Source: Candidatus Thiodiazotropha sp. CDECU1 (GTDB taxonomy: Bacteria > Pseudomonadota > Gammaproteobacteria > Chromatiales > Chromatiaceae). From it: a stretch of DNA of 64,000 bases. A program made the translations under genes and the position numbers. A model generated the notes under the pieces. That model did no database searches, had not been told where the DNA came from, and saw only the letters and a program-made list of their open reading frames with translations. Below, piece by piece: positions 1 to 64,000 of this stretch (the stretch's first letter is position 1; every line of letters begins with the position of its first letter). The stretch is from assembly GCF_963455295.1 (NCBI RefSeq), contig NZ_OY734020.1, positions 124,001 through 188,000 on the forward strand. The letters run 5' to 3'.

Positions 1-182
1 GCATCAGTAAGGTTCAGGTGCGAAAAATAGTGGCCAGTGATGAGGAACCCCCTCAGGTCGAGGAAGAAGAGATAGCAGTTGAAATAGATAACCTGGACAA
101 GCCAGCGGAGGGGGTTGAAGAGCAATCCTTGAGTGAACAACAGAAGATGGCCAAGACCCAATCAGAGGAGGTTGAGAAATGA
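1..182 (+). CDS. C-terminal end of a probable CNNM/CorC-family protein (5' truncated)
   Basis: An open frame enters from the left edge and ends at the TGA at 180-182, giving 59 visible residues. The first residues (SKVQVRKIV) resemble the end of the CorC_HlyC domain of the next gene (SVLKVRIERQ). An acidic, Gln/Glu-rich tail follows. The stop overlaps the next start as ATGA, so the two genes are translationally coupled. CNNM-type genes often occur as tandem pairs in gammaproteobacteria, so this is probably the first member of such a pair. The family call rests on a short match and on context. Confidence 0.5.
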   Translation, partial: ISKVQVRKIVASDEEPPQVEEEEIAVEIDNLDKPAEGVEEQSLSEQQKMAKTQSEEVEK

Positions 183-1441
183 GTTGGGGCGTTGAACTGG
201 TAATGATCCTTCTGTTTCTGTTGCTGAAGGGTTTTTTCTCCGGATCAGAGATCGCGATGGTGAACTCTGACAAGCTTAAATTGCGGCATCAGGGGAAACT
301 TGGCAATCGTGGTGCTAATTTGGTCCTTAAGCTGTTCAAGACACCGGATGTAATCCTTGGTACGACACTGGTCGGCACCAATATAGCCACTGTCACAATC
401 TCAACCCTGGGTGCCCTGGTCTGTATCGATCTGTTTGGTAAAACCGGTGATCTGATCTCGGTGATCATATTGACCCCGGTGCTGTTGATACTTGGCGAAG
501 TCGTGCCAAAGAGTGTATTCCAACAGGAAGCGGACAGCCTGGTCAGCCGCTTGATCTATATTCTGCGTTTCTTCTCCTATGTCTTCTACCCGGTCATCTT
601 TATCTTCAGTCGCGTGGCCAGGTTGGCGACCCGGATAGTCGGTGGTGGCACGGTGCCGCAGAACATGTTTATCACCCGTGAGGAGTTGCGGGTGTTGCTG
701 GATGTATCCGATTCGACCTCAGATCCGCAAACCATCGATCGCAAGCGGATCCGAAGAATCATTCGTTTTGCCGACACTACAGTGGGCGAAGCGATGATCC
801 CACTACCGGATGTGGTGGGATTCAACGAGGTGCGTAACATGAAGGAGGCGGTGCGACTGGTCATGAAACATGGCTACAATCGCCTGCCTGTCTATCGAGG
901 CAATATCACCAATGTCAAAGGTATCCTGACCCTTGATACCTGGGCCCTGATGTCCCCCGACCTGGAGGATAAGCCGATAGTTGACTACATCAGCCCGGTT
1001 CTCTATCTGTCGCCGAGGCAGACCATCGATCGTGCGCTGCCGATGCTGCAGGCAAGAAAGGATCATATGGCGGTAGTGGTGGATGAGTTCGGTTCCGCAA
1101 TCGGTATTCTCACCATGGAGGATGTCTTTGAAGAGGTGGTGGGTGAAATCGACGTGGGTTATGACTTTGACGAATACCACCCGAAACGTCGGATCTACAT
1201 AGAACATGAGAGTGAAAAAAGCCATCTGGTGAGCGGCAGAATGCCGATTTCTGAGATCAATGATATCCTGCATGTGGAATTTCCGGTGGAGGAGGCCTTG
1301 ACAGTGGGAGGCCTGATCGTCAGTCGTCTGCGTCACATACCGTCAGAGGGCGATGCAATCGAGGAACAGGGTCACCGCCTGACCGTGATCGAGTCAGATG
1401 AGCGTTCCGTGCTGAAAGTGAGAATAGAACGACAGACCTGA
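179..1441 (+). CDS. CNNM/HlyC/CorC-family transmembrane protein with CBS pair
   Basis: This 420-residue protein has the usual order of the family. A DUF21/CNNM membrane domain occupies about residues 1-140 (hydrophobic segments near 5-25, 60-85, 92-112 and 125-145). A CBS pair spans roughly 190-320 (VGEAMIPLPDVV and VVVDEFGSAIGILTMEDVFEEVVGEI). A C-terminal CorC_HlyC domain lies at about 335-418. Family members are implicated in Mg2+/Co2+ efflux or Mg2+ homeostasis at the inner membrane; the older hemolysin label is historical. The ATG overlaps the stop of the upstream gene by 4 bases, indicating an operon. The substrate cannot be read from the sequence. Confidence 0.9.
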   Translation: MSWGVELVMILLFLLLKGFFSGSEIAMVNSDKLKLRHQGKLGNRGANLVLKLFKTPDVILGTTLVGTNIATVTISTLGALVCIDLFGKTGDLISVIILTPVLLILGEVVPKSVFQQEADSLVSRLIYILRFFSYVFYPVIFIFSRVARLATRIVGGGTVPQNMFITREELRVLLDVSDSTSDPQTIDRKRIRRIIRFADTTVGEAMIPLPDVVGFNEVRNMKEAVRLVMKHGYNRLPVYRGNITNVKGILTLDTWALMSPDLEDKPIVDYISPVLYLSPRQTIDRALPMLQARKDHMAVVVDEFGSAIGILTMEDVFEEVVGEIDVGYDFDEYHPKRRIYIEHESEKSHLVSGRMPISEINDILHVEFPVEEALTVGGLIVSRLRHIPSEGDAIEEQGHRLTVIESDERSVLKVRIERQT

Positions 1442-1485
1442 GGTAATCGATACTTTGAATGATGAAATGGTAGAGGAGAGTGGTC

Positions 1486-1974
1486 ATGCCCGACAAAACT
1501 GGCAAACAACCGATCCTGGTACCTGTCGACTTTTCTGCAGCATCTGAGGCGGCACTACTGAAGGCATTTGAACTGGCGGAATGTCTCAAGGTAAGGGTGG
1601 TGGTAGTGCATGTGGTGCATGATCCAGGGGATATGCCTGGATACTATTCGGACATGATTAAAAAGAAAAAACTCTCCAGAATGCAGGATGCCGCACGCAT
1701 CATGTTGGAGGAGTTCATCCAGGAATTCCGCAAAAAAAAACCCACCAAAATGCGCCTGAAAAAGGCTGAGCGGATGCTTGTTATCGGCTTGCCCGTGACG
1801 CGGATTCTACAGGTCGCGAAAAGAATCGATGCTTCATTTGTGGTGATGGGGAGCAAAGGGGAGAGGGGACTAAAGCATCTGATGTTGGGATCCGTGGCCG
1901 AGCGCGTGGTTCAGCTTTGCCCTCTACCGGTAATGGTGGTGAAGGTAGCGCCACCACAAGCAGAGGCATCATGA
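1486..1974 (+). CDS. Universal stress protein (UspA family)
   Basis: A 162-residue single-domain Usp. It starts with the typical beta strand (ILVPVDFSAAS) and ends with GSKGERGLKHLMLGS, which fits the ATP-binding pattern G-x2-G-x9-G-S of nucleotide-binding Usp proteins. The middle is unusually lysine-rich (KKKK near 56 and KKKPTK near 88). The ATG at 1486 is chosen because GAGGAG lies about 8 bases upstream; a GTG at 1480 is less well placed. It sits between a CNNM transporter gene and a Na/Pi cotransporter gene and ends one base before the latter, so the three are probably co-transcribed. The role is stress or ATP-linked regulation; no partner can be named. Confidence 0.9.
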   Translation: MPDKTGKQPILVPVDFSAASEAALLKAFELAECLKVRVVVVHVVHDPGDMPGYYSDMIKKKKLSRMQDAARIMLEEFIQEFRKKKPTKMRLKKAERMLVIGLPVTRILQVAKRIDASFVVMGSKGERGLKHLMLGSVAERVVQLCPLPVMVVKVAPPQAEAS

Positions 1975-1975
1975 C

Positions 1976-3775
1976 ATGAATCTCTTTAATCCCGTGCAAA
2001 AAACACCAACCAACCTCAGCCTTCCAACCTTCATTCTCATCGGCCTGTCAGGCCTGTTTTTCGCCCTGCCCGTGTTCGCGGATGGCGCTGCCGATGTGGG
2101 CATCGAATGGGGTGTGATGGGGATGAAGTTGTTTGGCGGACTCGCCCTGTTTCTGTTCGGTATGGAACAGATGGCGGATGCCTTGAAGGCGGTGGCAGGC
2201 GCACGTATGAAGGGTATCCTCGCCAAATTGACCACCAATCGTTTTATGGGAGCGGTCACAGGGGCCTTCGTTACAGCGGTTATTCAATCCTCCTCGGTCA
2301 CCACTGTATTGGTGGTCGGTTTTATCACCGCCGGGTTGATGTCACTGTCGCAATCGATCGGCGTCATCATGGGGGCGAATATCGGCACCACCATCACTGC
2401 CCAGATCGTTGCCTTCAAAGTGACCAAAGCGGCACTGTTGATGATCGGTGTCGGCTTTACCATGTTGTTTGCATCCAAGCAGGAACGCTTCAAACACTAC
2501 GGTGCCATGTTGATGGGATTGGGCCTGGTCTTCTTCGGCATGAGCATCATGAGTGATGGCATGAAGCCGCTGCGCACATACCAGCCGTTTCTCGATTTGA
2601 TGATCAGTATGGAGAGCCCGCTGGTAGGCATACTGGTGGCTGCCGGATTCACAGGTTTGATTCAATCCTCATCGGCGACCACCGCTATCGTGATTGTGAT
2701 GGCAAGCCAGGGATTCATCACCCTGCCAGCCGGGATTGCGTTGGCGTTCGGCGCCAATATCGGTACCTGTGTCACGGCCATGCTGGCATCGATCGGCAAA
2801 CCGAGGGAGGCGGTAAGAGCGGCGGTGGTGCATGTCATATTCAATGTGTCAGGGGTGGTATTGTGGATCATGTTCATTCCCCAACTGGCCGAGGTGGTGG
2901 CCATGATTTCGCCCAGCCATCCGGAACTCTCGGGTATTGATCGTCTTGGCGCTGAAACGCCGCGTCAGATCGCCAATGCCCATACCATTTTCAATATTGC
3001 CAACACCTTAATCTTTATTTGGTTTACCGCTCAGTTGGCCCGCTTGGTGGAGTGGATGATTCCCGATCGCCTGCTGGAGGAAGAGGGCTTGGCGGTGAGT
3101 GCAAAATATCTGGATGACGAACTTCTATCCACTCCGTCCCTGGCACTGGATCGGGTGCGACTGGAGGTGTTGCACATGGGCGAGCGGGTGATGGAGATGT
3201 TGGATAAGATCATGCCGGCCATTCTCAGTGGTGATCACAAATCCCTGGATGACGTGGCACTGCTCGATGATGAAGTGGATATCCTGTATGAGCAGATCGT
3301 CGACTATCTTGGCAAGATCAGCAAACAATCGATGACGGATCAACAGACCGAGGATTTCCTCTCCTTGATGGAGGCGGTGGGTGACCTGGAAAATATTGGT
3401 GACACCATCGAAACCAATATGGTCGCACTAGGCCACGAACGCATCAATCACGGTTTTTCCATCAGTGAACCCACCAAGGATGTGCTTACAGGTTTCCATA
3501 AGGTGGTGAAAAAGGCGGTGGATGGTGCTGTTCAGTCGGTTTCCCAGGTTAATGCCAAGGTGGCGCAAAGTGTTATTGATATGAAAAACGAGATCAATAA
3601 GATGGCGGAATCCGCTGCTCTGCATCAAGCCTCGAGACTGGTTGCAGAAGAACCCAATCGTATCGCCGCCTACACTACTGAAGTGGATATTATTGAGAAA
3701 CAAAAGCGGATCTATTACTTTGCCAAACGAATGGCGAAATCTGTTGTGCCGCCGGAAGAGGTCGTCGAGGAGTAA
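1976..3775 (+). CDS. Na+/phosphate cotransporter family protein with PhoU-like C-terminal domain
   Basis: A 599-residue inner-membrane protein of the NptA/PNaS (SLC34-like, YjbB) family. It contains the two inverted Na/Pi repeat signatures with the hallmark QSSS: one near residue 103 (VIQSSSVTTVLVVG) and one near 227 (LIQSSSATTAIVIV). A cytoplasmic helical region from about 375 to 580 resembles PhoU. Known homologues move Pi with Na+, and E. coli YjbB exports Pi. The PhoU-like tail suggests control by phosphate status. It follows uspA after one base. With pst-phoU at 49.7-56.1 kb and PPK2 at 40 kb it makes phosphate a theme of this region. Confidence 0.9.
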   Translation: MNLFNPVQKTPTNLSLPTFILIGLSGLFFALPVFADGAADVGIEWGVMGMKLFGGLALFLFGMEQMADALKAVAGARMKGILAKLTTNRFMGAVTGAFVTAVIQSSSVTTVLVVGFITAGLMSLSQSIGVIMGANIGTTITAQIVAFKVTKAALLMIGVGFTMLFASKQERFKHYGAMLMGLGLVFFGMSIMSDGMKPLRTYQPFLDLMISMESPLVGILVAAGFTGLIQSSSATTAIVIVMASQGFITLPAGIALAFGANIGTCVTAMLASIGKPREAVRAAVVHVIFNVSGVVLWIMFIPQLAEVVAMISPSHPELSGIDRLGAETPRQIANAHTIFNIANTLIFIWFTAQLARLVEWMIPDRLLEEEGLAVSAKYLDDELLSTPSLALDRVRLEVLHMGERVMEMLDKIMPAILSGDHKSLDDVALLDDEVDILYEQIVDYLGKISKQSMTDQQTEDFLSLMEAVGDLENIGDTIETNMVALGHERINHGFSISEPTKDVLTGFHKVVKKAVDGAVQSVSQVNAKVAQSVIDMKNEINKMAESAALHQASRLVAEEPNRIAAYTTEVDIIEKQKRIYYFAKRMAKSVVPPEEVVEE

Positions 3776-3824
3776 GCTTTCACAAGGAATATCCGCCACT
3801 CCTCCAGGTGTCGAAGAACGAAGT

Positions 3825-4073
3825 ATGAAGATTGAAAAAATAATTCGGCAGCTGCATCACTATCTCAAGAAAGGGAAAAAAGGTACCGGTAATGATCGCG
3901 ATCAGCTAAAGCAACTTATAAAACGACTCGAGAAGAGGAAGGATCATCTACGCCATCGGTTAAAAAAAGAGCAGAGTGCTTGCAAGCAAAAGCGCATGAA
4001 AGTGGAGCTGAAGTTCGTAGAGGCGAAACTGTTAAAAGGGAAAAAGCGTCTAGCACATTTCAGTAAAACCTAG
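3825..4073 (+). CDS. Small lysine-rich coiled-coil hypothetical protein
   Basis: An 82-residue protein beginning MKIEKIIRQLHHYLKK. It is very basic (Lys/Arg/His more than one third) and predicted to be a continuous helix with heptad-like spacing; there is no signal peptide. The ATG at 3825 was chosen because upstream codons in this frame overlap the preceding transporter gene and have no matching character. The stop codon TAG is the first base triplet of TAGGGCCTGT, the same ten bases that begin the palindromic repeats at 35306 and 37924, so its 3' end may have been shaped by repeat insertion or be chance. No family recognised. Confidence 0.55.
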   Translation: MKIEKIIRQLHHYLKKGKKGTGNDRDQLKQLIKRLEKRKDHLRHRLKKEQSACKQKRMKVELKFVEAKLLKGKKRLAHFSKT

Positions 4074-4095
4074 GGCCTGTGACATTATACAATCA

Positions 4096-4392
4096 GTGAG
4101 TAAAACAGATCGTAAACCGGACACCCGAACGGCGATGCGCCAGCTGATCGATCGTGTGCGCAGGGATATCCCTTTCGATCTTCCTGAAGAGGTGCTGTGT
4201 GGTGATACCTGCCAGGGCTGTTCAGGCAAAGTACTGATCTATCTGGAAACCGAACTGGATGAGTGGGAGGGTAAGCTGGCCAATGGCGCCATTCCCAACT
4301 TCAGTGATCTCTGCCGTCTGGCTGAGAAGAGCAAAAAGATTGCTCGAGTGTTGCATCAGAACGGACTGTTAAAGAAACCCCCGGTCTCATAA
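4096..4392 (+). CDS. Small Cys-cluster protein, function unknown
   Basis: A 98-residue cytoplasmic protein with a GTG start. The central segment VLCGDTCQGCSGKVL holds C-x3-C-x2-C, which could bind a metal or Fe-S cluster; the rest is helical and charged. No membrane segment or signal peptide is visible. The preceding gene ends 22 bases upstream, so the two small genes may share a transcript with the phosphate transporter. I do not recognise the family; metal binding is inference from the cysteine spacing only. Confidence 0.6.
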   Translation: MSKTDRKPDTRTAMRQLIDRVRRDIPFDLPEEVLCGDTCQGCSGKVLIYLETELDEWEGKLANGAIPNFSDLCRLAEKSKKIARVLHQNGLLKKPPVS

Positions 4393-4458
4393 CTCCTTTT
4401 ATATACCCACACTATTAATCCACCCTATCAGTAACTATCTGAAGAGTTTTTAGGGAAG

Positions 4459-4560
4459 GTCTGATTAATCCGTCATTCCGGCGCATGCCGGAATCTATGT
4501 GCTTGATTTTCCTGGATCCCGGCATGCGCCGGGATGACGAAAAGAGAGTTAATCAGAGGT
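4459..4560. repeat. Long imperfect palindrome (REP-like intergenic repeat)
   Basis: The gap 4393-4703 holds no gene. Its main content is this inverted repeat: outer arms GGTCTGATTAA and the complementary TTAATCAGAGG, and inner arms CGTCATTCCGGCGCATGCCG and the complementary CGGCATGCGCCGGGATGACG, around a short AT-rich centre. The inner core resembles the CATTCCGGC...GCCGGAATG palindromes scattered through many proteobacterial genomes. It may act as a transcript-end hairpin or be a non-autonomous mobile element. The remainder of the gap is AT-rich leader for the next gene. Confidence 0.8.
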
Positions 4561-4703
4561 TCCTTTGTTTTTAGTTTTTAGTGGATGAGTTCGCTTTGCT
4601 CAAAACTCAAAACTTAATCCTTTGAATGGTTTCTGCTTCATTCAGCTTTCATTCAGGCTTGGCGCCATATGCTTACTCATAAGTTCATACACTTTGGAGA
4701 ACT

Positions 4704-5000
4704 ATGATGAAAGCTAAAGCACTTCTTTTGGCAAGCGCACTCTCAGCCTCGCTGGTCACAGCTGCGCCGGCCCAAGCCCATGATTACTATGACTACCCCT
4801 ATGGATTGCTGGGCGGGTTGTTCCTTGGTCTCTCCTGGAACCACTATCATGGCCACGGTCATTCCCATCGCCATGGTGATCGCCACTATCGTCACCGGGA
4901 GTACCGGCATAGTGAGAGTCGCGGCCGTGCCTACCGGGGTGATCGCAGGCGCGATGGTCACCGGGATAAACACCGCCATCGTCGGGACCGTCGGGATTGA
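4704..5000 (+). CDS. Secreted histidine/arginine-rich small protein
   Basis: A 98-residue protein with a clear Sec signal peptide (MMKAKALLLASALSASLVTA, cleavage after AQA near residue 26). The mature part begins with a Tyr/Gly-rich stretch containing GLLGGLFLGLSW and then becomes almost entirely His, Arg, Gly, Asp and Tyr (for example HYHGHGHSHRHGDRHYRHRE). Such His-rich tails commonly bind divalent metals in the periplasm; that is inference here. The ATG follows TTTGGAGA with good spacing. It overlaps no other gene and lies 14 bases before an anchored exported protein, suggesting joint expression. Confidence 0.75.
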   Translation: MMKAKALLLASALSASLVTAAPAQAHDYYDYPYGLLGGLFLGLSWNHYHGHGHSHRHGDRHYRHREYRHSESRGRAYRGDRRRDGHRDKHRHRRDRRD

Positions 5001-5014
5001 GTTGGAGAGCAGCT

Positions 5015-5755
5015 ATGGGTAGTTACGACAAAACCAGGTGGTATCCTTTACTTGCATTGCTGATGCTTGTGATCGGGGGGCAGGCATTTGCAACTGAGGG
5101 TGGTGTCAGACTCTCGCAATCCGTGGAGGGAGTAGTCAGCACCGGCGCCGAGAAAGGCGAGATGGAGCTTGATCAGGCCGATGTGGATGAACTTCAGGAG
5201 TTGGTCGTCTCGGGCAGTCGGATAGAGGCGACCGCTCAGCGCAGCTCCGCGGCCCATCCTGCGGGAGATCACCTGAGTATCTTTGATGCCCATTCCGTGA
5301 TCAGCAGGGATGATGACGATGATGGTTATTATCATCGTTTGAAGGTGGTTTTCGATGCGGATACATCGGGGGAAGAGGTATGGGTCTATGCCCGGCTCTA
5401 CCTCAGTTTGGAGGGAGGACCGTGGAACCACTATTTCACTACCGATGTGTTTCCCGTTTCGGGATATGTCAGTGATGATGAGTATGAGGTGGTAACCCGG
5501 TTGCTGGATGGCTATCCAAGCGGTTACTACGATGTCCTGATCGAGCTCTATGATGCGGATTATGATCTTCTCGAGGTCAATTACGGACCCTATGAGGATG
5601 GTGATCTGGCAGTGTTGCCATTGGAGGACTATTACCGGGATGACTATGGTGGCGGTGGCGCCACTGGTATGTTCATGCTGATGCTGGGATTGTTGGCTGT
5701 GGCTAGACGTTATGCGAAGATGTTTTATGAACGCTGTTTCAGCACCCGAGTATAG
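5015..5755 (+). CDS. Choice-of-anchor H family protein with GlyGly-CTERM-like tail
   Basis: A 246-residue exported protein: signal peptide 1-27 (cleavage after AFA), a variable linker to about 95, then a conserved domain (about 96-205) with FDADTSGEEVWVYARLYL, FTTDVFPVSG, SDDEYEVVTRLLDGYPSGYYDVLIELYD and LPLEDYY. This layout matches the choice-of-anchor H family as I remember it. The end has GGGGATG (212-218), a hydrophobic helix and ARRY, the pattern of a GlyGly-CTERM sorting tail processed by rhombosortase. The start is set by GGAGAG 6 bases before ATG 5015. Function of the domain is unknown; it is expected at the cell surface. Confidence 0.8.
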   Translation: MGSYDKTRWYPLLALLMLVIGGQAFATEGGVRLSQSVEGVVSTGAEKGEMELDQADVDELQELVVSGSRIEATAQRSSAAHPAGDHLSIFDAHSVISRDDDDDGYYHRLKVVFDADTSGEEVWVYARLYLSLEGGPWNHYFTTDVFPVSGYVSDDEYEVVTRLLDGYPSGYYDVLIELYDADYDLLEVNYGPYEDGDLAVLPLEDYYRDDYGGGGATGMFMLMLGLLAVARRYAKMFYERCFSTRV

Positions 5756-5790
5756 TGGGTAATCATAAAAATACATTTTAGGGGTTGCCG

Positions 5791-6657
5791 ATGACTCACA
5801 GATATCTACTGTTTCTGATGCTCTCTCTCCCAATCTTGCTGTTGCAGGGGTGTTCCTCCCTGGAGCAGGTGGATCGGGTTATGGAGGGGCGCAAACCTAC
5901 GGCGCAGGTTGAGGGTGTCAGGCTGAGCGGTCTCGATTTGGAGGGACTCGATCTGGTATTCGATGTGAATATAGATAATCCCAATCCCTTCGCCATCGAT
6001 TTGACCGGTTTCGATTACGATCTGCAGCTTTTTGACCGTTCATTTCTCAAGGGGCAACAATCCCAGGGGTTGAGCCTGGCCGCCAAAAGCGACAGCAAGG
6101 TCCAGGTCCCTCTGCGACTCGGATTCAGCCAGCTGTTGAGCACCTATCAGGAGTTGAAACGCGCCCATCAGGCAAGCTATCGACTCGATCTGGGACTGGG
6201 TTTTCAAATGCCGGTGATTGGCTCGCTGCGCCTACCCATCAATGTCGAAGGCGATTTTCCGGTGCCGAAAATACCGCAGCTCAGGATCAAGTCGTTGGCG
6301 ATCAAGCAGCTCTCCCTGGAGAAGGCCGATCTGTTGTTGCAGTTGCAGGTGGACAATCCCAACAATTTCTCTCTATTGCTGGAGCAGTTGAATTACCACC
6401 TCAAGTTGAACGGGTTGGCAATCGCCGAGGGTCTGATCGAAAAACCGGTGGATATCATGCAGGGTGGCAGCGCGGTGCTGAGCGTTCCTCTCTCCATCGA
6501 TCTGCTGCAGGCGGGTATCGGTCTCTATTCAGCCCTGCTGGGCCGCACCGGCATCAGCTATGACTTGAATGGCACGCTGGATGCGTCCACCCAGAATGCG
6601 TTATTGAAACATTTTCAAATTCCTGTGGATAAACAAGGCAATATCAATTTGCAATAG
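5791..6657 (+). CDS. LEA14/WHy-domain lipoprotein (LEA type 2 family)
   Basis: A 288-residue lipoprotein. The signal peptide ends in the lipobox LLQGC with the acylated Cys near residue 21. Two LEA_2/WHy-like beta-sandwich repeats follow: one with VRLSGLDLEGLDLVFDVNIDNPNPFAIDL and a second with IKSLAIKQLSLEKADLLLQLQVDNPNNFSLLL. The NPNPF/NPNNF signature is typical of these domains. AGGGG precedes ATG 5791 by 7 bases; the TTG at 5785 is less likely. LEA14-type proteins are linked to desiccation or stress in other organisms; the bacterial lipoproteins have no firm function. Confidence 0.85.
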   Translation: MTHRYLLFLMLSLPILLLQGCSSLEQVDRVMEGRKPTAQVEGVRLSGLDLEGLDLVFDVNIDNPNPFAIDLTGFDYDLQLFDRSFLKGQQSQGLSLAAKSDSKVQVPLRLGFSQLLSTYQELKRAHQASYRLDLGLGFQMPVIGSLRLPINVEGDFPVPKIPQLRIKSLAIKQLSLEKADLLLQLQVDNPNNFSLLLEQLNYHLKLNGLAIAEGLIEKPVDIMQGGSAVLSVPLSIDLLQAGIGLYSALLGRTGISYDLNGTLDASTQNALLKHFQIPVDKQGNINLQ

Positions 6658-6685
6658 TATCCTGCCAGGGGGCAGCCTGAGAATC

Positions 6686-6702
6686 AGTGTTAACAGGCCC
6701 TA
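6686..6702. repeat. Solo terminus of the 35306/37924 palindromic element family
   Basis: The 17 bases AGTGTTAACAGGCCCTA are identical to the right end of the complete elements at 35574 and 38246. No matching left end or internal hairpin is nearby, so this is a remnant or a truncated copy. It lies in the 114-base gap between the LEA-type lipoprotein gene and the next small gene. Confidence 0.6.
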
Positions 6703-6771
6703 GGCGAGCTAAAATTAAGACAGGAACAGACGTAGACCTTCAATCCAAATTCCTGCGGGAAGGAGGTAGTC

Positions 6772-7092
6772 ATGAAAACCTTTATGCTGATGACCGGAAG
6801 CGGTCCGTTGATGATTCTCACATCCCACGCCTCCATGGAGGATCCTCTGATATTGGAAAAGCTGGCGAGCAAGGGCATTGAAAAATTCCTTGCCTACGAG
6901 GTGCCCTATGAGTTGGCCAAGGAGCGCTACGGCGGGCATTTCAGTGTCGTAGCCAACGACCTGCACGAGAGCGACGATCTGCGGGTGCTCGACTATAACG
7001 GTGAACGCGCCTTCAAGCTCTTCTCATTCGCCGAACTCGGTCCACAGATTGTGCATGAAGCCAGTGGTGCTTCCGTAGCTGAGGTGGCTTGA
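6772..7092 (+). CDS. Conserved small cytoplasmic protein, function unknown
   Basis: A 106-residue soluble protein starting MKTFMLMTGSGPLMILTSH. It has a very strong ribosome binding site (GGAAGGAGG) 8-9 bases before the ATG, so it is probably highly translated. Internal features include ELAKERYGGHFSVVANDLHESDDLRVLDYNG; there are no cysteines, signal peptide or membrane segment. I have the impression of similar proteins in other sulfur-oxidising proteobacteria but cannot name a domain. It is convergent with the C13 peptidase gene, 18 bases from its end. Confidence 0.7.
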   Translation: MKTFMLMTGSGPLMILTSHASMEDPLILEKLASKGIEKFLAYEVPYELAKERYGGHFSVVANDLHESDDLRVLDYNGERAFKLFSFAELGPQIVHEASGASVAEVA

Positions 7093-7110
7093 TCGAGCAC
7101 ATGCTTAGTG

Positions 7111-8568
7111 TCAGTCACCCCTGCATAATGCCGGGTCGGACCAGGAATCACAGTTCGCCGAGGGATCGGTATATTGGGTGATGTTTGATTCGGAGTGTGC
7201 CACCCCACCAAGCTGGGCAAGCTTGGAACGGATCTCAGCGCCGACAAAGCGTTGCGGCATGGAGTGTTTGCGTTGCTCCCGGCGCTCTTTATCCTCAATC
7301 CATTCTGCGGCGATATCGAACGCCTCGATGAAATTGGACTGTTTATCCAGGGCGTGTTTGAAATAGGCAGTGCCAAAATCGGTGAACTCACTCTCAGCAC
7401 CGCATCCGAAGGACTTCCGGTCGTTGGCTGCGGCAGTGATGATCAGGGTCTGAGGTGTGCGTAAGGGTTCGATGAATCCCCCCGAGTAGCAGCTGGATAC
7501 GACAATCACACGCCAGCGAATACCCGCATCGTCCAGTGCTCGACGTACCTGCATGGGCGTCATGTCATCAAGCGGCACAGGACCGAAGCTCACGGAGAAT
7601 TTATGCTCCTTGCTGCCGTGGGAAGTCATGAACAGAAACAGTACATCCTCGTCGGGATCGATGATCTGGCCTATCACGTCCAGACTATCCGCCAGGTTGT
7701 GGCGGTTTACCAGGGGATAGCGGGCCAGAGTCTCCACATTGTTTACCAGCACCATCGAACGCCCGGAGGTGTCGAAGCGTCGATCGAAGAGCTCTCGCAC
7801 ATACTCGACCTCATTGAGAAAGACCTTCTCCAGCCCATATCCTCCCACTGCGACCAAGTAGAGGTCAGGTATGCCGGGCCGCTGGGGTATCAACCCGTTC
7901 AGTGCTTGATCCACCAACGGGTATTGATTGTAGAAAAGATCCTCCACACTGAGATCGTTCAGCTTGGAATAGGTGCTATCACTCTGGGTAGGTTTATCGC
8001 TGTACCAGAGCTGGGTGTAGGGAAGAAACCAGATACTCGAAAGGTAGAGCACCAGGCTCAGGCCCGCCAGGGAGAATGCCTTGCCAAATTCTACCAGGAG
8101 TATGATGCGTAACAGGCGGATCATGATGTAGAGGTGCCAGAGGAACAGCAACAATAGCAGCGCGCCGCCACCCTGTGGGTGGGAGTAATAGAGTTGTTCA
8201 GGCAGGGCGAGGAGATGGATTGCAATTGTGATGAGAGGCATTGATGCCAGGTATGCAAGCAGCAATCTCCCCGTGTCCGTGGTTTCGGCTCGAGCCAGTC
8301 TGGCGATGCTCACCAGTATCAATAGATCAAACAGATAGGCGGCACCCAGGTGGTTGAGGCCATATGTGGAGAATACCGCCGGCTTATCCACTGTCAGGTA
8401 GGCGACTGTGATTTCGAGACACACCAGCAGGGCCAGGAGCCAGAGCCCCTGGTCGATGGAATAGATGAAGTTATTGCCTGCTACTCTTTGCCCGGTCACG
8501 AGACGCAACCCGGATTTGAGGTTGATTGTCAGGGCGATGAGCTGTTTTGCAATGAATTTATCTTCCAT
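7111..8568 (-). CDS. Membrane-anchored C13 (legumain/caspase-like) peptidase family protein
   Basis: A 485-residue protein. The N-terminal half (about 40-185) carries five or six hydrophobic segments. The C-terminal half is a caspase-hemoglobinase fold of peptidase family C13: FLFMTSHGS supplies the catalytic His (His317) and VIVVSSCYSGG the nucleophile Cys (Cys360), followed by TLIITAAANDRKSFG. Both catalytic residues are present, so it is likely active. Family members include legumain and the GPI transamidase subunit; bacterial membrane versions are uncharacterised. The soluble domain could face either side of the membrane. It is convergent with the upstream small gene and separated from metH by a repeat remnant. 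Confidence 0.8.
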   Translation of the reverse strand: MEDKFIAKQLIALTINLKSGLRLVTGQRVAGNNFIYSIDQGLWLLALLVCLEITVAYLTVDKPAVFSTYGLNHLGAAYLFDLLILVSIARLARAETTDTGRLLLAYLASMPLITIAIHLLALPEQLYYSHPQGGGALLLLLFLWHLYIMIRLLRIILLVEFGKAFSLAGLSLVLYLSSIWFLPYTQLWYSDKPTQSDSTYSKLNDLSVEDLFYNQYPLVDQALNGLIPQRPGIPDLYLVAVGGYGLEKVFLNEVEYVRELFDRRFDTSGRSMVLVNNVETLARYPLVNRHNLADSLDVIGQIIDPDEDVLFLFMTSHGSKEHKFSVSFGPVPLDDMTPMQVRRALDDAGIRWRVIVVSSCYSGGFIEPLRTPQTLIITAAANDRKSFGCGAESEFTDFGTAYFKHALDKQSNFIEAFDIAAEWIEDKERREQRKHSMPQRFVGAEIRSKLAQLGGVAHSESNITQYTDPSANCDSWSDPALCRGD

Positions 8569-8590
8569 GGTTTACTCTTCCGTTCACCTC

Positions 8591-8613
8591 TAGGGCCTGT
8601 TAACAGGCCTTAG
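8591..8613. repeat. Collapsed palindromic element terminus
   Basis: TAGGGCCTGTTAACAGGCCT followed by TAG joins a left end (TAGGGCCTGTTAACA) and a right end of the 35306/37924 element family through their shared palindrome TGTTAACA, with one mismatch. All internal sequence is missing, which suggests precise deletion or a minimal form. Just downstream, 8661-8673 contains the small palindrome GTAGACCGTCTAC. Confidence 0.6.
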
Positions 8614-8676
8614 CAACAGGCATCGGCCGAAGGCAGAGAATCCTGAGACTTGAGCGAGTAGCCGTAGACCGTCTAC

Positions 8677-11600
8677 TTATTTCCCAGGCTCATAAGCCAG
8701 GTTGGGCGCAAGCCAACGTTCTATTTCGGCAAGGGGCAGTCCCTTGCGTCGCGCATAGTCACTCACCTGATCCCTGTTCAGCTTGCCCACCGCAAAATAG
8801 CGGGCAGCGGGATGGCTGAAATAGAGACCGCTGACCGAGGCGGTGGGTACCATCGCTTTACTCTCCGTCAGCCAGATCCCGGTATGCTCTTCGACCGAGA
8901 GCAGTTCCCACAACAGCTCCTTCTCCGTATGATCCGGGCTGGCCGGATAGCCCATGGCCGGGCGGATGCCGGTGTAGCCTTCCGCTATCAATTCCTGGTT
9001 GTTCAGGGACTCCTCTTGGGCATAACCCCAGTACTCTTTTCTCACCCTCTCGTGCAACCACTCTGTCAGGGCCTCGGCCAACCGGTCCGCCAGGGCCTTT
9101 AGCATGATGGCATGGTAGTCGTCATGGTCCTGTTCAAACTCGTCGATCTTCTGTTCGATACCGATACCGGCGGTGCAGGCGAATGCGCCGATATAATCGA
9201 GTGTGTCACTCTCTTCTGGTGCGATGTAGTCGGCCAGGGATTCATTGTAGTGCCCATTGCCCTTGCCGCGCTGATCTTTCACGCTTGGCTGGCGGCCCTG
9301 TTTGCGCAGGTTATGCAGGGTTGTCAGGGTTTGGTCTCGAGCCTCATTCTGATATACGAGGATATCGTCGCCGCGGCTGTTGGCAGGAAAGAGACCGACC
9401 ACCGCCGCCGCCTGCAACCAGCCCTCTTCGATAATTTTTTGCAGCATGGCGAGGGCATCGGTGTGGAGTTTTCGCGCCTCTTCACCTTTCTGCTCGTCAT
9501 CCAGTATCTGGGGGTAACGCCCTTTTAGCTGCCAGGCGTGGAAGAAGAAGGTCCAGTCGATATAGGCGGTCAGCTCGGATAGGGGTATCTGCTTCATAAC
9601 CAGCAGACTTGCACCTGGCTTCCCGCTGTCACTCTCCTGATCCAGACGCACCACGTTGGCAAATTCCGGAGGTGCAAAATCGGGGTCGCAAAGTTTGGGG
9701 CGTGCAGGTGTGTACCGGGTCCAATCGATCGGGGTCGGGTTGGACCTGGCCTCCTCAATCGAGATCAGGTTGCGTGACTGATTGATGCCGGCACGCCTCA
9801 ATCTAACAGCCTCATACTCCTCCTGCAGCGATGCGGTATAGCTATCGCGATGTTCAGCCGATAGCAGGTTGGATGCCACGCCGACGGCACGGGAGGCGTC
9901 CGCCACATAGATCACGGGATTGTCATATTCCGGGTCGATCTTGACCGCCGTATGAGCAATGGAGGTTGTGGCGCCACCGATCATGAGTGGTTGCGCCATG
10001 CCCAGACGCTGCATCTCTTTCGCCACGTGGACCATCTCATCCAGGGACGGGGTGATCAGGCCTGAGAGGCCGATGATGTCGACCTGCTCATCCCGGGCTT
10101 TCTGCAGAATGGTATCCGCCGGCACCATGACACCGATGTCGATCACCTCGTAGTTGTTGCACTGCAGGACCACGCCGACAATGTTCTTACCAATGTCGTG
10201 GACATCGCCCTTGACGGTGGCCATCAAAATCTTGCCTTGGCTCTGCACGCCGCACTCGGCCTTCTCCTCCTCCAGGTAGGGCTCCAGATAGGCGACCGCT
10301 TTTTTCATCACTCGGGCCGATTTAACCACCTGTGGGAGGAACATCTTACCTGCGCCAAACAGGTCGCCCACCACATTCATACCATCCATCAAGGGGCCCT
10401 CGATCACCTCCAGGGTCTGCTTGGCCCGTTGCCTTGCCTCCTCGGTATCGCCCACGATGAATTCAGTGATGCCTTTCACCAGGGCATGTTCGAGACGTTT
10501 TTCCACAGGCCAGGATCGCCACTCCGCATCCTCCTTGCTCTCCACCACCGCCCCATCGCCTTGATATTTGGGGGCCAGCTCCACCAGGCGTTCACCCGCC
10601 TGTTGGTCGGTGTTGAGAACAACCGCCTCCACTGTGGTGCGAAGTTCCTCCGGCAGATCGTCGTACACCGCCAACTGTCCCGCGTTGACTATACCCATGT
10701 CCATCCCCGCCTTGATGGCGTGGTAGAGAAAAACCGCATGGATGGCTTCACGTACCGGATTGTTGCCGCGAAACGAGAAAGAGACATTCGAGACGCCACC
10801 CGATATCAGGGCATGGGGCAGCTTCAGCTTGATCTCCCGGGTGGCCTCGATGAAGTCGACACCATAATTGTTGTGTTCCTCGATGCCGGTGGCGATGGCG
10901 AAGATATTCGGGTCGAAAATAATATCCTCTGCCGGGAAACCGACCCTTTCGGTGAGCAGACGGTAGGCCCGCGTACAAATCTCGATCTTGCGTGCCTGGG
11001 TGTCCGCCTGGCCTGTTTCGTCAAAGGCCATGACAATGACTGCCGCCCCATATTGCCGGCATAGCCGGGCCTGGTGCAGAAAGGGCTCCTCGCCCTCCTT
11101 GAGGGAGATGGAGTTGACGATGGGCTTGCCCTGTACGCACTGCAGACCGGTCTCGATAATCGACCACTTGGATGAGTCGATCATCACCGGTACTTTGGCG
11201 ATCTCCGGCTCACCGGCGCAGAGGTTGAGAAAGCGCTGCATGGCGGCAACGCCGTCCAGCATCGCCTCATCCATGTTGATATCCACGATCTGCGCACCAT
11301 TCTCAACCTGTTCACGACAGACATCCAGGGCCTCATCGTAGGCCTCGCTGAGGATCAGGCGTTTGAATTTTGCAGAACCGGTGACATTGGCCCGTTCGCC
11401 AATGTTCACAAACAGAGAGTCCGCGCCGATATTGAGCGGTTCCAGTCCCGAGAGACGACACTGTATTTCGATACTCGGTAATTGGCGTGGCGCTCTACCC
11501 TCCATCGCCTCTGCAATTGCCTGGATATGTTGTGGCGTGGTACCACAGCAGCCGCCGACGATATTCAGGAAACCAGTATCCGCCCACTCGGCAAGATACT

Positions 11601-12486
11601 CAGCCATCTGCTGTGCATCCAGGTCGTACTCACCAAACTCGTTGGGCAGGCCGGCATTGGGGTGGGCAGAGACATAGGTATCGGCGATACGCGACATCTC
11701 CTCCACATATTGACGCAGCAGGTCGGGGCCCAGGGCGCAGTTTAGACCGACGGAGATCGGTTTCGCATGGCGCAGGCTGTTGTAGAAGGCCTCGGTGGTC
11801 TGGCCCGAGAGGGTACGACCGGATTGGTCTGTGATGGTGCCGGAGATCATCACCGGAAGCCGGACCCCATCTGTGTCGAATACCTGTTCACAGGCAAAAA
11901 CCGCCGCTTTTGCGTTCAGGGTGTCGAACACCGTCTCGATCAACAGCAGGTCGCAACCGCCGGCAATAAGACCCCGGGCAGATTCCATATAGGCCGCTAC
12001 CAGGGCCTCGAAGGTGACGTTGCGCAGGCTGGCATCGTTGACGTCCGGAGAGATGGAGGCAGTGCGATTGGTCGGGCCGAGGACGCCGGCCACAAAACGG
12101 GGCTTTTCCGGGCTTGTGTATTTATCTGCCGCTTCCCGTGCCAGTCGGGCACTGGATTCACTCATCTCAAAGGCCAGGGACTCCATCTCATAGTCCGCCA
12201 TGGAGATGCGATTGGCGCCGAAGCTGTTGGTTTCGACAATGTCCGCCCCCGCTTCCAGGTAGGCCTCGTGAATTGAAAGGATGATGCTTGGTTGAGTCAG
12301 CACCAGCAGGTCATTATTCCCTTGTAAATCACAAGGCCAATCTGCAAAGCGTTCTCCGCGATAATCTCCCTCATCGAGTTTGTGTCGTTGGATCATGGTG
12401 CCCATAGCGCCATCGAGGATGAGAATGCGCTGTTTAAGCAGTGTTTCAACAGGGTGATCAGCAGTTTTCGAGGTTGCGGGTGACAT
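8677..12486 (-). CDS. metH: Cobalamin-dependent methionine synthase
   Basis: A full-length 1269-residue MetH, which transfers the methyl group of methyltetrahydrofolate to homocysteine via methylcobalamin. Modules in order are: a homocysteine/Zn domain (start [11 protein letters not shown]; Zn ligands in LNCALGP and GGCCGTTP, Cys313-314); a pterin domain (about 350-640, [11 protein letters not shown]); a cap plus cobalamin domain with the lower-ligand motif [10 protein letters not shown] (His763); and a C-terminal AdoMet activation domain ending in [19 protein letters not shown]. The length matches E. coli MetH (1227) closely. It is a single-gene unit on the minus strand. I saw no cobalamin or SAM riboswitch in the 270 bases upstream. 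Confidence 0.97.
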
Positions 12487-12759
12487 CTAGATACTCAGGT
12501 TTTATCGGAAACAGCCGCCAATTATAAGGCGCTGTCGGGAGGCAGGCGAGAGATCTCTTGCGCGATGCGACTAAACTGGTAATCAAGCAGGATCAAATTA
12601 GTCTTGATTGAGGTGCCGACATAAACTTATCTGTTTAGATATATCCTTTGTTATCAAGGGATTAACCCAAGCGGTCTGATGACACAAGAGATGATCGCTT
12701 ATGCATGGTCGGGAGCCGGACAAAAAAACACAAACCAAATCTCTTGAGGGATTTTTAAC

Positions 12760-13902
12760 GTGTCAAAACAAGCATTTCTAGTCGACGATTCGAAATCTGC
12801 GCGCATTGTACTAAGTAGAATGCTGAAAAAAAGCGGCTTCGATGGTGTCGAGATGGCGCAGTCGGGCGAAGAGGCCTTGGAACGTCTCAAAGAGTCGACA
12901 CCGGACGCGATCTTTGTCGATTTTCTGATGGACGGCATGGATGGCTTGGAGACTATTACCGAGATTAAAAAGGATCCGAGGTTTTCCCACACCCCAGTGG
13001 TCATGTGTACCGCCAATGAAGGGGACGAATATGTGCAGGCCGCGGTCGACCACGGCGCCCTTGGCATCCTGGCCAAGCCCCCGACGGATGAGAGTCTGGG
13101 TGTAATCATCAACCTTATCGAGCAGCACCAGCAAGACGTCGCGGCGAGTGTGGAGGCAGCTTCGTCCGATCATGGGACGGCAGCCGAAAGTGCGGTTGAG
13201 GCAGCAGGGACAGGGTCAGAGACGGTGGTGATGCAGAGCGGCCTCAGCGATGATGATATCAAACGTATAGCCAGAGAGGTTGCTGTTCAATCAGCCCGAG
13301 AGTCCGGCCGTGAGGCAGCCGAGAAGGTCATCGCGGAGAGCCTTGCGGATCGTGTAGAGAGCGCAGTCCAGGCCTACCTGGATAACAAGCTTGAACCGAT
13401 GATTATCTCAGTGGTGGAGCAGGGTCTGCAGCAGGTCGAAGCGGAGAGTGTTGATACCGATGCACTTCGAGAGTCTGTGGTGAAGCAGGTCAACCAGGAC
13501 TTGGATGAGTTTGTCAGGCAGCTTAATCAACGTACCGTCGGGGATCTGATCGAGTCGAGTATCTATGGACAGATGAAAGAGTTGTCCGATGACATCTCGC
13601 AACGCCTGTCTGATCAGGAACAACGGATCCTGAATCAAGTACCGGAAAAAAACGACATGATCGAACATATCCGGGTCATTACCGAGGGGTCCCTTGAGGC
13701 CCAGGTGCATGAGACCGCCAGCCAAGTGGCGGGTGAGATTGCCAATTCCGTGGCCACCGAGACGGTGGAGAGCCTGCTCGATCAACACCTGGCCCACCAG
13801 GCGATGGAGAGTCAGCAACAGAAGTCGAAAATGCCTTTAATGATCGTTCTGGCGTTGGGTCTGTTGGCGGTTGCCGGTGCCGCAGCATTCATGCTCTTGT
13901 AG
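12760..13902 (+). CDS. Response regulator with C-terminal membrane anchor
   Basis: A 380-residue protein. REC domain at 1-125: acidic pair Asp9-Asp10, phospho-acceptor Asp54 (FVDFLMDG), Thr84 and Lys106 (ILAKPP). A long acidic, probably coiled-coil region follows (about 155-350, with EAAEKVIAESLADRVESAVQ-type helices). A single transmembrane helix lies at the very C-terminus (358-380, MPLMIVLALGLLAVAGAAAF). There is no DNA-binding or enzymatic output domain. A tail-anchored receiver is unusual; it may recruit partners to the membrane in a phosphorylation-dependent way, as inferred for FimV/FimL-like scaffolds. No cognate kinase is adjacent. The 273 bases upstream contain no other gene. Confidence 0.85.
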   Translation: MSKQAFLVDDSKSARIVLSRMLKKSGFDGVEMAQSGEEALERLKESTPDAIFVDFLMDGMDGLETITEIKKDPRFSHTPVVMCTANEGDEYVQAAVDHGALGILAKPPTDESLGVIINLIEQHQQDVAASVEAASSDHGTAAESAVEAAGTGSETVVMQSGLSDDDIKRIAREVAVQSARESGREAAEKVIAESLADRVESAVQAYLDNKLEPMIISVVEQGLQQVEAESVDTDALRESVVKQVNQDLDEFVRQLNQRTVGDLIESSIYGQMKELSDDISQRLSDQEQRILNQVPEKNDMIEHIRVITEGSLEAQVHETASQVAGEIANSVATETVESLLDQHLAHQAMESQQQKSKMPLMIVLALGLLAVAGAAAFMLL

Positions 13903-14076
13903 CTGACGGACAGTGCATAGGCAATAATCCTTCTCCTGTTTCCAGAATAGCTGCTCTACGGCATGTCAAAGCTGTCGCTACTACCGCCTGGGTGGTGAAA
14001 TAGAGCTACAGACTGTAGGGTTTGAGCCGGGTTTGGAAACGCTATATTCTGCAGATATCCCTACAGGAGAAATCCC

Positions 14077-14712
14077 ATGTTCGGAATGGGTCGCAAAACC
14101 AAGTTGCCGGATCAGAATGAGGCCCTACCCGGTCGAATGACCCCGATTCATCCCGGCGACAGCCACTATGTCAACGGACATACCCTGGTGGGTCCCTTTC
14201 CCGACCAGTGCGAATTCGCCCTGTTCGGCATGGGGTGTTTCTGGGGAGCGGAAAGACGCTTTTGGGAGCTGCCTGGGGTCTACTCAACGGTGGTGGGTTA
14301 TGCAGCGGGTGTTACACCCAACCCAACCTATGAAGAGGTCTGTACCGGCATGACCGGGCATAATGAGGTTGTCAGGGTCGTCTTCGATCCAGCCTTGGTC
14401 AGCTACCAATCCCTGCTTGAATCCTTCTGGGAGGGACACAATCCCACCCAAGGCATGCGTCAGGGCAATGATGTGGGAACCCAGTATCGATCAGGTATCT
14501 ATACCTTCGACGAGCAACAGCAGGCCTTGGCCGAGGAGTCCCGTGACCACTATCAGCATGCGCTGCAACAGGTGACGGCCGCGCCGGTGTCCACGGAGAT
14601 ACTGTCCGCCCCCACGTTTTACTTTGCCGAGGCCTATCATCAGCAGTATCTGGCCAAGAATCCGGCCGGGTATTGCGGGCTCGGAGGAACTGGGGTCTGT
14701 TACCCGAGCTGA
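14077..14712 (+). CDS. msrA: Peptide-methionine (S)-S-oxide reductase
   Basis: A 211-residue MsrA that reduces methionine-S-sulfoxide in proteins and free methionine. The catalytic motif [10 protein letters not shown] lies at about 48-57, with the nucleophile Cys in GCFW. Residues needed for substrate contact (Glu after GCFWG; GYAAG) are present. Near the C-terminus [14 protein letters not shown] supplies resolving cysteines. The N-terminal extension ([19 protein letters not shown]) is the long form seen in E. coli MsrA. AGGAGA precedes the ATG. Monocistronic here; no msrB is adjacent. Confidence 0.96.
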
Positions 14713-14752
14713 TCCTCCGGCTTGTTCCCATACCCGCCCATACTCTGTCTGC

Positions 14753-15457
14753 CTATGGAGAAGAGTCTCCTGCGGGCGATGAATCGCTATTCCCCGATCC
14801 CCGCAGATGACGCTGCAGAAAATCGACAATAGACTGCCATGACGCCTGGTCAGCCTCTGCTTCATAGCGTGGACTGGTGGGATTGGTAAAGCCATGGGCG
14901 GCGTCGAATCCGGCCGCTTCTGTCTCCTTGCCCGCGGCCTTCATCGCCGCCTCGAAATCCTCCTGCTTCTGCGGCCAGTTACGCTCCTGCTGGGCATAGA
15001 TGGCCAATACAGGCCCAGACAATCTTTTCAGGCGCGCTACATCGGTTTCCATACGGCAGTAGGCCACCAGGGTGGCACTGACCTTGTCCGGCCGCAGCAG
15101 GCTTGCCTGCATCGATTGCTTGCCGCCAAAGGAACAGCCGAAGGTGGCGATCCGCCGGCCGGGTCTATGCAGGTAATCGATGGCGGCCTGTAATTTCCGA
15201 TCGGCACGTGGTTGATCGATGTTGCGCATCATCTCCGCAGCCAACTCCGGATCATCGGTGGTCCTGCCATCATAGAGGTCGACCACCAGTGCCAGGTGTC
15301 CGATGTCGGCTAAACTGTCGGCCCACTGCCGGTTATGAGGCATGACCCCCCACCACTCGTGCAAAATCATCACCCCAGACTCAGCCGCCTCATCGCCGGC
15401 GAGGTAGGCGTTAAAGGATTCATCCTGTGAGGTCTTCAGAATAATTTCCCGGCCCAT
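14753..15457 (-). CDS. Dienelactone hydrolase family protein
   Basis: A 234-residue alpha/beta hydrolase. The nucleophile elbow is TFGCSFGGKQ (107-112); aligned to the dienelactone hydrolase signature G-x-C-x-G-G, the nucleophile position is Ser109 and the Cys is displaced to 108. The catalytic His is His188 (DAAHGFTNP). The acid position (LAIYAQQERNW) lacks the usual Asp, perhaps using Glu158. The substitution suggests an esterase or other substrate rather than dienelactone. The stop of the OsmC-type gene lies 4 bases upstream, so both form one operon on the minus strand. Confidence 0.85.
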   Translation of the reverse strand: MGREIILKTSQDESFNAYLAGDEAAESGVMILHEWWGVMPHNRQWADSLADIGHLALVVDLYDGRTTDDPELAAEMMRNIDQPRADRKLQAAIDYLHRPGRRIATFGCSFGGKQSMQASLLRPDKVSATLVAYCRMETDVARLKRLSGPVLAIYAQQERNWPQKQEDFEAAMKAAGKETEAAGFDAAHGFTNPTSPRYEAEADQASWQSIVDFLQRHLRGSGNSDSSPAGDSSP

Positions 15458-15461
15458 TGTC

Positions 15462-15926
15462 TCACTCCGCTTTATGCAGAAGATCCCCGGCGTTGTTTAC
15501 CACCTCGACACCAACCGGAATACCCTCGCGAATACTGGCAGTGACCACACAGAAATCCTCAAACAGCGTCATGCAGCGATCCAGTTTCCTGGAAGCGAGT
15601 AGTTCGTCGTCTGCCGTGATTCGCACATCCAGTCGACCTACGCGAAGTCGCTTTTTCTCATTCCTGATCATGGTGCAGGTGACTTCGGTGTGGACGTTAT
15701 TTGCCGGTACATCCTCCTTGGCGAGACAGAACATCAGGCTCGCGCTGAGACAGTTGGCTGCTGCCGCCGCCAACATTCGCGAGGCATTGGGTCCATTGCG
15801 TTCGCCCAGTGGGGGTGGCTCATCCATGATGATATCTGGCGCCTTTTTCAGATCGAATTTCACCCTGAAGGCGTAATCATCTTCTTGTTCGAGGTGAATC
15901 GTGAATTTACCGATCTCTTCTGCCAT
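15462..15926 (-). CDS. OsmC family protein
   Basis: A 154-residue OsmC/Ohr-like protein. It contains the central helix with the reactive Cys (MLAAAAANCLSASLMFCLAK, one Cys near 75 and the second near 83) and the C-terminal segment with CMTLFEDFCVVTASIREGIPV. OsmC/Ohr proteins reduce organic hydroperoxides using two cysteines; this more divergent member may use another substrate. The start at 15926 is chosen because GAGGAGG lies about 7 bases upstream; an in-frame extension to 16004 lacks a ribosome site. First gene of a two-gene operon with the hydrolase. Confidence 0.85.
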   Translation of the reverse strand: MAEEIGKFTIHLEQEDDYAFRVKFDLKKAPDIIMDEPPPLGERNGPNASRMLAAAAANCLSASLMFCLAKEDVPANNVHTEVTCTMIRNEKKRLRVGRLDVRITADDELLASRKLDRCMTLFEDFCVVTASIREGIPVGVEVVNNAGDLLHKAE

Positions 15927-16003
15927 GCTTTCCTCCTCATTGATACGCTTTTTTATCGTGCTGCTGCCCATTGACACAAATCCATGTGCGCTAGAGCAGT
16001 ACA

Positions 16004-16645
16004 CTAGTATGCATCAGTCTCCAGTAGGGTTTTCCAGGCCCGATGCCGGCCGATTAAATCCAGTGCCTGTTGCAGCAGACCCTTTCCCGGTTCAGTTCGG
16101 TGCCATGTGGAGGCACCAGAGGGGTGGGGCAGGGGGATCAGGTCGCAATCATTATCGTGTAGCGTTATGGGATGGATGTGGCCGATCACCTCGGTCAACT
16201 TGTCCACCTCGATAAACCGGCTGATTGCGAGTTTGCCGACCGGCAGGATCAATTGTGGACGCAACAGCTCGATCTCTGCATTCAGCCAGTGGCTGCATGC
16301 CTCTATCTCGCCAGCATTCGGCACCCGGTCACCGCCCTTGGGATTCTTACCGGGAAAACAACGACACACCGCAGACATGTAGACACGCTGGCGGAACACC
16401 TCCTCACTCAAGCCCAGGGGATCGAACCAGTTGAAGAGGGTTTTGCCGGCTGTCCAGGCAAAAGGCCTCTCCGCCGTGCCCTCTTTTACCCCTGGCGCCT
16501 GGCCAACCAGGAGTATGGGTGAGGCAACGGGTTGACCGGTGACTACCGGCCCTATCATGGCCTCGCATTGATGGCACTCCCTGAGCTTTATCTGATGTGC
16601 AGTTAGTGCTGAGGACATATCCTGACGGGGTTTGGTTTGAATCAT
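16004..16645 (-). CDS. Uracil-DNA glycosylase superfamily protein (family 4-like)
   Basis: A 213-residue protein with UDG-fold motifs: LLVGQAPG (48-52) as motif A and LPHPSGAST (His174) as motif B. Cysteines Cys24/Cys27 (ECHQC) and Cys94/Cys96 (VCRCFPGK) could be [4Fe-4S] ligands as in family 4 enzymes, though the spacing differs from the classical pattern and motif A lacks the usual Glu before APG. It is therefore a UDG-like repair enzyme or a related protein of unproven substrate. It is monocistronic on the minus strand, 78 bases before osmC. Confidence 0.75.
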   Translation of the reverse strand: MIQTKPRQDMSSALTAHQIKLRECHQCEAMIGPVVTGQPVASPILLVGQAPGVKEGTAERPFAWTAGKTLFNWFDPLGLSEEVFRQRVYMSAVCRCFPGKNPKGGDRVPNAGEIEACSHWLNAEIELLRPQLILPVGKLAISRFIEVDKLTEVIGHIHPITLHDNDCDLIPLPHPSGASTWHRTEPGKGLLQQALDLIGRHRAWKTLLETDAY

Positions 16646-16810
16646 TAAATACCAAATCTATCATAGATCAAATATCACTTCGCTCATGTGGTGTTTAATT
16701 CGATACTGATGGAGATCAGACAATCCCTAATTTGAAAAAAGTAAAATGTGCAAGGCTTGCAGATTGATTCCAACGGTTCCAAACTAGCCTAATAACTGAA
16801 GGGAATTGTT

Positions 16811-17011
16811 ATGACATCCATTCTGGGGCTCAGCCTCACAGCTCTGTTAATTGCAGGATTCATATGGTTTTTGCCCATTCTGCTGATTCTGCGGTCGCGA
16901 AAAACCAACGGTGCCGAAAAGCTTTTCTGGATTCTTGCGGTTATTTTTGTCTCATGGTTCGCGTGGATCCTTTATCTTTTGTTGGCGCCGTTGGGTGAAT
17001 CCAGGGAGTGA
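16811..17011 (+). CDS. Small membrane protein with PLDc_N domain
   Basis: A 66-residue protein made of two transmembrane helices (about 8-28 and 37-60) joined by the basic loop RSRKTNGAEK. This matches the phospholipase D N-terminal (PLDc_N) module found alone in many small membrane proteins, with the characteristic FWILAVIFVSWFAWILYLLL second helix. GAAGGGAA precedes the ATG. The function is unknown; it lacks any PLD catalytic HKD motif. It is 37 bases upstream of the oxidoreductase gene. Confidence 0.75.
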   Translation: MTSILGLSLTALLIAGFIWFLPILLILRSRKTNGAEKLFWILAVIFVSWFAWILYLLLAPLGESRE

Positions 17012-17048
17012 GTGCGGATTAGATGATCTATTCAATTGGAGGATCTAG

Positions 17049-18044
17049 ATGAAGGCAGTGGTAATGAGAGAAACCGGAGGTCCTGAAGTCCTCTCCCTTG
17101 AAGAGGTCGATACGCCTGAGATAACACTGGCGACTCAGCTAAAGGTCCGTATCCAGGGTGCTGGGGTGAATCCCATCGATACCAAGCTTCGCGCCAGAGG
17201 CCTGTTTGTGTCCCCTGGAGAACCGGCGGTGCTGGGTTGTGATGGCGCCGGGGTTGTGGTCGAGACCGGCAGTCAGGTGACCCAGTTTCGGTCAGGTGAC
17301 GAGGTCTGGTACTGCGATGGTGGACTGGGAGGTTTACAGGGTAATTATGCGGAATATGCCGTTATCGAGGAGTCGGTATGTTGCAGAAAACCGGTATCTA
17401 TCGATTTCGTCCATGCCGCCGCTGCCCCCTTGGTTTTGATCACCGCCTGGGAGGCACTGTTCGGGCGTGCGCGCTTAACTGAAGAGAAGACCCTGTTGGT
17501 GCATGCAGGCGCGGGTGGTGTCGGTCATGTGGCGATTCAATTGGCGAAGCAGGCGGGTGCACGTGTGTTGACCACGGTGAGTACAGAAGAGAAGCAGGCA
17601 TTTGTTGCTGCCCTCGGCGCGGATGAATCGATTCTGTATCGGGATCACGGATTCGTGGACGAGGTACTACGCTTGACCGACGGTGCAGGTGCAGATGTGG
17701 TGCTCGACACCGTGGGGGGGGATGTTTTCAAGGCCTCCATAAACGCCACTTCACCTTATGGGGATCTTGTCACTCTGCTCGATCCGGGGCCGTCAGTGGA
17801 GTGGAAGGAGGCACGGAATCGTAATCTGCGGATTGGCTTCACCTTGATGCTGACACCGATGTTACGCCATCTTCCTCAAGCGAGGGCGAATCAGGTCGCT
17901 ATCCTAAGTGATTGTGCTGAAATGATAGATAGCGGATCGCTGCGGATTCATGTCGGTGATCCATTACCCCTGGAACAGGCTGTAGAGGCCCATAAATTGA
18001 TCGAACAAGGACGGATGCTAGGTAAGCTGGTACTCATACCGTAA
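17049..18044 (+). CDS. Zinc-type alcohol dehydrogenase/quinone oxidoreductase family protein
   Basis: A 331-residue MDR-superfamily enzyme. A GroES-like N-terminal domain (GAGVNPIDTKLRARG, CDGAGVVVETG) is followed by an NADPH-binding Rossmann domain with LLVHAGAGGVGHVAIQLAKQAGARV (about 152-176). The structural-zinc cysteine cluster is absent, as in zinc-independent quinone oxidoreductases (QOR/zeta-crystallin), so NADPH-dependent reduction of quinones or enones is expected. GGAGGATCT precedes the ATG. No pathway partner is adjacent, so the substrate is unknown. Confidence 0.88.
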   Translation: MKAVVMRETGGPEVLSLEEVDTPEITLATQLKVRIQGAGVNPIDTKLRARGLFVSPGEPAVLGCDGAGVVVETGSQVTQFRSGDEVWYCDGGLGGLQGNYAEYAVIEESVCCRKPVSIDFVHAAAAPLVLITAWEALFGRARLTEEKTLLVHAGAGGVGHVAIQLAKQAGARVLTTVSTEEKQAFVAALGADESILYRDHGFVDEVLRLTDGAGADVVLDTVGGDVFKASINATSPYGDLVTLLDPGPSVEWKEARNRNLRIGFTLMLTPMLRHLPQARANQVAILSDCAEMIDSGSLRIHVGDPLPLEQAVEAHKLIEQGRMLGKLVLIP

Positions 18045-18091
18045 AAGGAACCTGCTGCATTACCTGCCCTATCCTGGAATAGGTGGCGGAT

Positions 18092-19951
18092 ATGTTGATT
18101 CGATTGCTGCAATCCAGATATTACTGGTTGATACCGGTACTGTCCTGGCTGTTCTTGACTTTCGCTTCTCTCGTATGGAATTTCTCACTCATAGATAACT
18201 CGGTCAAAGATATCGCCTTTGAACGGGGGCGTGTTATGTATGAGATGGTCAGGCTTACCAAGATCAATCCGGTATTGATGGCCAATGACCCTACGGTATT
18301 AAAGAAACAGGTCATGGAGGATATTACCTATAGTGTGGTTTCCGCTCAACCGATGAACCCGGAAAACATGGCTGAGCCATGGGAAATAGCGGCACTCACA
18401 CGATTTGAGAGTGGCACTGAATATGTGTTTCAAGGATACCTGAAAAAGGAGCCAGGATATTTCAGATTTATGGGACCTGTATTCATGCAGGAGCAGTGCC
18501 TCCAGTGTCATGGTTATGAGGGAAAAATAGTGGGCGATGTGCGTGGCGGTATCAGTGTCAAGGTGATGGCACAACCGATACTGGATTCGCAATACCAGTA
18601 CAAACAAATGATGATCTTCATCCATGTTACCGGATTTTTCCTTATCTCCCTGACCAGTGTCTTTCTGATCCACCAACTGCGGAGTCAGTTTCAAACGTTG
18701 AACCGGACAAAGGATGAATTGAGAGTAAAAGAGCAGTTTCTGAGTGACGTGACGAATAGCATGAGTGAAGGGTTCGCGGTACTTGATCGGCAAGGCACAG
18801 TGAGATACGCCAATCCCGAAAGCGAGTGGTTACTAGGCTGGAATACAGCAGAAATGGAGGGACAGCGATTTTCCGAATTGGTTCATTGTGGCAGGAATCC
18901 TGATAGGGTGAACACAGTGGAATCGGCAATCGAGCTGACCCTGCAAGATGGATTGACCCGTACTGGCTTTGATGATGTGTTTTGCCACAAGGAGGGCCGG
19001 GAGGTAGATATTGCCTACTCTGTATCGCCTTTGCTTAGAGAGGATGACGATATGGGTGTGGTTGTCACCTTCAGCGATATCTCCGAACGTAAACGTGCAG
19101 ATGAGGAGCGTAGAAGTCTTGAACGTCAACTGAATCAAACCCACAAGATGGAGGCGGTGGGGCAGTTGGCCGGTGGTATCGCTCATGAGATCAATACCCC
19201 GATTCAGTATGTTGGTGACAACCTGCGATTTATCAAGGAGTCACAAGAGGATATGGAGTCACTCCTGAAGGTCTATTCAAATCTCATGCAAAAGGCCTCT
19301 GCACTGCCCGAACTGGAGGTGGAAGTGGCAAAGGTAAAGGAGACCATTGAAGAGATCGATCTGGCCTATCTGGAAGAGGAGACATCCAATGCGATAGAGC
19401 AATCGATCACCGGAGCCAGCCAGGTGGCACGTATTGTCTTGGCGATGAAAGAGTTTGCCCATCCCGGTTCCAAGCAGATGGCGTTGGCGGATCTGAATCG
19501 GATTATCAGCAATGCGATCGCGGTGTGTAAGAACGAATGGAAATATGTAGCGGATACGGAATTGAAACTCGGTGAAAGCCTACCGCAAGTCAAATGTTTG
19601 GGAGGAGAGATCTCCCAGGTGGTACTCAATTTGGTCATCAATGCGGCCCATGCCATCGAAGCGGCCAAGTTGCAGCAGAAGGGTAAGATTAGCATCACCA
19701 CCACCTTTAATGATGATTACGTGGAGATGAGTATCGCGGATACCGGCACCGGCATACCCAAAGAGGTGCAGGAACATGTCTTCAACCCCTTTTTCACCAC
19801 CAAGGATATAGGAAGTGGCACCGGACAGGGATTGGCGATCGCCCAGGATATCGTGGTGGTGAAGCATCAGGGGGAGCTGTTTTTCGAGACTGAAGAGGGC
19901 AAAGGCACCCGATTCGTGATGCGGTTGCCCCTAAACATTAACCCTGAATGA
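18092..19951 (+). CDS. Sensor histidine kinase with DUF3365 (c-type heme) input and PAS domain
   Basis: A 619-residue membrane kinase. Transmembrane helix near 12-32; periplasmic DUF3365/Tll0287-like domain to about 170 with a c-type heme motif CLQCH (Cys136, Cys139, His140); second helix about 172-193; PAS domain about 215-335; HisKA-type box with phospho-acceptor His365 (GGIAHEINTP); HATPase_c with VLNLVINAAHAIE, DTGTGIP and GTGQGLAIAQ. The heme motif implies redox or gas sensing. A coiled segment between His and ATPase is unusually long (about 380-440). The ATG at 18092 follows AGGTGG by 5 bases. The REC proteins downstream are convergent and are plausible partners. Confidence 0.9.
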   Translation: MLIRLLQSRYYWLIPVLSWLFLTFASLVWNFSLIDNSVKDIAFERGRVMYEMVRLTKINPVLMANDPTVLKKQVMEDITYSVVSAQPMNPENMAEPWEIAALTRFESGTEYVFQGYLKKEPGYFRFMGPVFMQEQCLQCHGYEGKIVGDVRGGISVKVMAQPILDSQYQYKQMMIFIHVTGFFLISLTSVFLIHQLRSQFQTLNRTKDELRVKEQFLSDVTNSMSEGFAVLDRQGTVRYANPESEWLLGWNTAEMEGQRFSELVHCGRNPDRVNTVESAIELTLQDGLTRTGFDDVFCHKEGREVDIAYSVSPLLREDDDMGVVVTFSDISERKRADEERRSLERQLNQTHKMEAVGQLAGGIAHEINTPIQYVGDNLRFIKESQEDMESLLKVYSNLMQKASALPELEVEVAKVKETIEEIDLAYLEEETSNAIEQSITGASQVARIVLAMKEFAHPGSKQMALADLNRIISNAIAVCKNEWKYVADTELKLGESLPQVKCLGGEISQVVLNLVINAAHAIEAAKLQQKGKISITTTFNDDYVEMSIADTGTGIPKEVQEHVFNPFFTTKDIGSGTGQGLAIAQDIVVVKHQGELFFETEEGKGTRFVMRLPLNINPE

Positions 19952-20021
19952 GTAGTTATATCTGACTGGCAGGATTTGCCTTATCTTGACTGTTGTTCAT
20001 TGAGCGCAGTGCGGGTTGCTA

Positions 20022-21167
20022 TCAAGTAACTTTGAACACCCTTACCAATCCGGACACCACCCCGCTTTCCTGTGCCGCCAAAAGCCGGAACAGCACTGCC
20101 TGACTGAGAGTCTGGCCCTTGGCCACCAGCAGTGTACCGGCTTCCGTCTTGATCGGTTGATCAAGTATCAGTCCGGGTTCGAGCTTGTCGATCGGCAGTG
20201 TCATTACCTCGACCTTGCGGTTCTGAGAACCCAGGGCCAGGGTCTCGACCAGTATCGGATCATAGTTTGCGGGATTGTCCTTGAGTTCATCCATCGCTGC
20301 CTTTTCATCCTTGCCCTGGCTGATCAGTTGTTCATAGGCAATGGCGACACGCAGGATCTGACCACCGAGAATGGCCTTGTTCTCGTTTGACAGTTTACCC
20401 TGAAATTCGATTTTTCCCACATCATCGTTTTGCCGCTTGACCATGTCGGCGACAATCTCGAGCCTGGGGATATGTTTCAACAACCTCGCCCCCATATCGG
20501 GATGGGAGTTGTAGTGCTGGTTTTCCGCTTGGCTCAACTCCTCGCCTTCAGCGACTTTTCGCACCAGTTCCTCCGGTAGGCTGATATAACCCAGTTGGCA
20601 TAGCATGGCGGCCAGGTCGTAGTGCCAACTGTCTTCCAGGGAGAGGCTGTTTACTATGGTGTGGGCATATTGCTTGATCTGTGATGAATGGCTGAATGCC
20701 ACCGGATTGACCATGCTGAGTATGTTTGCCATCAGGTCGACTGCGCCCTTGAGGGTCTTATTCAGGAGTATTTTTTCTGAAGTGATCAGGCGATACTGCT
20801 GAATGGAGTCGACAATGGTTTGATAGAGCTGATCGGTCTCCACGGGTTTGTTGAGGAAGCGAAAGATATTACCGTCGTTGACTGCGTCAATGGCCACATC
20901 CAGATTGGCGTTGCCGGTGAGCATGATGCGCACGGTGTTGGGTGAAATCGTGCGTACCTTGGAAAGAAACTCTATCCCATTCATGTTCGGCATCTGCATG
21001 TCCGAGATAACCACCGCAAAAGGTCCGCCATCCTGAACTGCCTGTACCCCATCTGCGCCGCTGGTGGCGGTTTCCAGATTGACCCGTTTACGGAATTGAC
21101 GTCGGAATGAATCAAGCAGATTGCGGTCATCATCGACCATCAGGACCTTTTCAGGCAGTTTTTCCAT
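20022..21167 (-). CDS. Response regulator with degenerate HD-GYP-like output domain
   Basis: A 381-residue protein. REC domain 1-125 has Asp13-Asp14, phospho-acceptor Asp56 (VISDMQMP), Thr84 and Lys107, all canonical. The rest (about 140-380) follows HD-GYP layout (AFSHSSQIKQYAH, then AAMLCQLGYISLP where an intact enzyme has a HDxGK-like motif, and a later NHHE-like region NQHYNSHPDMGA). The metal-binding HD is lost (LCQLG), so cyclic-di-GMP hydrolysis is unlikely; it may bind partners instead. The start overlaps the end of the REC-HDOD gene by 17 bases, showing a tightly coupled operon. Confidence 0.85.
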   Translation of the reverse strand: MEKLPEKVLMVDDDRNLLDSFRRQFRKRVNLETATSGADGVQAVQDGGPFAVVISDMQMPNMNGIEFLSKVRTISPNTVRIMLTGNANLDVAIDAVNDGNIFRFLNKPVETDQLYQTIVDSIQQYRLITSEKILLNKTLKGAVDLMANILSMVNPVAFSHSSQIKQYAHTIVNSLSLEDSWHYDLAAMLCQLGYISLPEELVRKVAEGEELSQAENQHYNSHPDMGARLLKHIPRLEIVADMVKRQNDDVGKIEFQGKLSNENKAILGGQILRVAIAYEQLISQGKDEKAAMDELKDNPANYDPILVETLALGSQNRKVEVMTLPIDKLEPGLILDQPIKTEAGTLLVAKGQTLSQAVLFRLLAAQESGVVSGLVRVFKVT

Positions 21168-22359
21168 TTAGATACTCCTCACAAATGGCTATCCATTGAG
21201 TTAATTCTTCAGGTGCCAGCAGGGCTTCCAATCGTTGCGTTGAGTAGTAGGTGCTATATTGATTGTGGTTTGACGCATTCACTAGCAGATTGGCGGCATA
21301 CACCAGTAGACAGTCGAGGCGCTCACGACTCTGGCTCTCGACTGTGTGGTGCAGGGCAACCGCCTCGACTGCCCTGTAGGGGAGCCCCCACAACCCCATG
21401 AGATAGGCGCCAATGGTGGCATGGCTACACCATATTGATTCAGATTCGATCTCATACAGAGGAAGCTTGTCCCGTTCCGTCTGTTGCATGATGCGGCGAT
21501 ACTCATCGGTATCATGGGTGGCGAGGACCAGTTTGCCCAGATCGTGCAGCAGACCCGCCAGCATTGGTACCTGGCTCTCATGCTGATTCATGCCGGCAGC
21601 CTTGGAGAGGCGTTGTACCAGCCCCGAGACGAGCATACTGTGGTGCCATAGCTGCTCCAGGTGAAACTCATCCATAAGCTTGGGATCGAGCTGAGAAAAC
21701 ACCCCGGCGGTGAGTGCCAGACTGGTGACCGCCTCTATGCCTAACAATGTCACCGCATGTTCCGGCGAGGCGACCCTCTGTGGCAGACCGAAGAAGGCCG
21801 AGTTGACCATTTGCAGGATCTTGGCCGACATACCGATATCCTGGGCCACGATCTTGCCGATATCCATGGCGCTAGTGGCGTCGGATTGCAGGGCGGTGAT
21901 CATCTGCTGATAGGTGGAGGGGAGGCTGGGTAGTGTGCCCAGGCTGCTGATCATCTCTTCGATGGATGGGTTGTTCAGCAGACTGCGCAGCTGGAAAACC
22001 CGCTGCAGGATGTTTATCAGCTCGTCTCTATTGCATGGCTTGGCGATGAACTGATGGGCATGATGTACAACCTCTTGTGCGGGTGTGCGCATCGCCTGTC
22101 CGGAAAATAACAACCGAGTCGCACTGGGATAGTGCAGCTGAATCTCTTTCAACAGCTCGCTGCCTGACATGCCGGAGAGTTGGGTTTCACTTACAACGAT
22201 ATCCACCGCGTCCTGTTGCATGATTTCCAAGGCCTGTTGGGCGTCATCGGCATAGTGAAGCTGCCATTTTTTTTTAAATTCACGCAGGGTGCGCTTGAGT
22301 GATTGTAGCTGATTACGGTCGCTGTCGACGAATAGTACTGCACGGGTTTCAGTGTACAT
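21151..22359 (-). CDS. REC-HDOD protein with Glu in place of the phospho-acceptor Asp
   Basis: A 402-residue protein. The receiver domain (1-120) keeps the acidic pocket (VDSD) and Lys107, but the acceptor position reads VVSETQLSG, with Glu58 instead of Asp. The HDOD domain (about 130-340) has the family's LPSLPSTYQQMI start, FFGLPQRVASPEHAVTLLG and LLHDLGKLVLATH (an HD pair followed by Gly-Lys). HDOD proteins act in c-di-GMP, chemotaxis or stress signalling, mostly without known catalysis. An Asp to Glu change often mimics phosphorylation, so this could be constitutively active. It is upstream of and overlaps the next REC gene. Confidence 0.88.
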   Translation of the reverse strand: MYTETRAVLFVDSDRNQLQSLKRTLREFKKKWQLHYADDAQQALEIMQQDAVDIVVSETQLSGMSGSELLKEIQLHYPSATRLLFSGQAMRTPAQEVVHHAHQFIAKPCNRDELINILQRVFQLRSLLNNPSIEEMISSLGTLPSLPSTYQQMITALQSDATSAMDIGKIVAQDIGMSAKILQMVNSAFFGLPQRVASPEHAVTLLGIEAVTSLALTAGVFSQLDPKLMDEFHLEQLWHHSMLVSGLVQRLSKAAGMNQHESQVPMLAGLLHDLGKLVLATHDTDEYRRIMQQTERDKLPLYEIESESIWCSHATIGAYLMGLWGLPYRAVEAVALHHTVESQSRERLDCLLVYAANLLVNASNHNQYSTYYSTQRLEALLAPEELTQWIAICEEYLNGKTA

Positions 22360-22597
22360 ATCGGTCGCCTATCGTTACCGCCGGGAGGCGGTAGGGCAGC
22401 TCATCCATGAGTCGTTTATTGATTAAGGGAGTGAGCTGAGGATACTCCCCAAATGCTTGGCCTGACTATAATCGAGAATTACAGCAACATGTTGTGGCAG
22501 GTCTATTTGGTTTATCGGTATTAAGTATAGGATTCTTGAGTCGAATTTCCCAAAAAGTTGCTAGTTTTTTTAACCCAACTCGATAGCTGTTGAGCTG

Positions 22598-23044
22598 CTA
22601 CTCATCTCGACTGACCTGCAACACCACACCCTGCACGCCGGTGACCCTTATGCGGGTCCCTGTGGGACAATCCTCCCCGTTTATTTTCCAACTGGTGTCG
22701 TCGACGCGGATCTTACCTTCACCGTTGATGATGGGTTCCTGGAGGGTGAATGTACGGTCGATATACTGTTCCCCCCGACGGTTGAGATGGGGCTGATCGG
22801 TTTCGATGGGCCTGCGCTGCAGAAAGGCCCGCACCAGGACGATGGTCGCTACGCTCAATACGGCAAACAGCAGGATCTGCAGCTGCCAGCTGAGGCCGGG
22901 AATAAGCAGTAGCAGCAGGCCGACCGACCCCGCGGCCAGTCCCATCCAGAGCAGAAAGGCACCGGGAGAGAATACCTCCAGGATCATCAGCAGGATGGCC
23001 AGTATCAACCAGTGCCAGTAATCGAGTTGCGTCAACCACTGCAT
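22598..23044 (-). CDS. NfeD-family membrane protein (short form, QmcA partner)
   Basis: A 148-residue protein with hydrophobic segments at about 10-72 and a soluble OB-fold C-terminal domain (IDRTFTLQEPIINGEGKIRVDDTSWKI; CPTGTRIRVTGVQG). This is the short NfeD form without the ClpP-like protease domain, equivalent to E. coli YbbJ. The ATG 23044 overlaps the qmcA stop by one base (TGATG), so the pair is translationally coupled. NfeD proteins act with SPFH proteins in membrane-microdomain organisation; how is not established. Last gene of the two-gene operon. Confidence 0.88.
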   Translation of the reverse strand: MQWLTQLDYWHWLILAILLMILEVFSPGAFLLWMGLAAGSVGLLLLLIPGLSWQLQILLFAVLSVATIVLVRAFLQRRPIETDQPHLNRRGEQYIDRTFTLQEPIINGEGKIRVDDTSWKINGEDCPTGTRIRVTGVQGVVLQVSRDE

Positions 23045-23967
23045 CAATCAGCTCCTTCGGCTTTCCTGTCGAAGGTCTGTTTGGCGAGCTCACCGATACC
23101 GGCGAGGGAACCGATCAGACTCGACGCCTCCAGCGGCATCATGATGACCTTCTGATTCTCTGCCGAGGCGATCTGCTGCAGGGCGTCGGTGTATTTTTGG
23201 GCGACGAAATAGTTGATGGCATTCACATCCCCCATGGCGATCGCCTCCGATACTACGGTGGTTGCCCGGCCTTCCGCTTCCGCCAGGCGCTCTCGGGCCT
23301 CGGCCTCACGGTAGGCGGCCTCCTTTTCACCCTCTGCCTGGAGGATCGCTGATTGCTTCTCGCCCTCGGCCTTGAGGATGGCGGATTGGCGTTCGCCCTC
23401 CGCCTCCAGGATGGCAGCACGCTTCTCCCTTTCCGCCTTCATCTGCCTGGCCATTGCATCAACCAGATCTCTGGGGGGCGAGATATCCTTGATCTCGATA
23501 CGGGTTACCTTCACCCCCCAGGGGGTGGTGGCGTCATCCACCACGGTAAGCAGCTGGGTATTGATGGTGTCGCGCTGGGAGAGCAGCTGATCCAGGTCCA
23601 TAGAGCCCATCACCGTGCGGATATTGGTCATGGTCAGGTTGAGGATGGCGCTGTAGAGATTGTTCACCTCGTAGGCCGCCTGGGAGGCATCGAGGACTTG
23701 AAAGAAGATCACCCCATCCACGGTTACCATGGCGTTGTCCTTGGTGATCACCTCTTGCGAGGGTACATCCATGACCTGCTCCATCATGTTCATCTTTTTG
23801 CCGATCTGATCGACGATCGGGACGATGAGATTGAGGCCTGGGCGCAGGGTCTTGGTGTAGCGACCGAACCGTTCCACGGTATATTCGTTTCCCTGAGGCA
23901 CCCGTTTGGCGCCGAGGACAACGATCACAATGGCTAACGCCAAGACGGCAAGTACGAAGATATCCAT
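23044..23967 (-). CDS. qmcA: SPFH/band 7 protein QmcA
   Basis: A 307-residue SPFH protein closely resembling E. coli QmcA along its length: N-terminal membrane helix, [50 protein letters not shown], the coiled-coil repeats [18 protein letters not shown], and [19 protein letters not shown] near the end. These proteins oligomerise at the inner membrane. The ATG 23967 has AGGGG about 9 bases upstream; an upstream in-frame start exists. It is divergent from the ttcA-like gene and followed by NfeD. Confidence 0.92.
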
Positions 23968-24072
23968 ATGTCTGATCCCCTGGTGTGCTGACATCCTCAA
24001 AGATGCTTGATCCTATCATCAAATGCAACGCACAACATTGGTGAGGTCCCGGCTTCATGTCAGAATGCAGGG

Positions 24073-24807
24073 ATGACTGAATATCAAAAACCACCAAAAT
24101 CGCTGTTGCGCAAAGTCGGCAGAGCGATTGCCGATTTCGATTTGATCCGGGAGGGTGACAGAATCCTGCTGGGTGTTTCCGGCGGCAAGGACTCCCTCTC
24201 GCTGTTGCAGATCCTGTTTCACCTGAAGGGTTATGCCCCCGTCAGGTTCGAGCTGGGGGTGATCACCGTCGATCCACAGATCGAGGGTTTCGATCCGGCG
24301 CCGCTCAAGGCCTACTATGATGCGCTCGGCGTCTCCTGGCACTATGTGGAGCAGCCGATCATGGAGGAGGCCAAGCAGAACATGGATGGCAACTCCTTTT
24401 GTGCCTACTGCGCGCGGATGAAGCGTGGCATTATGTATTCCACCTGCCGCCGCGAGGGTTATAACGTACTGGCCCTGGCCCAGCATCTGGACGATCTGGC
24501 GGAGAGTCTGCTGATGTCCCTGTTTCATGAAGGGCAGCTACGTACCATGAAGGCTCACTACCTCAACGATGCCGGGGATATCCGGATCATTCGGCCATTG
24601 GTCTACTGCCGTGAGACCCAAACCGGTGCCTTTGCTGTCGAGGCGGGTCTGCCGGTTATTCCCGACAGCTGCCCCGCTTGCTTTACCGCGCCTACCCAGC
24701 GAGCATATACAAAACAGCTGCTGGCCAGGGAGGAGAGGCAGAACCGGCATCTGTTTGCCAATATGCTGCACGCCATGAAGCCACTGATGGATGAAACACC
24801 GCCATGA
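24073..24807 (+). CDS. TtcA-family PP-loop ATPase (tRNA thiolation-like)
   Basis: A 244-residue protein with the PP-loop SGGKDS (about 38-43), FCAYCARMKRGIMY and SCPACF, giving CxxC plus further cysteines comparable to the Fe-S ligand set of TtcA, and IIRPLVYCRE. E. coli TtcA thiolates cytidine 32 of tRNAs. Sequence similarity is clear but the protein is shorter than E. coli TtcA (311) and divergent around the metal site, so it may be a paralogue with another target. The start at 24073 (MTEYQKPPKS) is chosen because upstream codons lack family similarity. It overlaps the next gene by 4 bases. Confidence 0.82.
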   Translation: MTEYQKPPKSLLRKVGRAIADFDLIREGDRILLGVSGGKDSLSLLQILFHLKGYAPVRFELGVITVDPQIEGFDPAPLKAYYDALGVSWHYVEQPIMEEAKQNMDGNSFCAYCARMKRGIMYSTCRREGYNVLALAQHLDDLAESLLMSLFHEGQLRTMKAHYLNDAGDIRIIRPLVYCRETQTGAFAVEAGLPVIPDSCPACFTAPTQRAYTKQLLAREERQNRHLFANMLHAMKPLMDETPP

Positions 24808-25262
24808 AGATCAAATATATATCGATTCCCACTAAAGTCGCCCGCCCGGGGATGCGTATTGGCGAGGTGATGCTGGAGTGTGTGGAGAAAGATGTCCCGG
24901 GTATTCCGTATGTGAATGCGGAGGGTAAACTGAGCGGTCGATTCTCCGTCAGACATCTATTCCTGCTCTGCTGTATACCGGAGGATGTGATCCATGGCGC
25001 CCATCTGCTCGGTGACGATATCGAACATCTCGATTTTCCCCACATGCGTGCTGACGAACTGATGGAAGAGGCGGTGGATAACTATATTTTTCCCGATGCG
25101 ATACATCTCTCGGCCAATTTTCAGGCGATCAAGGCCCTGGCGATTATGGAGCAATACAATACCGAATATCTGTTTGTCACCGAGGAGGAGGAGTATCAGG
25201 GGGTGGTAACCCGGATGAGTATCGCCAGGGCGGTTGTCACCAAAGAGTGCTGTGTCGAGTAG
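24804..25262 (+). CDS. CBS-domain protein
   Basis: A 152-residue protein consisting of a CBS pair. The first CBS ends with VPGIPYVNAEGKLSGRFSVRHLF and the second has AIMEQYNTEYLFVTEEEEYQGVVTRMSIARAV. CBS pairs bind adenine nucleotides or regulate partners. The ATG overlaps the stop of the TtcA-like gene as ATGA, and the transporter gene starts 12 bases after its stop. Regulation of the transporter by this protein is a reasonable guess only. Confidence 0.85.
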   Translation: MKIKYISIPTKVARPGMRIGEVMLECVEKDVPGIPYVNAEGKLSGRFSVRHLFLLCCIPEDVIHGAHLLGDDIEHLDFPHMRADELMEEAVDNYIFPDAIHLSANFQAIKALAIMEQYNTEYLFVTEEEEYQGVVTRMSIARAVVTKECCVE

Positions 25263-25274
25263 CCGCCCAAGCAT

Positions 25275-26585
25275 ATGCAGACCATAACCCCTGAAATGTG
25301 GACTTCCGCCCTGGTGCTGGTGGTCTCATATGTGTTGATCTTTTCAGAGAGGATGCATAGGACAATCGCCGCTATCCTTGGGGCGGTGGTGATGATCGGT
25401 GTTGGCATGTGGATGGGTTTCTATACCCAGGAGGCCGCGGTACTGGCGGTTGACGGCAACACGATTCTATTGCTGGCCGCCATGATGATGCTGGTGGCCC
25501 TGCTGCGACCTACCGGCGCCTTCGACTACGCCGCCGTGCACATCACCCATTGGGCCAACGGCAATCCCAAGCTGTTGCTGATCTATCTCAGCTTTGCGGT
25601 GAGTGTGATCAGTATGATCCTGGACAACGTGACTACCGTGATCGTGTTCGCGCCGCTGACGGTGCTAATCTGTCGTCTGCTGAAGATCAATCCCATGCCC
25701 TATCTCATGGCGGAGGCGATGCTATCCAATATCGGCGGCGCCGCCACCCTGGTGGGTGACCCGCCGAACCTGATGATCGGCAGCGCGGCCGATATCAGTT
25801 TCAACTCATTTCTGGTGCATATGGGATTGCCGGTTTTGGTGGTATGGGTCGGCACGGTGGGACTGATGTTGTTTCTTTTCCGTGAGCAGCTTGTAGATAG
25901 CGGCGAGGATCCCAAGAAACTGGTGGCGACACATGCGATTAAGGATGCACAGGGTCTGAGGAGAGTCCTGTTTGCCCTGTTTATCGTGGTGGTGCTGTTC
26001 TTTATCCATCACAATCTGCATCTGTTGCCGGCCTATGCCTCATTTATCGGCCTCACTGTGGCACTCCTGCTGCTGCGTCCCGATATGGAGGAGTTATTCG
26101 GCTCGGTGAACTGGTCGGTGCTGTTTTTCTTCGCCGGTTTATTCATCATTGTGGGCGGTGTGGAGTCATCGGGTCTCCTCGATCTATTCGGCCATATGCT
26201 GGCAAATCTGGCACAGGATCCCGCCATGCTGATGCTGACCGGGCTGCTGCTGATGTGGGTGGCGGCGATACTCAGTGCGGTGGTCGATAATATTCCCTTT
26301 ACCGTCACCATGATCCCGATCATTCTCGGGCTCGAGAGCAGTGGAGTGAATATCGCCCCTCTGTGGTGGGCTTTGGCATTGGGGGTCGGTCTGGGAGGCA
26401 ACGGCACCCATCTTGGTGCTACCGCAAACATTATTGCGGTCAGCGAATCGGAAAAGAGCGGCATGCCCGAGGCCAGAATCTCTCCCATGATTTGGATGCG
26501 CACCGGTCTGCCGGTGATGTTTTTCGGCCTTATATTGGCCAGCCTTGTCTATTGGCTCTTCTTCGAGCTGTTCACAACTGCTTAG
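25275..26585 (+). CDS. ArsB/NhaD (SLC13-like) family ion transporter
   Basis: A 436-residue integral membrane protein with 11-12 hydrophobic helices. Signature segments of the IT superfamily are present: MILDNVTTVIVFAPLTVLI, NIGGAATLVGDPPNLMIGS (the conserved first signature) and the equivalent second half GLGGNGTHLGATANIIAVSESEK. Relatives include NhaD Na+/H+ antiporters, ArsB and SLC13-type carriers. The substrate cannot be assigned here; no arsenic genes are adjacent. Third gene of the TtcA-like/CBS/transporter operon. There is no clear terminator immediately after it; small hairpins occur at 26620-26661. Confidence 0.88.
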   Translation: MQTITPEMWTSALVLVVSYVLIFSERMHRTIAAILGAVVMIGVGMWMGFYTQEAAVLAVDGNTILLLAAMMMLVALLRPTGAFDYAAVHITHWANGNPKLLLIYLSFAVSVISMILDNVTTVIVFAPLTVLICRLLKINPMPYLMAEAMLSNIGGAATLVGDPPNLMIGSAADISFNSFLVHMGLPVLVVWVGTVGLMLFLFREQLVDSGEDPKKLVATHAIKDAQGLRRVLFALFIVVVLFFIHHNLHLLPAYASFIGLTVALLLLRPDMEELFGSVNWSVLFFFAGLFIIVGGVESSGLLDLFGHMLANLAQDPAMLMLTGLLLMWVAAILSAVVDNIPFTVTMIPIILGLESSGVNIAPLWWALALGVGLGGNGTHLGATANIIAVSESEKSGMPEARISPMIWMRTGLPVMFFGLILASLVYWLFFELFTTA

Positions 26586-26794
26586 ACCCGGTATTAAGAA
26601 TTTCACCGACGCGCAAGCTGTTGTAAAAACAACTGGCTGATTATGGTGAATAGTCAGCCAGGTTAAAACGGCGCGGTCACTGTAAATTCCCCATTTTCCT
26701 CATTTGTTTGTGGGACGATATTTACTTGATTGTTTTGCTGGGTATTTCTATAGCTTAAAGGGTGATAAGTGATTCTTCGGGGGAGATGCCGATT

Positions 26795-27004
26795 ATGAAT
26801 ATCCGAACCACCCTGGATCCCATTACCCTGCACGATGTGTCAGATACGGAAGGACACCCCTGTCTGTATGAGGGTGATGGTGACAATGGGGTTGAGATCT
26901 ACTTCGAGAGCGAGGTGACCAAGAGTATCTATCAGAACATGCTATTGCAGGATCGTAAAGTAGTCTGCGGCAACGATACGGATGACTATGTCGCAGAGGG
27001 TTAG
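26795..27004 (+). CDS. Small acidic hypothetical protein
   Basis: A 69-residue acidic protein (MNIRTTLDPITLHDVSD...DRKVVCGNDTDDYVAEG) with no signal peptide. The ATG 26795 is favoured by GGGGGAG about 9 bases upstream; longer in-frame starts at 26762 (GTG) and 26786 exist. A strong terminator follows at 27142, so the gene is probably a monocistronic unit. No family recognised; two Cys are present. Confidence 0.6.
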   Translation: MNIRTTLDPITLHDVSDTEGHPCLYEGDGDNGVEIYFESEVTKSIYQNMLLQDRKVVCGNDTDDYVAEG

Positions 27005-27141
27005 ATCCCGTTGTACAGAATAACGAATACTGGTTGATCTGCCTTACCAATCGACTGCGAAACTGCGAGAGCGGCGAAAGGTATTGTCTGAGGCAATGAT
27101 CAGTGGTGTTTGTCGGGTATTATATTCAACTGGCCCGACAG

Positions 27142-27172
27142 GGGTGACGCGCCAGCGTCACCCGGTTTTTTT
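27142..27172 (+). terminator. Rho-independent terminator
   Basis: A perfect 9-base-pair stem GGGTGACGC/GCGTCACCC with a GCCA loop, followed by GG and seven T (27166-27172). It is in position to end the small acidic protein gene on the plus strand, and the T-run touches the end of the convergent prlC. Confidence 0.9.
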
Positions 27173-29226
27173 CACCCTTGCACATCCTGAGCTGATGCCT
27201 GACCCGCGATACCGCAATGCCGCAGCAAGGGTTCGATCTCTGGTTCTCTGCCTCTAAAGGCCACGAAGAGTTCCATCGCATCCCTGGAACCTCCCTGTTG
27301 CAATACCTCCTGCAGAAAGGCCTGCCCAGTATCTGCATTGAATATTCCTTGCTCCTCAAACAGGGAAAAGGCGTCGGCGGATAGCACCTCCGCCCATTTG
27401 TAGCTGTAGTAACCTGCAGCATAACCGCCGGCGAAGATATGCGAGAAACCATGCGCGAACCGGTTCCAGGGAGGTGGTGTGATCACCGCCACCTGCTGAC
27501 GTACCTCTTCGAGGATCTCGTAGATGCGACCGCCCCGTTGCGGCTCATATTCACGGTGAATGCGAAAATCGAAGAGGGCAAACTCAAGCTGTCGCAGCAT
27601 CTGCATCGCGGATTGGAAGTTTCTCGCGTTATACATGCGTTGGTAGAGCTCATCGGGTATGGGATCGCCGCTGTCGATATGACCCGATATGAGATCAAGG
27701 GCCTGTTTTTCCCAGCACCAGTTTTCCATGAACTGACTGGGCAGCTCCACCGCGTCCCAGGCAACGCCATTGATCCCTGCAACAGCGGGGTAGTCCACCG
27801 TGGTTAACAGATGATGCAGGCCATGGCCGAATTCATGGAACAGGGTCAACACCTCGTCATGGGTCAGCAGGGATGGCTTGCCATCCACCGGGGGGGAAAA
27901 GTTACAGGTGAGATAGGCTACCGGGATCTGGTCCATGGTTTTGGTGAAGAAGCGGGTTGCACACTCGTCCATCCAGGCACCACCGCGTTTTTTGGGGCGG
28001 GCATAGAGGTCGAGATAGAACTGACCCCTCAGGTGGTGGTCTCGGTCGCGGATCTCGAAGAAGCGGACATCGGGGTGCCAGCTGTCGACACCCTCCACCG
28101 CTTCGATGCGAATCCCATATAGGCGCTCCACCACCGCGAACATCCCCGGAATTACCCGGGTTTCCGGAAAGTAGGGTTTGAGCTCCTCCTGACTGATGTT
28201 ATGGCGTTGCTGGCGTAGTTTTTCCGCATAGTAGCCGATATCCCAGGCCTCCAGTTCTTCGATGCCATATGATGCCAGGGCAAACTCCTTGAGCTCGTTG
28301 AGTTCACGCTCTGCTTGCGGGCGAGAACGCTCGGCGAGATCTGTCAGGAAGGCGATCACCTCATCACTGGAACGGGCCATTTTCTTTGCCAGGGAGCGAT
28401 CGGCATAGTTTGTGAATCCCAACAGGCCGGCCTGCTCATGGCGTAGCTCTAAGATTCGCGCCATCACTGAGGTGTTGTCCCACTGTCCGGCATCCGGTCC
28501 TTGATCCGAGGCGCGGGTGGCGAAGGCTTCGTACACCTCCCTGCGTAGCTGGGGATCATCGGCGTAGGTCATCAGCGGCAGATAGGAGGGATATTCCAGG
28601 GTCAGCAACCATCCCTCCTGGTCGCGCTGTGCCGCGGTCTGGCGGGCCAGGGCCAGGGCCGACGCCGGCAGGCCCTGCAGGGCCGATTCATCGGTGATGA
28701 GTTTGCTCCAGGCGTTGGTGGCATCGAGCAGATTCTCTTCGAACTTGGTGGTCAGCTGGGACAGCTCCTGACTGATCTCCTTGAAGCGCTGCTTCTTGGC
28801 TTCCTCCAGATCGACCCCGGATAGATGAAAGTCGAGGAGTGCGTTGTGCAGCATCTTTTGCTGGGCCTGATCCAGCCCGGGTCCAGCCGCCACCTGCTTA
28901 TAGGCATCACAGAGCTGACTGTTTTGTCCCACTTCGGTGGAGTATTCGCTAAGTTTGGGCAGTACGGCATTGTAGGCCGCCCGCAGCTCGTCGTTATTGA
29001 CTACCGCATTCATGTGACTCACCGGGGACCAGGCGCGGCTCAGGCGATCCTCTGCCTGCTCCAGGGGTTCGACCAGGTTTTCCCAGGTGAACGTCCTCTG
29101 CGAGCCGAGTAGTTGCTGAATGGTCTGCCGGTTCTCCTGCAGCAGTTGATCCATGGCGGGTTCAACCATCTCAGGGGTGATGGCGGAAAAGGGTGGCAGT
29201 CCTTGCATATTGATCAGGGGATTCAT
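27172..29226 (-). CDS. prlC: Oligopeptidase A
   Basis: A 684-residue M3-family zinc metallopeptidase. The catalytic motif is LTLFHEFGHGLHHLL (His464, Glu465, His468), with the third zinc ligand expected in VAWDAVELPSQFMENW. The extended N-terminal helical lid and the C-terminal GVDSWHPDVRFFEIRDRDHHLRGQFYLDLYAR match E. coli PrlC (680). It degrades short peptides in the cytoplasm, including cleaved signal peptides. The CNP1-like gene lies 15 bases upstream on the same strand, so they may be co-transcribed. Confidence 0.96.
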   Translation of the reverse strand: MNPLINMQGLPPFSAITPEMVEPAMDQLLQENRQTIQQLLGSQRTFTWENLVEPLEQAEDRLSRAWSPVSHMNAVVNNDELRAAYNAVLPKLSEYSTEVGQNSQLCDAYKQVAAGPGLDQAQQKMLHNALLDFHLSGVDLEEAKKQRFKEISQELSQLTTKFEENLLDATNAWSKLITDESALQGLPASALALARQTAAQRDQEGWLLTLEYPSYLPLMTYADDPQLRREVYEAFATRASDQGPDAGQWDNTSVMARILELRHEQAGLLGFTNYADRSLAKKMARSSDEVIAFLTDLAERSRPQAERELNELKEFALASYGIEELEAWDIGYYAEKLRQQRHNISQEELKPYFPETRVIPGMFAVVERLYGIRIEAVEGVDSWHPDVRFFEIRDRDHHLRGQFYLDLYARPKKRGGAWMDECATRFFTKTMDQIPVAYLTCNFSPPVDGKPSLLTHDEVLTLFHEFGHGLHHLLTTVDYPAVAGINGVAWDAVELPSQFMENWCWEKQALDLISGHIDSGDPIPDELYQRMYNARNFQSAMQMLRQLEFALFDFRIHREYEPQRGGRIYEILEEVRQQVAVITPPPWNRFAHGFSHIFAGGYAAGYYSYKWAEVLSADAFSLFEEQGIFNADTGQAFLQEVLQQGGSRDAMELFVAFRGREPEIEPLLRHCGIAGQASAQDVQG

Positions 29227-29241
29227 GGCTTGGGCTCCGAA

Positions 29242-29781
29242 TTAGTCATGGCTCAGAGTACGATTCTCACCCATGGCGCGAAAGATGGCCTCGGGTGGAT
29301 TGCTCATGCCGGTCAGCAGATTGCAGATCAGGTCGTCATAGAGGGCGGCGCGATAGTCGGTGGACTCGTCCTTGGGGATCTCCTGCCACTGGGTCTCCGT
29401 TGCCGGAAAGAGTTTCTCGGCGCTGCCATAAGCGTAAACCTTGTGTAGTCTTTCACCACAGCGAAAGGCCTCGTAGGAGGTGTTGGTGGCGCCTGACTGT
29501 GAACGGATAATCACTACGAATCGGGTAACCTTGTCACCCCCGGTCAGGAGTGAGCCGCGTTCCACATAGTATTTGAATCTGGGATTATTGGCGCCCACCT
29601 CAAATTCCTGGAGATCATCCATGTCGATCCTCTCCGGGAGGGGTGTCTGCTCCTCCTGGAAAGCGGCCTTTGGCTGATAGAGAAGATCATCGGAAGCGTC
29701 ATCCGTAAGGATATTATCGGCCTGCAGCGGCGCTATGCCAAGCAGTAGTATCAGGGCAAATAGATTCGTCCGGAATAGCAT
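29242..29781 (-). CDS. CNP1-like family periplasmic protein
   Basis: A 179-residue exported protein with a short signal peptide (MLFRTNLFALILLLGIAPLQA, cleavage after about 21). The mature part contains NPRFKYYVERGSLLTGGDKVTRFVVIIRSQSGATNTSYEAFRCGERLHKVYAYG and QWQEIPKDE, matching the CNP1-like domain (cryptic neisserial protein family) as I remember it. The function is unknown. It sits 15 bases upstream of prlC in the same direction. Confidence 0.8.
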   Translation of the reverse strand: MLFRTNLFALILLLGIAPLQADNILTDDASDDLLYQPKAAFQEEQTPLPERIDMDDLQEFEVGANNPRFKYYVERGSLLTGGDKVTRFVVIIRSQSGATNTSYEAFRCGERLHKVYAYGSAEKLFPATETQWQEIPKDESTDYRAALYDDLICNLLTGMSNPPEAIFRAMGENRTLSHD

Positions 29782-29959
29782 TCAGCAACCTGTTTTCGCA
29801 GTGATCCAGCGACGTATTCTCGCATTACCGCGGTAATGTAGGAATAGCTCAGTGCCAAATTCAGCCTTACTTTTTCCGATCTATTTTTTTACATGGCATC
29901 AGGAAATTACAGCCACCTGCCGGGCAGCTTGTCCGAGCTTGATCTATACGCCGTTCAGT

Positions 29960-30913
29960 TCAGAGCCGGGACAAATGGGAAGTGACAAATATGACGGCGC
30001 CGGATCCCACCACGAAGAATGCCGCCAGTGCGGCGAGTGTGAGCAGGCGATAGTGACGCACCAGTTCAAACTCCCCTTTGGTCGATATTAGAAGGGGGCG
30101 CCGGTGGGTCCCTGTGCTGCTCAGGGTATGGAGTGGCTGTTGATCCTGTTGCATCTGTTCACGGGTGACCTCCCGCGCGGCGCTGCGGCGTACAGATTCC
30201 CACTCATGTAAATCGATCTGGCCATCATCATTCCTGTCGAATCGTTCCAGCAGGGTTGCATGATCCGCTTTCCATTGGCGCAGCCGGCCTTTGATCATGT
30301 CGTCACGCATGGCCTTGCGATCTAGTTCACCAATCGAGCTGAAGCGTCCGATGGCGTACAGCGGGTCCCCCGGGACGATGGTCTCTTCGATATAGCGATA
30401 GTCGCCACCAAAAGTATTGTTGGTGGAGATGCGTACGCCGAAACGCTCGACTTTCTGGTGGGTGGTGCCAGTGCCACGATCGGGACCGGCCGAGGGTGTC
30501 TCATTGGGTCCATACCAGATACTCTTCTCACTCGGGCTGATATTCGCCCCCTCGGGATCGAGGATACACTCTCCGGTTGCATCCTTGAGCAGGAACAGGC
30601 TGTCGCTCTTGCCGGAGCGAACCCCGCGCCACCCCTTATCACCCTTTTTTTCGATCTTGTAACGCCACCAGCAACAGGGCATGCCGCTGAGAGGGGCCAG
30701 CACCGGCTCACCGGCCATCATTGCCGCCTCGCCGACCAGTTCCACATAACCCTGGGGGGCCGATCGAATCAGGGAGGTGGGTGTATCCTCGATCAACCGG
30801 GCTCGGTGGAGATTGCGGAAGGTGAAGTAGAGCGCGATCAGGGTCAACACTGTCAGCAGCAGGGTCCAGGACCAGAAATAGCCGTCGCCGATATTGGCAA
30901 GACTTCCTATCAT
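29960..30913 (-). CDS. GIDE-domain membrane protein with an EF-hand (LemA partner)
   Basis: A 317-residue protein. An N-terminal membrane helix (about 13-33) precedes a GIDE (E3-ligase-related) domain, about 55-200: ELVGEAAMMAGEPVLAPLSGMPCCWWRYKIEKK and VERFGVRIS. An EF-hand-like loop DRNDDGQIDLHEWE (226-239) follows, and there is a C-terminal helix about 288-310. GIDE proteins in bacteria lack the RING finger of eukaryotic homologues; their function is unknown. The gene directly follows lemA, with 6 bases between. The EF-hand suggests Ca2+ binding, an inference. Confidence 0.8.
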   Translation of the reverse strand: MIGSLANIGDGYFWSWTLLLTVLTLIALYFTFRNLHRARLIEDTPTSLIRSAPQGYVELVGEAAMMAGEPVLAPLSGMPCCWWRYKIEKKGDKGWRGVRSGKSDSLFLLKDATGECILDPEGANISPSEKSIWYGPNETPSAGPDRGTGTTHQKVERFGVRISTNNTFGGDYRYIEETIVPGDPLYAIGRFSSIGELDRKAMRDDMIKGRLRQWKADHATLLERFDRNDDGQIDLHEWESVRRSAAREVTREQMQQDQQPLHTLSSTGTHRRPLLISTKGEFELVRHYRLLTLAALAAFFVVGSGAVIFVTSHLSRL

Positions 30914-30919
30914 TGTACC

Positions 30920-31492
30920 CTAGCTGAACATTTCGCCCATATCGACGTCTGCCAATTCTGTCTCATCGAATTCCAGCAGCTGCGCCGCTTTGAAGCCGAA
31001 CTGTTTTGCCAGGATCAGGTCGGGAAACTGCTCGATGCGGACGTTGTTGATATTCGCGCTGTCGTTGTAGAACTCGCGTCGGTCCGCGATGCTGTTTTCA
31101 AGCCCGGTTATTCTCGACTGCAGGTGTAGAAAGGTTTCATTGGCCTTCAGGTCCGGGTAGTTTTCCGCCACTGCGAACAGGTTGCCGAGACCCAGACGCA
31201 TCTGGCTTTCTGCGGCACCCACTGCAGCCACATCACCTTGCCGCAAGGCGTTATTGACCGCGCTTCGCGCCAGCATCACCTTCTCCAGGGTTTCCTGCTC
31301 GAATTTCATGTATTGTTTACAGGTCTCCACCAGTTTCGGCAGTTCATCGTGGCGCTGTTTCAACAGAACATCGATGTTCGACCACGCCTTTGAGACATCG
31401 TGTTTCAAGCGCACCAGGTTGTTGTAAATAAGCACGCCATAGATCAGGATAGCGATGGTTGTCCCTATCAGGACGAAGCTAACAATTTCCAT
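30920..31492 (-). CDS. lemA: LemA family protein
   Basis: A 190-residue LemA protein: N-terminal helix (MEIVSFVLIGTTIAILIYGVLIYNN) and an antiparallel helical domain with LKHDVSKAWSNIDVLLKQRHDELPKLVETCKQYMKFEQETLE, the family's defining stretch, and ENYPDLKANETFLHLQSRITGLENSIADRREFYND. The start at 31492 is chosen because GAGGA lies about 10 bases upstream; an upstream Met at 31528 adds 12 residues. LemA is associated with membrane-anchored partners in many bacteria. The gene is divergent from the gamma-carbonic-anhydrase gene. Confidence 0.93.
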   Translation of the reverse strand: MEIVSFVLIGTTIAILIYGVLIYNNLVRLKHDVSKAWSNIDVLLKQRHDELPKLVETCKQYMKFEQETLEKVMLARSAVNNALRQGDVAAVGAAESQMRLGLGNLFAVAENYPDLKANETFLHLQSRITGLENSIADRREFYNDSANINNVRIEQFPDLILAKQFGFKAAQLLEFDETELADVDMGEMFS

Positions 31493-31515
31493 GAGATCAG
31501 AATCCTCAATCTTGT

Positions 31516-32052
31516 ATGCCAAAACCACGTCAGTTTGAAGCCGCTTATCCGAACATCGCTGCAGATGCCTATGTGGATGACAGTGCCGTTGTTATCGGTG
31601 ATGTGTCAATCGCATCTCAGGCCTCGGTCTGGCCCCTATGCGCAATCCGCGGTGACGTGAATCGGATCCGCATCGGCGCCAGGAGCAATATCCAGGATGG
31701 CTCAGTGCTGCATGTCTCCCACGACAGTTTTTATCAGCCCGGTGGCAGCCCATTGATCATCGGCGAGGGCGTCACGGTTGGCCACAAAGTGCTTTTACAC
31801 GGCTGTGAGGTCGCAGACAATTGCTTTATCGGCATGGGGGCGATAATTCTTGATGGGGCGGTGATAGAGCCGCAGACGATGTTGGGTGCTGGTGCTTTGG
31901 TTCCCCAGGGAAAGCGTCTGGATGGCGGCTACCTCTGGTTGGGGCAACCCGCAAGGCGGGTGCGTCCGCTGAGTGATCAGGAGCTGGAGATCATGGCATA
32001 TAACGCGGGACACTATGTGAAATTGGCCAAACGCCATCGGAATCAGGCATAA
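31516..32052 (+). CDS. Gamma carbonic anhydrase family protein (YrdA-like)
   Basis: A 178-residue left-handed beta-helix protein with hexapeptide repeats. Segments AIRGDVNRIRIGARSNIQDGSVLHVSHD and VTVGHKVLLHGCEVADNCFIGMGAIILDGAVI carry the His residues of the trimeric metal site (His after VL, His in VGHK and His in LLHGC). Catalytic activity in this branch is not proven and the proteins are often called YrdA. Its gene is adjacent and convergent to aroE, as in the E. coli tsaC-aroE-yrdB-yrdA neighbourhood. Confidence 0.9.
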   Translation: MPKPRQFEAAYPNIAADAYVDDSAVVIGDVSIASQASVWPLCAIRGDVNRIRIGARSNIQDGSVLHVSHDSFYQPGGSPLIIGEGVTVGHKVLLHGCEVADNCFIGMGAIILDGAVIEPQTMLGAGALVPQGKRLDGGYLWLGQPARRVRPLSDQELEIMAYNAGHYVKLAKRHRNQA

Positions 32053-32054
32053 CA

Positions 32055-32867
32055 TCAGTGACGTAGCATGGCGATGACCGGCGCTGTTTCGGGCAGAATT
32101 CCCCGCCATAGACGAAATGACTCCGCCGCCTGCTCAACCAGCATCCCAAGCCCATCCAGGGAACGCGCCGCGCGCTGTTGATAACCCCATGCCTGGAAGG
32201 CGGTGGCCTGATTGCCGTAGAGCATGTCATAGCACCAGCCGCCCTTGGCCAGTACGGTGTCGGGAATCAACGGCACCTCCCCGGCAAGTCCGGCAGCCGT
32301 ACCGTTAATGATCAGGTCGAACTGCATACCCTCCAATTCGTCGAGACCGCAGCCGGCCACTTGGCCATAGGCGGCAGCACCGTTAGCCAGAGAATAGGCC
32401 TTGCTGGCGGTCCGGTTGGCGACGATTATCCGCTTTGGTCGCTGCTCCAGCAGAGGTCGGATTACACCTCGTACGGCGCCACCTGCACCCAGCATCAGTA
32501 GCCGTTTTCCTTCCAGGCGGAAGCCATGGTTGACGGTCAGGTCCCTCACCAACCCGGCGCCATCCGTGTTGTCTCCCTGGATTTGATTGTTCTCCAGCAG
32601 ACTCAAGGTATTGACCGCGCCGGCTGTATGCGCCCTCGGACTCAGTTCATCCGCCAGGCGCCATGCTTCCTCCTTGAAAGGGACGGTGACATTGAGACCC
32701 AGGCCTCCCTCGGCGACAAAACGCCGTACATCAGCCGGAAAATCATCCATATTTCCCAGGATGCGGCCATATTCCACAGGCTCGCCGGTCTGTTCGGCGA
32801 ATGCCCTGTGAATCTCGGGTGATTTGCTGTGTTCGATGGGATTACCGATTACTGCGTATTTATCCAT
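32055..32867 (-). CDS. aroE: Shikimate dehydrogenase
   Basis: A 270-residue NADP-dependent enzyme of the shikimate pathway. Substrate-binding segment [20 protein letters not shown], catalytic Lys in [22 protein letters not shown], and the Rossmann motif [11 protein letters not shown] are all present. Start 32867 matches the family N-terminus; a longer reading frame to 32924 lacks similarity. The stop overlaps the end region of the convergent carbonic-anhydrase-like gene. Upstream hemB on the same strand ends 60 bases away. Confidence 0.95.
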
Positions 32868-32927
32868 GACGACCCGACGGTACTTGTTCTGTTGAATGAT
32901 CAGCTCTACAGAAGACGAGCCCAAAAC

Positions 32928-34010
<1,083 letters not shown>

Positions 34011-34024
34011 TCAGCGTGCGAGTT

Positions 34025-34405
34025 ATGAGCCAGAAAAAGCAGCTTTCGCCCTATATCTACGATGTCACGGAGGCGACCTATGAGGAGAAAGTCCTGAAGG
34101 CTTCGCGGCAGCAGCCGGTGGTGGTGGATTTCTGGGCTGAGTGGTGCGCTCCCTGTCTCTCCCTGGCGCCGGCGTTGGAGAGGGTAGTAAAAGAGCTGGA
34201 GGGGCTGGTCGTGCTGGCCAAGGTCGAGGTTGACGACAATATGCGCTTGGCCGGGCACTATCGCCTGCGTGGATTTCCCACCGTGATTCTGTTTGTCGAT
34301 GGTGATGAAATAGGGCGCTTTCATGGATCCAGGGCCAGCCATTGGCTGAGGGAGTGGATCGAGGAGCATCTGGGGGACTACCTGGCTGGTGCGCACGAGG
34401 GCTGA
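34025..34405 (+). CDS. Thioredoxin domain-containing protein
   Basis: A 126-residue single-domain thioredoxin. Active site WCAPC (Cys41, Cys44) in PVVVDFWAEWCAPCLSLAPALE, cis-Pro loop GFPTVILFVDGDEIGRFHGS. There is no signal peptide, so it is cytoplasmic. The N-terminus (MSQKKQLSPYIYDVT) differs from TrxA. The ATG 34025 is chosen; a GTG at 34016 would add MRV. It is divergent from hemB. About 230 bases lie between its stop and a strong terminator at 34636. Confidence 0.9.
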   Translation: MSQKKQLSPYIYDVTEATYEEKVLKASRQQPVVVDFWAEWCAPCLSLAPALERVVKELEGLVVLAKVEVDDNMRLAGHYRLRGFPTVILFVDGDEIGRFHGSRASHWLREWIEEHLGDYLAGAHEG

Positions 34406-34635
34406 AAGCCATAGTCCAGAGGCTGAATTTAATTCACAACTTGACACCCACGGAGTGGTTACAATCATTTTACCAATCAAGTAATTATATTGTTTTTCAA
34501 TAAGTTACAAGCTTTCGGTCCGACTGGCTTGAAAGTGTGAAAAATCCCTCAAGTTTTCTCATCTCGCGCCGTAATAAAGGGTAATTGGTATTAATGGTTT
34601 CGATCCTCCTCCGGCGCTGAAATATAGCGCTTTAG

Positions 34636-34664
34636 GCCCACCCCTCCCCGGGTGGGCTTTTTTT
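34636..34664 (+). terminator. Rho-independent terminator
   Basis: GCCCACC (34636-34642) pairs with GGTGGGC (34651-34657), loop CCTCCCCG, followed by seven T. A second small hairpin (GCGCT/AGCGC) lies just before it at 34614-34630. It terminates plus-strand transcription from the thioredoxin gene or an unannotated transcript. Confidence 0.85.
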
Positions 34665-35245
34665 CATCCCCGAATCACCCTGCCACTCACTGCTTCACGG
34701 ATGGGTGTTGGACGCTCCAGGCCGCCGGTCTTGCCATGCAGGATCAGATCAATCCCATTGCCACAGCGTAAGTGAACCTCAAGGGGGTTGCGGGCTGGCG
34801 GATGCCTGCTGATATTGGCACTGGTCGAGACCAGGGGGGTCCCCGCTGCACCACATAGCGCCGCTGCGATGGGGTGGTCGGTAACCCGCACTGCCAGGGT
34901 GCTGTGCTCCCCAGTCAACCAGTAGGGTACATTGCGTGTCGCCGGGATGATCCAGGTTGCGGGGCCGGGCCAGCTCTCGCGAACCGGTTGCATGATCTCT
35001 TCTGACAGGCTGCCGATATAGGGGTAGAGGGATTCTATCTTGTCGGCGATCAGGATCAGTCCCTTAGCCATGGGCCTCTGCTTCAGCACCAGCAACCTGG
35101 ACACCGCATCACGATCCAGGGGATGGCACCCCAGCCCATACACCGCTTCAGTGGGATAGGCCACCAGACCACCCCTGTGGATGATGTCGGCTGCCAGTCT
35201 GATCCGCCAAGGACGTAGATCTGTGTTATGTCGCAAAAATCCCAC
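34664..35245 (-). CDS. tsaC: L-threonylcarbamoyladenylate synthase TsaC
   Basis: A 193-residue YrdC/Sua5-domain protein. AYPTEAVYGLGCHPLDRDAV, LKQRPMAKGLILIAD, the WPGPATWIIPA motif and TPLVSTSANIS match TsaC. It makes threonylcarbamoyl-AMP for t6A37 tRNA modification. In E. coli the gene (yrdC) neighbours aroE, yrdB and yrdA; here aroE and the yrdA-like gene are a few kb away, so the neighbourhood is partly conserved. Confidence 0.93.
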   Translation of the reverse strand: MGFLRHNTDLRPWRIRLAADIIHRGGLVAYPTEAVYGLGCHPLDRDAVSRLLVLKQRPMAKGLILIADKIESLYPYIGSLSEEIMQPVRESWPGPATWIIPATRNVPYWLTGEHSTLAVRVTDHPIAAALCGAAGTPLVSTSANISRHPPARNPLEVHLRCGNGIDLILHGKTGGLERPTPIREAVSGRVIRG

Positions 35246-35305
35246 CTCAATCCCAACTGATACAAAATCATGGCATGATAACGGTTTCAGGTATATATAT
35301 TGAAT

Positions 35306-35574
35306 TAGGGCCTGTTAACACTAATCCAATGCACACTGTTGTGCCTGAAAAAGCGCCAATCAAGGCGCGAGGAGAGAAGTTTGGTCACTCCAAATGAACG
35401 ACGAGCAACGCTGAGTGGCGCTTTTTCAGGCGCAACCCGAAGGGCTGGGGCTGTTTTTGCGCCCAGCGGCGTTATCATTCGCTCATGTAGCCGGGCTACA
35501 CCACGCTCATTCTGCCTTGCTGGGCGCAAAAACAGTCCCAGCAGAGTGCATTGGATTAGTGTTAACAGGCCCTA
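35306..35574. repeat. Palindromic MITE-like element, copy A (269 bp)
   Basis: The gap 35246-35602 is largely this element. Ends are a perfect 29-bp inverted repeat beginning TAGGGCCTGTTAACACTAAT; outward TA dinucleotides suit insertion at TA. Inside are two long hairpins. The left one pairs 35343-35358 with 35416-35431 (16 bp, no mismatch) and carries an apical TTTGG/CCAAA hairpin. The right one pairs 35444-35467 with 35519-35542 (24 bp, one mismatch) and carries an apical TGTAGC/GCTACA hairpin. Together the element could fold as a three-arm cruciform. There is no transposase; apparent open frames across it are shadows. Confidence 0.85.
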
Positions 35575-35602
35575 AAGGCAGACAGATCGGAGAATCGCAA
35601 GG

Positions 35603-37039
35603 GTGTGGTATCGATTTATTGGCCTCTGTCTACTGGGTTTTGCAATCTGCTCCCAGGGAGTGGCACAGGTCTCACGTTACAATCCCGCTGAAAAGGGATG
35701 GCTGGCAGATCATCAGTATCTAAGGGCGGGTGTGGTTCCGATGACCCCCCCTATCCTCTATGTTGAAAGGTCCCAATCCAAGGGTTTGGTACCCGATTAC
35801 CTGAGGGCGCTGGCCGATAAACTGGGTCTGCAGCTGCAGATACAACATTTCCCGGATCAGGAGGCGTTGCTGCTGGCTTTGCGTGAGGGTGTTGTGGATA
35901 TGATCGGTGCGGCTGTTCAGACCCACCTCTCCCCCCCAGACCTCCACTTCACCCGTCCCTATCTGAACCTTCCCGCGGCCCTCTTCACCACCGACAGGAT
36001 TGCCGATAAAGAGCTGACCGCGCTGGACGGCCTAGAGATATCGGTTGTCACCGGAAGTATCTGGGAAGAGGGGATACCCCACCTCCTGCCCTCCCTGAAC
36101 GTCATGGCCTTCAACGATCTGGGTCAGGCACTGCAAGCGGTTATCGCTGACCGGGCCCAGGCCTACCTTGGCGATGCCGCAAGCGTTAACCATCTGCTCT
36201 CAACCACGGAGAATTATGCTGGAATGAAAGAGATGATGCGGCTTGATATGACGGTGGACGTAGCGGTAGCGACCCTTTACACGGAACCGGTGCTGCAGAG
36301 TCTGCTGCAAAAAGGCCTGGACAGGCTCAGTAGAGAGGATATGCATGATATCTGGTATCACTGGCAGGATGTTGAATCTCCAGTGAAGCAGGGAGGCGAT
36401 GTTGTCACCCACATTTCATGGGGGCTGTTTCTGTTGCTATGGAGCCTGCTGCTGGCTTGGGTGGTGAGGCGGCATTCACAAAAGGCATTGGCTCATCATC
36501 GGAGTAAGACAAAGCGATCCATCAAGCGCCTGCGTCGTAGAGAGAATCTGCTGAAACAGAAGTTGATGAGTCTGAAACACAAGACCAAGCGCTATCGTTA
36601 TCGTGCCAAGTCTTTACGTCAGCAGGTGGACTTTCTGAGTGAGGTGCTGCCCTCATGCGCGTGGAGTTGGGATCCGACCGATGAGAACTGCCAATGGGAT
36701 GATGAGATGTATCTCATGGCAGGACAGGAGAGAGGGGAATTTACACCAGTTCCGGCGTCAATCCTGAATCTGGTCCATGAGCAGGACAGGAAACACGTGG
36801 CCCAGTTATTTGACCACGACAACCGGGATGAAATACGCATCACCTATCGGCTTCAACTGCCCGCTGGAGGGGAGAGAAGAGTGCTTGACTACAGTCACTA
36901 CGTCCCCGGTGAATGTGAAGGTTCAGGCAAACGGGTGGGTATCTGTTGGGATGTGGATAACTATTTCAGGTCCGGTGGGGATCTGCTGCTCATTTCCAGC
37001 AAGATAGACCCCTCCATAGCGGTTGACTCGACCGATTAG
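35603..37039 (+). CDS. Periplasmic-binding-domain sensor with PAS-like end and no transmitter
   Basis: A 478-residue protein: signal-like N-terminus, a PBP2/SBP_bac_3 solute-binding domain (about 30-260; LRAGVVPMTPPILYV, LVPDYLRALADKLGLQLQ), one transmembrane helix about 272-290, an Arg/Lys-rich coiled coil (about 295-345), then a PAS-like domain (about 350-455). It stops without HisKA, HATPase, GGDEF or EAL domains. The frame starts at GTG 35603; the domain order matches hybrid sensor kinases truncated after the PAS domain. It is bracketed by the two palindromic elements. Confidence 0.75.
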   Translation: MWYRFIGLCLLGFAICSQGVAQVSRYNPAEKGWLADHQYLRAGVVPMTPPILYVERSQSKGLVPDYLRALADKLGLQLQIQHFPDQEALLLALREGVVDMIGAAVQTHLSPPDLHFTRPYLNLPAALFTTDRIADKELTALDGLEISVVTGSIWEEGIPHLLPSLNVMAFNDLGQALQAVIADRAQAYLGDAASVNHLLSTTENYAGMKEMMRLDMTVDVAVATLYTEPVLQSLLQKGLDRLSREDMHDIWYHWQDVESPVKQGGDVVTHISWGLFLLLWSLLLAWVVRRHSQKALAHHRSKTKRSIKRLRRRENLLKQKLMSLKHKTKRYRYRAKSLRQQVDFLSEVLPSCAWSWDPTDENCQWDDEMYLMAGQERGEFTPVPASILNLVHEQDRKHVAQLFDHDNRDEIRITYRLQLPAGGERRVLDYSHYVPGECEGSGKRVGICWDVDNYFRSGGDLLLISSKIDPSIAVDSTD

Positions 37040-37264
37040 TTAACAGTGTGAATTGTAAACCTGTAGGGTTATATGGCCTGAGCTGGCCGCCCCTGGGTTA
37101 GAATGCATGTTGCAAACAAGGTATTCGTGATTAAAATACTTTATATTCAATAACTTATATATTATTAATTGAGTTTTTGTATAGCCCGTCATTAAATTAA
37201 CATAAGCACCTTTCTGTGTTTGTATTGTCACAATAACAGGTTGGAATTAGGGGAATAGGGAACC

Positions 37265-37894
37265 ATGATCAGACTATCAGCCACACTTCTTCTTATATTT
37301 CTTTTTACCTTCAGTCTCTCCGCCGCAGCCAAGGTCACACCTTCAGAGCGGATCGAAGAGACTGTAAACCAGGTGTTGAAGGTGCTGAAGGATTCCTCCT
37401 TGGGCAGGCAGGATCGTCGCGACCAGGTGAAAGAGATCGTACGCAAGCGTTTCGATTATGAATCCATGTCCCAGGTCATCCTGGCAGCCAATTGGCGCAA
37501 GGCCTCGCAACCTCAGCGTGAGCAGTTCATCACCCTGTTTCGGGAGCTGTTGGAGCAGACCTACTTCTCAGCCATTGACACCTATAGCGATCAGTCAGTA
37601 CGTATGGGCAGGGAGCGCACCAAAGGCAAGTTGGCAAATGTGCAGACCTTCATCGTGGCCGCAAACAAGGAGCTTGCGGTCAGCTACAAGATGAGGTTTC
37701 GCAATGATGACTGGTACGCCTATGATGTTGCGGTGGACGGGGTGAGTCTGGTGAGCAACTATCGCACCTCTTTCCGGAATCTGGTAAAGAGCAAGGGCAT
37801 GGAGGGTCTGCTGGCGGAACTGGCGCAAAAGGTTGCATCTCTCAAGGCCAAGAACAAGAATAGTGAGCAGGCCCCCGCCACAGCTGAAAAGTAG
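37265..37894 (+). CDS. MlaC/Ttg2D-family ABC transporter auxiliary protein
   Basis: A 209-residue exported protein: signal peptide about 1-21 (cleavage after SAA), then a helix-rich MlaC fold with VRKRFDYESMSQVILAANWRKASQPQREQFITLFRELLEQTYFSAIDTY and DGVSLVSNYRTSFRNLVKSKGMEGLLAELAQK. MlaC carries phospholipids between the inner- and outer-membrane Mla complexes. No mlaA, B, D, E or F is adjacent, so it is an orphan copy or a paralogue. An AT-rich 225-base gap with likely promoter precedes it. Confidence 0.88.
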   Translation: MIRLSATLLLIFLFTFSLSAAAKVTPSERIEETVNQVLKVLKDSSLGRQDRRDQVKEIVRKRFDYESMSQVILAANWRKASQPQREQFITLFRELLEQTYFSAIDTYSDQSVRMGRERTKGKLANVQTFIVAANKELAVSYKMRFRNDDWYAYDVAVDGVSLVSNYRTSFRNLVKSKGMEGLLAELAQKVASLKAKNKNSEQAPATAEK

Positions 37895-38050
37895 GCCTGT
37901 CAGAGATTTGAGGAAGCAAGAATTAGGGCCTGTTAACACTAATCCAATGCACACTGTTGTGCCTGAAAAAGCGCCAATCAAGGCGCGAGGAGAGAAGTTT
38001 GGTCACTCCAAATGAACGACGAGCAACGCTGAGTGGCGCTTTTTCAGGCG

Positions 38051-38077
38051 CACCCCAAGGGCACTTCCTGCGGGGCG
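38051..38077. repeat. 27-bp module in copy B (first)
   Basis: An insertion of 27 bases (core CCCCAAGGGCACTTCCTGCG) between the two internal arms, at a GCGC site. Absent from copy A. Nearly identical, with two mismatches over 29 aligned bases, to the module at 38195. The module itself can form a weak hairpin (GCGCACCCC with GGGGCGC). Confidence 0.8.
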
Positions 38078-38194
38078 CAACCCGAAGGGCTGGGGCTGTT
38101 TTTGCGCCCAGCGGCGTTATCATTCGCTCATGTAGCCGGGCTACACCACGCTCATTCTGCCTTGCTGGGCGCAAAAACAGTCCCAGCAGAGTGC

Positions 38195-38221
38195 ACCCCA
38201 AGGGCACTTCCTTCAGGGCGC
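38195..38221. repeat. 27-bp module in copy B (second)
   Basis: The second insertion (core CCCCAAGGGCACTTCCTTCA), between the right arm and the terminal inverted repeat. Absent from copy A and near-identical to the module at 38051. Confidence 0.8.
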
Positions 38222-38322
38222 ATTGGATTAGTGTTAACAGGCCCTAAGCAGAGTTTTTTGATTCAACCACCGTTCCAACAATAAATCAGTGTCTTAGTCA
38301 GGATCACTGGAGGAGAGCACCT

Positions 38323-39156
38323 ATGTACAACAACAAAGCACTAGCCCTGACCTTCGCGTTACTGTTATCGCTCAGTCCTGGGCTGTGGGCGGAAGAGGGG
38401 GAGAGCCAAGGCCAGGAAACAGCATCCCCAGGGGAGGAAACAGCCAGCACCCAGGATGTTGCTATGCAAACGGCAGCCGTTGAGGCCGAGGTATCCACCG
38501 AGTCCCCAGAATCACCAGCAGCGGAAACCGGGACAGGGGAGGCCGAAACTGCCGCAATGGCTAGTGAGGCCTCTGATGCAGAGTCCCTCTCGAGAGATGC
38601 TATGAGAGAACACTGGAAGGCCCGTGAGGAGCAGTATCAAGCCTTGAGAGAACGGGCCGAAGAGGCAGGTGTGATGCTGCCGGAGCGCCCCCCCTGGCGT
38701 TCGGAGATGGGGCAGATGATGCGCCCGAGCATGGAAGAGCGCATGGCCCATCGTAAAAAGATGATGGCCATGTCTGAAGAGGAGCGGGAGGCCTTTCGCC
38801 AGCAGCGCCATGAGGAGATGCGTGCCCGCGCCGAGGAGATGGGTATGGAGATGCCTGAAACCCCACCCTGGGTAGCCCGACAAAAGGCGATGCAAGAAGA
38901 GTGGGCCAAGCATCAGAAGGTGATCGAGGGAATGAGCGACGAAGAGCGTGCGGCTTGTCATGCCATGCACCGGCGCCATATGGGCATGCGGCACAGCGGT
39001 GGAATGGGACAGGGTTGTGGCATGGGCCATCAGGGTTGTGCCATGCGTCAGGGTGATTCTGCACCGAGAATGACCCCTGGGTATGGCCAAGGCTATGGTT
39101 ATGGGCCAGGGCCGGTACCTTACCCACCACAAAACTTTTGGGACCCTAACCAGTAG
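38323..39156 (+). CDS. Secreted Met/Glu/His-rich protein with duplicated module
   Basis: A 277-residue exported protein, signal peptide 1-23 (cleavage after LWA). An Ala/Glu/Ser-rich low-complexity stretch (24-90) precedes a helical region with two related units (RERAEEAGVMLPERPPW at 109-125 and RARAEEMGMEMPETPPW at 167-183), each followed by Met/Glu/Arg-rich helix. The C-terminus has Cys212, Cys232, Cys239, many Met/His/Gly (GMRHSGGMGQGCGMGHQGC) and a Gly/Tyr/Pro tail. Such Met/His/Cys content suggests metal binding, perhaps copper, but this is inference. GGAGGAGA gives a strong ribosome site. Confidence 0.7.
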   Translation: MYNNKALALTFALLLSLSPGLWAEEGESQGQETASPGEETASTQDVAMQTAAVEAEVSTESPESPAAETGTGEAETAAMASEASDAESLSRDAMREHWKAREEQYQALRERAEEAGVMLPERPPWRSEMGQMMRPSMEERMAHRKKMMAMSEEEREAFRQQRHEEMRARAEEMGMEMPETPPWVARQKAMQEEWAKHQKVIEGMSDEERAACHAMHRRHMGMRHSGGMGQGCGMGHQGCAMRQGDSAPRMTPGYGQGYGYGPGPVPYPPQNFWDPNQ

Positions 39157-39248
39157 GGTGTCTGGCCTCACCGCACGTCAGGTCAGCGGCGTTTGACCCT
39201 GACGGCGGTGATGGCGCGGGGTGAACCCTTCACGCCAGCTCTTTTGGC

Positions 39249-39899
39249 TTAAAGTTCCTTTCCGGCCAGCAAGCGTTCGGCTTGCTTTCGCGTCAGAAAA
39301 CGCCAGGGACGCGGTATGAGTCCCGGTACACGTTGCTGGTAATAGCGATAGAGATCCCCATGCAACAGCAGCAGCTTGGTCTCCTCCAGGCGCGATCCCA
39401 AGACCAGGTAGGCTGTAATGATAAGGGCCGATATCAGGCGCGCTGGATCCATCTCCTGAGTCCATATCAGGACCAGCCCGAGGCTGTACCAGGGATGGCG
39501 TACGAAGCGGTGCAGCGGGGAGATATGCAGCTGCTCCTGGTCTTCAATATCCTGTTGCCGGCGTCGCAGTTGCAGGATGCCGAGAAAGGCTTTGCTGTCG
39601 TAGTAGCGCATCGACCAGATGAAGCCGGCGACGGCGAGGATCATCAATGCGTATGCCAGCCATGCCATGGCCCCCTGCCACTGCCACAGAGGATCGGAGC
39701 GGTAGAACCAGAGCATGGCGAGGGGCGGTAGGATCAGTAGCAGAGCCAGCAGATTGAAGAGCAGTCGGTACCAGGGCATGACTGCTGGCAGGTTTTGCGC
39801 GAGCATCCTTTTTACCCACAATGACGCAAGCAGGGAGTGAATCAGGAAATAGACCAACCAGACCAGGGCAAGCAGGATCAGCTCGGTTGTTGTCGGCAT
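39249..39899 (-). CDS. Membrane methyltransferase, isoprenylcysteine carboxyl methyltransferase-like
   Basis: A 216-residue protein with four or five membrane helices. The C-terminal part has the ICMT/PEMT/NnrU-type motif HRFVRHPWYSLGLVLIW and GSRLEETKLLLLHGDLYRYYQQRVPGLIPRPW, where the RHPxY and E-x-x-L-x-x-x-F/L-G-x-x-Y patterns bind SAM. The methyl acceptor in bacteria is not known for most members. It lies 63 bases downstream of ppk2 on the same strand. Confidence 0.82.
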   Translation of the reverse strand: MPTTTELILLALVWLVYFLIHSLLASLWVKRMLAQNLPAVMPWYRLLFNLLALLLILPPLAMLWFYRSDPLWQWQGAMAWLAYALMILAVAGFIWSMRYYDSKAFLGILQLRRRQQDIEDQEQLHISPLHRFVRHPWYSLGLVLIWTQEMDPARLISALIITAYLVLGSRLEETKLLLLHGDLYRYYQQRVPGLIPRPWRFLTRKQAERLLAGKEL

Positions 39900-39962
39900 G
39901 GGATCTGTCCGCGCCTGTTATCAATTGAAACGGGCGACACAGGCCGCCCGTTTTGAGCCCGG

Positions 39963-40877
39963 TCAGTGATCGAACTTGCCCCGCTGCAGGCGTTGTGCCT
40001 CCATCAGTTCCAGCTCCCGGGAGCCGGAGATCACTATCTCGTGATCGGGCACGAAATCGAGATCGTGATTGAGACGATCATAGGGCACCGAGTTGAGGAT
40101 CACCTTCATGGCGTTCAAGCGGGCCAGGTGTTTGTCGTTTGAGCGGATGATGGTCCAGGGCGCATGGGTGGTGTTTGTGTTCTTCAGCATCTCATATTTC
40201 TGATTGGTGAAGTCGTCCCACCGGTCCTGGGCCTGAACGTCGATCTCAGAGAGCTTCCACTGACGCAGGGCATCCGTCTTGCGTCGCGCGAAGCGTCTTG
40301 CCTGCTCCTCCTTGGTGACTGAGAAGTAGAGCTTAACCAGAATGGTGCCCTGTCGAACCAGGTCTTTCTCGAATCCCGGACAGCCGGTAATGAAGTCGTT
40401 ATACTCCTCCTTGGAACAGAATCCGAAGATCGGTTCGACCACTGCACGGTTGTACCAGCTGCGATCGAACAGCACTATTTCACCACCGCGCGGAAATTGT
40501 GCGACATACTTCTGAAAAAACCACTGGGTCTTCTGTTCATCGGTGGGTTTGCCCAGGGCAACCACCCGATAATGCTTCTCGTTCATATAGCGGGTAACCC
40601 GACGTATGGTGCCGCCCTTGCCCGCGGCATCGCGCCCTTCGAAGAGGATGATCATGCGGGTCCCGGTCTTCTCCAGGTACTGCTGCAGACGAATCAGCTC
40701 AGCCTGGTAGGGCTTTAGCTCCTCCTCCCTTTTGTATCGTCGAATCGCCTTTTTGTCGTCTTTTTTCTCTTGCGCAATCTGCTGTTTGACGCGCTCGTAG
40801 TCGCTCAACAGTTCGTCGAGCCTGACAGGCTGTTCATCGATTAAGATCGTTTCAGGGTTTTTGTTGTCTTCGCTCAT
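39963..40877 (-). CDS. ppk2: Polyphosphate kinase 2 family protein
   Basis: A 304-residue PPK2, which transfers phosphate between polyphosphate and nucleoside diphosphates or monophosphates. Walker A FEGRDAAGKGGT (80-90), Walker B/lid FDRSWYNRAVVEPIFGF, and the tail helix YDRLNHDLDFVPDHEIV agree with the family. It is a single-domain (class I-like) form. The start at 40877 has GAAGGGGG 5 bases upstream. With the Pst system and Na/Pi cotransporter it links to phosphate storage. Confidence 0.92.
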   Translation of the reverse strand: MSEDNKNPETILIDEQPVRLDELLSDYERVKQQIAQEKKDDKKAIRRYKREEELKPYQAELIRLQQYLEKTGTRMIILFEGRDAAGKGGTIRRVTRYMNEKHYRVVALGKPTDEQKTQWFFQKYVAQFPRGGEIVLFDRSWYNRAVVEPIFGFCSKEEYNDFITGCPGFEKDLVRQGTILVKLYFSVTKEEQARRFARRKTDALRQWKLSEIDVQAQDRWDDFTNQKYEMLKNTNTTHAPWTIIRSNDKHLARLNAMKVILNSVPYDRLNHDLDFVPDHEIVISGSRELELMEAQRLQRGKFDH

Positions 40878-40970
40878 ATTGCCCCCTTCTTGCAAAGCTG
40901 CATTGCCAATCTGATATTTTATGCTTTTTGGTCGTTTAATGTTGCTATTTTTCCAATGATGAGGGCATCA

Positions 40971-42701
40971 CTAAAAGTGATAGGCCGATTCGATCATAGG
41001 ACGGGTGAGTATACCTTGGATGCGCCAGTAGTGGTCCTCATCGTACCACTCGATATAGAGTGCATCCGCCTGGCTGTTGTCCAATAATTCCAGCGCCTCC
41101 TGTAGGGTTGCCTGCATGCGTAGCGGGGCCAGTTCATAGCGGGTGGCCGGCAGTGAAAGCAGGTCGAACTCCTCCTCCCCTCGCTGTTCCAGGATGCGCA
41201 GCAGATCCACTGCCGGCATCAGTGCCATCTGATCCTGTTCCCCCTTGATCACTATCCACTCAGGATTCTTATCGAGCAGCAGTCTTGCCGCATCACGATG
41301 TAATTGAGGTTGTACCTGGGCAAGGTTTCGGTTCATAAAGCTTGCCGCACCGATACGGCGCAAGGATTGCATCACCGGATCGGTATGGTAGTTGAGGCCC
41401 GTGGCTTCCAGCAGGGTGTGAAACATCGATGATTTACCGAACAGCTCGCTGTTGACCAGGCTGGCGATGACGATGGCAAGCATCCCCGGCATGATGATCT
41501 CAGGATTGTGGGTCAGTTCGATGATGGCGGTCAATGCGGCCAGGGGCGCCTGCAGGGCGGCCCCCATCACCGCCCCCATACCGATCAATGCATAGACTCC
41601 GGGGTCGGATACCTGGCCCTCAAATATCATACCGGGCAGGGGAGCGATAACACCGCCAACCGCGGCGCCAATAAAAAGGGCGGGTCCGATGGTGCCGCCG
41701 GGTATACCCAAACCTATACTGACCGCGGTTGCCACAATTTTCATCACAACCAGGGTCAGTATCAGGTAATACCCCAGCTCACCGAGCAGGATCTGGTTGA
41801 CCGTGTCATAACCGATCCCCATCACCTGGGGAACCGCAAGGGCAATCAGGCCGATCAACACGCCGGCAGCGGCGTTACGCATCCAAAATGTCATGTTCTG
41901 GGTCTTGTCTGAGATCAACTGGATCAGGCTGACATAGGCCGCCGAGGCCACACCGGCCGCCAGGCCAAGCAGCAGGATGAAAATCAGCTCATGCAGGGAG
42001 CCCAATTCAATGATTGCGGTATCGAATACCCGTTCACCATCGAAAATGATCAGCGAGAGACTGTTGGCGCTGACAGCGGCGAGCATGATCGGAATGAAGC
42101 TGACCAGGGTGTACTCCATCATCACCACTTCCAATGCAAAGATGACTCCTGCCAGTGGGGTATCGAAGGAGGCGGAGATGCCGGCCGCGGTACCGCAACC
42201 GACCAGGGTGCGAATGCTGTTATTGGGCAGTGATAGGTATTGTCCCAGCAGGGAGCCGCTGGCGGCACCGAGAAACACATGGGGGCCTTCCCGACCGACC
42301 GAGTGACCGCTGATGATGGCGATGGCGGCGCCGAAAAACTGCAGCATAAAACCACGCAGGGAGATATGGCCCTGGTGGTAGATCAGACGTTCCATCACCC
42401 TTGGAATACCCAGTACATGCAGGCCCTTGGCAAAACGAAGAAAGATAAATCCGAGCAGCAGACCGCCGAGGATGGGCAATACAACGCGTATCAAGGGGTG
42501 CAGGGCTTCATAATTCTCCACCTCCCCGCCGGGCAGAAAGCTGGCCTGGGTCGATTCGACCAGGAGGCGGAAGAGTATGATGACAATCCCCGTAACGAAG
42601 CCGCAGATCAATCCTAAAACGGATAGAATCACCAGCGCATCGTGACGCGAGAGTTGCAGACGCAGTCGGTCTAACCAGTTGATAATCCCTGCAAAGGGCA
42701 C
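40971..42701 (-). CDS. ClC-family chloride channel/transporter with C-terminal CBS region
   Basis: A 576-residue ClC protein. The family signatures are GHSVGREGPHVFLGAASG (contains the gating Glu in GREGP), LGIPRVM as the usual GxGIP site, and GIPGGTIGPALFIGAAVGG. About 440 residues of membrane domain are followed by a soluble part to 576 that looks like a degenerate CBS pair (ARLLLDKNPEWIVIKGEQDQMALMPAVDLL; ALELLDNSQADALYIEW). Whether it is a channel or a H+/Cl- antiporter is undecided. The gene is upstream of ppk2 in the same direction, 93 bases apart. Confidence 0.92.
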   Translation of the reverse strand: MPFAGIINWLDRLRLQLSRHDALVILSVLGLICGFVTGIVIILFRLLVESTQASFLPGGEVENYEALHPLIRVVLPILGGLLLGFIFLRFAKGLHVLGIPRVMERLIYHQGHISLRGFMLQFFGAAIAIISGHSVGREGPHVFLGAASGSLLGQYLSLPNNSIRTLVGCGTAAGISASFDTPLAGVIFALEVVMMEYTLVSFIPIMLAAVSANSLSLIIFDGERVFDTAIIELGSLHELIFILLLGLAAGVASAAYVSLIQLISDKTQNMTFWMRNAAAGVLIGLIALAVPQVMGIGYDTVNQILLGELGYYLILTLVVMKIVATAVSIGLGIPGGTIGPALFIGAAVGGVIAPLPGMIFEGQVSDPGVYALIGMGAVMGAALQAPLAALTAIIELTHNPEIIMPGMLAIVIASLVNSELFGKSSMFHTLLEATGLNYHTDPVMQSLRRIGAASFMNRNLAQVQPQLHRDAARLLLDKNPEWIVIKGEQDQMALMPAVDLLRILEQRGEEEFDLLSLPATRYELAPLRMQATLQEALELLDNSQADALYIEWYDEDHYWRIQGILTRPMIESAYHF

Positions 42702-42954
42702 GATTGGGATACCTGTCGTTTAGCGTTTATTGATGTGAACCTTGGGTGTCCATCCGCCACCGTCAGGTGATATGCTGGCCTACACCTGAGGGTGATTGTT
42801 GGTCGACGTCCTGAATTCGCATCCCTGAGTAGATCGGGCTTATGTGCTGTCCCTATCGCCGGCGAGGGATGACTCACTGGCGTCTACGCAGGTTGTGGTT
42901 GTCTCTGGATGGGCACTTTGTAATAGTCGGTTAATATACTTGAGCAGTAGCGGT

Positions 42955-43683
42955 ATGTCAGCAAATCGAATGGTTCTGGATAATCAGGCGGCCTACCGAA
43001 CGGGTACAGAAATCGAACTCATGCAACAGCTGCTGAGCTTCAGTGGCTCGAAGGTCCTGGAGTTAGGCTGCGGCAGTGCCTGGATTACCCGTCAATTGGC
43101 ACAGGCACATCCCGATTGTCATTTTATTGCCACTGAGGTCGATGCTGTTCAGCATGAGAAGAATCTGCACGACCCGGTGACCAATGTCAGCTTTCGCCTG
43201 GAAGGGGCGCAATCGATCAGTGAACCTGATCAGAGTGTGGATGTGGTGATGATGCTGAAATCACTCCACCATGTACCCGAGTCGGTCATGCCCGATGCGA
43301 TGAGTGAGGTTGCCAGGGTGCTCAAACCTGGCGGTAGGGCCTATTTTTCAGAGCCTGTCTATGCGGGTGAATTCAATGCATTGATGAGCCTGGTGCATGA
43401 CGAGAAACGGGTCAGAGAGATCGCCTTCAAGGCGATTCGGTCTTTGTCCGAGAGGGATGATATGGACCTGCTGGGTCAGCATTTCCTGAATGTGCCCGGC
43501 AGATATGACTCCTGGGAGGTGTTTGAATCCCGTTTTCTGAAAGTCACCCATACCAAGCTGCAGATCGACCCGCAGCGCTATGCCAAGATCAGGGCGGCAT
43601 TCATGGAACATCTGGGCCCCCGGGGTGCGGAGTTTCTCAAGCCGCACCGGATCGACCTGCTGTGCAGGAAGCATATTAGTTAA
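42955..43683 (+). CDS. SAM-dependent methyltransferase (class I)
   Basis: A 242-residue methyltransferase. SAM motif I VLELGCGSAWITRQLA, motif II area FIATEVDAVQ, and post-motif VVMMLKSLHHVPES plus EVARVLKPGGRAYFSEP (methyltransferase 11/UbiE-like). The ATG 42955 begins the conserved region; longer in-frame sequence to 42844 shows no similarity and no better ribosome site. The substrate is unknown. The next gene is 90 bases away behind a Fur box. Confidence 0.85.
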   Translation: MSANRMVLDNQAAYRTGTEIELMQQLLSFSGSKVLELGCGSAWITRQLAQAHPDCHFIATEVDAVQHEKNLHDPVTNVSFRLEGAQSISEPDQSVDVVMMLKSLHHVPESVMPDAMSEVARVLKPGGRAYFSEPVYAGEFNALMSLVHDEKRVREIAFKAIRSLSERDDMDLLGQHFLNVPGRYDSWEVFESRFLKVTHTKLQIDPQRYAKIRAAFMEHLGPRGAEFLKPHRIDLLCRKHIS

Positions 43684-43731
43684 TTGGGATATACTCTGGT
43701 TTGCCGATTGCAAGCAGGCCGATTCCCTGCT

Positions 43732-43750
43732 TTAATGAGAATCATTAACA
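43732..43750 (+). promoter_or_regulatory. Fur box upstream of feoABC
   Basis: TTAATGAGAATCATTAACA contains perfect inverted arms TTAATGA/TCATTAA around GAA and matches the GATAATGATAATCATTATC Fur consensus closely. It lies 23 bases before the feoA start, so Fe(II)-loaded Fur should repress feoABC. Confidence 0.8.
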
Positions 43751-43772
43751 TTTAAAGGTTTGTGGATCGTTT

Positions 43773-44051
43773 GTGGCCTCCGACAGCACCATTACAGAGG
43801 AATTGATCTCCCTGGCCAGGCTGCCGGTGGGACGTCGTGCCAGGATCAAGCGCATCATGGGTGGCAGGCATCTGGTCCACAGACTACTGAGTTTAGGATT
43901 GAGAATGGGCTCTGAAATCGAGTTGATACAACGACGCGGTGCCGGCGTGGTGGTGGCCAACCAGGGCGCCAGGGTGGCGCTCGGGGCGGGGGTCGCCGAG
44001 AAGTTGTTGATGCTGCCACTCGATCTTGAAGAAGCAAACAAGCGGGCCTAG
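43773..44051 (+). CDS. feoA: Ferrous iron transport protein A
   Basis: A 92-residue FeoA, a small SH3-like cytoplasmic protein that supports FeoB. Typical segments: LISLARLPVGRRARIKRIMGG, LLSLGLRMGSEIELIQRRG and VANQGARVALGAGVAEKLLMLPL. GTG start; a Fur box lies just upstream. feoB begins 9 bases after its stop. Confidence 0.9.
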   Translation: MASDSTITEELISLARLPVGRRARIKRIMGGRHLVHRLLSLGLRMGSEIELIQRRGAGVVVANQGARVALGAGVAEKLLMLPLDLEEANKRA

Positions 44052-44059
44052 GTGTAGTC

Positions 44060-46417
44060 GTGGCCTGTCATGAAGAGAGCTCTCCGGAGTCTGCACCCTC
44101 ACAGCATCCCCTGACCATCGCCCTGGCGGGCAATCCCAATTGCGGTAAGACCGCCCTGTTCAATAGCCTCACCGGGATTCGTCAGCGTACCGGGAACTGG
44201 CCGGGGGTGACGGTAGACAGGAAGGAGGGGCGCTTCAGCATCGACAGCACCGAGGTGAGTGTGGTCGACCTGCCCGGGATCTACTCCCTGGATGCCACCT
44301 CCCTGGATGAGAAGGTGACCCGGGACTATCTCCTCTCCGGGGATGCGGATCTCATTGTCAACATCGTGGATGCCTCCAATCTGGAGCGGAATCTCTATTT
44401 CTCCGTTCAGATGCTGGAGATGGGGGTGCCGCTGCTGCTGGCCCTGAACATGATGGATGTGGCACGCAAGCGCGGTATCGATATCGATATCCAACGTCTC
44501 AGTCAGGACCTGGGGTGTCCCGTGGTACCCATAGTAGCAGTGAGTGGCGAAGGTGTTACCAAGCTGAAGGCCGCGATTCAGGATCTGGCCGCCGGTGAAG
44601 TGAGCGGCGGATTCGCCCTGGCCCAGGATGAAGTGGTGGAACAGGCGATCACGGCCATGGAGCCTGAGCTTCGCCAGGCCGGGCAAAAGAGCCACTTGCA
44701 ACGGCGCTGGCTGCTGCTGAAGATGCTGGAGGGTGACCGCTTTGCTCTCGATTATGCGGAAGAGGCATTGCAGACCCGGGTCCACCAGTGGCAGGAGGTG
44801 ATCGAGGATCGTGTTGACGAGGACCCGGATATCCATATTGCGGATACCCGTTACGGCCATGCCCATGCCATCTCCCAGAATGTGACCCAACTGCCTGGCC
44901 GGGTTGAGAAGACCATGAGTGATCGTATCGACAAGGTGGTATTGAGCCGCCTCTTCGGGATACCGGTGTTCCTCGCCGTGATGTACCTGATGTTCATGTT
45001 CGCGATCAATATCGGTGGCGCCTTCATCGATCTCTTCGACGGTATCGCAGGCGCCATCTTCGTCGACGGTTTCGGCCAGGTGTTGGGATCACTGGGGGTT
45101 GCGGACTGGTTGATCGTGCTGCTGGCCGACGGTGCCGGCGGCGGTATTCAGGTGGTGGCCACCTTCATACCCATCATCACTGCCCTCTATCTTTTCCTCT
45201 CGGTGGTGGAGGACTCCGGCTATATGGCCAGGGCCGCCTTTGTCATGGATCGCTTCATGCGTTCCATAGGACTACCGGGCAAGGCGTTCGTGCCGATGAT
45301 CGTCGGCTTTGGTTGTAACGTGCCGGCGGTGATGGCGACCCGTACCCTGGAGAGTGAGAGAGAACGAAAACTGACCATCCTGATGAATCCCTTCATGTCC
45401 TGTGGTGCCCGGTTGCCGGTGTATGTGCTGTTTGCCGCCGCCTTCTTTCCGGCGAATGGGCAGAACCTGGTCTTCGGCCTCTATCTCATCGGCATCGTGG
45501 TGGCGATTCTCACTGGGATGATCATGAAGAAGACCCTGCTCTCCGGTGAGAGCGCGGGATTCATGATGGAGCTGCCCCACTACCATATGCCTACCATCAG
45601 GGGGGTCATGTTGCGTACCTGGGACAGGGTCAAGCTGTTCATCAAGGAGGCGGGGAAGGTGATCGTATTGATGGTGCTGGTGATCAATACCTTGAATTCG
45701 ATCGGTACCGATGGCAGCTTCGGCAATGAAGATACCGAGCACTCGGTGCTCAGCAGCATCAGTAAAGCGATAACACCTGTGCTGGGCCCGATGGGCATAG
45801 ATGAGGACAACTGGCCTGCCACGGTGGGTGTCTTCACCGGTATTCTGGCCAAGGAGACGGTAGTGGGCACCCTCGATGCCCTCTATACCCATCTCGCCAA
45901 CGAGGAGGCAGGTATCTCAGCCGATGATCAGCCCTTCGATTTCTGGCAGGCGGTCTCCAGTGCCCTGGTGACTGTGCCGGAAAATCTCCTCGGGGTGAAG
46001 GATCTTCTCACCGATCCCCTGGCCATGGATGTGGGTGACATCAGCAGCGCTGCCGCAGCAGCAGAGGAGCAGGAGGTCAATGTCGGGGTCTTCGGCGCCA
46101 TGGCCGCACGTTTCGATGGTCAGGCCGGGGCCTTTGCCTATCTGCTGTTCATATTGCTCTACTCCCCCTGTGTGGCCACTATCGGTGCCATCCGGCGTGA
46201 GGCAGGCCCACGCTGGGCGGCCTTCGTGGTCGCCTGGTCCACCGGCATCGCCTTCATCAGTGCAAGTCTCTTCTATCAGTTGGCGACCTATGCCGATCAT
46301 CCGCAAAGCGCATTTGTTTGGATCATCGGTCTGCTGGTATTGCTGGTGGCGATTATCGGTGGCTTGAGATACTGGTCGCTACGCTCGCAACAGTTGATTT
46401 CCGAGGTGGGGGCCTGA
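44060..46417 (+). CDS. feoB: Ferrous iron transport protein B
   Basis: A 785-residue FeoB. The N-terminal G-protein domain has G1 GNPNCGKT (24-31), G2/G3 TVDRKEGRF and DLPGIYSLD, and G4-like NMMDVARKRG. The membrane part carries the two gate motifs with conserved cysteines (VPMIVGFGCNVPAVMATRTLESERERKLTILMNPFMSCGARLPVY) and about eight helices. It imports Fe2+ under low-oxygen or reducing conditions. GTG start, 9 bases after feoA. Confidence 0.96.
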   Translation: MACHEESSPESAPSQHPLTIALAGNPNCGKTALFNSLTGIRQRTGNWPGVTVDRKEGRFSIDSTEVSVVDLPGIYSLDATSLDEKVTRDYLLSGDADLIVNIVDASNLERNLYFSVQMLEMGVPLLLALNMMDVARKRGIDIDIQRLSQDLGCPVVPIVAVSGEGVTKLKAAIQDLAAGEVSGGFALAQDEVVEQAITAMEPELRQAGQKSHLQRRWLLLKMLEGDRFALDYAEEALQTRVHQWQEVIEDRVDEDPDIHIADTRYGHAHAISQNVTQLPGRVEKTMSDRIDKVVLSRLFGIPVFLAVMYLMFMFAINIGGAFIDLFDGIAGAIFVDGFGQVLGSLGVADWLIVLLADGAGGGIQVVATFIPIITALYLFLSVVEDSGYMARAAFVMDRFMRSIGLPGKAFVPMIVGFGCNVPAVMATRTLESERERKLTILMNPFMSCGARLPVYVLFAAAFFPANGQNLVFGLYLIGIVVAILTGMIMKKTLLSGESAGFMMELPHYHMPTIRGVMLRTWDRVKLFIKEAGKVIVLMVLVINTLNSIGTDGSFGNEDTEHSVLSSISKAITPVLGPMGIDEDNWPATVGVFTGILAKETVVGTLDALYTHLANEEAGISADDQPFDFWQAVSSALVTVPENLLGVKDLLTDPLAMDVGDISSAAAAAEEQEVNVGVFGAMAARFDGQAGAFAYLLFILLYSPCVATIGAIRREAGPRWAAFVVAWSTGIAFISASLFYQLATYADHPQSAFVWIIGLLVLLVAIIGGLRYWSLRSQQLISEVGA

Positions 46418-46424
46418 ACCTGCA

Positions 46425-46661
46425 ATGATGCTGACCACGATCAGGGACTATCTATCCAAACGCGGCCAGGCGACCCTGGCCGATATCGCATTGCATGTGG
46501 ATGCGGATCCCGATGCGGTGAGGGGTATGCTGCAACAGTGGGTACGTAAGGGCAGGGTCGAACAACGCAAGGTTGAGGCCAATTGCGGCACCAGTTGCAC
46601 CCGTTGTGATCCGGCTGCCATGGAACTCTATGTCTGGATCGAACGCCTGAACAGGCATTGA
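46425..46661 (+). CDS. feoC: FeoC-like transcriptional regulator
   Basis: A 78-residue winged-helix protein, MLTTIRDYLSKRGQATLADIALHVDADPDAVRGML, followed by a cysteine cluster CGTSCTRC (C-x3-C-x2-C) typical of the Fe-S site of FeoC. It lies 7 bases after feoB and completes the feoABC operon. Confidence 0.85.
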   Translation: MMLTTIRDYLSKRGQATLADIALHVDADPDAVRGMLQQWVRKGRVEQRKVEANCGTSCTRCDPAAMELYVWIERLNRH

Positions 46662-46720
46662 GCCGCTGAGGCTTCTGCCAGCTTTCCCATGTGGTCCCAT
46701 CCCCCTCTAATCGGGACAGG

Positions 46721-47305
46721 CTACTTTTTCAGCTTGATGACCAGGCTGTTGATATTGTTGTCCTTGGCGAGGCGCCTGACAGCATTCAAGCGGGACTGGC
46801 TCCGATAGGGGCCGCTGCGGACACGATGATAGGTGTCCCGGTTGTTGATGCTTACCTTCTGGATCTCCGCCTCTATCCCGATCAATGCGAGCTTTGCCTT
46901 GCGTCGGTCCGCATCCTGATGCTTCCTGAATGAGCCCATCTGCAGGATATAACTGCCTGACTCCCTTTTGCTTGGGGTGGCGGCCTCCTTGGGTATCTTT
47001 CTATCACTGACACCCTCCGGAGTGACAATCTCTTCATCCGGTATCACCACCTCCATTTCGGGCAGGATGGTGTAAAACTCAAAGGTGGGTTTAGGTGCGT
47101 TCGACTGCTCCTGCTTGATGGCGTCTGGCCGGGGTTTGGGGACGCCTGGCACCGTGTTGCTGGAGAGGCCGGGTCCGAGTCTCAACCAGGCCAGCCCCGT
47201 CAGGAAGGCGCCGATGACAATACCGCCGAACAGGTAGATCAGGCAGTTTCCACTGCTTTGGCGTTTGTTCTTTTTTTTCTGAGCGCGGTGCTTGTAGTCA
47301 GCCAT
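46721..47305 (-). CDS. SPOR-domain cell-division protein (FtsN-like)
   Basis: A 194-residue protein with a basic cytoplasmic start (MADYKHRAQKKKNKRQ), a single transmembrane helix about 20-40, a Pro-rich linker, and a SPOR domain at about 120-194 (SYILQMGSFRKHQDADRRKAKLALIGIEAEIQKV, RVRSGPYRSQSRLNAVRR). SPOR domains bind denuded peptidoglycan at the septum. Located 4 bases after argS, the usual place of an FtsN-type protein in gammaproteobacteria. Confidence 0.88.
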   Translation of the reverse strand: MADYKHRAQKKKNKRQSSGNCLIYLFGGIVIGAFLTGLAWLRLGPGLSSNTVPGVPKPRPDAIKQEQSNAPKPTFEFYTILPEMEVVIPDEEIVTPEGVSDRKIPKEAATPSKRESGSYILQMGSFRKHQDADRRKAKLALIGIEAEIQKVSINNRDTYHRVRSGPYRSQSRLNAVRRLAKDNNINSLVIKLKK

Positions 47306-47309
47306 GATG

Positions 47310-49070
47310 TCACATCTTTTCCGGTGCAGAGACGCCAAGCAGATTCAAACCGTTGCGTACAACCTGTCGGGTTGCCAGGATCAGCTGTAACCGGGAGTCC
47401 CGCAGGGCAGTGTCTGAGATCAGGAATTTGTGGGCGTTGTAGTAGGTGTGGAAATCGTTGGCCAGTTCACGCAGATAGTGGGTCAGCTGGTGAGGCTCTT
47501 CGTGCAGCGCCGCTGCCTCAACGATCTCCGGATATTTGGCGAGGCTGGTGATCAATGCCTGCTCATGGGGTTCGTTCAACAAGCCGTAGTCGACCACGGA
47601 AGGATCACTTTCGAATGGAATCGATTGCTCGCTTGCCTGCTGAAATACACTGCAGATACGGGCATGGGCATATTGCACATAGTAGACAGGATTGTCATTC
47701 GACTGGGACTTGGCCAGATCGAGATCGAAATCCATGTGTTGTTCGCATTTGCGCATCACATAGAAGAAGCGGGCCGCATCCGCGCCCACCTCCTTGCGCA
47801 GCTCCCGCAGGGTGACGAACTGACCGGAGCGGGTGGACATGGGGACCTTTTCACCGTTGCGATAGAGGATCGCGAACTGCACCAGTAACACATCCAGTTT
47901 GGAGGCGTCGTCACCCAATGCCTGCAGGGCCGCCTTGACCCGCGGTACATAGCCATGGTGGTCGGCGCCCCAGACATCGATGACCCGCTCGAAACCGCGT
48001 TCCAATTTATCCATGTGATAGGCGATATCGGATGCGAAATAGGTCGTCTGACCGTTATCGCGTATCACTACTCGATCCTTTTCATCCCCATAGTCAGTGG
48101 AGCGAAACCAGACTGCGCCATCCTTGTCATAGAGGTGACCGCTGCTGCGCAGGCGCTTGACGGCACGGGTGACAGCGCCACTCTGCGTGAGACTGCGCTC
48201 GGAATACCACTCCTCATAGTTGACACCGAACAGCCCCAGGTCATCACGGATGTCGTCGAGAATGGTGTTGAGTGCCAACTCGAAGACAAAACGGTAGCGG
48301 TTATCCCCCAACAGTTGCTTGGCGCGCTCGATCAGATCATCGATATGCGCCTCCTTGTCGCCCCCGGCGGGTTCATCTGCAGCAACCCCGGTAAAAACCG
48401 TTTCCACGTCATGCTTGTAGGCCTCGCCATGGTCACGGTGAAGTGTGGCGGCGATATCCCACACATAGTCCCCCCGGTATCCGTTGGCGGGGAAGGTCAG
48501 GTTCTCGTCACACAGCTCCAGGTAGCGCAGCCAGACCGATGTTGCCAGGATATCCATCTGGCGGCCTGCATCGTTGACATAGTATTCACGATGCACATCG
48601 TAGCCGACGGCCTGCAGCAGATCGGCCACCACCGAGCCGTAGGCGGCTCCCCGGCCGTGTCCCACGTGAAGCGGGCCGGTCGGGTTGGCGGAGACGAATT
48701 CCACCTGGATGCGCTTACCCTCACCCAGGTCACTGCGCCCGTAACCCTGGCCCAGTTTGATGATGGTGGGTATCAGGCTGTGATAGGCGGTCGCGGTCAG
48801 GGTGAAATTGATAAATCCTGGGCCGGCGATATCGCAGCGTTCGAGCAGATCGGACGCGGGCAGGGCGTCGACTATCTTCTGCGCCAGTTCCCGGGGATTG
48901 GTACGCGCAGGCTTGGCCAGCACCATCGCTATATTGGTGGCGAAATCCCCATGTTGGCTGTCCCGGGTGCGCTCAATCTTGGGCGGAGTCCCCGTCTCCG
49001 GGGGAATCAACCCGTCCAAGGTCAGCTGTTTCAGTGCTGCTGTAACCAGTTGCTCGATCTGCTTCTTCAT
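47310..49070 (-). CDS. argS: Arginyl-tRNA synthetase
   Basis: A 586-residue class I aaRS. HVGHGRG (variant of HIGH), [11 protein letters not shown] near the KMSKS position, the N-terminal Add-1 domain (about 1-100) and the C-terminal DALR anticodon-binding domain ([20 protein letters not shown]) are in place. It ligates Arg to tRNA-Arg. It is upstream of the SPOR-domain gene. Confidence 0.96.
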
Positions 49071-49242
49071 CGTGTCTGTGGATTTGCCGGTTTCAAGGGC
49101 GGCAAGGATATCAGGAATCGGGCTGTTCAGGGGAGTGGGGTGTCTAAAAATCCGTCAGAAATGGTTCATTTCCCAGTCATGCGGTTGTCATTCCCGGTTT
49201 CTACACTTGCCGGTAATTATGAATACCAAGGAAAAAGAGATC

Positions 49243-49593
49243 ATGTCTGTCGAGAGACGCTACAGTAAACGCTACCCCATGCAAGGGGAAGTCTATATTC
49301 GCTATCGCAAGCAGCAGGTATTTCCAGCGAATGCAGCCAACTGCTCCATGCAGGGGATTTTTCTTCACACCCGGAGTCTGACCATGTTGTCGGGTGCGAT
49401 GGTCGAGCTGGAGTTTTTTTATGGCGGTCGGCATTGGACGGTCATGGGAATTGTCACCCACACCCAGTCAGACGGTGTCGGCATCATGTTCTGGCGGCCA
49501 CAACCCGAACTCTTCGATGCGGTGATCGCTGCCGCAACCCGTAACCAGCCAGTGGGTCAACCAGGGGCCGTGGTCAGCGAGGCAGTGGTTTAG
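49243..49593 (+). CDS. PilZ domain protein
   Basis: A 116-residue single PilZ domain. The c-di-GMP ligands are conserved: RYSKR (R-x3-R, Arg6-Arg10) and NCSMQG (N-x-S-x2-G, Asn33, Ser35, Gly38). It should bind c-di-GMP. The ATG 49243 has AAGGA about 9 bases upstream; an ATG at 49219 is possible. No motility genes are adjacent. It is divergent from argS and precedes the phosphate regulon. Confidence 0.88.
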   Translation: MSVERRYSKRYPMQGEVYIRYRKQQVFPANAANCSMQGIFLHTRSLTMLSGAMVELEFFYGGRHWTVMGIVTHTQSDGVGIMFWRPQPELFDAVIAAATRNQPVGQPGAVVSEAVV

Positions 49594-49655
49594 CCGCCAG
49601 CGCGGCAGTTCTGCCCCAGCGGCCCCTGAAATGAATATCCCTGTGGAATTGGGGA

Positions 49656-49673
49656 TTGTCATCGTTGTGTAAC
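49656..49673 (+). promoter_or_regulatory. Candidate Pho box upstream of phoB
   Basis: TTGTCAT-CGTT-GTGTAAC, two 7-base half-sites spaced 4 bases, close to the CTGTCAT(4)CTGTCAT consensus. It lies about 50 bases before phoB and would autoregulate it. Confidence 0.6.
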
Positions 49674-49720
49674 AAATCTCCTGTTTAATGGCTGCCTTCA
49701 TACACACTATGGACACAGCG

Positions 49721-50413
49721 ATGACAGTCCCGAGAATACTTGCTGTTGATGATGAACCTGCCGTCGGTGAGATGCTGCGGTTTATTTTAGAGCAGGATGG
49801 GTTTCAGGCAGATTTCGTCGAAGATGCGACCCAAGCCATCAATCAGATACGCAAATCCAAGCCTGATCTGATTCTACTCGACTGGATGTTGCCTGGCATG
49901 AGCGGCCTGGAACTGGCTGGCAGGTTGAAGAAGGATCGGGAGACGGCTTCCATCCCGATTATCATGCTCACCGCCAAAGGCGAAGAGAATGACAAGGTTC
50001 GCGGCCTGGATATCGGCGCCGAGGATTATGTCACCAAGCCCTTCTCCGCCAGGGAACTGTTGGCGAGGATCCGCTCTATTCTGCGACGTGTGTCGCCCCT
50101 GCTTGCCGGGGATCTGCTCGAGTGCGCTGGTCTTGCCCTCGATCCGGTGAGCCACAGGGTCACCTCTGACGGTGAGGCTGTCGAACTGGGTCCCACCGAG
50201 TTTCGCCTGTTGCACTTCTTTATGTCCCATCGGGAGAGGGTGTTCACCCGGGGGCAGATGCTGGATCAGGTCTGGGGCACGAATGTTTACATCGAGGAGC
50301 GTACGGTGGATGTGCATATCCGGCGTCTGCGCAAGGCCCTGGAACCGACCGCTAAGGATACGCTGTTACAGACTGTACGCGGTGCCGGGTATCGATTCTC
50401 GGACAAAGTCTGA
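49721..50413 (+). CDS. phoB: Phosphate regulon response regulator PhoB
   Basis: A 230-residue OmpR-type regulator. REC domain with Asp10-Asp11, phospho-acceptor Asp54 (LLDWMLPG), Thr and Lys (VTKPF); winged-helix output (ELGPTEFRLLHFFMSHRERVFTRGQMLDQVW; VDVHIRRLRKALEP). It closely resembles E. coli PhoB (229). The Met at 49721 gives the family length; in-frame Mets at 49688 and 49709 also exist. No phoR lies downstream, where PstS follows. Likely activates the Pst operon and its own gene through Pho boxes. Confidence 0.9.
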   Translation: MTVPRILAVDDEPAVGEMLRFILEQDGFQADFVEDATQAINQIRKSKPDLILLDWMLPGMSGLELAGRLKKDRETASIPIIMLTAKGEENDKVRGLDIGAEDYVTKPFSARELLARIRSILRRVSPLLAGDLLECAGLALDPVSHRVTSDGEAVELGPTEFRLLHFFMSHRERVFTRGQMLDQVWGTNVYIEERTVDVHIRRLRKALEPTAKDTLLQTVRGAGYRFSDKV

Positions 50414-50508
50414 AACCCTTACTGGTACAGAGATCGTCGTATCCAGTTCTCCCCGTGGTCAGGATAGCTGAAGGGCTATTGTGGAAGACATTACTCTCTC
50501 CGTCGTTT

Positions 50509-50537
50509 TTGTAATAAAACCGTAATATTAATCTCAT
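50509..50537 (+). promoter_or_regulatory. Pho box upstream of pstS
   Basis: Three 7-base half-sites spaced 4 bases: TTGTAAT-AAAA-CCGTAAT-ATTA-ATCTCAT, an 11-base periodicity diagnostic of PhoB binding. It lies about 95 bases upstream of the pstS start and should drive the operon under phosphate starvation. Confidence 0.7.
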
Positions 50538-50631
50538 TTTCTATTCATCTTAACGGCCTATCCTCTAGCGCCTGAATACATCATCACGCCAGTTTTTACT
50601 TATTGGTTCTCTACGAAGGAGAGATTGAAAC

Positions 50632-51675
50632 ATGAAAAAGCTGATATCAGCAGCGGTTGCACTTTCATTGACCGGTTTCGTCGGCATGGCCTCTGCACGG
50701 GATTACATCAGTGTGGTCGGTTCCTCTACCGTCTACCCTTTTGCAACCGTGGTCGCCGAGCAATTTGGTAAGACATCCAAGTTCAAGACCCCCAAGATTG
50801 AGTCCACTGGTTCCGGCGGTGGTTTGAAGCTGTTCTGCGCTGGCGTCGGCGTTGAGCATCCCGATATCACCAATGCCTCGCGTCGCATCAAAAAGTCCGA
50901 GGTTGAGCGTTGTGCGAAAAACGGTATCAACGACATCATCGAGGTGAAGGTGGGTTACGACGGTATCGCTCTGGCCAACTCCAAGGCCGCCCCTCTCTTC
51001 TCTGTCTCGCGTAAGGACATCTTCCTGGCGCTGGCCAAAGAGGTTCCGGATCCCAAGGATCCCAGCAGCGGCAAGCTGGTAGCCAACCCTTACAATACCT
51101 GGAAAGAGGTCAACAAAGACCTGCCCGATATGGCTATCGAAGTCCTGGGTCCTCCTCCCACATCCGGTACCCGTGACGCCTTCGCCGAGCTGGCGATGGA
51201 GGGCGGCTGCAAGAAGATCGACTGGATCAAGGCGATGAAGAAGAAAGACAAGAAGATGTATAAGTCGGTCTGCCACACCGTGCGCGAAGACGGCAAGTAC
51301 ATCGAGGCCGGCGAGAACGACAACCTGATCGTGCAGAAGCTGGAAGCAAACAAGGGCGCCCTGGGTGTCTTCGGTTACAGCTTCCTGGATCAGAACTCCG
51401 ACAAGGTTCAGGGTTCTCTGGTTGACGGCGTCGCGCCTACCTTCGAGCTGATCGCCGACGGTAGCTATCCCGTTTCACGTCCGCTCTACTTCTATGTGAA
51501 GAAGGCGCACATGGGCAAGATCCCCGGTATCGAGAACTATCTGACTGAGTTCACCAGCGACAAGGCCTGGGGTGATGACGGTTATCTGGCCGACAAGGGC
51601 CTGATCCCGATGCCGACGGAAGAGCGTAAGGCCTTCAAGAGTGACGTTGAGTCCAAGACCTCTCTGAAACTCTAG
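50632..51675 (+). CDS. pstS: Phosphate ABC transporter substrate-binding protein
   Basis: A 347-residue periplasmic protein: signal peptide about 1-22 (cleavage after ASA), phosphate-site motifs GSSTVYPF and STGSGGGLKLFCAG, and SGTRDAFAE. Lys-rich C-terminal parts. Strong GAAGGAGAG ribosome site. It delivers Pi to PstC/PstA. Followed by a terminator that should reduce but not stop transcription into pstC. Confidence 0.95.
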   Translation: MKKLISAAVALSLTGFVGMASARDYISVVGSSTVYPFATVVAEQFGKTSKFKTPKIESTGSGGGLKLFCAGVGVEHPDITNASRRIKKSEVERCAKNGINDIIEVKVGYDGIALANSKAAPLFSVSRKDIFLALAKEVPDPKDPSSGKLVANPYNTWKEVNKDLPDMAIEVLGPPPTSGTRDAFAELAMEGGCKKIDWIKAMKKKDKKMYKSVCHTVREDGKYIEAGENDNLIVQKLEANKGALGVFGYSFLDQNSDKVQGSLVDGVAPTFELIADGSYPVSRPLYFYVKKAHMGKIPGIENYLTEFTSDKAWGDDGYLADKGLIPMPTEERKAFKSDVESKTSLKL

Positions 51676-51698
51676 TCCACGCTTTATGTGCTGAAGGA

Positions 51699-51735
51699 GC
51701 GGCTGTCCCCCTTATCCGGGACAGCCGCTTTTTTT
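51699..51735 (+). terminator. Intergenic terminator/attenuator between pstS and pstC
   Basis: Perfect 11-bp stem GCGGCTGTCCC/GGGACAGCCGC followed by seven T. Leakage would give more PstS than permease, the usual stoichiometry. It overlaps no gene. Confidence 0.9.
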
Positions 51736-51748
51736 CCTGGAAACTGAC

Positions 51749-53131
51749 ATGCACTCGTCTACGCTGATCATTGTTCTGTTGGGTATCATGGCCCTGGCCT
51801 ACTATATGGGCCGCAAGCGCTCCTTGAATCTGGTGAGCGGTCGGGTCAGGGATCTCCACTCACTCCCCTCCTACTACGGTCTCCATACCGCCCTATGGTG
51901 TGGCATTCCAGCCCTGCTGTTGTTCGTGCTCTGGGTCTCCTTTGAAGGCTCGGTGGTGACCGGGATGGTGGTGGACGGCCTGCCGGCGGAGATTCGGGAG
52001 CTGCCCCCCGAGCGGCTCAACCTGGTTATGAACGACGTCCGCAACCTGGCCCAGGGTGATATCGTCTCCCGGGAGGTGGACGAGATCATGCAGAGTGCTG
52101 CCGATCACTACTCCTCCCTGCTTCGGATCAGTGATATGGCCCTGTTCGTGATGGCGCTTTCGATAGCCATCATCGGCGGCCTGCTGGCGCAACGCTCCAT
52201 CAGCCGCCACCAGCGCGCCCGTAACCGGGTTGAGAAGGCGATCAACTTCTTCCTCGTATCCAGCTCATCCCTGGCGATCTTCACCACCATCGGTATCGTA
52301 CTGTCGGTACTCTTCGAGTCGATCCGTTTCTTTCAACAGATTCCGGTAACTGAATTCCTGTTCGGCCTGGAGTGGTCGCCCCAGACGGCGATCAGAGCGG
52401 ACCAGGTCGGCTCCTCCGGGGTATTCGGCGCCATTCCGCTGTTTGCGGGTACCTTTCTGATTACCCTGATCGCCATGTTCGTGGCGGTTCCCATCGGCCT
52501 CATGTCGGCGATCTACATGGCCGAGTATGCGGGCAAACATTTCCGTGCCCTGGCGAAACCGGTCCTTGAGATCCTGGCCGGTATCCCCACGGTTGTGTAT
52601 GGCTTCTTTGCCGCCTTGACCGTGGCACCCTTCTTTCGCGACATGGGCGCCTCCCTGGGACTGAGTGTCTCCTCGGAGTCGGCCCTCGCCGCGGGTGTGG
52701 TGATGGGGATCATGATCATCCCCTTTGTCTCCTCCCTGTCGGATGACGTCATCAACGCGGTGCCCCAGGCGATGCGCGACGGCTCCTATGGCCTCGGGGC
52801 CACCCGTTCCGAAACCATTCGCCAGGTGATCATTCCGGCTGCCCTGCCGGGTATCGTCGGTGGTGTGCTGCTGGCGGTGTCGCGGGCCATCGGCGAGACC
52901 ATGATCGTGGTCATGGCCGCCGGTCTCTCCGCCAACCTCACGGCGAATCCCCTGGAGGCGGTGACCACGGTGACCGTGCAGATCGTCACCCTATTGGTAG
53001 GCGATCAGGAGTTCGACAGCGCCAAGACCCTGGCGGCCTTCGCCCTTGCCCTGGTGCTGTTTGTCATCACCCTGGCCCTCAACATGATCGCTCTGCACAT
53101 CGTGCGTAAATATCGTGAACAGTATGAATAA
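51749..53131 (+). CDS. pstC: Phosphate ABC transporter permease PstC (extended)
   Basis: A 460-residue permease, much longer than E. coli PstC (319). The extra N-terminal region has membrane helices near 5-20, 50-70 and 130-150. The ABC permease core (about 180-455) carries the EAA-like loop region (DGSYGLGATRSETIRQVIIPAALPGIVGGVLLAVSRAIGETM). It moves Pi with PstA and PstB. The stop overlaps the pstA start by 8 bases. Confidence 0.92.
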   Translation: MHSSTLIIVLLGIMALAYYMGRKRSLNLVSGRVRDLHSLPSYYGLHTALWCGIPALLLFVLWVSFEGSVVTGMVVDGLPAEIRELPPERLNLVMNDVRNLAQGDIVSREVDEIMQSAADHYSSLLRISDMALFVMALSIAIIGGLLAQRSISRHQRARNRVEKAINFFLVSSSSLAIFTTIGIVLSVLFESIRFFQQIPVTEFLFGLEWSPQTAIRADQVGSSGVFGAIPLFAGTFLITLIAMFVAVPIGLMSAIYMAEYAGKHFRALAKPVLEILAGIPTVVYGFFAALTVAPFFRDMGASLGLSVSSESALAAGVVMGIMIIPFVSSLSDDVINAVPQAMRDGSYGLGATRSETIRQVIIPAALPGIVGGVLLAVSRAIGETMIVVMAAGLSANLTANPLEAVTTVTVQIVTLLVGDQEFDSAKTLAAFALALVLFVITLALNMIALHIVRKYREQYE

Positions 53132-54422
53132 TCAGCAGCAACAACACGAGAATACGGTGCTACGGGTCCAGCAGGGTCTGGAGCGCCGCTATCGTCGGGA
53201 AAAACGTTTTCAGAGAATCGGCCTGGGGGCGATTATCCTCGGCCTGGTGTTCGTCTCGTTCCTGTTTATCAGCATATTCGCCAACGGCTACACCGCCTTT
53301 CAGCAGACCTATGTGAAGCTCGATATCGACTTCGATCCGGAGCTGATCGCGCCGGTAGGGGAAACAGACCTTGAGGTACTCTCCGGGGCCAACTACGGCG
53401 GGCTGGTGAAGAAGACCCTGCGGGAGATGTTCCCGGATGTCACCAATCGTCGTGAGAAGAAGGTCCTGTATGGCCTGGTGAGCACCGGCGCCAGCTACCA
53501 GCTGCGGGACATGGTGATGCAGGATCCCGCCCTGATCGGTACTCAGCAGAGTGTCTGGCTGGTGGCGGACGACGATGTGGATATGCTGATCAAGGGGCAT
53601 ATCGATCTGAATGTTCCCGAGAGCGACCGGCGCATCAAAAATAACCAGATGGTGTGGATCCAGTCGCTGCAGGCGGAAGATCGCATCGAGAAGCACTTCA
53701 ATACCACATTCTTTACCGCGGGTGACTCACGTGAACCCGAGTTGTCGGGTATCAAGGGTGCCGCCTTCGGCTCCTTCTTCACCCTGTTGATCTGTCTCTT
53801 GATCTCCTTCCCGGTGGGGGTGGCCGCAGCGGTCTATCTTGAAGAGGTTGCCCCCAAGAACCGCTGGACCGACATCATCGAGGTCAACATCAACAACCTG
53901 GCGGCGGTACCCTCCATCGTCTTCGGTCTGTTGGGCCTGGCGGTGTTCATCAACTTCTTCGGCCTGCCCCGCTCGGTACCCCTGGTGGGCGGTCTGGTGC
54001 TGGCCCTGATGACCCTGCCGACGATCATCATCGCCAGTCGTGCCGCGTTGAAGTCGGTACCGCCCTCGATACGCGAGGCGGCGCTCGGGGTCGGGGCTTC
54101 GCCGATGCAGACCATCACCCATCACGTATTGCCCCTGGCGATGCCGGGTATGCTCACCGGCACCATCATCGGCATGGCCCAGGCCCTGGGTGAGACCGCG
54201 CCCCTGTTGATGATCGGCATGGTGGCCTTCATCGTGGATATCCCCGGCGGGCCCTTCGATCCCTCGGCGGTGCTGCCGGTGCAGATCTACCTCTGGGCCG
54301 ACAGCCCTGAGCGGGCCTTCGTGGAACGTACATCCGCGGCGATCATGGTGCTGTTGGCTTTCCTGATCAGTATGAATCTGTTGGCCGTCTGGCTGAGAAA
54401 GAAATTTGAGCGGCGTTGGTAA
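53124..54422 (+). CDS. pstA: Phosphate ABC transporter permease PstA (extended)
   Basis: A 432-residue permease, longer than E. coli PstA (296). A first helix (about 35-60) is followed by a large periplasmic insert (about 62-205) and then the ABC permease core with REAALGVGASPMQTITHHVLPLAMPGMLTGTIIGMAQALGETAPL. The insert is unlike E. coli PstA; extended PstC and PstA forms are known in other marine proteobacteria. Overlaps pstC by 8 bases. Confidence 0.92.
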   Translation: MNNQQQQHENTVLRVQQGLERRYRREKRFQRIGLGAIILGLVFVSFLFISIFANGYTAFQQTYVKLDIDFDPELIAPVGETDLEVLSGANYGGLVKKTLREMFPDVTNRREKKVLYGLVSTGASYQLRDMVMQDPALIGTQQSVWLVADDDVDMLIKGHIDLNVPESDRRIKNNQMVWIQSLQAEDRIEKHFNTTFFTAGDSREPELSGIKGAAFGSFFTLLICLLISFPVGVAAAVYLEEVAPKNRWTDIIEVNINNLAAVPSIVFGLLGLAVFINFFGLPRSVPLVGGLVLALMTLPTIIIASRAALKSVPPSIREAALGVGASPMQTITHHVLPLAMPGMLTGTIIGMAQALGETAPLLMIGMVAFIVDIPGGPFDPSAVLPVQIYLWADSPERAFVERTSAAIMVLLAFLISMNLLAVWLRKKFERRW

Positions 54423-54443
54423 GCCAATGCAAGCGAGGTAAGT

Positions 54444-55328
54444 ATGCAAGAGTTAGTCAATGAGAGTGGCGTGGTCTCCAAAACGCTTAACCCGGAACCC
54501 GTAACCGAGGCCGATATGCAGGCATCCTATGAACAGCATGGCAGTGGGACGATCGGGGAGATCTATGTGGATGATCCCCGCATGACCTGCAGAAACGTGA
54601 ATGTCTACTACGGTGAGAAGCAGGCCATATTCGATGTCAATCTGGATATCGGCAAGAACCAGGTGATCTCCATGATCGGGCCCTCCGGTTGTGGCAAGTC
54701 CACCTTCCTGCGCTGCCTCAACCGTATGAACGACACCATCGATATCTGCCGCGTCTCCGGCCAGATCAAGATGGATGATCAGGACATCTACGACGGCGGT
54801 CTGGATGTGGTGCCCCTGCGCGCCAGCGTCGGCATGGTGTTCCAAAAGCCCAATCCGTTTCCGAAGTCGATCTATGACAATATCGGCTACGGACCGCGCA
54901 TCCATGGACTCAGCGACGATGCCAGGCACCTGGACGAGATTGTCGAGAAATCACTCATCCGGGCCGGTCTCTGGGACGAGGTCAAGGATCGTCTGGATCA
55001 GCCGGGAACCGGTCTTTCGGGTGGCCAGCAGCAGCGCCTCTGTATCGCTCGGGCGATTGCGGTCAGCCCGGAAGTGATCCTGATGGACGAACCCTGCTCC
55101 GCCCTCGATCCCATCGCTACCGCAAAGATCGAGGAGCTGATCGACGAGCTGCGGGAGAACTACACCATCGCCATCGTCACCCACTCCATGCAGCAGGCGG
55201 CAAGGGTGAGTCAACGCACGGCCTATTTCCATCTCGGCAAGCTGATCGAGGTGGGTGAGACGGATCAGATCTTTACCAATCCCCGGCATAAATTGACCGA
55301 AGACTATATTACCGGTCGCTTCGGATAG
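54444..55328 (+). CDS. pstB: Phosphate ABC transporter ATP-binding protein
   Basis: A 294-residue ABC ATPase. Walker [10 protein letters not shown] (79-87), Q-loop VFQKPNPF, signature LSGGQQQRL, Walker [13 protein letters not shown] and the switch His in [12 protein letters not shown]. An N-terminal extension of about 45 residues precedes the core. Powers PstC/PstA. Confidence 0.96.
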
Positions 55329-55340
55329 GGATAAAAGCAA

Positions 55341-56066
55341 ATGAATGAGATGACCAGCGGACATACCGTAAAGGCATACAACGAAGAATTGGATAGCATC
55401 AACCGGCTCGTGGTCGAGTTGGGTGAGTTGGGTTTAGATCAGTTGCGCCGGGCGGTGCAGACACTCAAGGATGAGGACACCAAGGAGGCGGGTCTGGTCA
55501 TAGACCGGGATCGGGAGTTGAATGAAATCGACGTCAAGGCCGATGAGGAGATCATCCTCCTGATCGCCAAGCGCCAACCGGTGGCCAAGGATCTGCGGGA
55601 TATCCTGACGGTGCAGAAGATCATCACCGACCTGGAACGGGTCGGCGACGAGGCGCGCAAGATCGCCAACCTGACCATTCACTTCTATGACAATGGCAAG
55701 CCGCCACCAAGCAATGAGATCCTGAGTGATATCTATGATATGGCCAGCTTCGTCGACGAGATGCTGAGTTTGAGCCTGCGGTCGTTTATCGATGTGGACA
55801 GCAAGGCTGCAATGGCTGTCATCGAGCAGGAGAAGCGACTATTCGATGAGTTCCGGGGCGCCTTGCGCCGGCTCTCCACCTTCATCATGGAAGACTCACG
55901 CAGTGTCGGTCATGTGGTGGATATCGTATTGGCCCTGCGCGCCTTGGAGCGCATCGGTGGCCATGCCAAAAATATCGGTGGCCATGTGATTTTCCTGATG
56001 ACCGGCAAGGATGTCAGGCACGAGGATATCAACGTAATCCACAGCGAGTTGGCGAATCTGAGTTAG
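55341..56066 (+). CDS. phoU: Phosphate transport system regulator PhoU
   Basis: A 241-residue all-helical protein of two PhoU repeats. Metal-binding clusters E-x-x-x-D type are visible (VADERVGDEARKIANLTIH-like in ITDLERVGDEARKIANL and in ALRALERIGGHAKNIGGHVIFLMTGKD). It signals Pi status to PhoR/PhoB and limits Pst. Starts 12 bases after pstB. Confidence 0.95.
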   Translation: MNEMTSGHTVKAYNEELDSINRLVVELGELGLDQLRRAVQTLKDEDTKEAGLVIDRDRELNEIDVKADEEIILLIAKRQPVAKDLRDILTVQKIITDLERVGDEARKIANLTIHFYDNGKPPPSNEILSDIYDMASFVDEMLSLSLRSFIDVDSKAAMAVIEQEKRLFDEFRGALRRLSTFIMEDSRSVGHVVDIVLALRALERIGGHAKNIGGHVIFLMTGKDVRHEDINVIHSELANLS

Positions 56067-56086
56067 ACCGGCCAAACAGGGTTCCA

Positions 56087-58567
56087 TCAGGTTGCGGATT
56101 GCTGCTTGATCGCGACCGGAGAAACCCGCCATATCCGCTCGCAATACTCTTTAATGGCACGATCCGATGAGAACCAGCCACAGCGGGCGGTATTCAAAAT
56201 CGAAGCCCGCGTCCATTTGGACTTGTCATTCCAGACATGATCCACATGTTGTTGGCTAGTTCGATAGGCCGAGTAGTCCTCCAGCACAAAAAAGTGGTCA
56301 TGCCCCAGTAAATTCTCCACCAGGGGACGGAATCTGTTACCGTCACCAGCGGAAAACAGACCATCGTTAATGGCATCGATCACGGCACGCAGTTGTGGAT
56401 CATTGAGATAGTGATCGCGGGGTTGGGTATTGCCGGCGCGCCGGGTCGCCACCTCGGATTCGGTGAGGCCGAAGAGAAAGAAATTCTCTGCACCCACCCG
56501 TTGACGAATCTCAATGTTGGCCCCATCCAGGGTGCCGATGGTCAGGGCGCCGTTCAGGGCGAACTTCATATTACCCGTGCCCGATGCCTCCATGCCTGCG
56601 GTTGAGATCTGCTCCGAGAGGTCGGCGGCGGGGTAGATCCTCTCGGCGCTGCTGACATTGAAATTGGGCAGGAAGGCGATGCGCATGCGATCGCGAACAT
56701 CCGGGTCAGCATTCACCCTGTTGGCGACAGCGTGGATCAACTCGATGATCAGTTTGGCGAAGTGATAGCCTGGGGCGGCCTTGCCGGAGAAGAGCCAGGT
56801 TCGTGCGGGTGCGTCGGGATACAAACCCTGTTTCAGATCCAGATAACGACCAATGATGTGCAGGATGTTGAGGTGCTGGCGTTTGTACTCATGGAAACGC
56901 TTGATCTGGCAATCGAGCAGGCTGGTTGCCTCCACTTCCATGCCCGAGGTGTTGCGGATGGTCTGTGCCAACAGCTGTTTGTTGTGCAGCTTGACCTCTC
57001 GCCAGGCCGCTTGAAAATCGCTTTTACCGGCCCACTCCTCCAGCTCCTGCAGACGTGCCAGATCCTTTGTCCAGGCGTCACCGATGGTATCGTTTATCAA
57101 CCCGGTCAAGGTCGGATTCGCCAGTATGAGGAAGCGACGTGGGGTTACCCCATTGGTGACATTGGTGAAGCGTTGTGGATCCAGGGTATGGAAATCCTTC
57201 AATACACGCTGTTGCAACAGACGGCTGTGCAACTTTGCCACACCGTTGATTGTGTGGCTGGCGACTGATGCCAGATGGGCCATGCGTACGCTACGGCCGA
57301 ATCTTTCATCGATGAGGGAGAGTCTCGCCAATAGACCAACATCGTCGGGTGCTTGCATTCGAACCCTATCCAAGAATCGGCGGTTGATCTCATAGAGGAT
57401 TTCCAGATGCCTCGGCAGGATCTCGCCAAAGAGTTCCACCGGCCAGGTTTCCAGGGCTTCCGGGAGCAGGGTGTGGTTGGTATATGAGACACTCCTGCGA
57501 ACCAGTTTCCATGCGTCGTCCCAGTCCATTTCATGCACATCGATCAACAGCCGCATCAACTCCGCCACCGCAATCGCCGGATGGGTATCGTTGAGTTGGA
57601 TAGCGAACTTCTCCGGCAGCAGTTCCAGAGAGCTGTTCTGTTGCAGCAGCAGGCGGATGATGTCCTGGATGGTGCAGGAACAGAAAAAATACTCCTGCTC
57701 CAGGCGCAGGCGCTTGCCCTGCATCGGTTCGTCATTGGGATAGAGCACCTTGCTGATCGTCTCCGAGGCGATCTTCTCGTCAACCGCCCGTTCGTAGTCG
57801 CCCAGGTTGAACGCATCCAGGTTGAATGATTCGCAGGCCTGCGCATTCCACAGCCGCAGCAGATTGACCGTGGCTACGCGATAGCCGGGTATCGGCGTGT
57901 CATAGGCCACCCCCTTGACCAGGCGTTGGGGGTGCCAGCGCACCCGGTAACGGCCGGACTCATCCCTGTAGTGATCGGTAGTGCCGCCGAAACCGATCTC
58001 GAAGTTGATCTCCGGTCGGGGGACCTCCCAGGGATTTCCGCCGCGCAACCATTTGTCCGCAAGTTCCACCTGACGCTCATCCCTGATGGCCTGTTCGAAG
58101 ATGCCGAACTCATATCGAATGCCATAGCCGATGGCAGGGATCTGCAGGGTGGCAAGGGAGTCGAGATAACAGGCCGCCAACCTGCCCAGGCCGCCATTGC
58201 CGAGACCGGGTTCAGGTTCCTGGGCGGCGATCTCATCGAGATTCAGCCCAAGCGCTGTCATGGCCTTACGGATCTGCGGCTCGATGCCCAGGGCCAGCAT
58301 GGCGTTGCGCAGGTGCGGACCTGGCAGGTATTCCGCGGAGAGGTAGCAGACGCTGCGGCTTGCCTGACGGTAGTAGGTGCTCGCCGTGTCGATCCAGTTG
58401 CTCAATAGGCGATCGCGTACGGTCCATGCCAGGGCCAGATAGAAGTCATTGAGGGATGCCACCTCGGGAAAGCGGGCCTGAACAAAGTAGAGATTGTCCA
58501 GGAACGAGTGACGAATGGAGTCCACATCCGCGGCGGTACGGTAATCGGAAAACTCTGTTTTCTTCAT
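56087..58567 (-). CDS. glgP: Glycogen/starch phosphorylase
   Basis: An 826-residue GT35 enzyme that releases glucose-1-phosphate from glycogen using Pi. The PLP-lysine segment EASGTGNMKFALNGALTIGTLDGANIEI is present, along with GLGNGGLGRLAACYLDSLATLQIPAIGYGIRYEFGIF and the glycosyl-enzyme site region QLNDTHPAIAVAELMRLLIDVH. It is convergent with phoU; phosphate-dependent glycogenolysis next to Pst may be coincidental. No other glycogen gene lies nearby. Confidence 0.96.
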   Translation of the reverse strand: MKKTEFSDYRTAADVDSIRHSFLDNLYFVQARFPEVASLNDFYLALAWTVRDRLLSNWIDTASTYYRQASRSVCYLSAEYLPGPHLRNAMLALGIEPQIRKAMTALGLNLDEIAAQEPEPGLGNGGLGRLAACYLDSLATLQIPAIGYGIRYEFGIFEQAIRDERQVELADKWLRGGNPWEVPRPEINFEIGFGGTTDHYRDESGRYRVRWHPQRLVKGVAYDTPIPGYRVATVNLLRLWNAQACESFNLDAFNLGDYERAVDEKIASETISKVLYPNDEPMQGKRLRLEQEYFFCSCTIQDIIRLLLQQNSSLELLPEKFAIQLNDTHPAIAVAELMRLLIDVHEMDWDDAWKLVRRSVSYTNHTLLPEALETWPVELFGEILPRHLEILYEINRRFLDRVRMQAPDDVGLLARLSLIDERFGRSVRMAHLASVASHTINGVAKLHSRLLQQRVLKDFHTLDPQRFTNVTNGVTPRRFLILANPTLTGLINDTIGDAWTKDLARLQELEEWAGKSDFQAAWREVKLHNKQLLAQTIRNTSGMEVEATSLLDCQIKRFHEYKRQHLNILHIIGRYLDLKQGLYPDAPARTWLFSGKAAPGYHFAKLIIELIHAVANRVNADPDVRDRMRIAFLPNFNVSSAERIYPAADLSEQISTAGMEASGTGNMKFALNGALTIGTLDGANIEIRQRVGAENFFLFGLTESEVATRRAGNTQPRDHYLNDPQLRAVIDAINDGLFSAGDGNRFRPLVENLLGHDHFFVLEDYSAYRTSQQHVDHVWNDKSKWTRASILNTARCGWFSSDRAIKEYCERIWRVSPVAIKQQSAT

Positions 58568-58853
58568 AAGCGTTTTTGGCTATGTTTTCTTCAATTAAAG
58601 CTTAATAAACCGGAATAGCCCAATTGCATGGTTGTGCCAGGCATGCGGTTAAATTAAACACCTGTGGTTTTGGCGCTTTGTGGGCCATTATTATTGTCTG
58701 CATGGAACTTTCCTGAGATGACAGTGTAATTAGAGGTAAACGCTAAATGGATTTGTATGGATATACCTTATACTCTGAATGAAGGGTAGACTTTACCCAT
58801 TCGCATTCGAGTGGAGCCGTAATATCCGGACAGGTTATCGATAAGGGATTTTT

Positions 58854-60287
58854 ATGTATCACATAGCTAGTAAACACCTGCCTCTGTTGCACCTCTACCC
58901 CATCGCGCTCTGTTTGGTGTTGATGGTCACCGGTTGTTCAGTCTCCTATTCGACCGATGTTGATAGCGAGCAAAAGATCTCCGAAGAGAGCGGCAATTTC
59001 AACGGCAACCTGAATGAGGGTGATCAGTTCGGTCTGGCCCTGGCCAATATCGGAGACCTGGAGGTCGATGGCGTCACCGATCTCGCTGTGGGCGCCCCAT
59101 TCAGTGACGACAATGGGCAGGATCGTGGCGCGGTATGGATTCTGTTCATGGATAGTGACGGAGAGGTGGATACCCATCAAAAGATCTCGGAGGACGATGG
59201 GGATTTTAACGGCGACCTGGACGACGGGGATCAGTTCGGCCGCGCCGTCGCGCCCCTGGGCGATCTGAACAACGATGGTTTTCGGGACATCGCGGTGGGT
59301 GCCCCGCTGGATGACGATGCCGGCACCGACAAGGGGGCTGTCTGGATCCTGTTTCTCGATGGTGAAGGCACGGTCCTGTCGGAACAGAAGATCTCGGATG
59401 ATGAGGGAGAGTTCGAGGGGGATCTGGATGACAATGATCAGTTTGCCCACTCCCTGGCCAATATCGGTGACCTGAATAACGATGGTGTCACGGATCTGGC
59501 GGTGGGGGTGCCCAACGATGACGATGGTGGAACCGACCGGGGTGCCGTCTGGATACTCTTTATGAACAGTGATGGCACGGTGCTTTCATCACAAAAGGTA
59601 TCCTCCGATGAAGGTAACCTGGACTCTGATCTGGACGATGGAGATCACTTCGGCAGTGCCTTGACAGAGATCGGTGACCTGAATGGGGATGGGGTAACCG
59701 ATCTGGCCGTGGGTGTCAGTGGTGGTGATGATGGTGGAACCGACCGTGGCGCGGTATGGATTCTGTTCATGAACAACGACGGTACGGTGGCGTCGAAGAA
59801 GCGCATTTCCCAAAGCCGCGCCTCATTCGATGGAGAGTTGAGTGACAACGACTTGTTTGGCAATGCCCTGGCCAATCTTGGGGACATCAACGATGACGGC
59901 ACCGATGATCTGGCCGTCGGCGCCAAGCAGAGTGATGATGGCGGCGCGCAAAAGGGTGCGATTTGGGTCCTGTTCCTGGAGACCGACGGTGAGGTCGTCT
60001 CAACCTCGAAGATATCCTCTACCGAGGGTAACTTCGATGGTGACCTGGATGGCGGTGATCAGTTCGGCGGCTCCATCGCTCTGGTGGGCGACCTGGACGG
60101 TGACGATTTGAACGACATGGCCGTTGGTGCAAGCCTTGACGATGATGGCGGTACCGACAAAGGTGCTGTCTGGATGCTCTTCATGGATGACGTGGTGACA
60201 GAGTATGACCGGCAAGAGGGTGGCATCTTCAATATGTCCCAGGATGAGCTGTCCAACCTGCTACAGGGTACGGGTGGGGGGAACTGA
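58854..60287 (+). CDS. FG-GAP repeat lipoprotein
   Basis: A 477-residue protein with a lipobox LMVTGC (Cys28). Residues 40-453 are six tandem 69-residue repeats (58971-60212, 207 bp each): QKISEESGNFNGNLNEGDQF..GDL..DGVTDLAVGAP....GAVWILFM. Each has a Ca2+-type loop DxNxDGxxD typical of FG-GAP/integrin alpha beta-propeller blades. A short tail (about 454-477) follows. A beta-propeller on the outer membrane is expected. Upstream 286 bases hold no gene. It is convergent with priA. Confidence 0.85.
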   Translation: MYHIASKHLPLLHLYPIALCLVLMVTGCSVSYSTDVDSEQKISEESGNFNGNLNEGDQFGLALANIGDLEVDGVTDLAVGAPFSDDNGQDRGAVWILFMDSDGEVDTHQKISEDDGDFNGDLDDGDQFGRAVAPLGDLNNDGFRDIAVGAPLDDDAGTDKGAVWILFLDGEGTVLSEQKISDDEGEFEGDLDDNDQFAHSLANIGDLNNDGVTDLAVGVPNDDDGGTDRGAVWILFMNSDGTVLSSQKVSSDEGNLDSDLDDGDHFGSALTEIGDLNGDGVTDLAVGVSGGDDGGTDRGAVWILFMNNDGTVASKKRISQSRASFDGELSDNDLFGNALANLGDINDDGTDDLAVGAKQSDDGGAQKGAIWVLFLETDGEVVSTSKISSTEGNFDGDLDGGDQFGGSIALVGDLDGDDLNDMAVGASLDDDGGTDKGAVWMLFMDDVVTEYDRQEGGIFNMSQDELSNLLQGTGGGN

Positions 60288-60295
60288 TGCGAGGG

Positions 60296-62503
60296 TTAGA
60301 GCATCTCCTGGGGATCCACATCGATTGACCAGCGTACCCGGCGCGCAGCGGATAACTGCGTGATCTCCGAGACCCACTTCCCCAGCCACTGATGCAGCGG
60401 CTGACGTTGGGCCGATTGAATCAGTAGATGGGCTCTAGTCTTTCCCGCCTTGCGCGCCATGGGTGCGGGTACCGGTCCCCAAAATTCGAGGGGTTCGCTG
60501 CCATGCAGCGCCCTGCCAACCTCGATCGCCCGATTGAGAAAGTTTTCCGGATCTGCGGCCTTGGTCGATTCCGCGCGTAGCAGTACCTGGTGGGAGTAGG
60601 GAGGAAAGGTGGCGGCGCGCCGCTCGTCCAGGGCCTCTGCGGCAAAGGCCTCGTAACCCTTGGAGGTCAGCAACTGCATCAGGGGGTGGTCCGGATGGCG
60701 GGTCTGAATCAATACCTTTCCCGGACGCTCAGCCCGACCGGCCCTGCCTGCCACCTGCACTACCAGTTGCGCCATGCGTTCAGAGGCACGGAAGTCGGCA
60801 CCGAAAAGTCCTTGGTCTATATCCAATATGGCAACCAGGGTGACAGCGGGGAAGTGGTGGCCCTTGGCCAGCATCTGGGTACCCAACAGGAGAGGAAAAT
60901 CGCCCGCCTTGACCCGGGACAGCAGCTGCTCCAACGACCCCTTGCGGCTGGTGGAGTCCCGGTCGATACGTGCCAGGGGGGTATCGGGGAAGAGGCGCTG
61001 CAGGGTCTCTTCCACACGCTCGGTTCCCTGTCCCAATGGGCGCAGATCCGGACTGCCGCAGCTGGGGCAGTGGACCGGCTCAGGGCGCTGATGGCCGCAA
61101 TGGTGACACCATAATATCCGCAGTTGTCGATGGTGGGTCATGCGTGCATCGCAACGGGGGCAGTCGGTCAGCCAGCCACAGGCATGGCAGGTCAGCATCG
61201 GCGCATAGCCGCGCCGGTTGAGAAACAGCAGCGCCTGTTCTCCCGCGTCGAGGGTCTGACGCAGCTGCTTGATCAATGCGGGTGAGAGACCGCCATCGAG
61301 ATGGACGCTGCGTATATCCAGTAGTTTCAGTGGCGGCATGCGGGCATTGCCCACCCGTTGGGTAAGATTCAAGCGGCTATAGCGCCCTTCAGCCGCATTC
61401 CGCAGGGATTCCAGCGAGGGGGTGGCGGAGCCAAGCACCACCGGGCAGCCGCACTGCTGTCCCCGTACCAGGGCCAGGTCTCTGGCCGAGTAGCGAAAGC
61501 CTTCCTGCTGCTTGTAGGAGAGGTCGTGCTCCTCGTCGACGATGATCAGGCCCAGCTTGGGCATGGGGGTGAACACCGCGGAGCGGGTACCGATCAGGAT
61601 CGGCCGATGTGCACGTCTGACCCCGTGCCATACTCGCTCCCTCTCCCCATCGGCCAGGGCGGAGTGGAGTACGGCGACTCCCGCACCCATACTCGTTTGA
61701 AAACGCTGTAACAGCTGTGGGGTCAGGCCTATCTCTGGTACCAGCAGCAGCGCCTGTTGACCCCGGGCAACGACCCGTTCCACCAGGCGCAGGTAGACTT
61801 CGGTCTTGCCGCTGCCGGTGACGCCCTGAAGCAGAAAGGGTTTGAAGCTGCCCAGATTGCGCTCTACCTGTGCGACAGCCTCACCCTGTTCCTGGTTGAG
61901 GTCTATGCTGTGCGGATTGGTTGTGACGGGGTGGACAGCTTCCGGGATTGGGCAGGCCTCGATCCAACCCTTCTCCAACAGGGTACGGATCACCGCCTGG
62001 GAGATCCGGTGGCGGTTCAGCAGGGTTGGACGATCCAGGCCGTCGCTTGCCTGGGCCAGGGCCTGCAAGAGTGCGAGTTGTTTTGGCGCCCGCCGCAGGG
62101 ACTCCGGGTTGACTGTTTTGCCCAAGGCAGTGAGACGAACCCCATTGTGTCTGATCCTGGAACCGCTGTGTTGTTTACGCAGTGTGACGGGCAGGGCATG
62201 GAAGATCACATCACCCAGGGGGTGTTGGTAGTAGCCTGCGGCCCAATGCAACAGGCGTAGATCCGGGGCTGCAAGCAGGGGTTGTGGATCGATCTGCTGC
62301 AGTGCCCGTTTGAGCCGCTCCGGTGGCACATCGCTCTGGGCTTTCATCGCGATCAGGACACCGGTGCGGCTGCTGGGTCCAAACGGGATTTGATAGCGAC
62401 ATCCGATGCTTGGGTTGTGGGCTGGGTCGGTGGGTGGCAGATAGTCGTAAAGCGCCCTTAAGGGACCAGGCAAAGCGATCTGCAATATAGGGTCTGAAGC
62501 CAT
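60296..62503 (-). CDS. priA: Primosomal protein N' (replication restart helicase)
   Basis: A 735-residue PriA: N-terminal 3'-DNA-binding domain, Walker A GVTGSGKTEVY (about 227-237), DEEHD Walker B, and the zinc-cluster CHACGWLTDCPRCDARMTHH..WCHHCGH..VHCPSCGS with eight cysteines in CxxC pairs. It reloads the replisome at stalled forks. A DnaA-box-rich intergenic region lies directly upstream of its start. Confidence 0.96.
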   Translation of the reverse strand: MASDPILQIALPGPLRALYDYLPPTDPAHNPSIGCRYQIPFGPSSRTGVLIAMKAQSDVPPERLKRALQQIDPQPLLAAPDLRLLHWAAGYYQHPLGDVIFHALPVTLRKQHSGSRIRHNGVRLTALGKTVNPESLRRAPKQLALLQALAQASDGLDRPTLLNRHRISQAVIRTLLEKGWIEACPIPEAVHPVTTNPHSIDLNQEQGEAVAQVERNLGSFKPFLLQGVTGSGKTEVYLRLVERVVARGQQALLLVPEIGLTPQLLQRFQTSMGAGVAVLHSALADGERERVWHGVRRAHRPILIGTRSAVFTPMPKLGLIIVDEEHDLSYKQQEGFRYSARDLALVRGQQCGCPVVLGSATPSLESLRNAAEGRYSRLNLTQRVGNARMPPLKLLDIRSVHLDGGLSPALIKQLRQTLDAGEQALLFLNRRGYAPMLTCHACGWLTDCPRCDARMTHHRQLRILWCHHCGHQRPEPVHCPSCGSPDLRPLGQGTERVEETLQRLFPDTPLARIDRDSTSRKGSLEQLLSRVKAGDFPLLLGTQMLAKGHHFPAVTLVAILDIDQGLFGADFRASERMAQLVVQVAGRAGRAERPGKVLIQTRHPDHPLMQLLTSKGYEAFAAEALDERRAATFPPYSHQVLLRAESTKAADPENFLNRAIEVGRALHGSEPLEFWGPVPAPMARKAGKTRAHLLIQSAQRQPLHQWLGKWVSEITQLSAARRVRWSIDVDPQEML

Positions 62504-62578
62504 GCCGGAGACTGTATCATGGGTGTAGAAAGGAGGTGGGATTTTACCTAAATCACTATTGGTGGATAGGAATTATTT

Positions 62579-62794
62579 TTTTCCACAACATTTGTGGATA
62601 ACTTTGTGCGTAATTTCAGGATATGAGGCCAAAGGCCTTGTCTACACTGGATTCCTATTAATTTGACCAGTTTTTCGCCAATTTTGATTTATGTCAATTT
62701 TTACAAGCGGTTATAGCATATAAGTTTGTTCTAATGTGTTTGTAAAGTCAGGTCAGTCGATGCTGTATTGCAGCACGACAAGGTGTGTGCATAA
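62579..62794. promoter_or_regulatory. Cluster of DnaA-box-like sites upstream of priA
   Basis: The gap 62504-63022 (519 bases) has no gene I would defend. Within it are TTTTCCACA (62579-62587), TGTGGATAA, the exact reverse of TTATCCACA (62593-62601), TGTGCGTAA (62605-62613, one mismatch) and TGTGCATAA, the reverse of TTATGCACA (62786-62794). The first two are inverted around CAT. The intervening DNA is AT-rich, and AAGCGGTTA (62705-62713) with TAACCGCTT (62814-62822) forms a distant inverted repeat. Could be a DnaA-controlled priA promoter; it is not supported as oriC. At 62937-63026 a 29-codon frame overlaps the next start (GTGA); coding there is doubtful. Confidence 0.4.
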
Positions 62795-62864
62795 ACAAGG
62801 CTTTGCACGTCAGTAACCGCTTACGCAGGGGCAAATCATCCTGCCATTGGGGGGTTGGAGATAG

Positions 62865-62884
62865 TTGTCGCACGAATGCGACAA
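62865..62884. repeat. Short perfect hairpin
   Basis: TTGTCGCA-CGAA-TGCGACAA, an 8-bp perfect stem, in the priA/fructosamine kinase gap. It could be an operator or an RNA hairpin; no T-run directly follows on either strand (TACTATTTTT on the plus side is close). Confidence 0.5.
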
Positions 62885-63022
62885 TACTATTTTTCACTGA
62901 TTGTGATTAACCCGGATTTTCATACATCCTGAGAGAATGATGATCCAGGCATATTCGGCAAGGGGAGGAACGGTGGATAGTATTAATCCGCAAAATCAGC
63001 AGAGGCGAGGGAGGGCAGTGTC

Positions 63023-63901
63023 GTGACTCAATGGGAAATCATTGCGCAACACATCGCGCAGGCATCCAACAAGCCGTTCAATCCCCTGGAACCCAGGCAT
63101 GTGGGCGGTGGATGTATCAATCAAGGGGTGCGTTTGACGGATGGGGAGAGGACCTACTTCGTAAAACTGAATAGCGCCGCCCTGCTGGATATGTTCGAGG
63201 CGGAAGCGGATGGTCTGAGGGCGATGGCCCAGACCCATACCATAAGGGTCCCGGAGCCCCTCTGTTCCGGCTTGAGTGAGAGACAATCCTACCTGGCCAT
63301 GGAGTACATCGAGATGGGGCATGGCGGGCGCGGTGGCAGTGAGCTGGCGGGACGTCAGTTGGCCGCCATGCATCGCGACAGCCAGCCCGACTTCGGCTGG
63401 TTTCGGGACAACACCATTGGTTCCACACCCCAGGAGAATCAGGCCGCGGACAACTGGATCGACTTTTGGCGCGATCACAGGCTTGGCTTTCAGCTGCGCC
63501 TTGCCGCTCGCAACGGCTACGGCGGCACCCTGCAGCACAAGGGCGAACGCCTGTTGCAGCACTTCCATGTGCTCATCGATCATCAGCCGCAACCGTCACT
63601 GCTGCATGGAGACCTTTGGGGTGGGAACCTGGCCTATACCAAGGATGGCGATCCGGTCATCTTCGACCCCGCCGTCTACTATGGAGACCGGGAGGCGGAT
63701 CTGGCCATGACCGAACTCTTCGGCGGCTTCGGCAACCGCTTCTATGATGCCTACCGGGAGGCCTGGCCCCTCGCGCCCGGCTACTCGACGCGTAAGATCC
63801 TGTATAACCTCTACCATATCCTCAACCACCTCAACCTGTTCGGCAGCGGCTACCTGGGGCAGGCCTCGTCGATGATCGACCGGTTATTGGCGGAGGTTTA
63901 A
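63023..63901 (+). CDS. Fructosamine/ketosamine-3-kinase family protein
   Basis: A 292-residue kinase-like protein. Signature LLHGDLWGGNLAY (HGDLWxGN) and VIFDPAVYYGDREADLAM (DPAxYYGxREADL), with FYDAYREAWPL. These phosphorylate ketoamines on glycated proteins, initiating deglycation. GTG start, overlapping the stop of a small upstream frame; the strong AGGGAGGG ribosome site precedes it. Confidence 0.92.
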   Translation: MTQWEIIAQHIAQASNKPFNPLEPRHVGGGCINQGVRLTDGERTYFVKLNSAALLDMFEAEADGLRAMAQTHTIRVPEPLCSGLSERQSYLAMEYIEMGHGGRGGSELAGRQLAAMHRDSQPDFGWFRDNTIGSTPQENQAADNWIDFWRDHRLGFQLRLAARNGYGGTLQHKGERLLQHFHVLIDHQPQPSLLHGDLWGGNLAYTKDGDPVIFDPAVYYGDREADLAMTELFGGFGNRFYDAYREAWPLAPGYSTRKILYNLYHILNHLNLFGSGYLGQASSMIDRLLAEV

Positions 63902-63931
63902 GGGACCGGGGGCGGCATGGACCTCAAGCAG

Positions 63932-64000
63932 TTAGTTCTTCTTGTTAGTGACCGACTTGATTTCACTGAAGCGGGCGCCCACTACCGGAAGGTCCGACTG
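63932..64000 (-). CDS. C-terminal end of an unidentified minus-strand gene
   Basis: An open frame enters from the right edge and ends at the TAA complementary to 63932-63934. Only 22 residues are visible (ending EIKSVTNKKN). No family can be assigned. It is convergent with the fructosamine kinase gene, 30 bases apart. Confidence 0.35.
   Translation of the reverse strand, partial: QSDLPVVGARFSEIKSVTNKKN

Follow-up and report, generated by a model that had tools for sequence, protein, structure and literature searches.

In the genome of the clam symbiont Candidatus Thiodiazotropha sp. CDECU1, two palindromic sequences (copies A and B) lie in a 64,000-bp window, the whole stretch of DNA analysed here, and both belong to a gene-less small transposon that moved recently. 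The explanation we favour, with some reservation, is a non-autonomous MITE with IS5-family-type ends, probably moved by an IS5 element, whose interior is a conserved module of folded DNA. Bacterial MITEs are usually seen as relics, with shared ends around filler. An earlier note on this DNA had set the element apart from a simple MITE, which was right in that the interior is conserved far beyond the genus and wrong in that the testable features of a MITE are present, among them terminal inverted repeats of 27-29 bp, small size, the lack of a transposase gene inside, target duplication judged from empty sites and an end in common with an autonomous element.

Re-analysis reproduced the coordinates of both copies to the base as well as their direct orientation, with two long shared blocks 98-100% identical. 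Copy A, including the flanking TA at each end, occupies 35306..35574 on the plus strand (269 bp). Its left terminal inverted repeat (35306..35334, plus strand) and its right one (35546..35574, minus strand) form the 5' and 3' sides of an outer stem of 29 pairs by folding. The perfect terminal repeats of 27-29 bp described previously were recovered as a 27-base end that is perfect at all four ends of the two copies. Arm 1 extends from 35338 to 35436 on the plus strand (stem 35338-35362/35412-35436) and carries a conserved apex at about 35361-35412 with the apical hairpin TTTGG (from 35380) and CCAAA (to 35394). A mini-hairpin, CCC-GAA-GGG (35436..35444, plus strand), separates it from arm 2 (35444..35542, plus strand; stem 35444-35467/35519-35542), whose apical hairpin is GTAG (from 35487) and CTAC (to 35499) and which is related to arm 1 in inverted orientation. 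Both long internal hairpins are present in the two copies (arm 1, 23-25 nt, 91-92%; arm 2, 24 nt, 96%), as are the two apical hairpins.

Copy B (37924..38246, plus strand, 323 bp) lies between mlaC (37265-37894) and an ORF at 38323, with its left terminal inverted repeat at 37924..37950 on the plus strand and its right one at 38220..38246 on the minus strand. It is the same element with two additional units of about 27 bp each, which the earlier note did not mention. The first is located between the arms (38050..38079, plus strand) and amounts to about 27 bp net, visible as a 30-bp repeat; the second is located between arm 2 and the right end (38193..38222, plus strand). Elsewhere in the window we found a solo end of the family at 6681..6702 on the minus strand (GAATCAGTGTTAACAGGCCCTA on the plus strand) and a 22-bp palindrome, TAGGGCCTGTTAACAGGCCTTA, at 8591..8612 with no strand assigned. 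The palindrome is read as the deletion scar of a former copy; a 22-bp form like it occupies the orthologous site of a 323-bp copy.

Copies with both ends and longer than 100 bp number at least 36 in the genome and range from 102 to 349 bp. When 36 of these were looked up in a genome of the same species, 15 sites were empty, 13 were ambiguous, indel-bearing or without a usable match, four held short remnants (L006, L020, L023 and L035) and four held copies of another length (L007, L009, L030 and L031). A single TA was found in 10 of the 15 junction-spanning empty sites, which supports the claim that the element is mobile and bounded by TA; the other five have TG or CA at the position occupied by TA...TA in the filled site. 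The site of copy B was empty, with identical flanks (142/142 bases). Flank divergence was 10-13% at four of the 15 sites, and 93 of 2084 flank bases differed in the set that includes the five TG/CA cases. The excess of TG and CA has two possible explanations, a TA carried in by the element itself or a target first created by mutation; at the site of L004, five related genomes read CA or CT. The context C-TA-G was found at 15 of the 36 copies, and C before or G after the TA at 33. In the favoured explanation, TA is the insertion target and becomes duplicated; a C usually precedes it or a G follows it.

Related sequence was detected in 39 of 369 genomes of the class, 37 of them outside the genus and from 30 families, and also on Azotobacter and Halomonas replicons. 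Full-length matches occurred in 14 of the 37 genomes outside the genus, and 14 of the 21 full-length places there span exactly 269 bp. A search of phages and E. coli with one query (L395) gave no match at 1e-5. As judged from predicted pairing, the three-armed fold recurs in distantly related bacteria despite greatly changed arm sequences, which suggests conservation of the folded shape itself. The structure also exceeds chance, with folding z scores of -16.0 for copy A as RNA, -14.8 for copy A as DNA and -14.1 for copy B as RNA; no shuffled sequence folded as well (200, 200 and 100 shuffles, respectively).

Compensatory changes in the arms were found as the earlier note had anticipated. In a set of 25 elements, 26 of the 93 pairs had changed on both sides, giving 69 both-side-changed cells compared to 16.2 in shuffled alignments. 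A class-wide alignment of 22 rows (A3) was built from 18 of the 31 class and plasmid loci (L377-L407) together with L142, L001, L161 and L084; thirteen loci (L383, L384, L386-L390, L393, L396, L398, L399, L401 and L405) were left out for truncation, insertion, a flipped arm or near-duplication. In A3, whose hand-picked rows mean that its lengths and pairing describe the chosen rows, 70 of the 93 pairs had changed on both sides (39.6 shuffled, 33-43 slid), in 343 cells (95.8 shuffled, 67-89 slid). Conservation was uneven in these 22 elements: identity was 0.84 in the outer 17 bp and 0.41 in the inner part of the outer stem, 0.62 and 0.59 in the two arm stems, 0.83 in the arm-1 apex and 0.66 in the arm-2 apex. 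A larger set of 97 elements was also used, of which 31 rows come from the window's own genome and at least one is over-long (L003, 358 bp).

Arms could stay complementary through template-switch repair without any function, which counts against our best explanation. The corresponding alternative is an ordinary MITE with a passive interior, in which one side of a stem is corrected from the other by template switching at hairpins during replication, and covariation needs no function. Some pairs in the 97-element set look as this would predict: pair 27/243 is CG in 66 elements and GC in 26 with no CC or GG, and pair 148/228 is GC in 79 and AT in 16 with no GT or AC. The arm-2 apex of L108 has turned into the reverse complement of the arm-1 apex of that element (1 of 97 elements, one motif test), and at sites with both short and long forms the junctions fall at short repeats. 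Many intermediates do occur elsewhere in the same set, however, with GT in 24 elements at pair 26/244, AC in 12 and GT in 9 at 28/242, and GT in 37 at 145/231. Template switching also leaves unexplained that both apices are more conserved than the inner outer stem in the 22 elements, and that the span is exactly 269 bp at two thirds (14/21) of the full-length places outside the genus. We consider it rather unlikely as the whole explanation.

Comparison of forms at one locus bears on a point raised by the earlier note, that copies lacking the internal arms would speak against selected structure. Some copies do lack one or both arms. At several loci a short and a long form share the site, the pattern that deletion would produce, and the same-locus pairs show deletions at short repeats. 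The L007/L152 locus shows the exact gain or loss of a 27-bp unit of the kind found in copy B. In the triloop count of the 97-element set, the CAA class (20) derives from this 27-bp unit.

That the MITE carries a structured RNA, a folded transcript of one strand with an activity such as the effect on mRNA stability reported for ERIC, appears very unlikely. The predicted fold is very stable on both strands, and a simple rule places 30 of 34 copies outside ORFs, many near gene ends. With the looser filter, A3 gave 75 G-U and 50 A-C cells, the count most favourable to RNA, yet at 28 positions each. With the stricter filter, G-U was not favoured over A-C on either strand (39 vs 47 cells in A3, sign p 1.0), and the 97-element set gave 105 vs 157 at pairs at least 60% Watson-Crick (p 0.19) and 293 vs 276, at 38 and 44 positions, over all 93 pairs. 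Since G-U and A-C intermediates occur at similar frequency, it seems to be at the DNA level that pairing is maintained. A weak control, since the program draws the brackets, came from nine tRNAs in the fetched loci, with 12 G-U and no A-C. Orientation relative to tandem genes was not clearly biased (11 same, 7 opposite). No Rfam family matched in the window at the gathering score; copy A had three matches far under it, the best to a miRNA family (E 0.0018). Moreover, the two arms resemble one motif in opposite orientations, with the result that a given strand reads just one of them in sense. The GNA triloop was dropped as a proof that the DNA folds, since the opposite strand, read as RNA, has UNCG at this place.

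In the favoured explanation, a MITE with a folded-DNA interior, the terminal repeats would form an outer stem, and two long arms, their conserved apices in inverted orientation, would be separated by a small hairpin. This module may be retained because spread of the element depends on folding of either DNA strand, be it in a cruciform or in the single-stranded state at replication. The fold could bring both ends together, or bind a host or transposase factor, and stem complementarity may arise partly from one side templating repair of the other.

An IS5-family transposase is the likely mover. The first 15 nt of the left repeat of copy A, TAGGGCCTGTTAACA, are identical to one end of an IS5-family element in a relative (G007), which begins C-TA-GGGCCTGTTAACA; the identity is limited to these outer 15 bases, and the other end matches at 12-13 of 15. 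This element scored over the cut-off for NF033580, has PF13340 and PF13586, and sits in a CTAG target. It belongs to a two-frame type, which we take to be the IS427 subgroup with a TA target. The outer 15 bases, the CTAG target and the TA on both sides are common to IS and MITE, whereas the IS has a two-frame transposase and no three-arm interior and the MITE has no gene. Among 29 further IS5 loci of the family, seven had an end within 3 mismatches, four of these in CTAG, and 22 had no matching end. PF13340 was matched in only 1 of 14 genus genomes (G007) and in none of six in a second set, all of which contain the element ends; it had no match in the window's own genome. In G031, from another genus and with 21 ends, the one PF13340 locus lacks ends matching within 3 mismatches. 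The rarity of IS5 in the genus lowers our confidence in the IS5-type explanation.

Other candidate movers were also considered. PF01609 is represented in the genome by six copies of one IS (520 aa, presumably IS1182-type), which was rejected since its ends, TAACGAGCCTGTCGAAAAACC in five of the six copies, differ from those of the MITE. REP and REPIN sequences with RAYT transposases are inverted hairpin pairs dispersed between genes; this origin was rejected too, as TA stands on both sides after MITE insertion and the three Y1 (PF01797) loci of the genome have no element end or unit within 3 mismatches nearby. When 212 loci were screened for autonomous copies as end pairs 341-3500 bp apart, three pairs exceeded 1 kb (L102, L108 and L114). 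The right end in all three belongs to a complete 269-bp element, and the ORFs inside the L114 pair, the sole pair whose ORFs were read, resemble host genes. The IS630/Tc1-type origin proposed by the earlier note is most improbable: TA duplication fits that superfamily as well, but the genome has no DDE_3 (PF13358) match and the same 15 terminal bases are those of the relative's IS5-family element.

Among known repeats, the ERIC/IRU sequences of enterobacteria are alike in length class, intergenic place, TA ends, high base-pairing and copy number, and differ in sequence; the accessible parts of the sources describe them in these terms (PMC2229807, PMC10969869), the former entering them with a 7-bp repeat. 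In the same portion of PMC2229807, bacterial repeats other than CIR are portrayed as armless, with the two ends paired into a stem. The CIR of Caulobacter and relatives has two long inverted-repeat arms and a linker, and so resembles the MITE; it differs, in that text, by its length of about 110 bp, no listed terminal inverted repeat and a GANTC motif at a loop (PMC2229807). RUP of Streptococcus pneumoniae is a 107-bp repeat thought to be moved in trans at TA by an IS with similar ends; it differs in that the proposed mover is IS630-Spn1 and, in the text available, conserved interior arms are not described (PMC2229807). The 13-base end was not found in the literature searched, the seven papers that contain six short stretches were all about osteoclasts or bone, judged by title and abstract start, and nothing was found for Thiodiazotropha together with MITE. 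A broader search on MITE and related terms returned nine papers, mostly on arachnid mites, plus one MITE review.

Tentatively, the elements may form a class-wide, perhaps phylum-wide family of mobile DNA selected for its three-dimensional DNA shape. It would be a scaffold of about 269 bp that makes a branched junction on either strand, with homologous apices where tandem G-A mismatches can be written. This scaffold would occur with several different end sequences, so that the interior rather than the ends would define the family. If true, this would be a transposon working via folded DNA recognised by structure.

The repeat, undescribed in the literature searched, is added to many proteobacterial genomes. 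Forms compared at one locus reveal the ways in which palindromic elements change, as well as the coming and going of the 27-bp unit, and the family offers a test bed for separating selection on pairing from self-templated repair. With an interior conserved between bacterial families, strong covariation and no strand bias, it allows a natural test of whether a mobile element can have folded DNA as a selected, functional part.

The two copies occupy the positions that an earlier note had assigned to them, copy A at 35306-35574, between a divergent Sua5/YrdC-type gene and SBP/PAS gene, and copy B at 37924-38246, between mlaC and the next ORF. They lie in direct orientation, with 98-100% identity across two long shared blocks, and copy B differs from copy A by two units of ~27 bp each. 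Copy A was predicted to fold into a 29-pair outer stem and two arms of ~24 pairs each, separated by a small hairpin, CCC-GAA-GGG. The stability z of this fold was -16.0 as RNA and -14.8 as DNA, and 0 of 200 shuffles were equally stable; the fold of copy B was like that of copy A.

The 4.46 Mb single-contig genome contained 109 matches to the 22-base end when up to 3 mismatches were allowed, while the reversed end, used as a control at the same threshold, gave 0 matches. Among the loci examined, 36 two-ended elements longer than 100 bp were found. In one search set, the end was present in all 21 genus genomes and in 4 of 35 others. When the genome and its relatives were combined, 45 of 106 two-ended elements were 269 bp long, and further clusters at 295-298, 322-323 and 349 bp were consistent with one, two and three 27-bp units; the remaining lengths were 22-231 bp, 268 or 270 bp, 284-294 bp and one 463-bp composite. 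30 of 34 copies fell outside ORFs under a simple ORF rule, and 7 were at the stop codon of a neighbouring gene, where the -3 gaps suggest that the element's own TAG end would preserve the stop.

Short and long forms of the element were found at the same locus when the genome was compared with that of a same-species relative, G182, which had a copy of different length at 4 sites and short remnants at 4 sites. One remnant was a 22-bp palindrome against 323 bp in CDECU1, the product that would be expected from slippage between TGTTAACA of each end. Another was a 33-bp form against 163 bp, joined at AGGC, and the remaining two were stubs. At one locus (L007) the two copies were identical save for one exact 27-bp insertion, and at another (L031) they differed by an exact 143-bp deletion, by which arm 2 was lost between two units. 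The 27-bp unit was close to element marks in 56 of 58 distinct contexts among the fetched loci, and one of the other two contexts resembled a degenerate element. A closely similar sequence (CACCCCAAGGGCA..) occurred outside any element beside mlaC (L229:1263, L231, L232), with GCGC close by. This unit might represent a small repeat in its own right.

Insertion at TA, as proposed in the earlier note, was evaluated at empty sites, which G182 provided for 15 of the 36 copies. A single TA was present at 10 of the 15, in agreement with the proposal, and TG or CA at the other 5; in 4 of the 15 comparisons the flanks were 10-13% different. At the five TG or CA sites (L302, L303, L305, L345 and L346), the filled sites have TA on both sides, and flanks were >=96% identical in three. 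Copy B was absent from G182, with 142/142 bases identical at the empty site, and from 7/7 relatives examined downstream of mlaC. For copy A, no match to the site was found among the G182 matches listed, and the joined flanks spanned the junction without the element in four other genomes (G020, G010, G004 and G003). C-TA-G surrounded 15 of the 36 copies, and in 33 the TA was preceded by C or followed by G. At three sites (L033, L021 and L028), CDECU1 had 10-11 additional bases directly left of the element's TA relative to the empty allele; those at L033 were mostly missing also from three outgroup loci (L324-L326). The L021 flank (around query 2690-2819) matched many places in relatives G006 and G019, so this copy seems to lie inside another palindromic repeat family.

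An IS630-type origin, also proposed earlier, found no support, as the genome yielded no IS630-type transposase. A genus relative, G007, carries an IS5-family element (NF033580, PF13340, PF13586), one end of which, TAGGGCCTGTTAACA in CTAG, shares 15 identical bases with the three-arm element; the other end matched at 12-13 of 15. Among 29 further IS5 loci (L241-L269), 7 had an end with <=3 mismatches, e.g. TAGGGTCTGTTCACA and TAGGGTGTGTTGACA, and 22 had none within 3 mismatches. Counting against such a mover, PF13340 turned up in just 1 of the 14 genus genomes of one search, although all carry element ends, and in 0 of 6 in another, CDECU1 included, all six again carrying them. Either the mover was lost, or it is intermittent, or it belongs to a type other than those covered by the searches. 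A single 1.74-kb element that encodes a 520-aa PF01609 transposase is present in CDECU1 in six copies (L213-L218).

Using a Thiohalobacter copy as the query, 39 of 369 sampled class genomes (34 of 271 genera) matched at 1e-6, a lower bound because just two candidates were scored per genome. Thirty-seven were outside the genus, with 30 families represented; the match was full-length in 14 of the 37 and partial in the others, and 14 of the 21 full-length places outside the genus spanned exactly 269 bp. Plasmid records also carried the element: in Azotobacter chroococcum there were two records, the examined one with 269 bp, in Halomonas it measured 268 bp, and in Ca. Magnetococcus massalia it took a 206-bp form that has a single long arm. 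The shared interior was found with the end types GGGCCTGTTAACACT, GGGCCTGTTCACACT, GGG(C/T)CTGTTGACGTTT, GGGGGTGTTAACAATTA and AGAGCCTGTCTGTGAATAAATC, some of which resemble ends of the IS5 loci examined. In one class member (L398:1501-1771), arm 2 was oriented as arm 1, as though flipped across its own stem.

Among 25 elements, mostly from the genus, double-sided change was found in 26 of 93 pairs against 9.1 in shuffled alignments and 1-3 in slid controls, with 69 double-change cells against 16.2 shuffled. For 22 chosen class-wide elements the values were 70 of 93 pairs (39.6 shuffled, 33-43 slid) and 343 cells (95.8 shuffled, 67-89 slid), and 89.8% of cells were paired against 71.1% shuffled. 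The base of arm 2 was weakly paired in this set, with about half of the cells failing at two of its pairs, and so were some pairs of the arm 1 base. Its mean identity was 0.84 in the outer 17 bases of the outer stem, 0.41 in the inner part, 0.62 and 0.59 in the arm stems, and 0.83 and 0.66 in the arm-1 and arm-2 apices. In the arm-1 apex CGAG faces CGAG, which would presumably permit tandem G-A pairs. Against the reverse strand of full-length copies the element matched at 65-67%, making it an imperfect palindrome over its whole length, so the two arms resemble a single motif present in inverted orientation.

A selected transcript should tolerate G-U, not A-C, on its strand. At pairs >=60% Watson-Crick, G-U and A-C cells numbered 39 and 47 class-wide (sign test p 1.0) and 105 and 157 in a 97-element set (p 0.19); a looser class-wide filter gave 75 and 50, and nine tRNAs in the fetched loci, a weak control, gave 12 and 0. 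Of the 22 class-wide elements 21 retain CCCNNNGGG, and in 17 of these the inter-arm loop reads GNA or the complementary TNC. TNC in that setting is the RNA UNCG loop as well, so the loop does not discriminate DNA from RNA. DNA mini-hairpins with GNA loops are described as highly stable (PMC4686876).

The literature searches made gave no account of the family, although an older one may exist in subscription journals, and no Rfam family matched at gathering score. ERIC, RUP and CIR, described in PMC2229807 and PMC10969869, each share single features with the element; for Thiomargarita MITEs, 10-bp direct repeats or TATAG ends are reported (PMC4853749).

In the most likely scheme, the outer 13-17 bases are the recognition site of an IS5-type transposase, which places the element at TA, and the interior forms a DNA fold that either strand can adopt. 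Two processes, template-directed repair and selection, most likely shaped the stems. Template-directed repair is indicated because the arm-2 apex of one element copies its own arm 1 and because some double changes lack intermediates, which other positions do have; selection is needed because the apices are more conserved than the stems and the length recurs. For the putative role of the fold, end synapsis or factor binding are the leading guesses.
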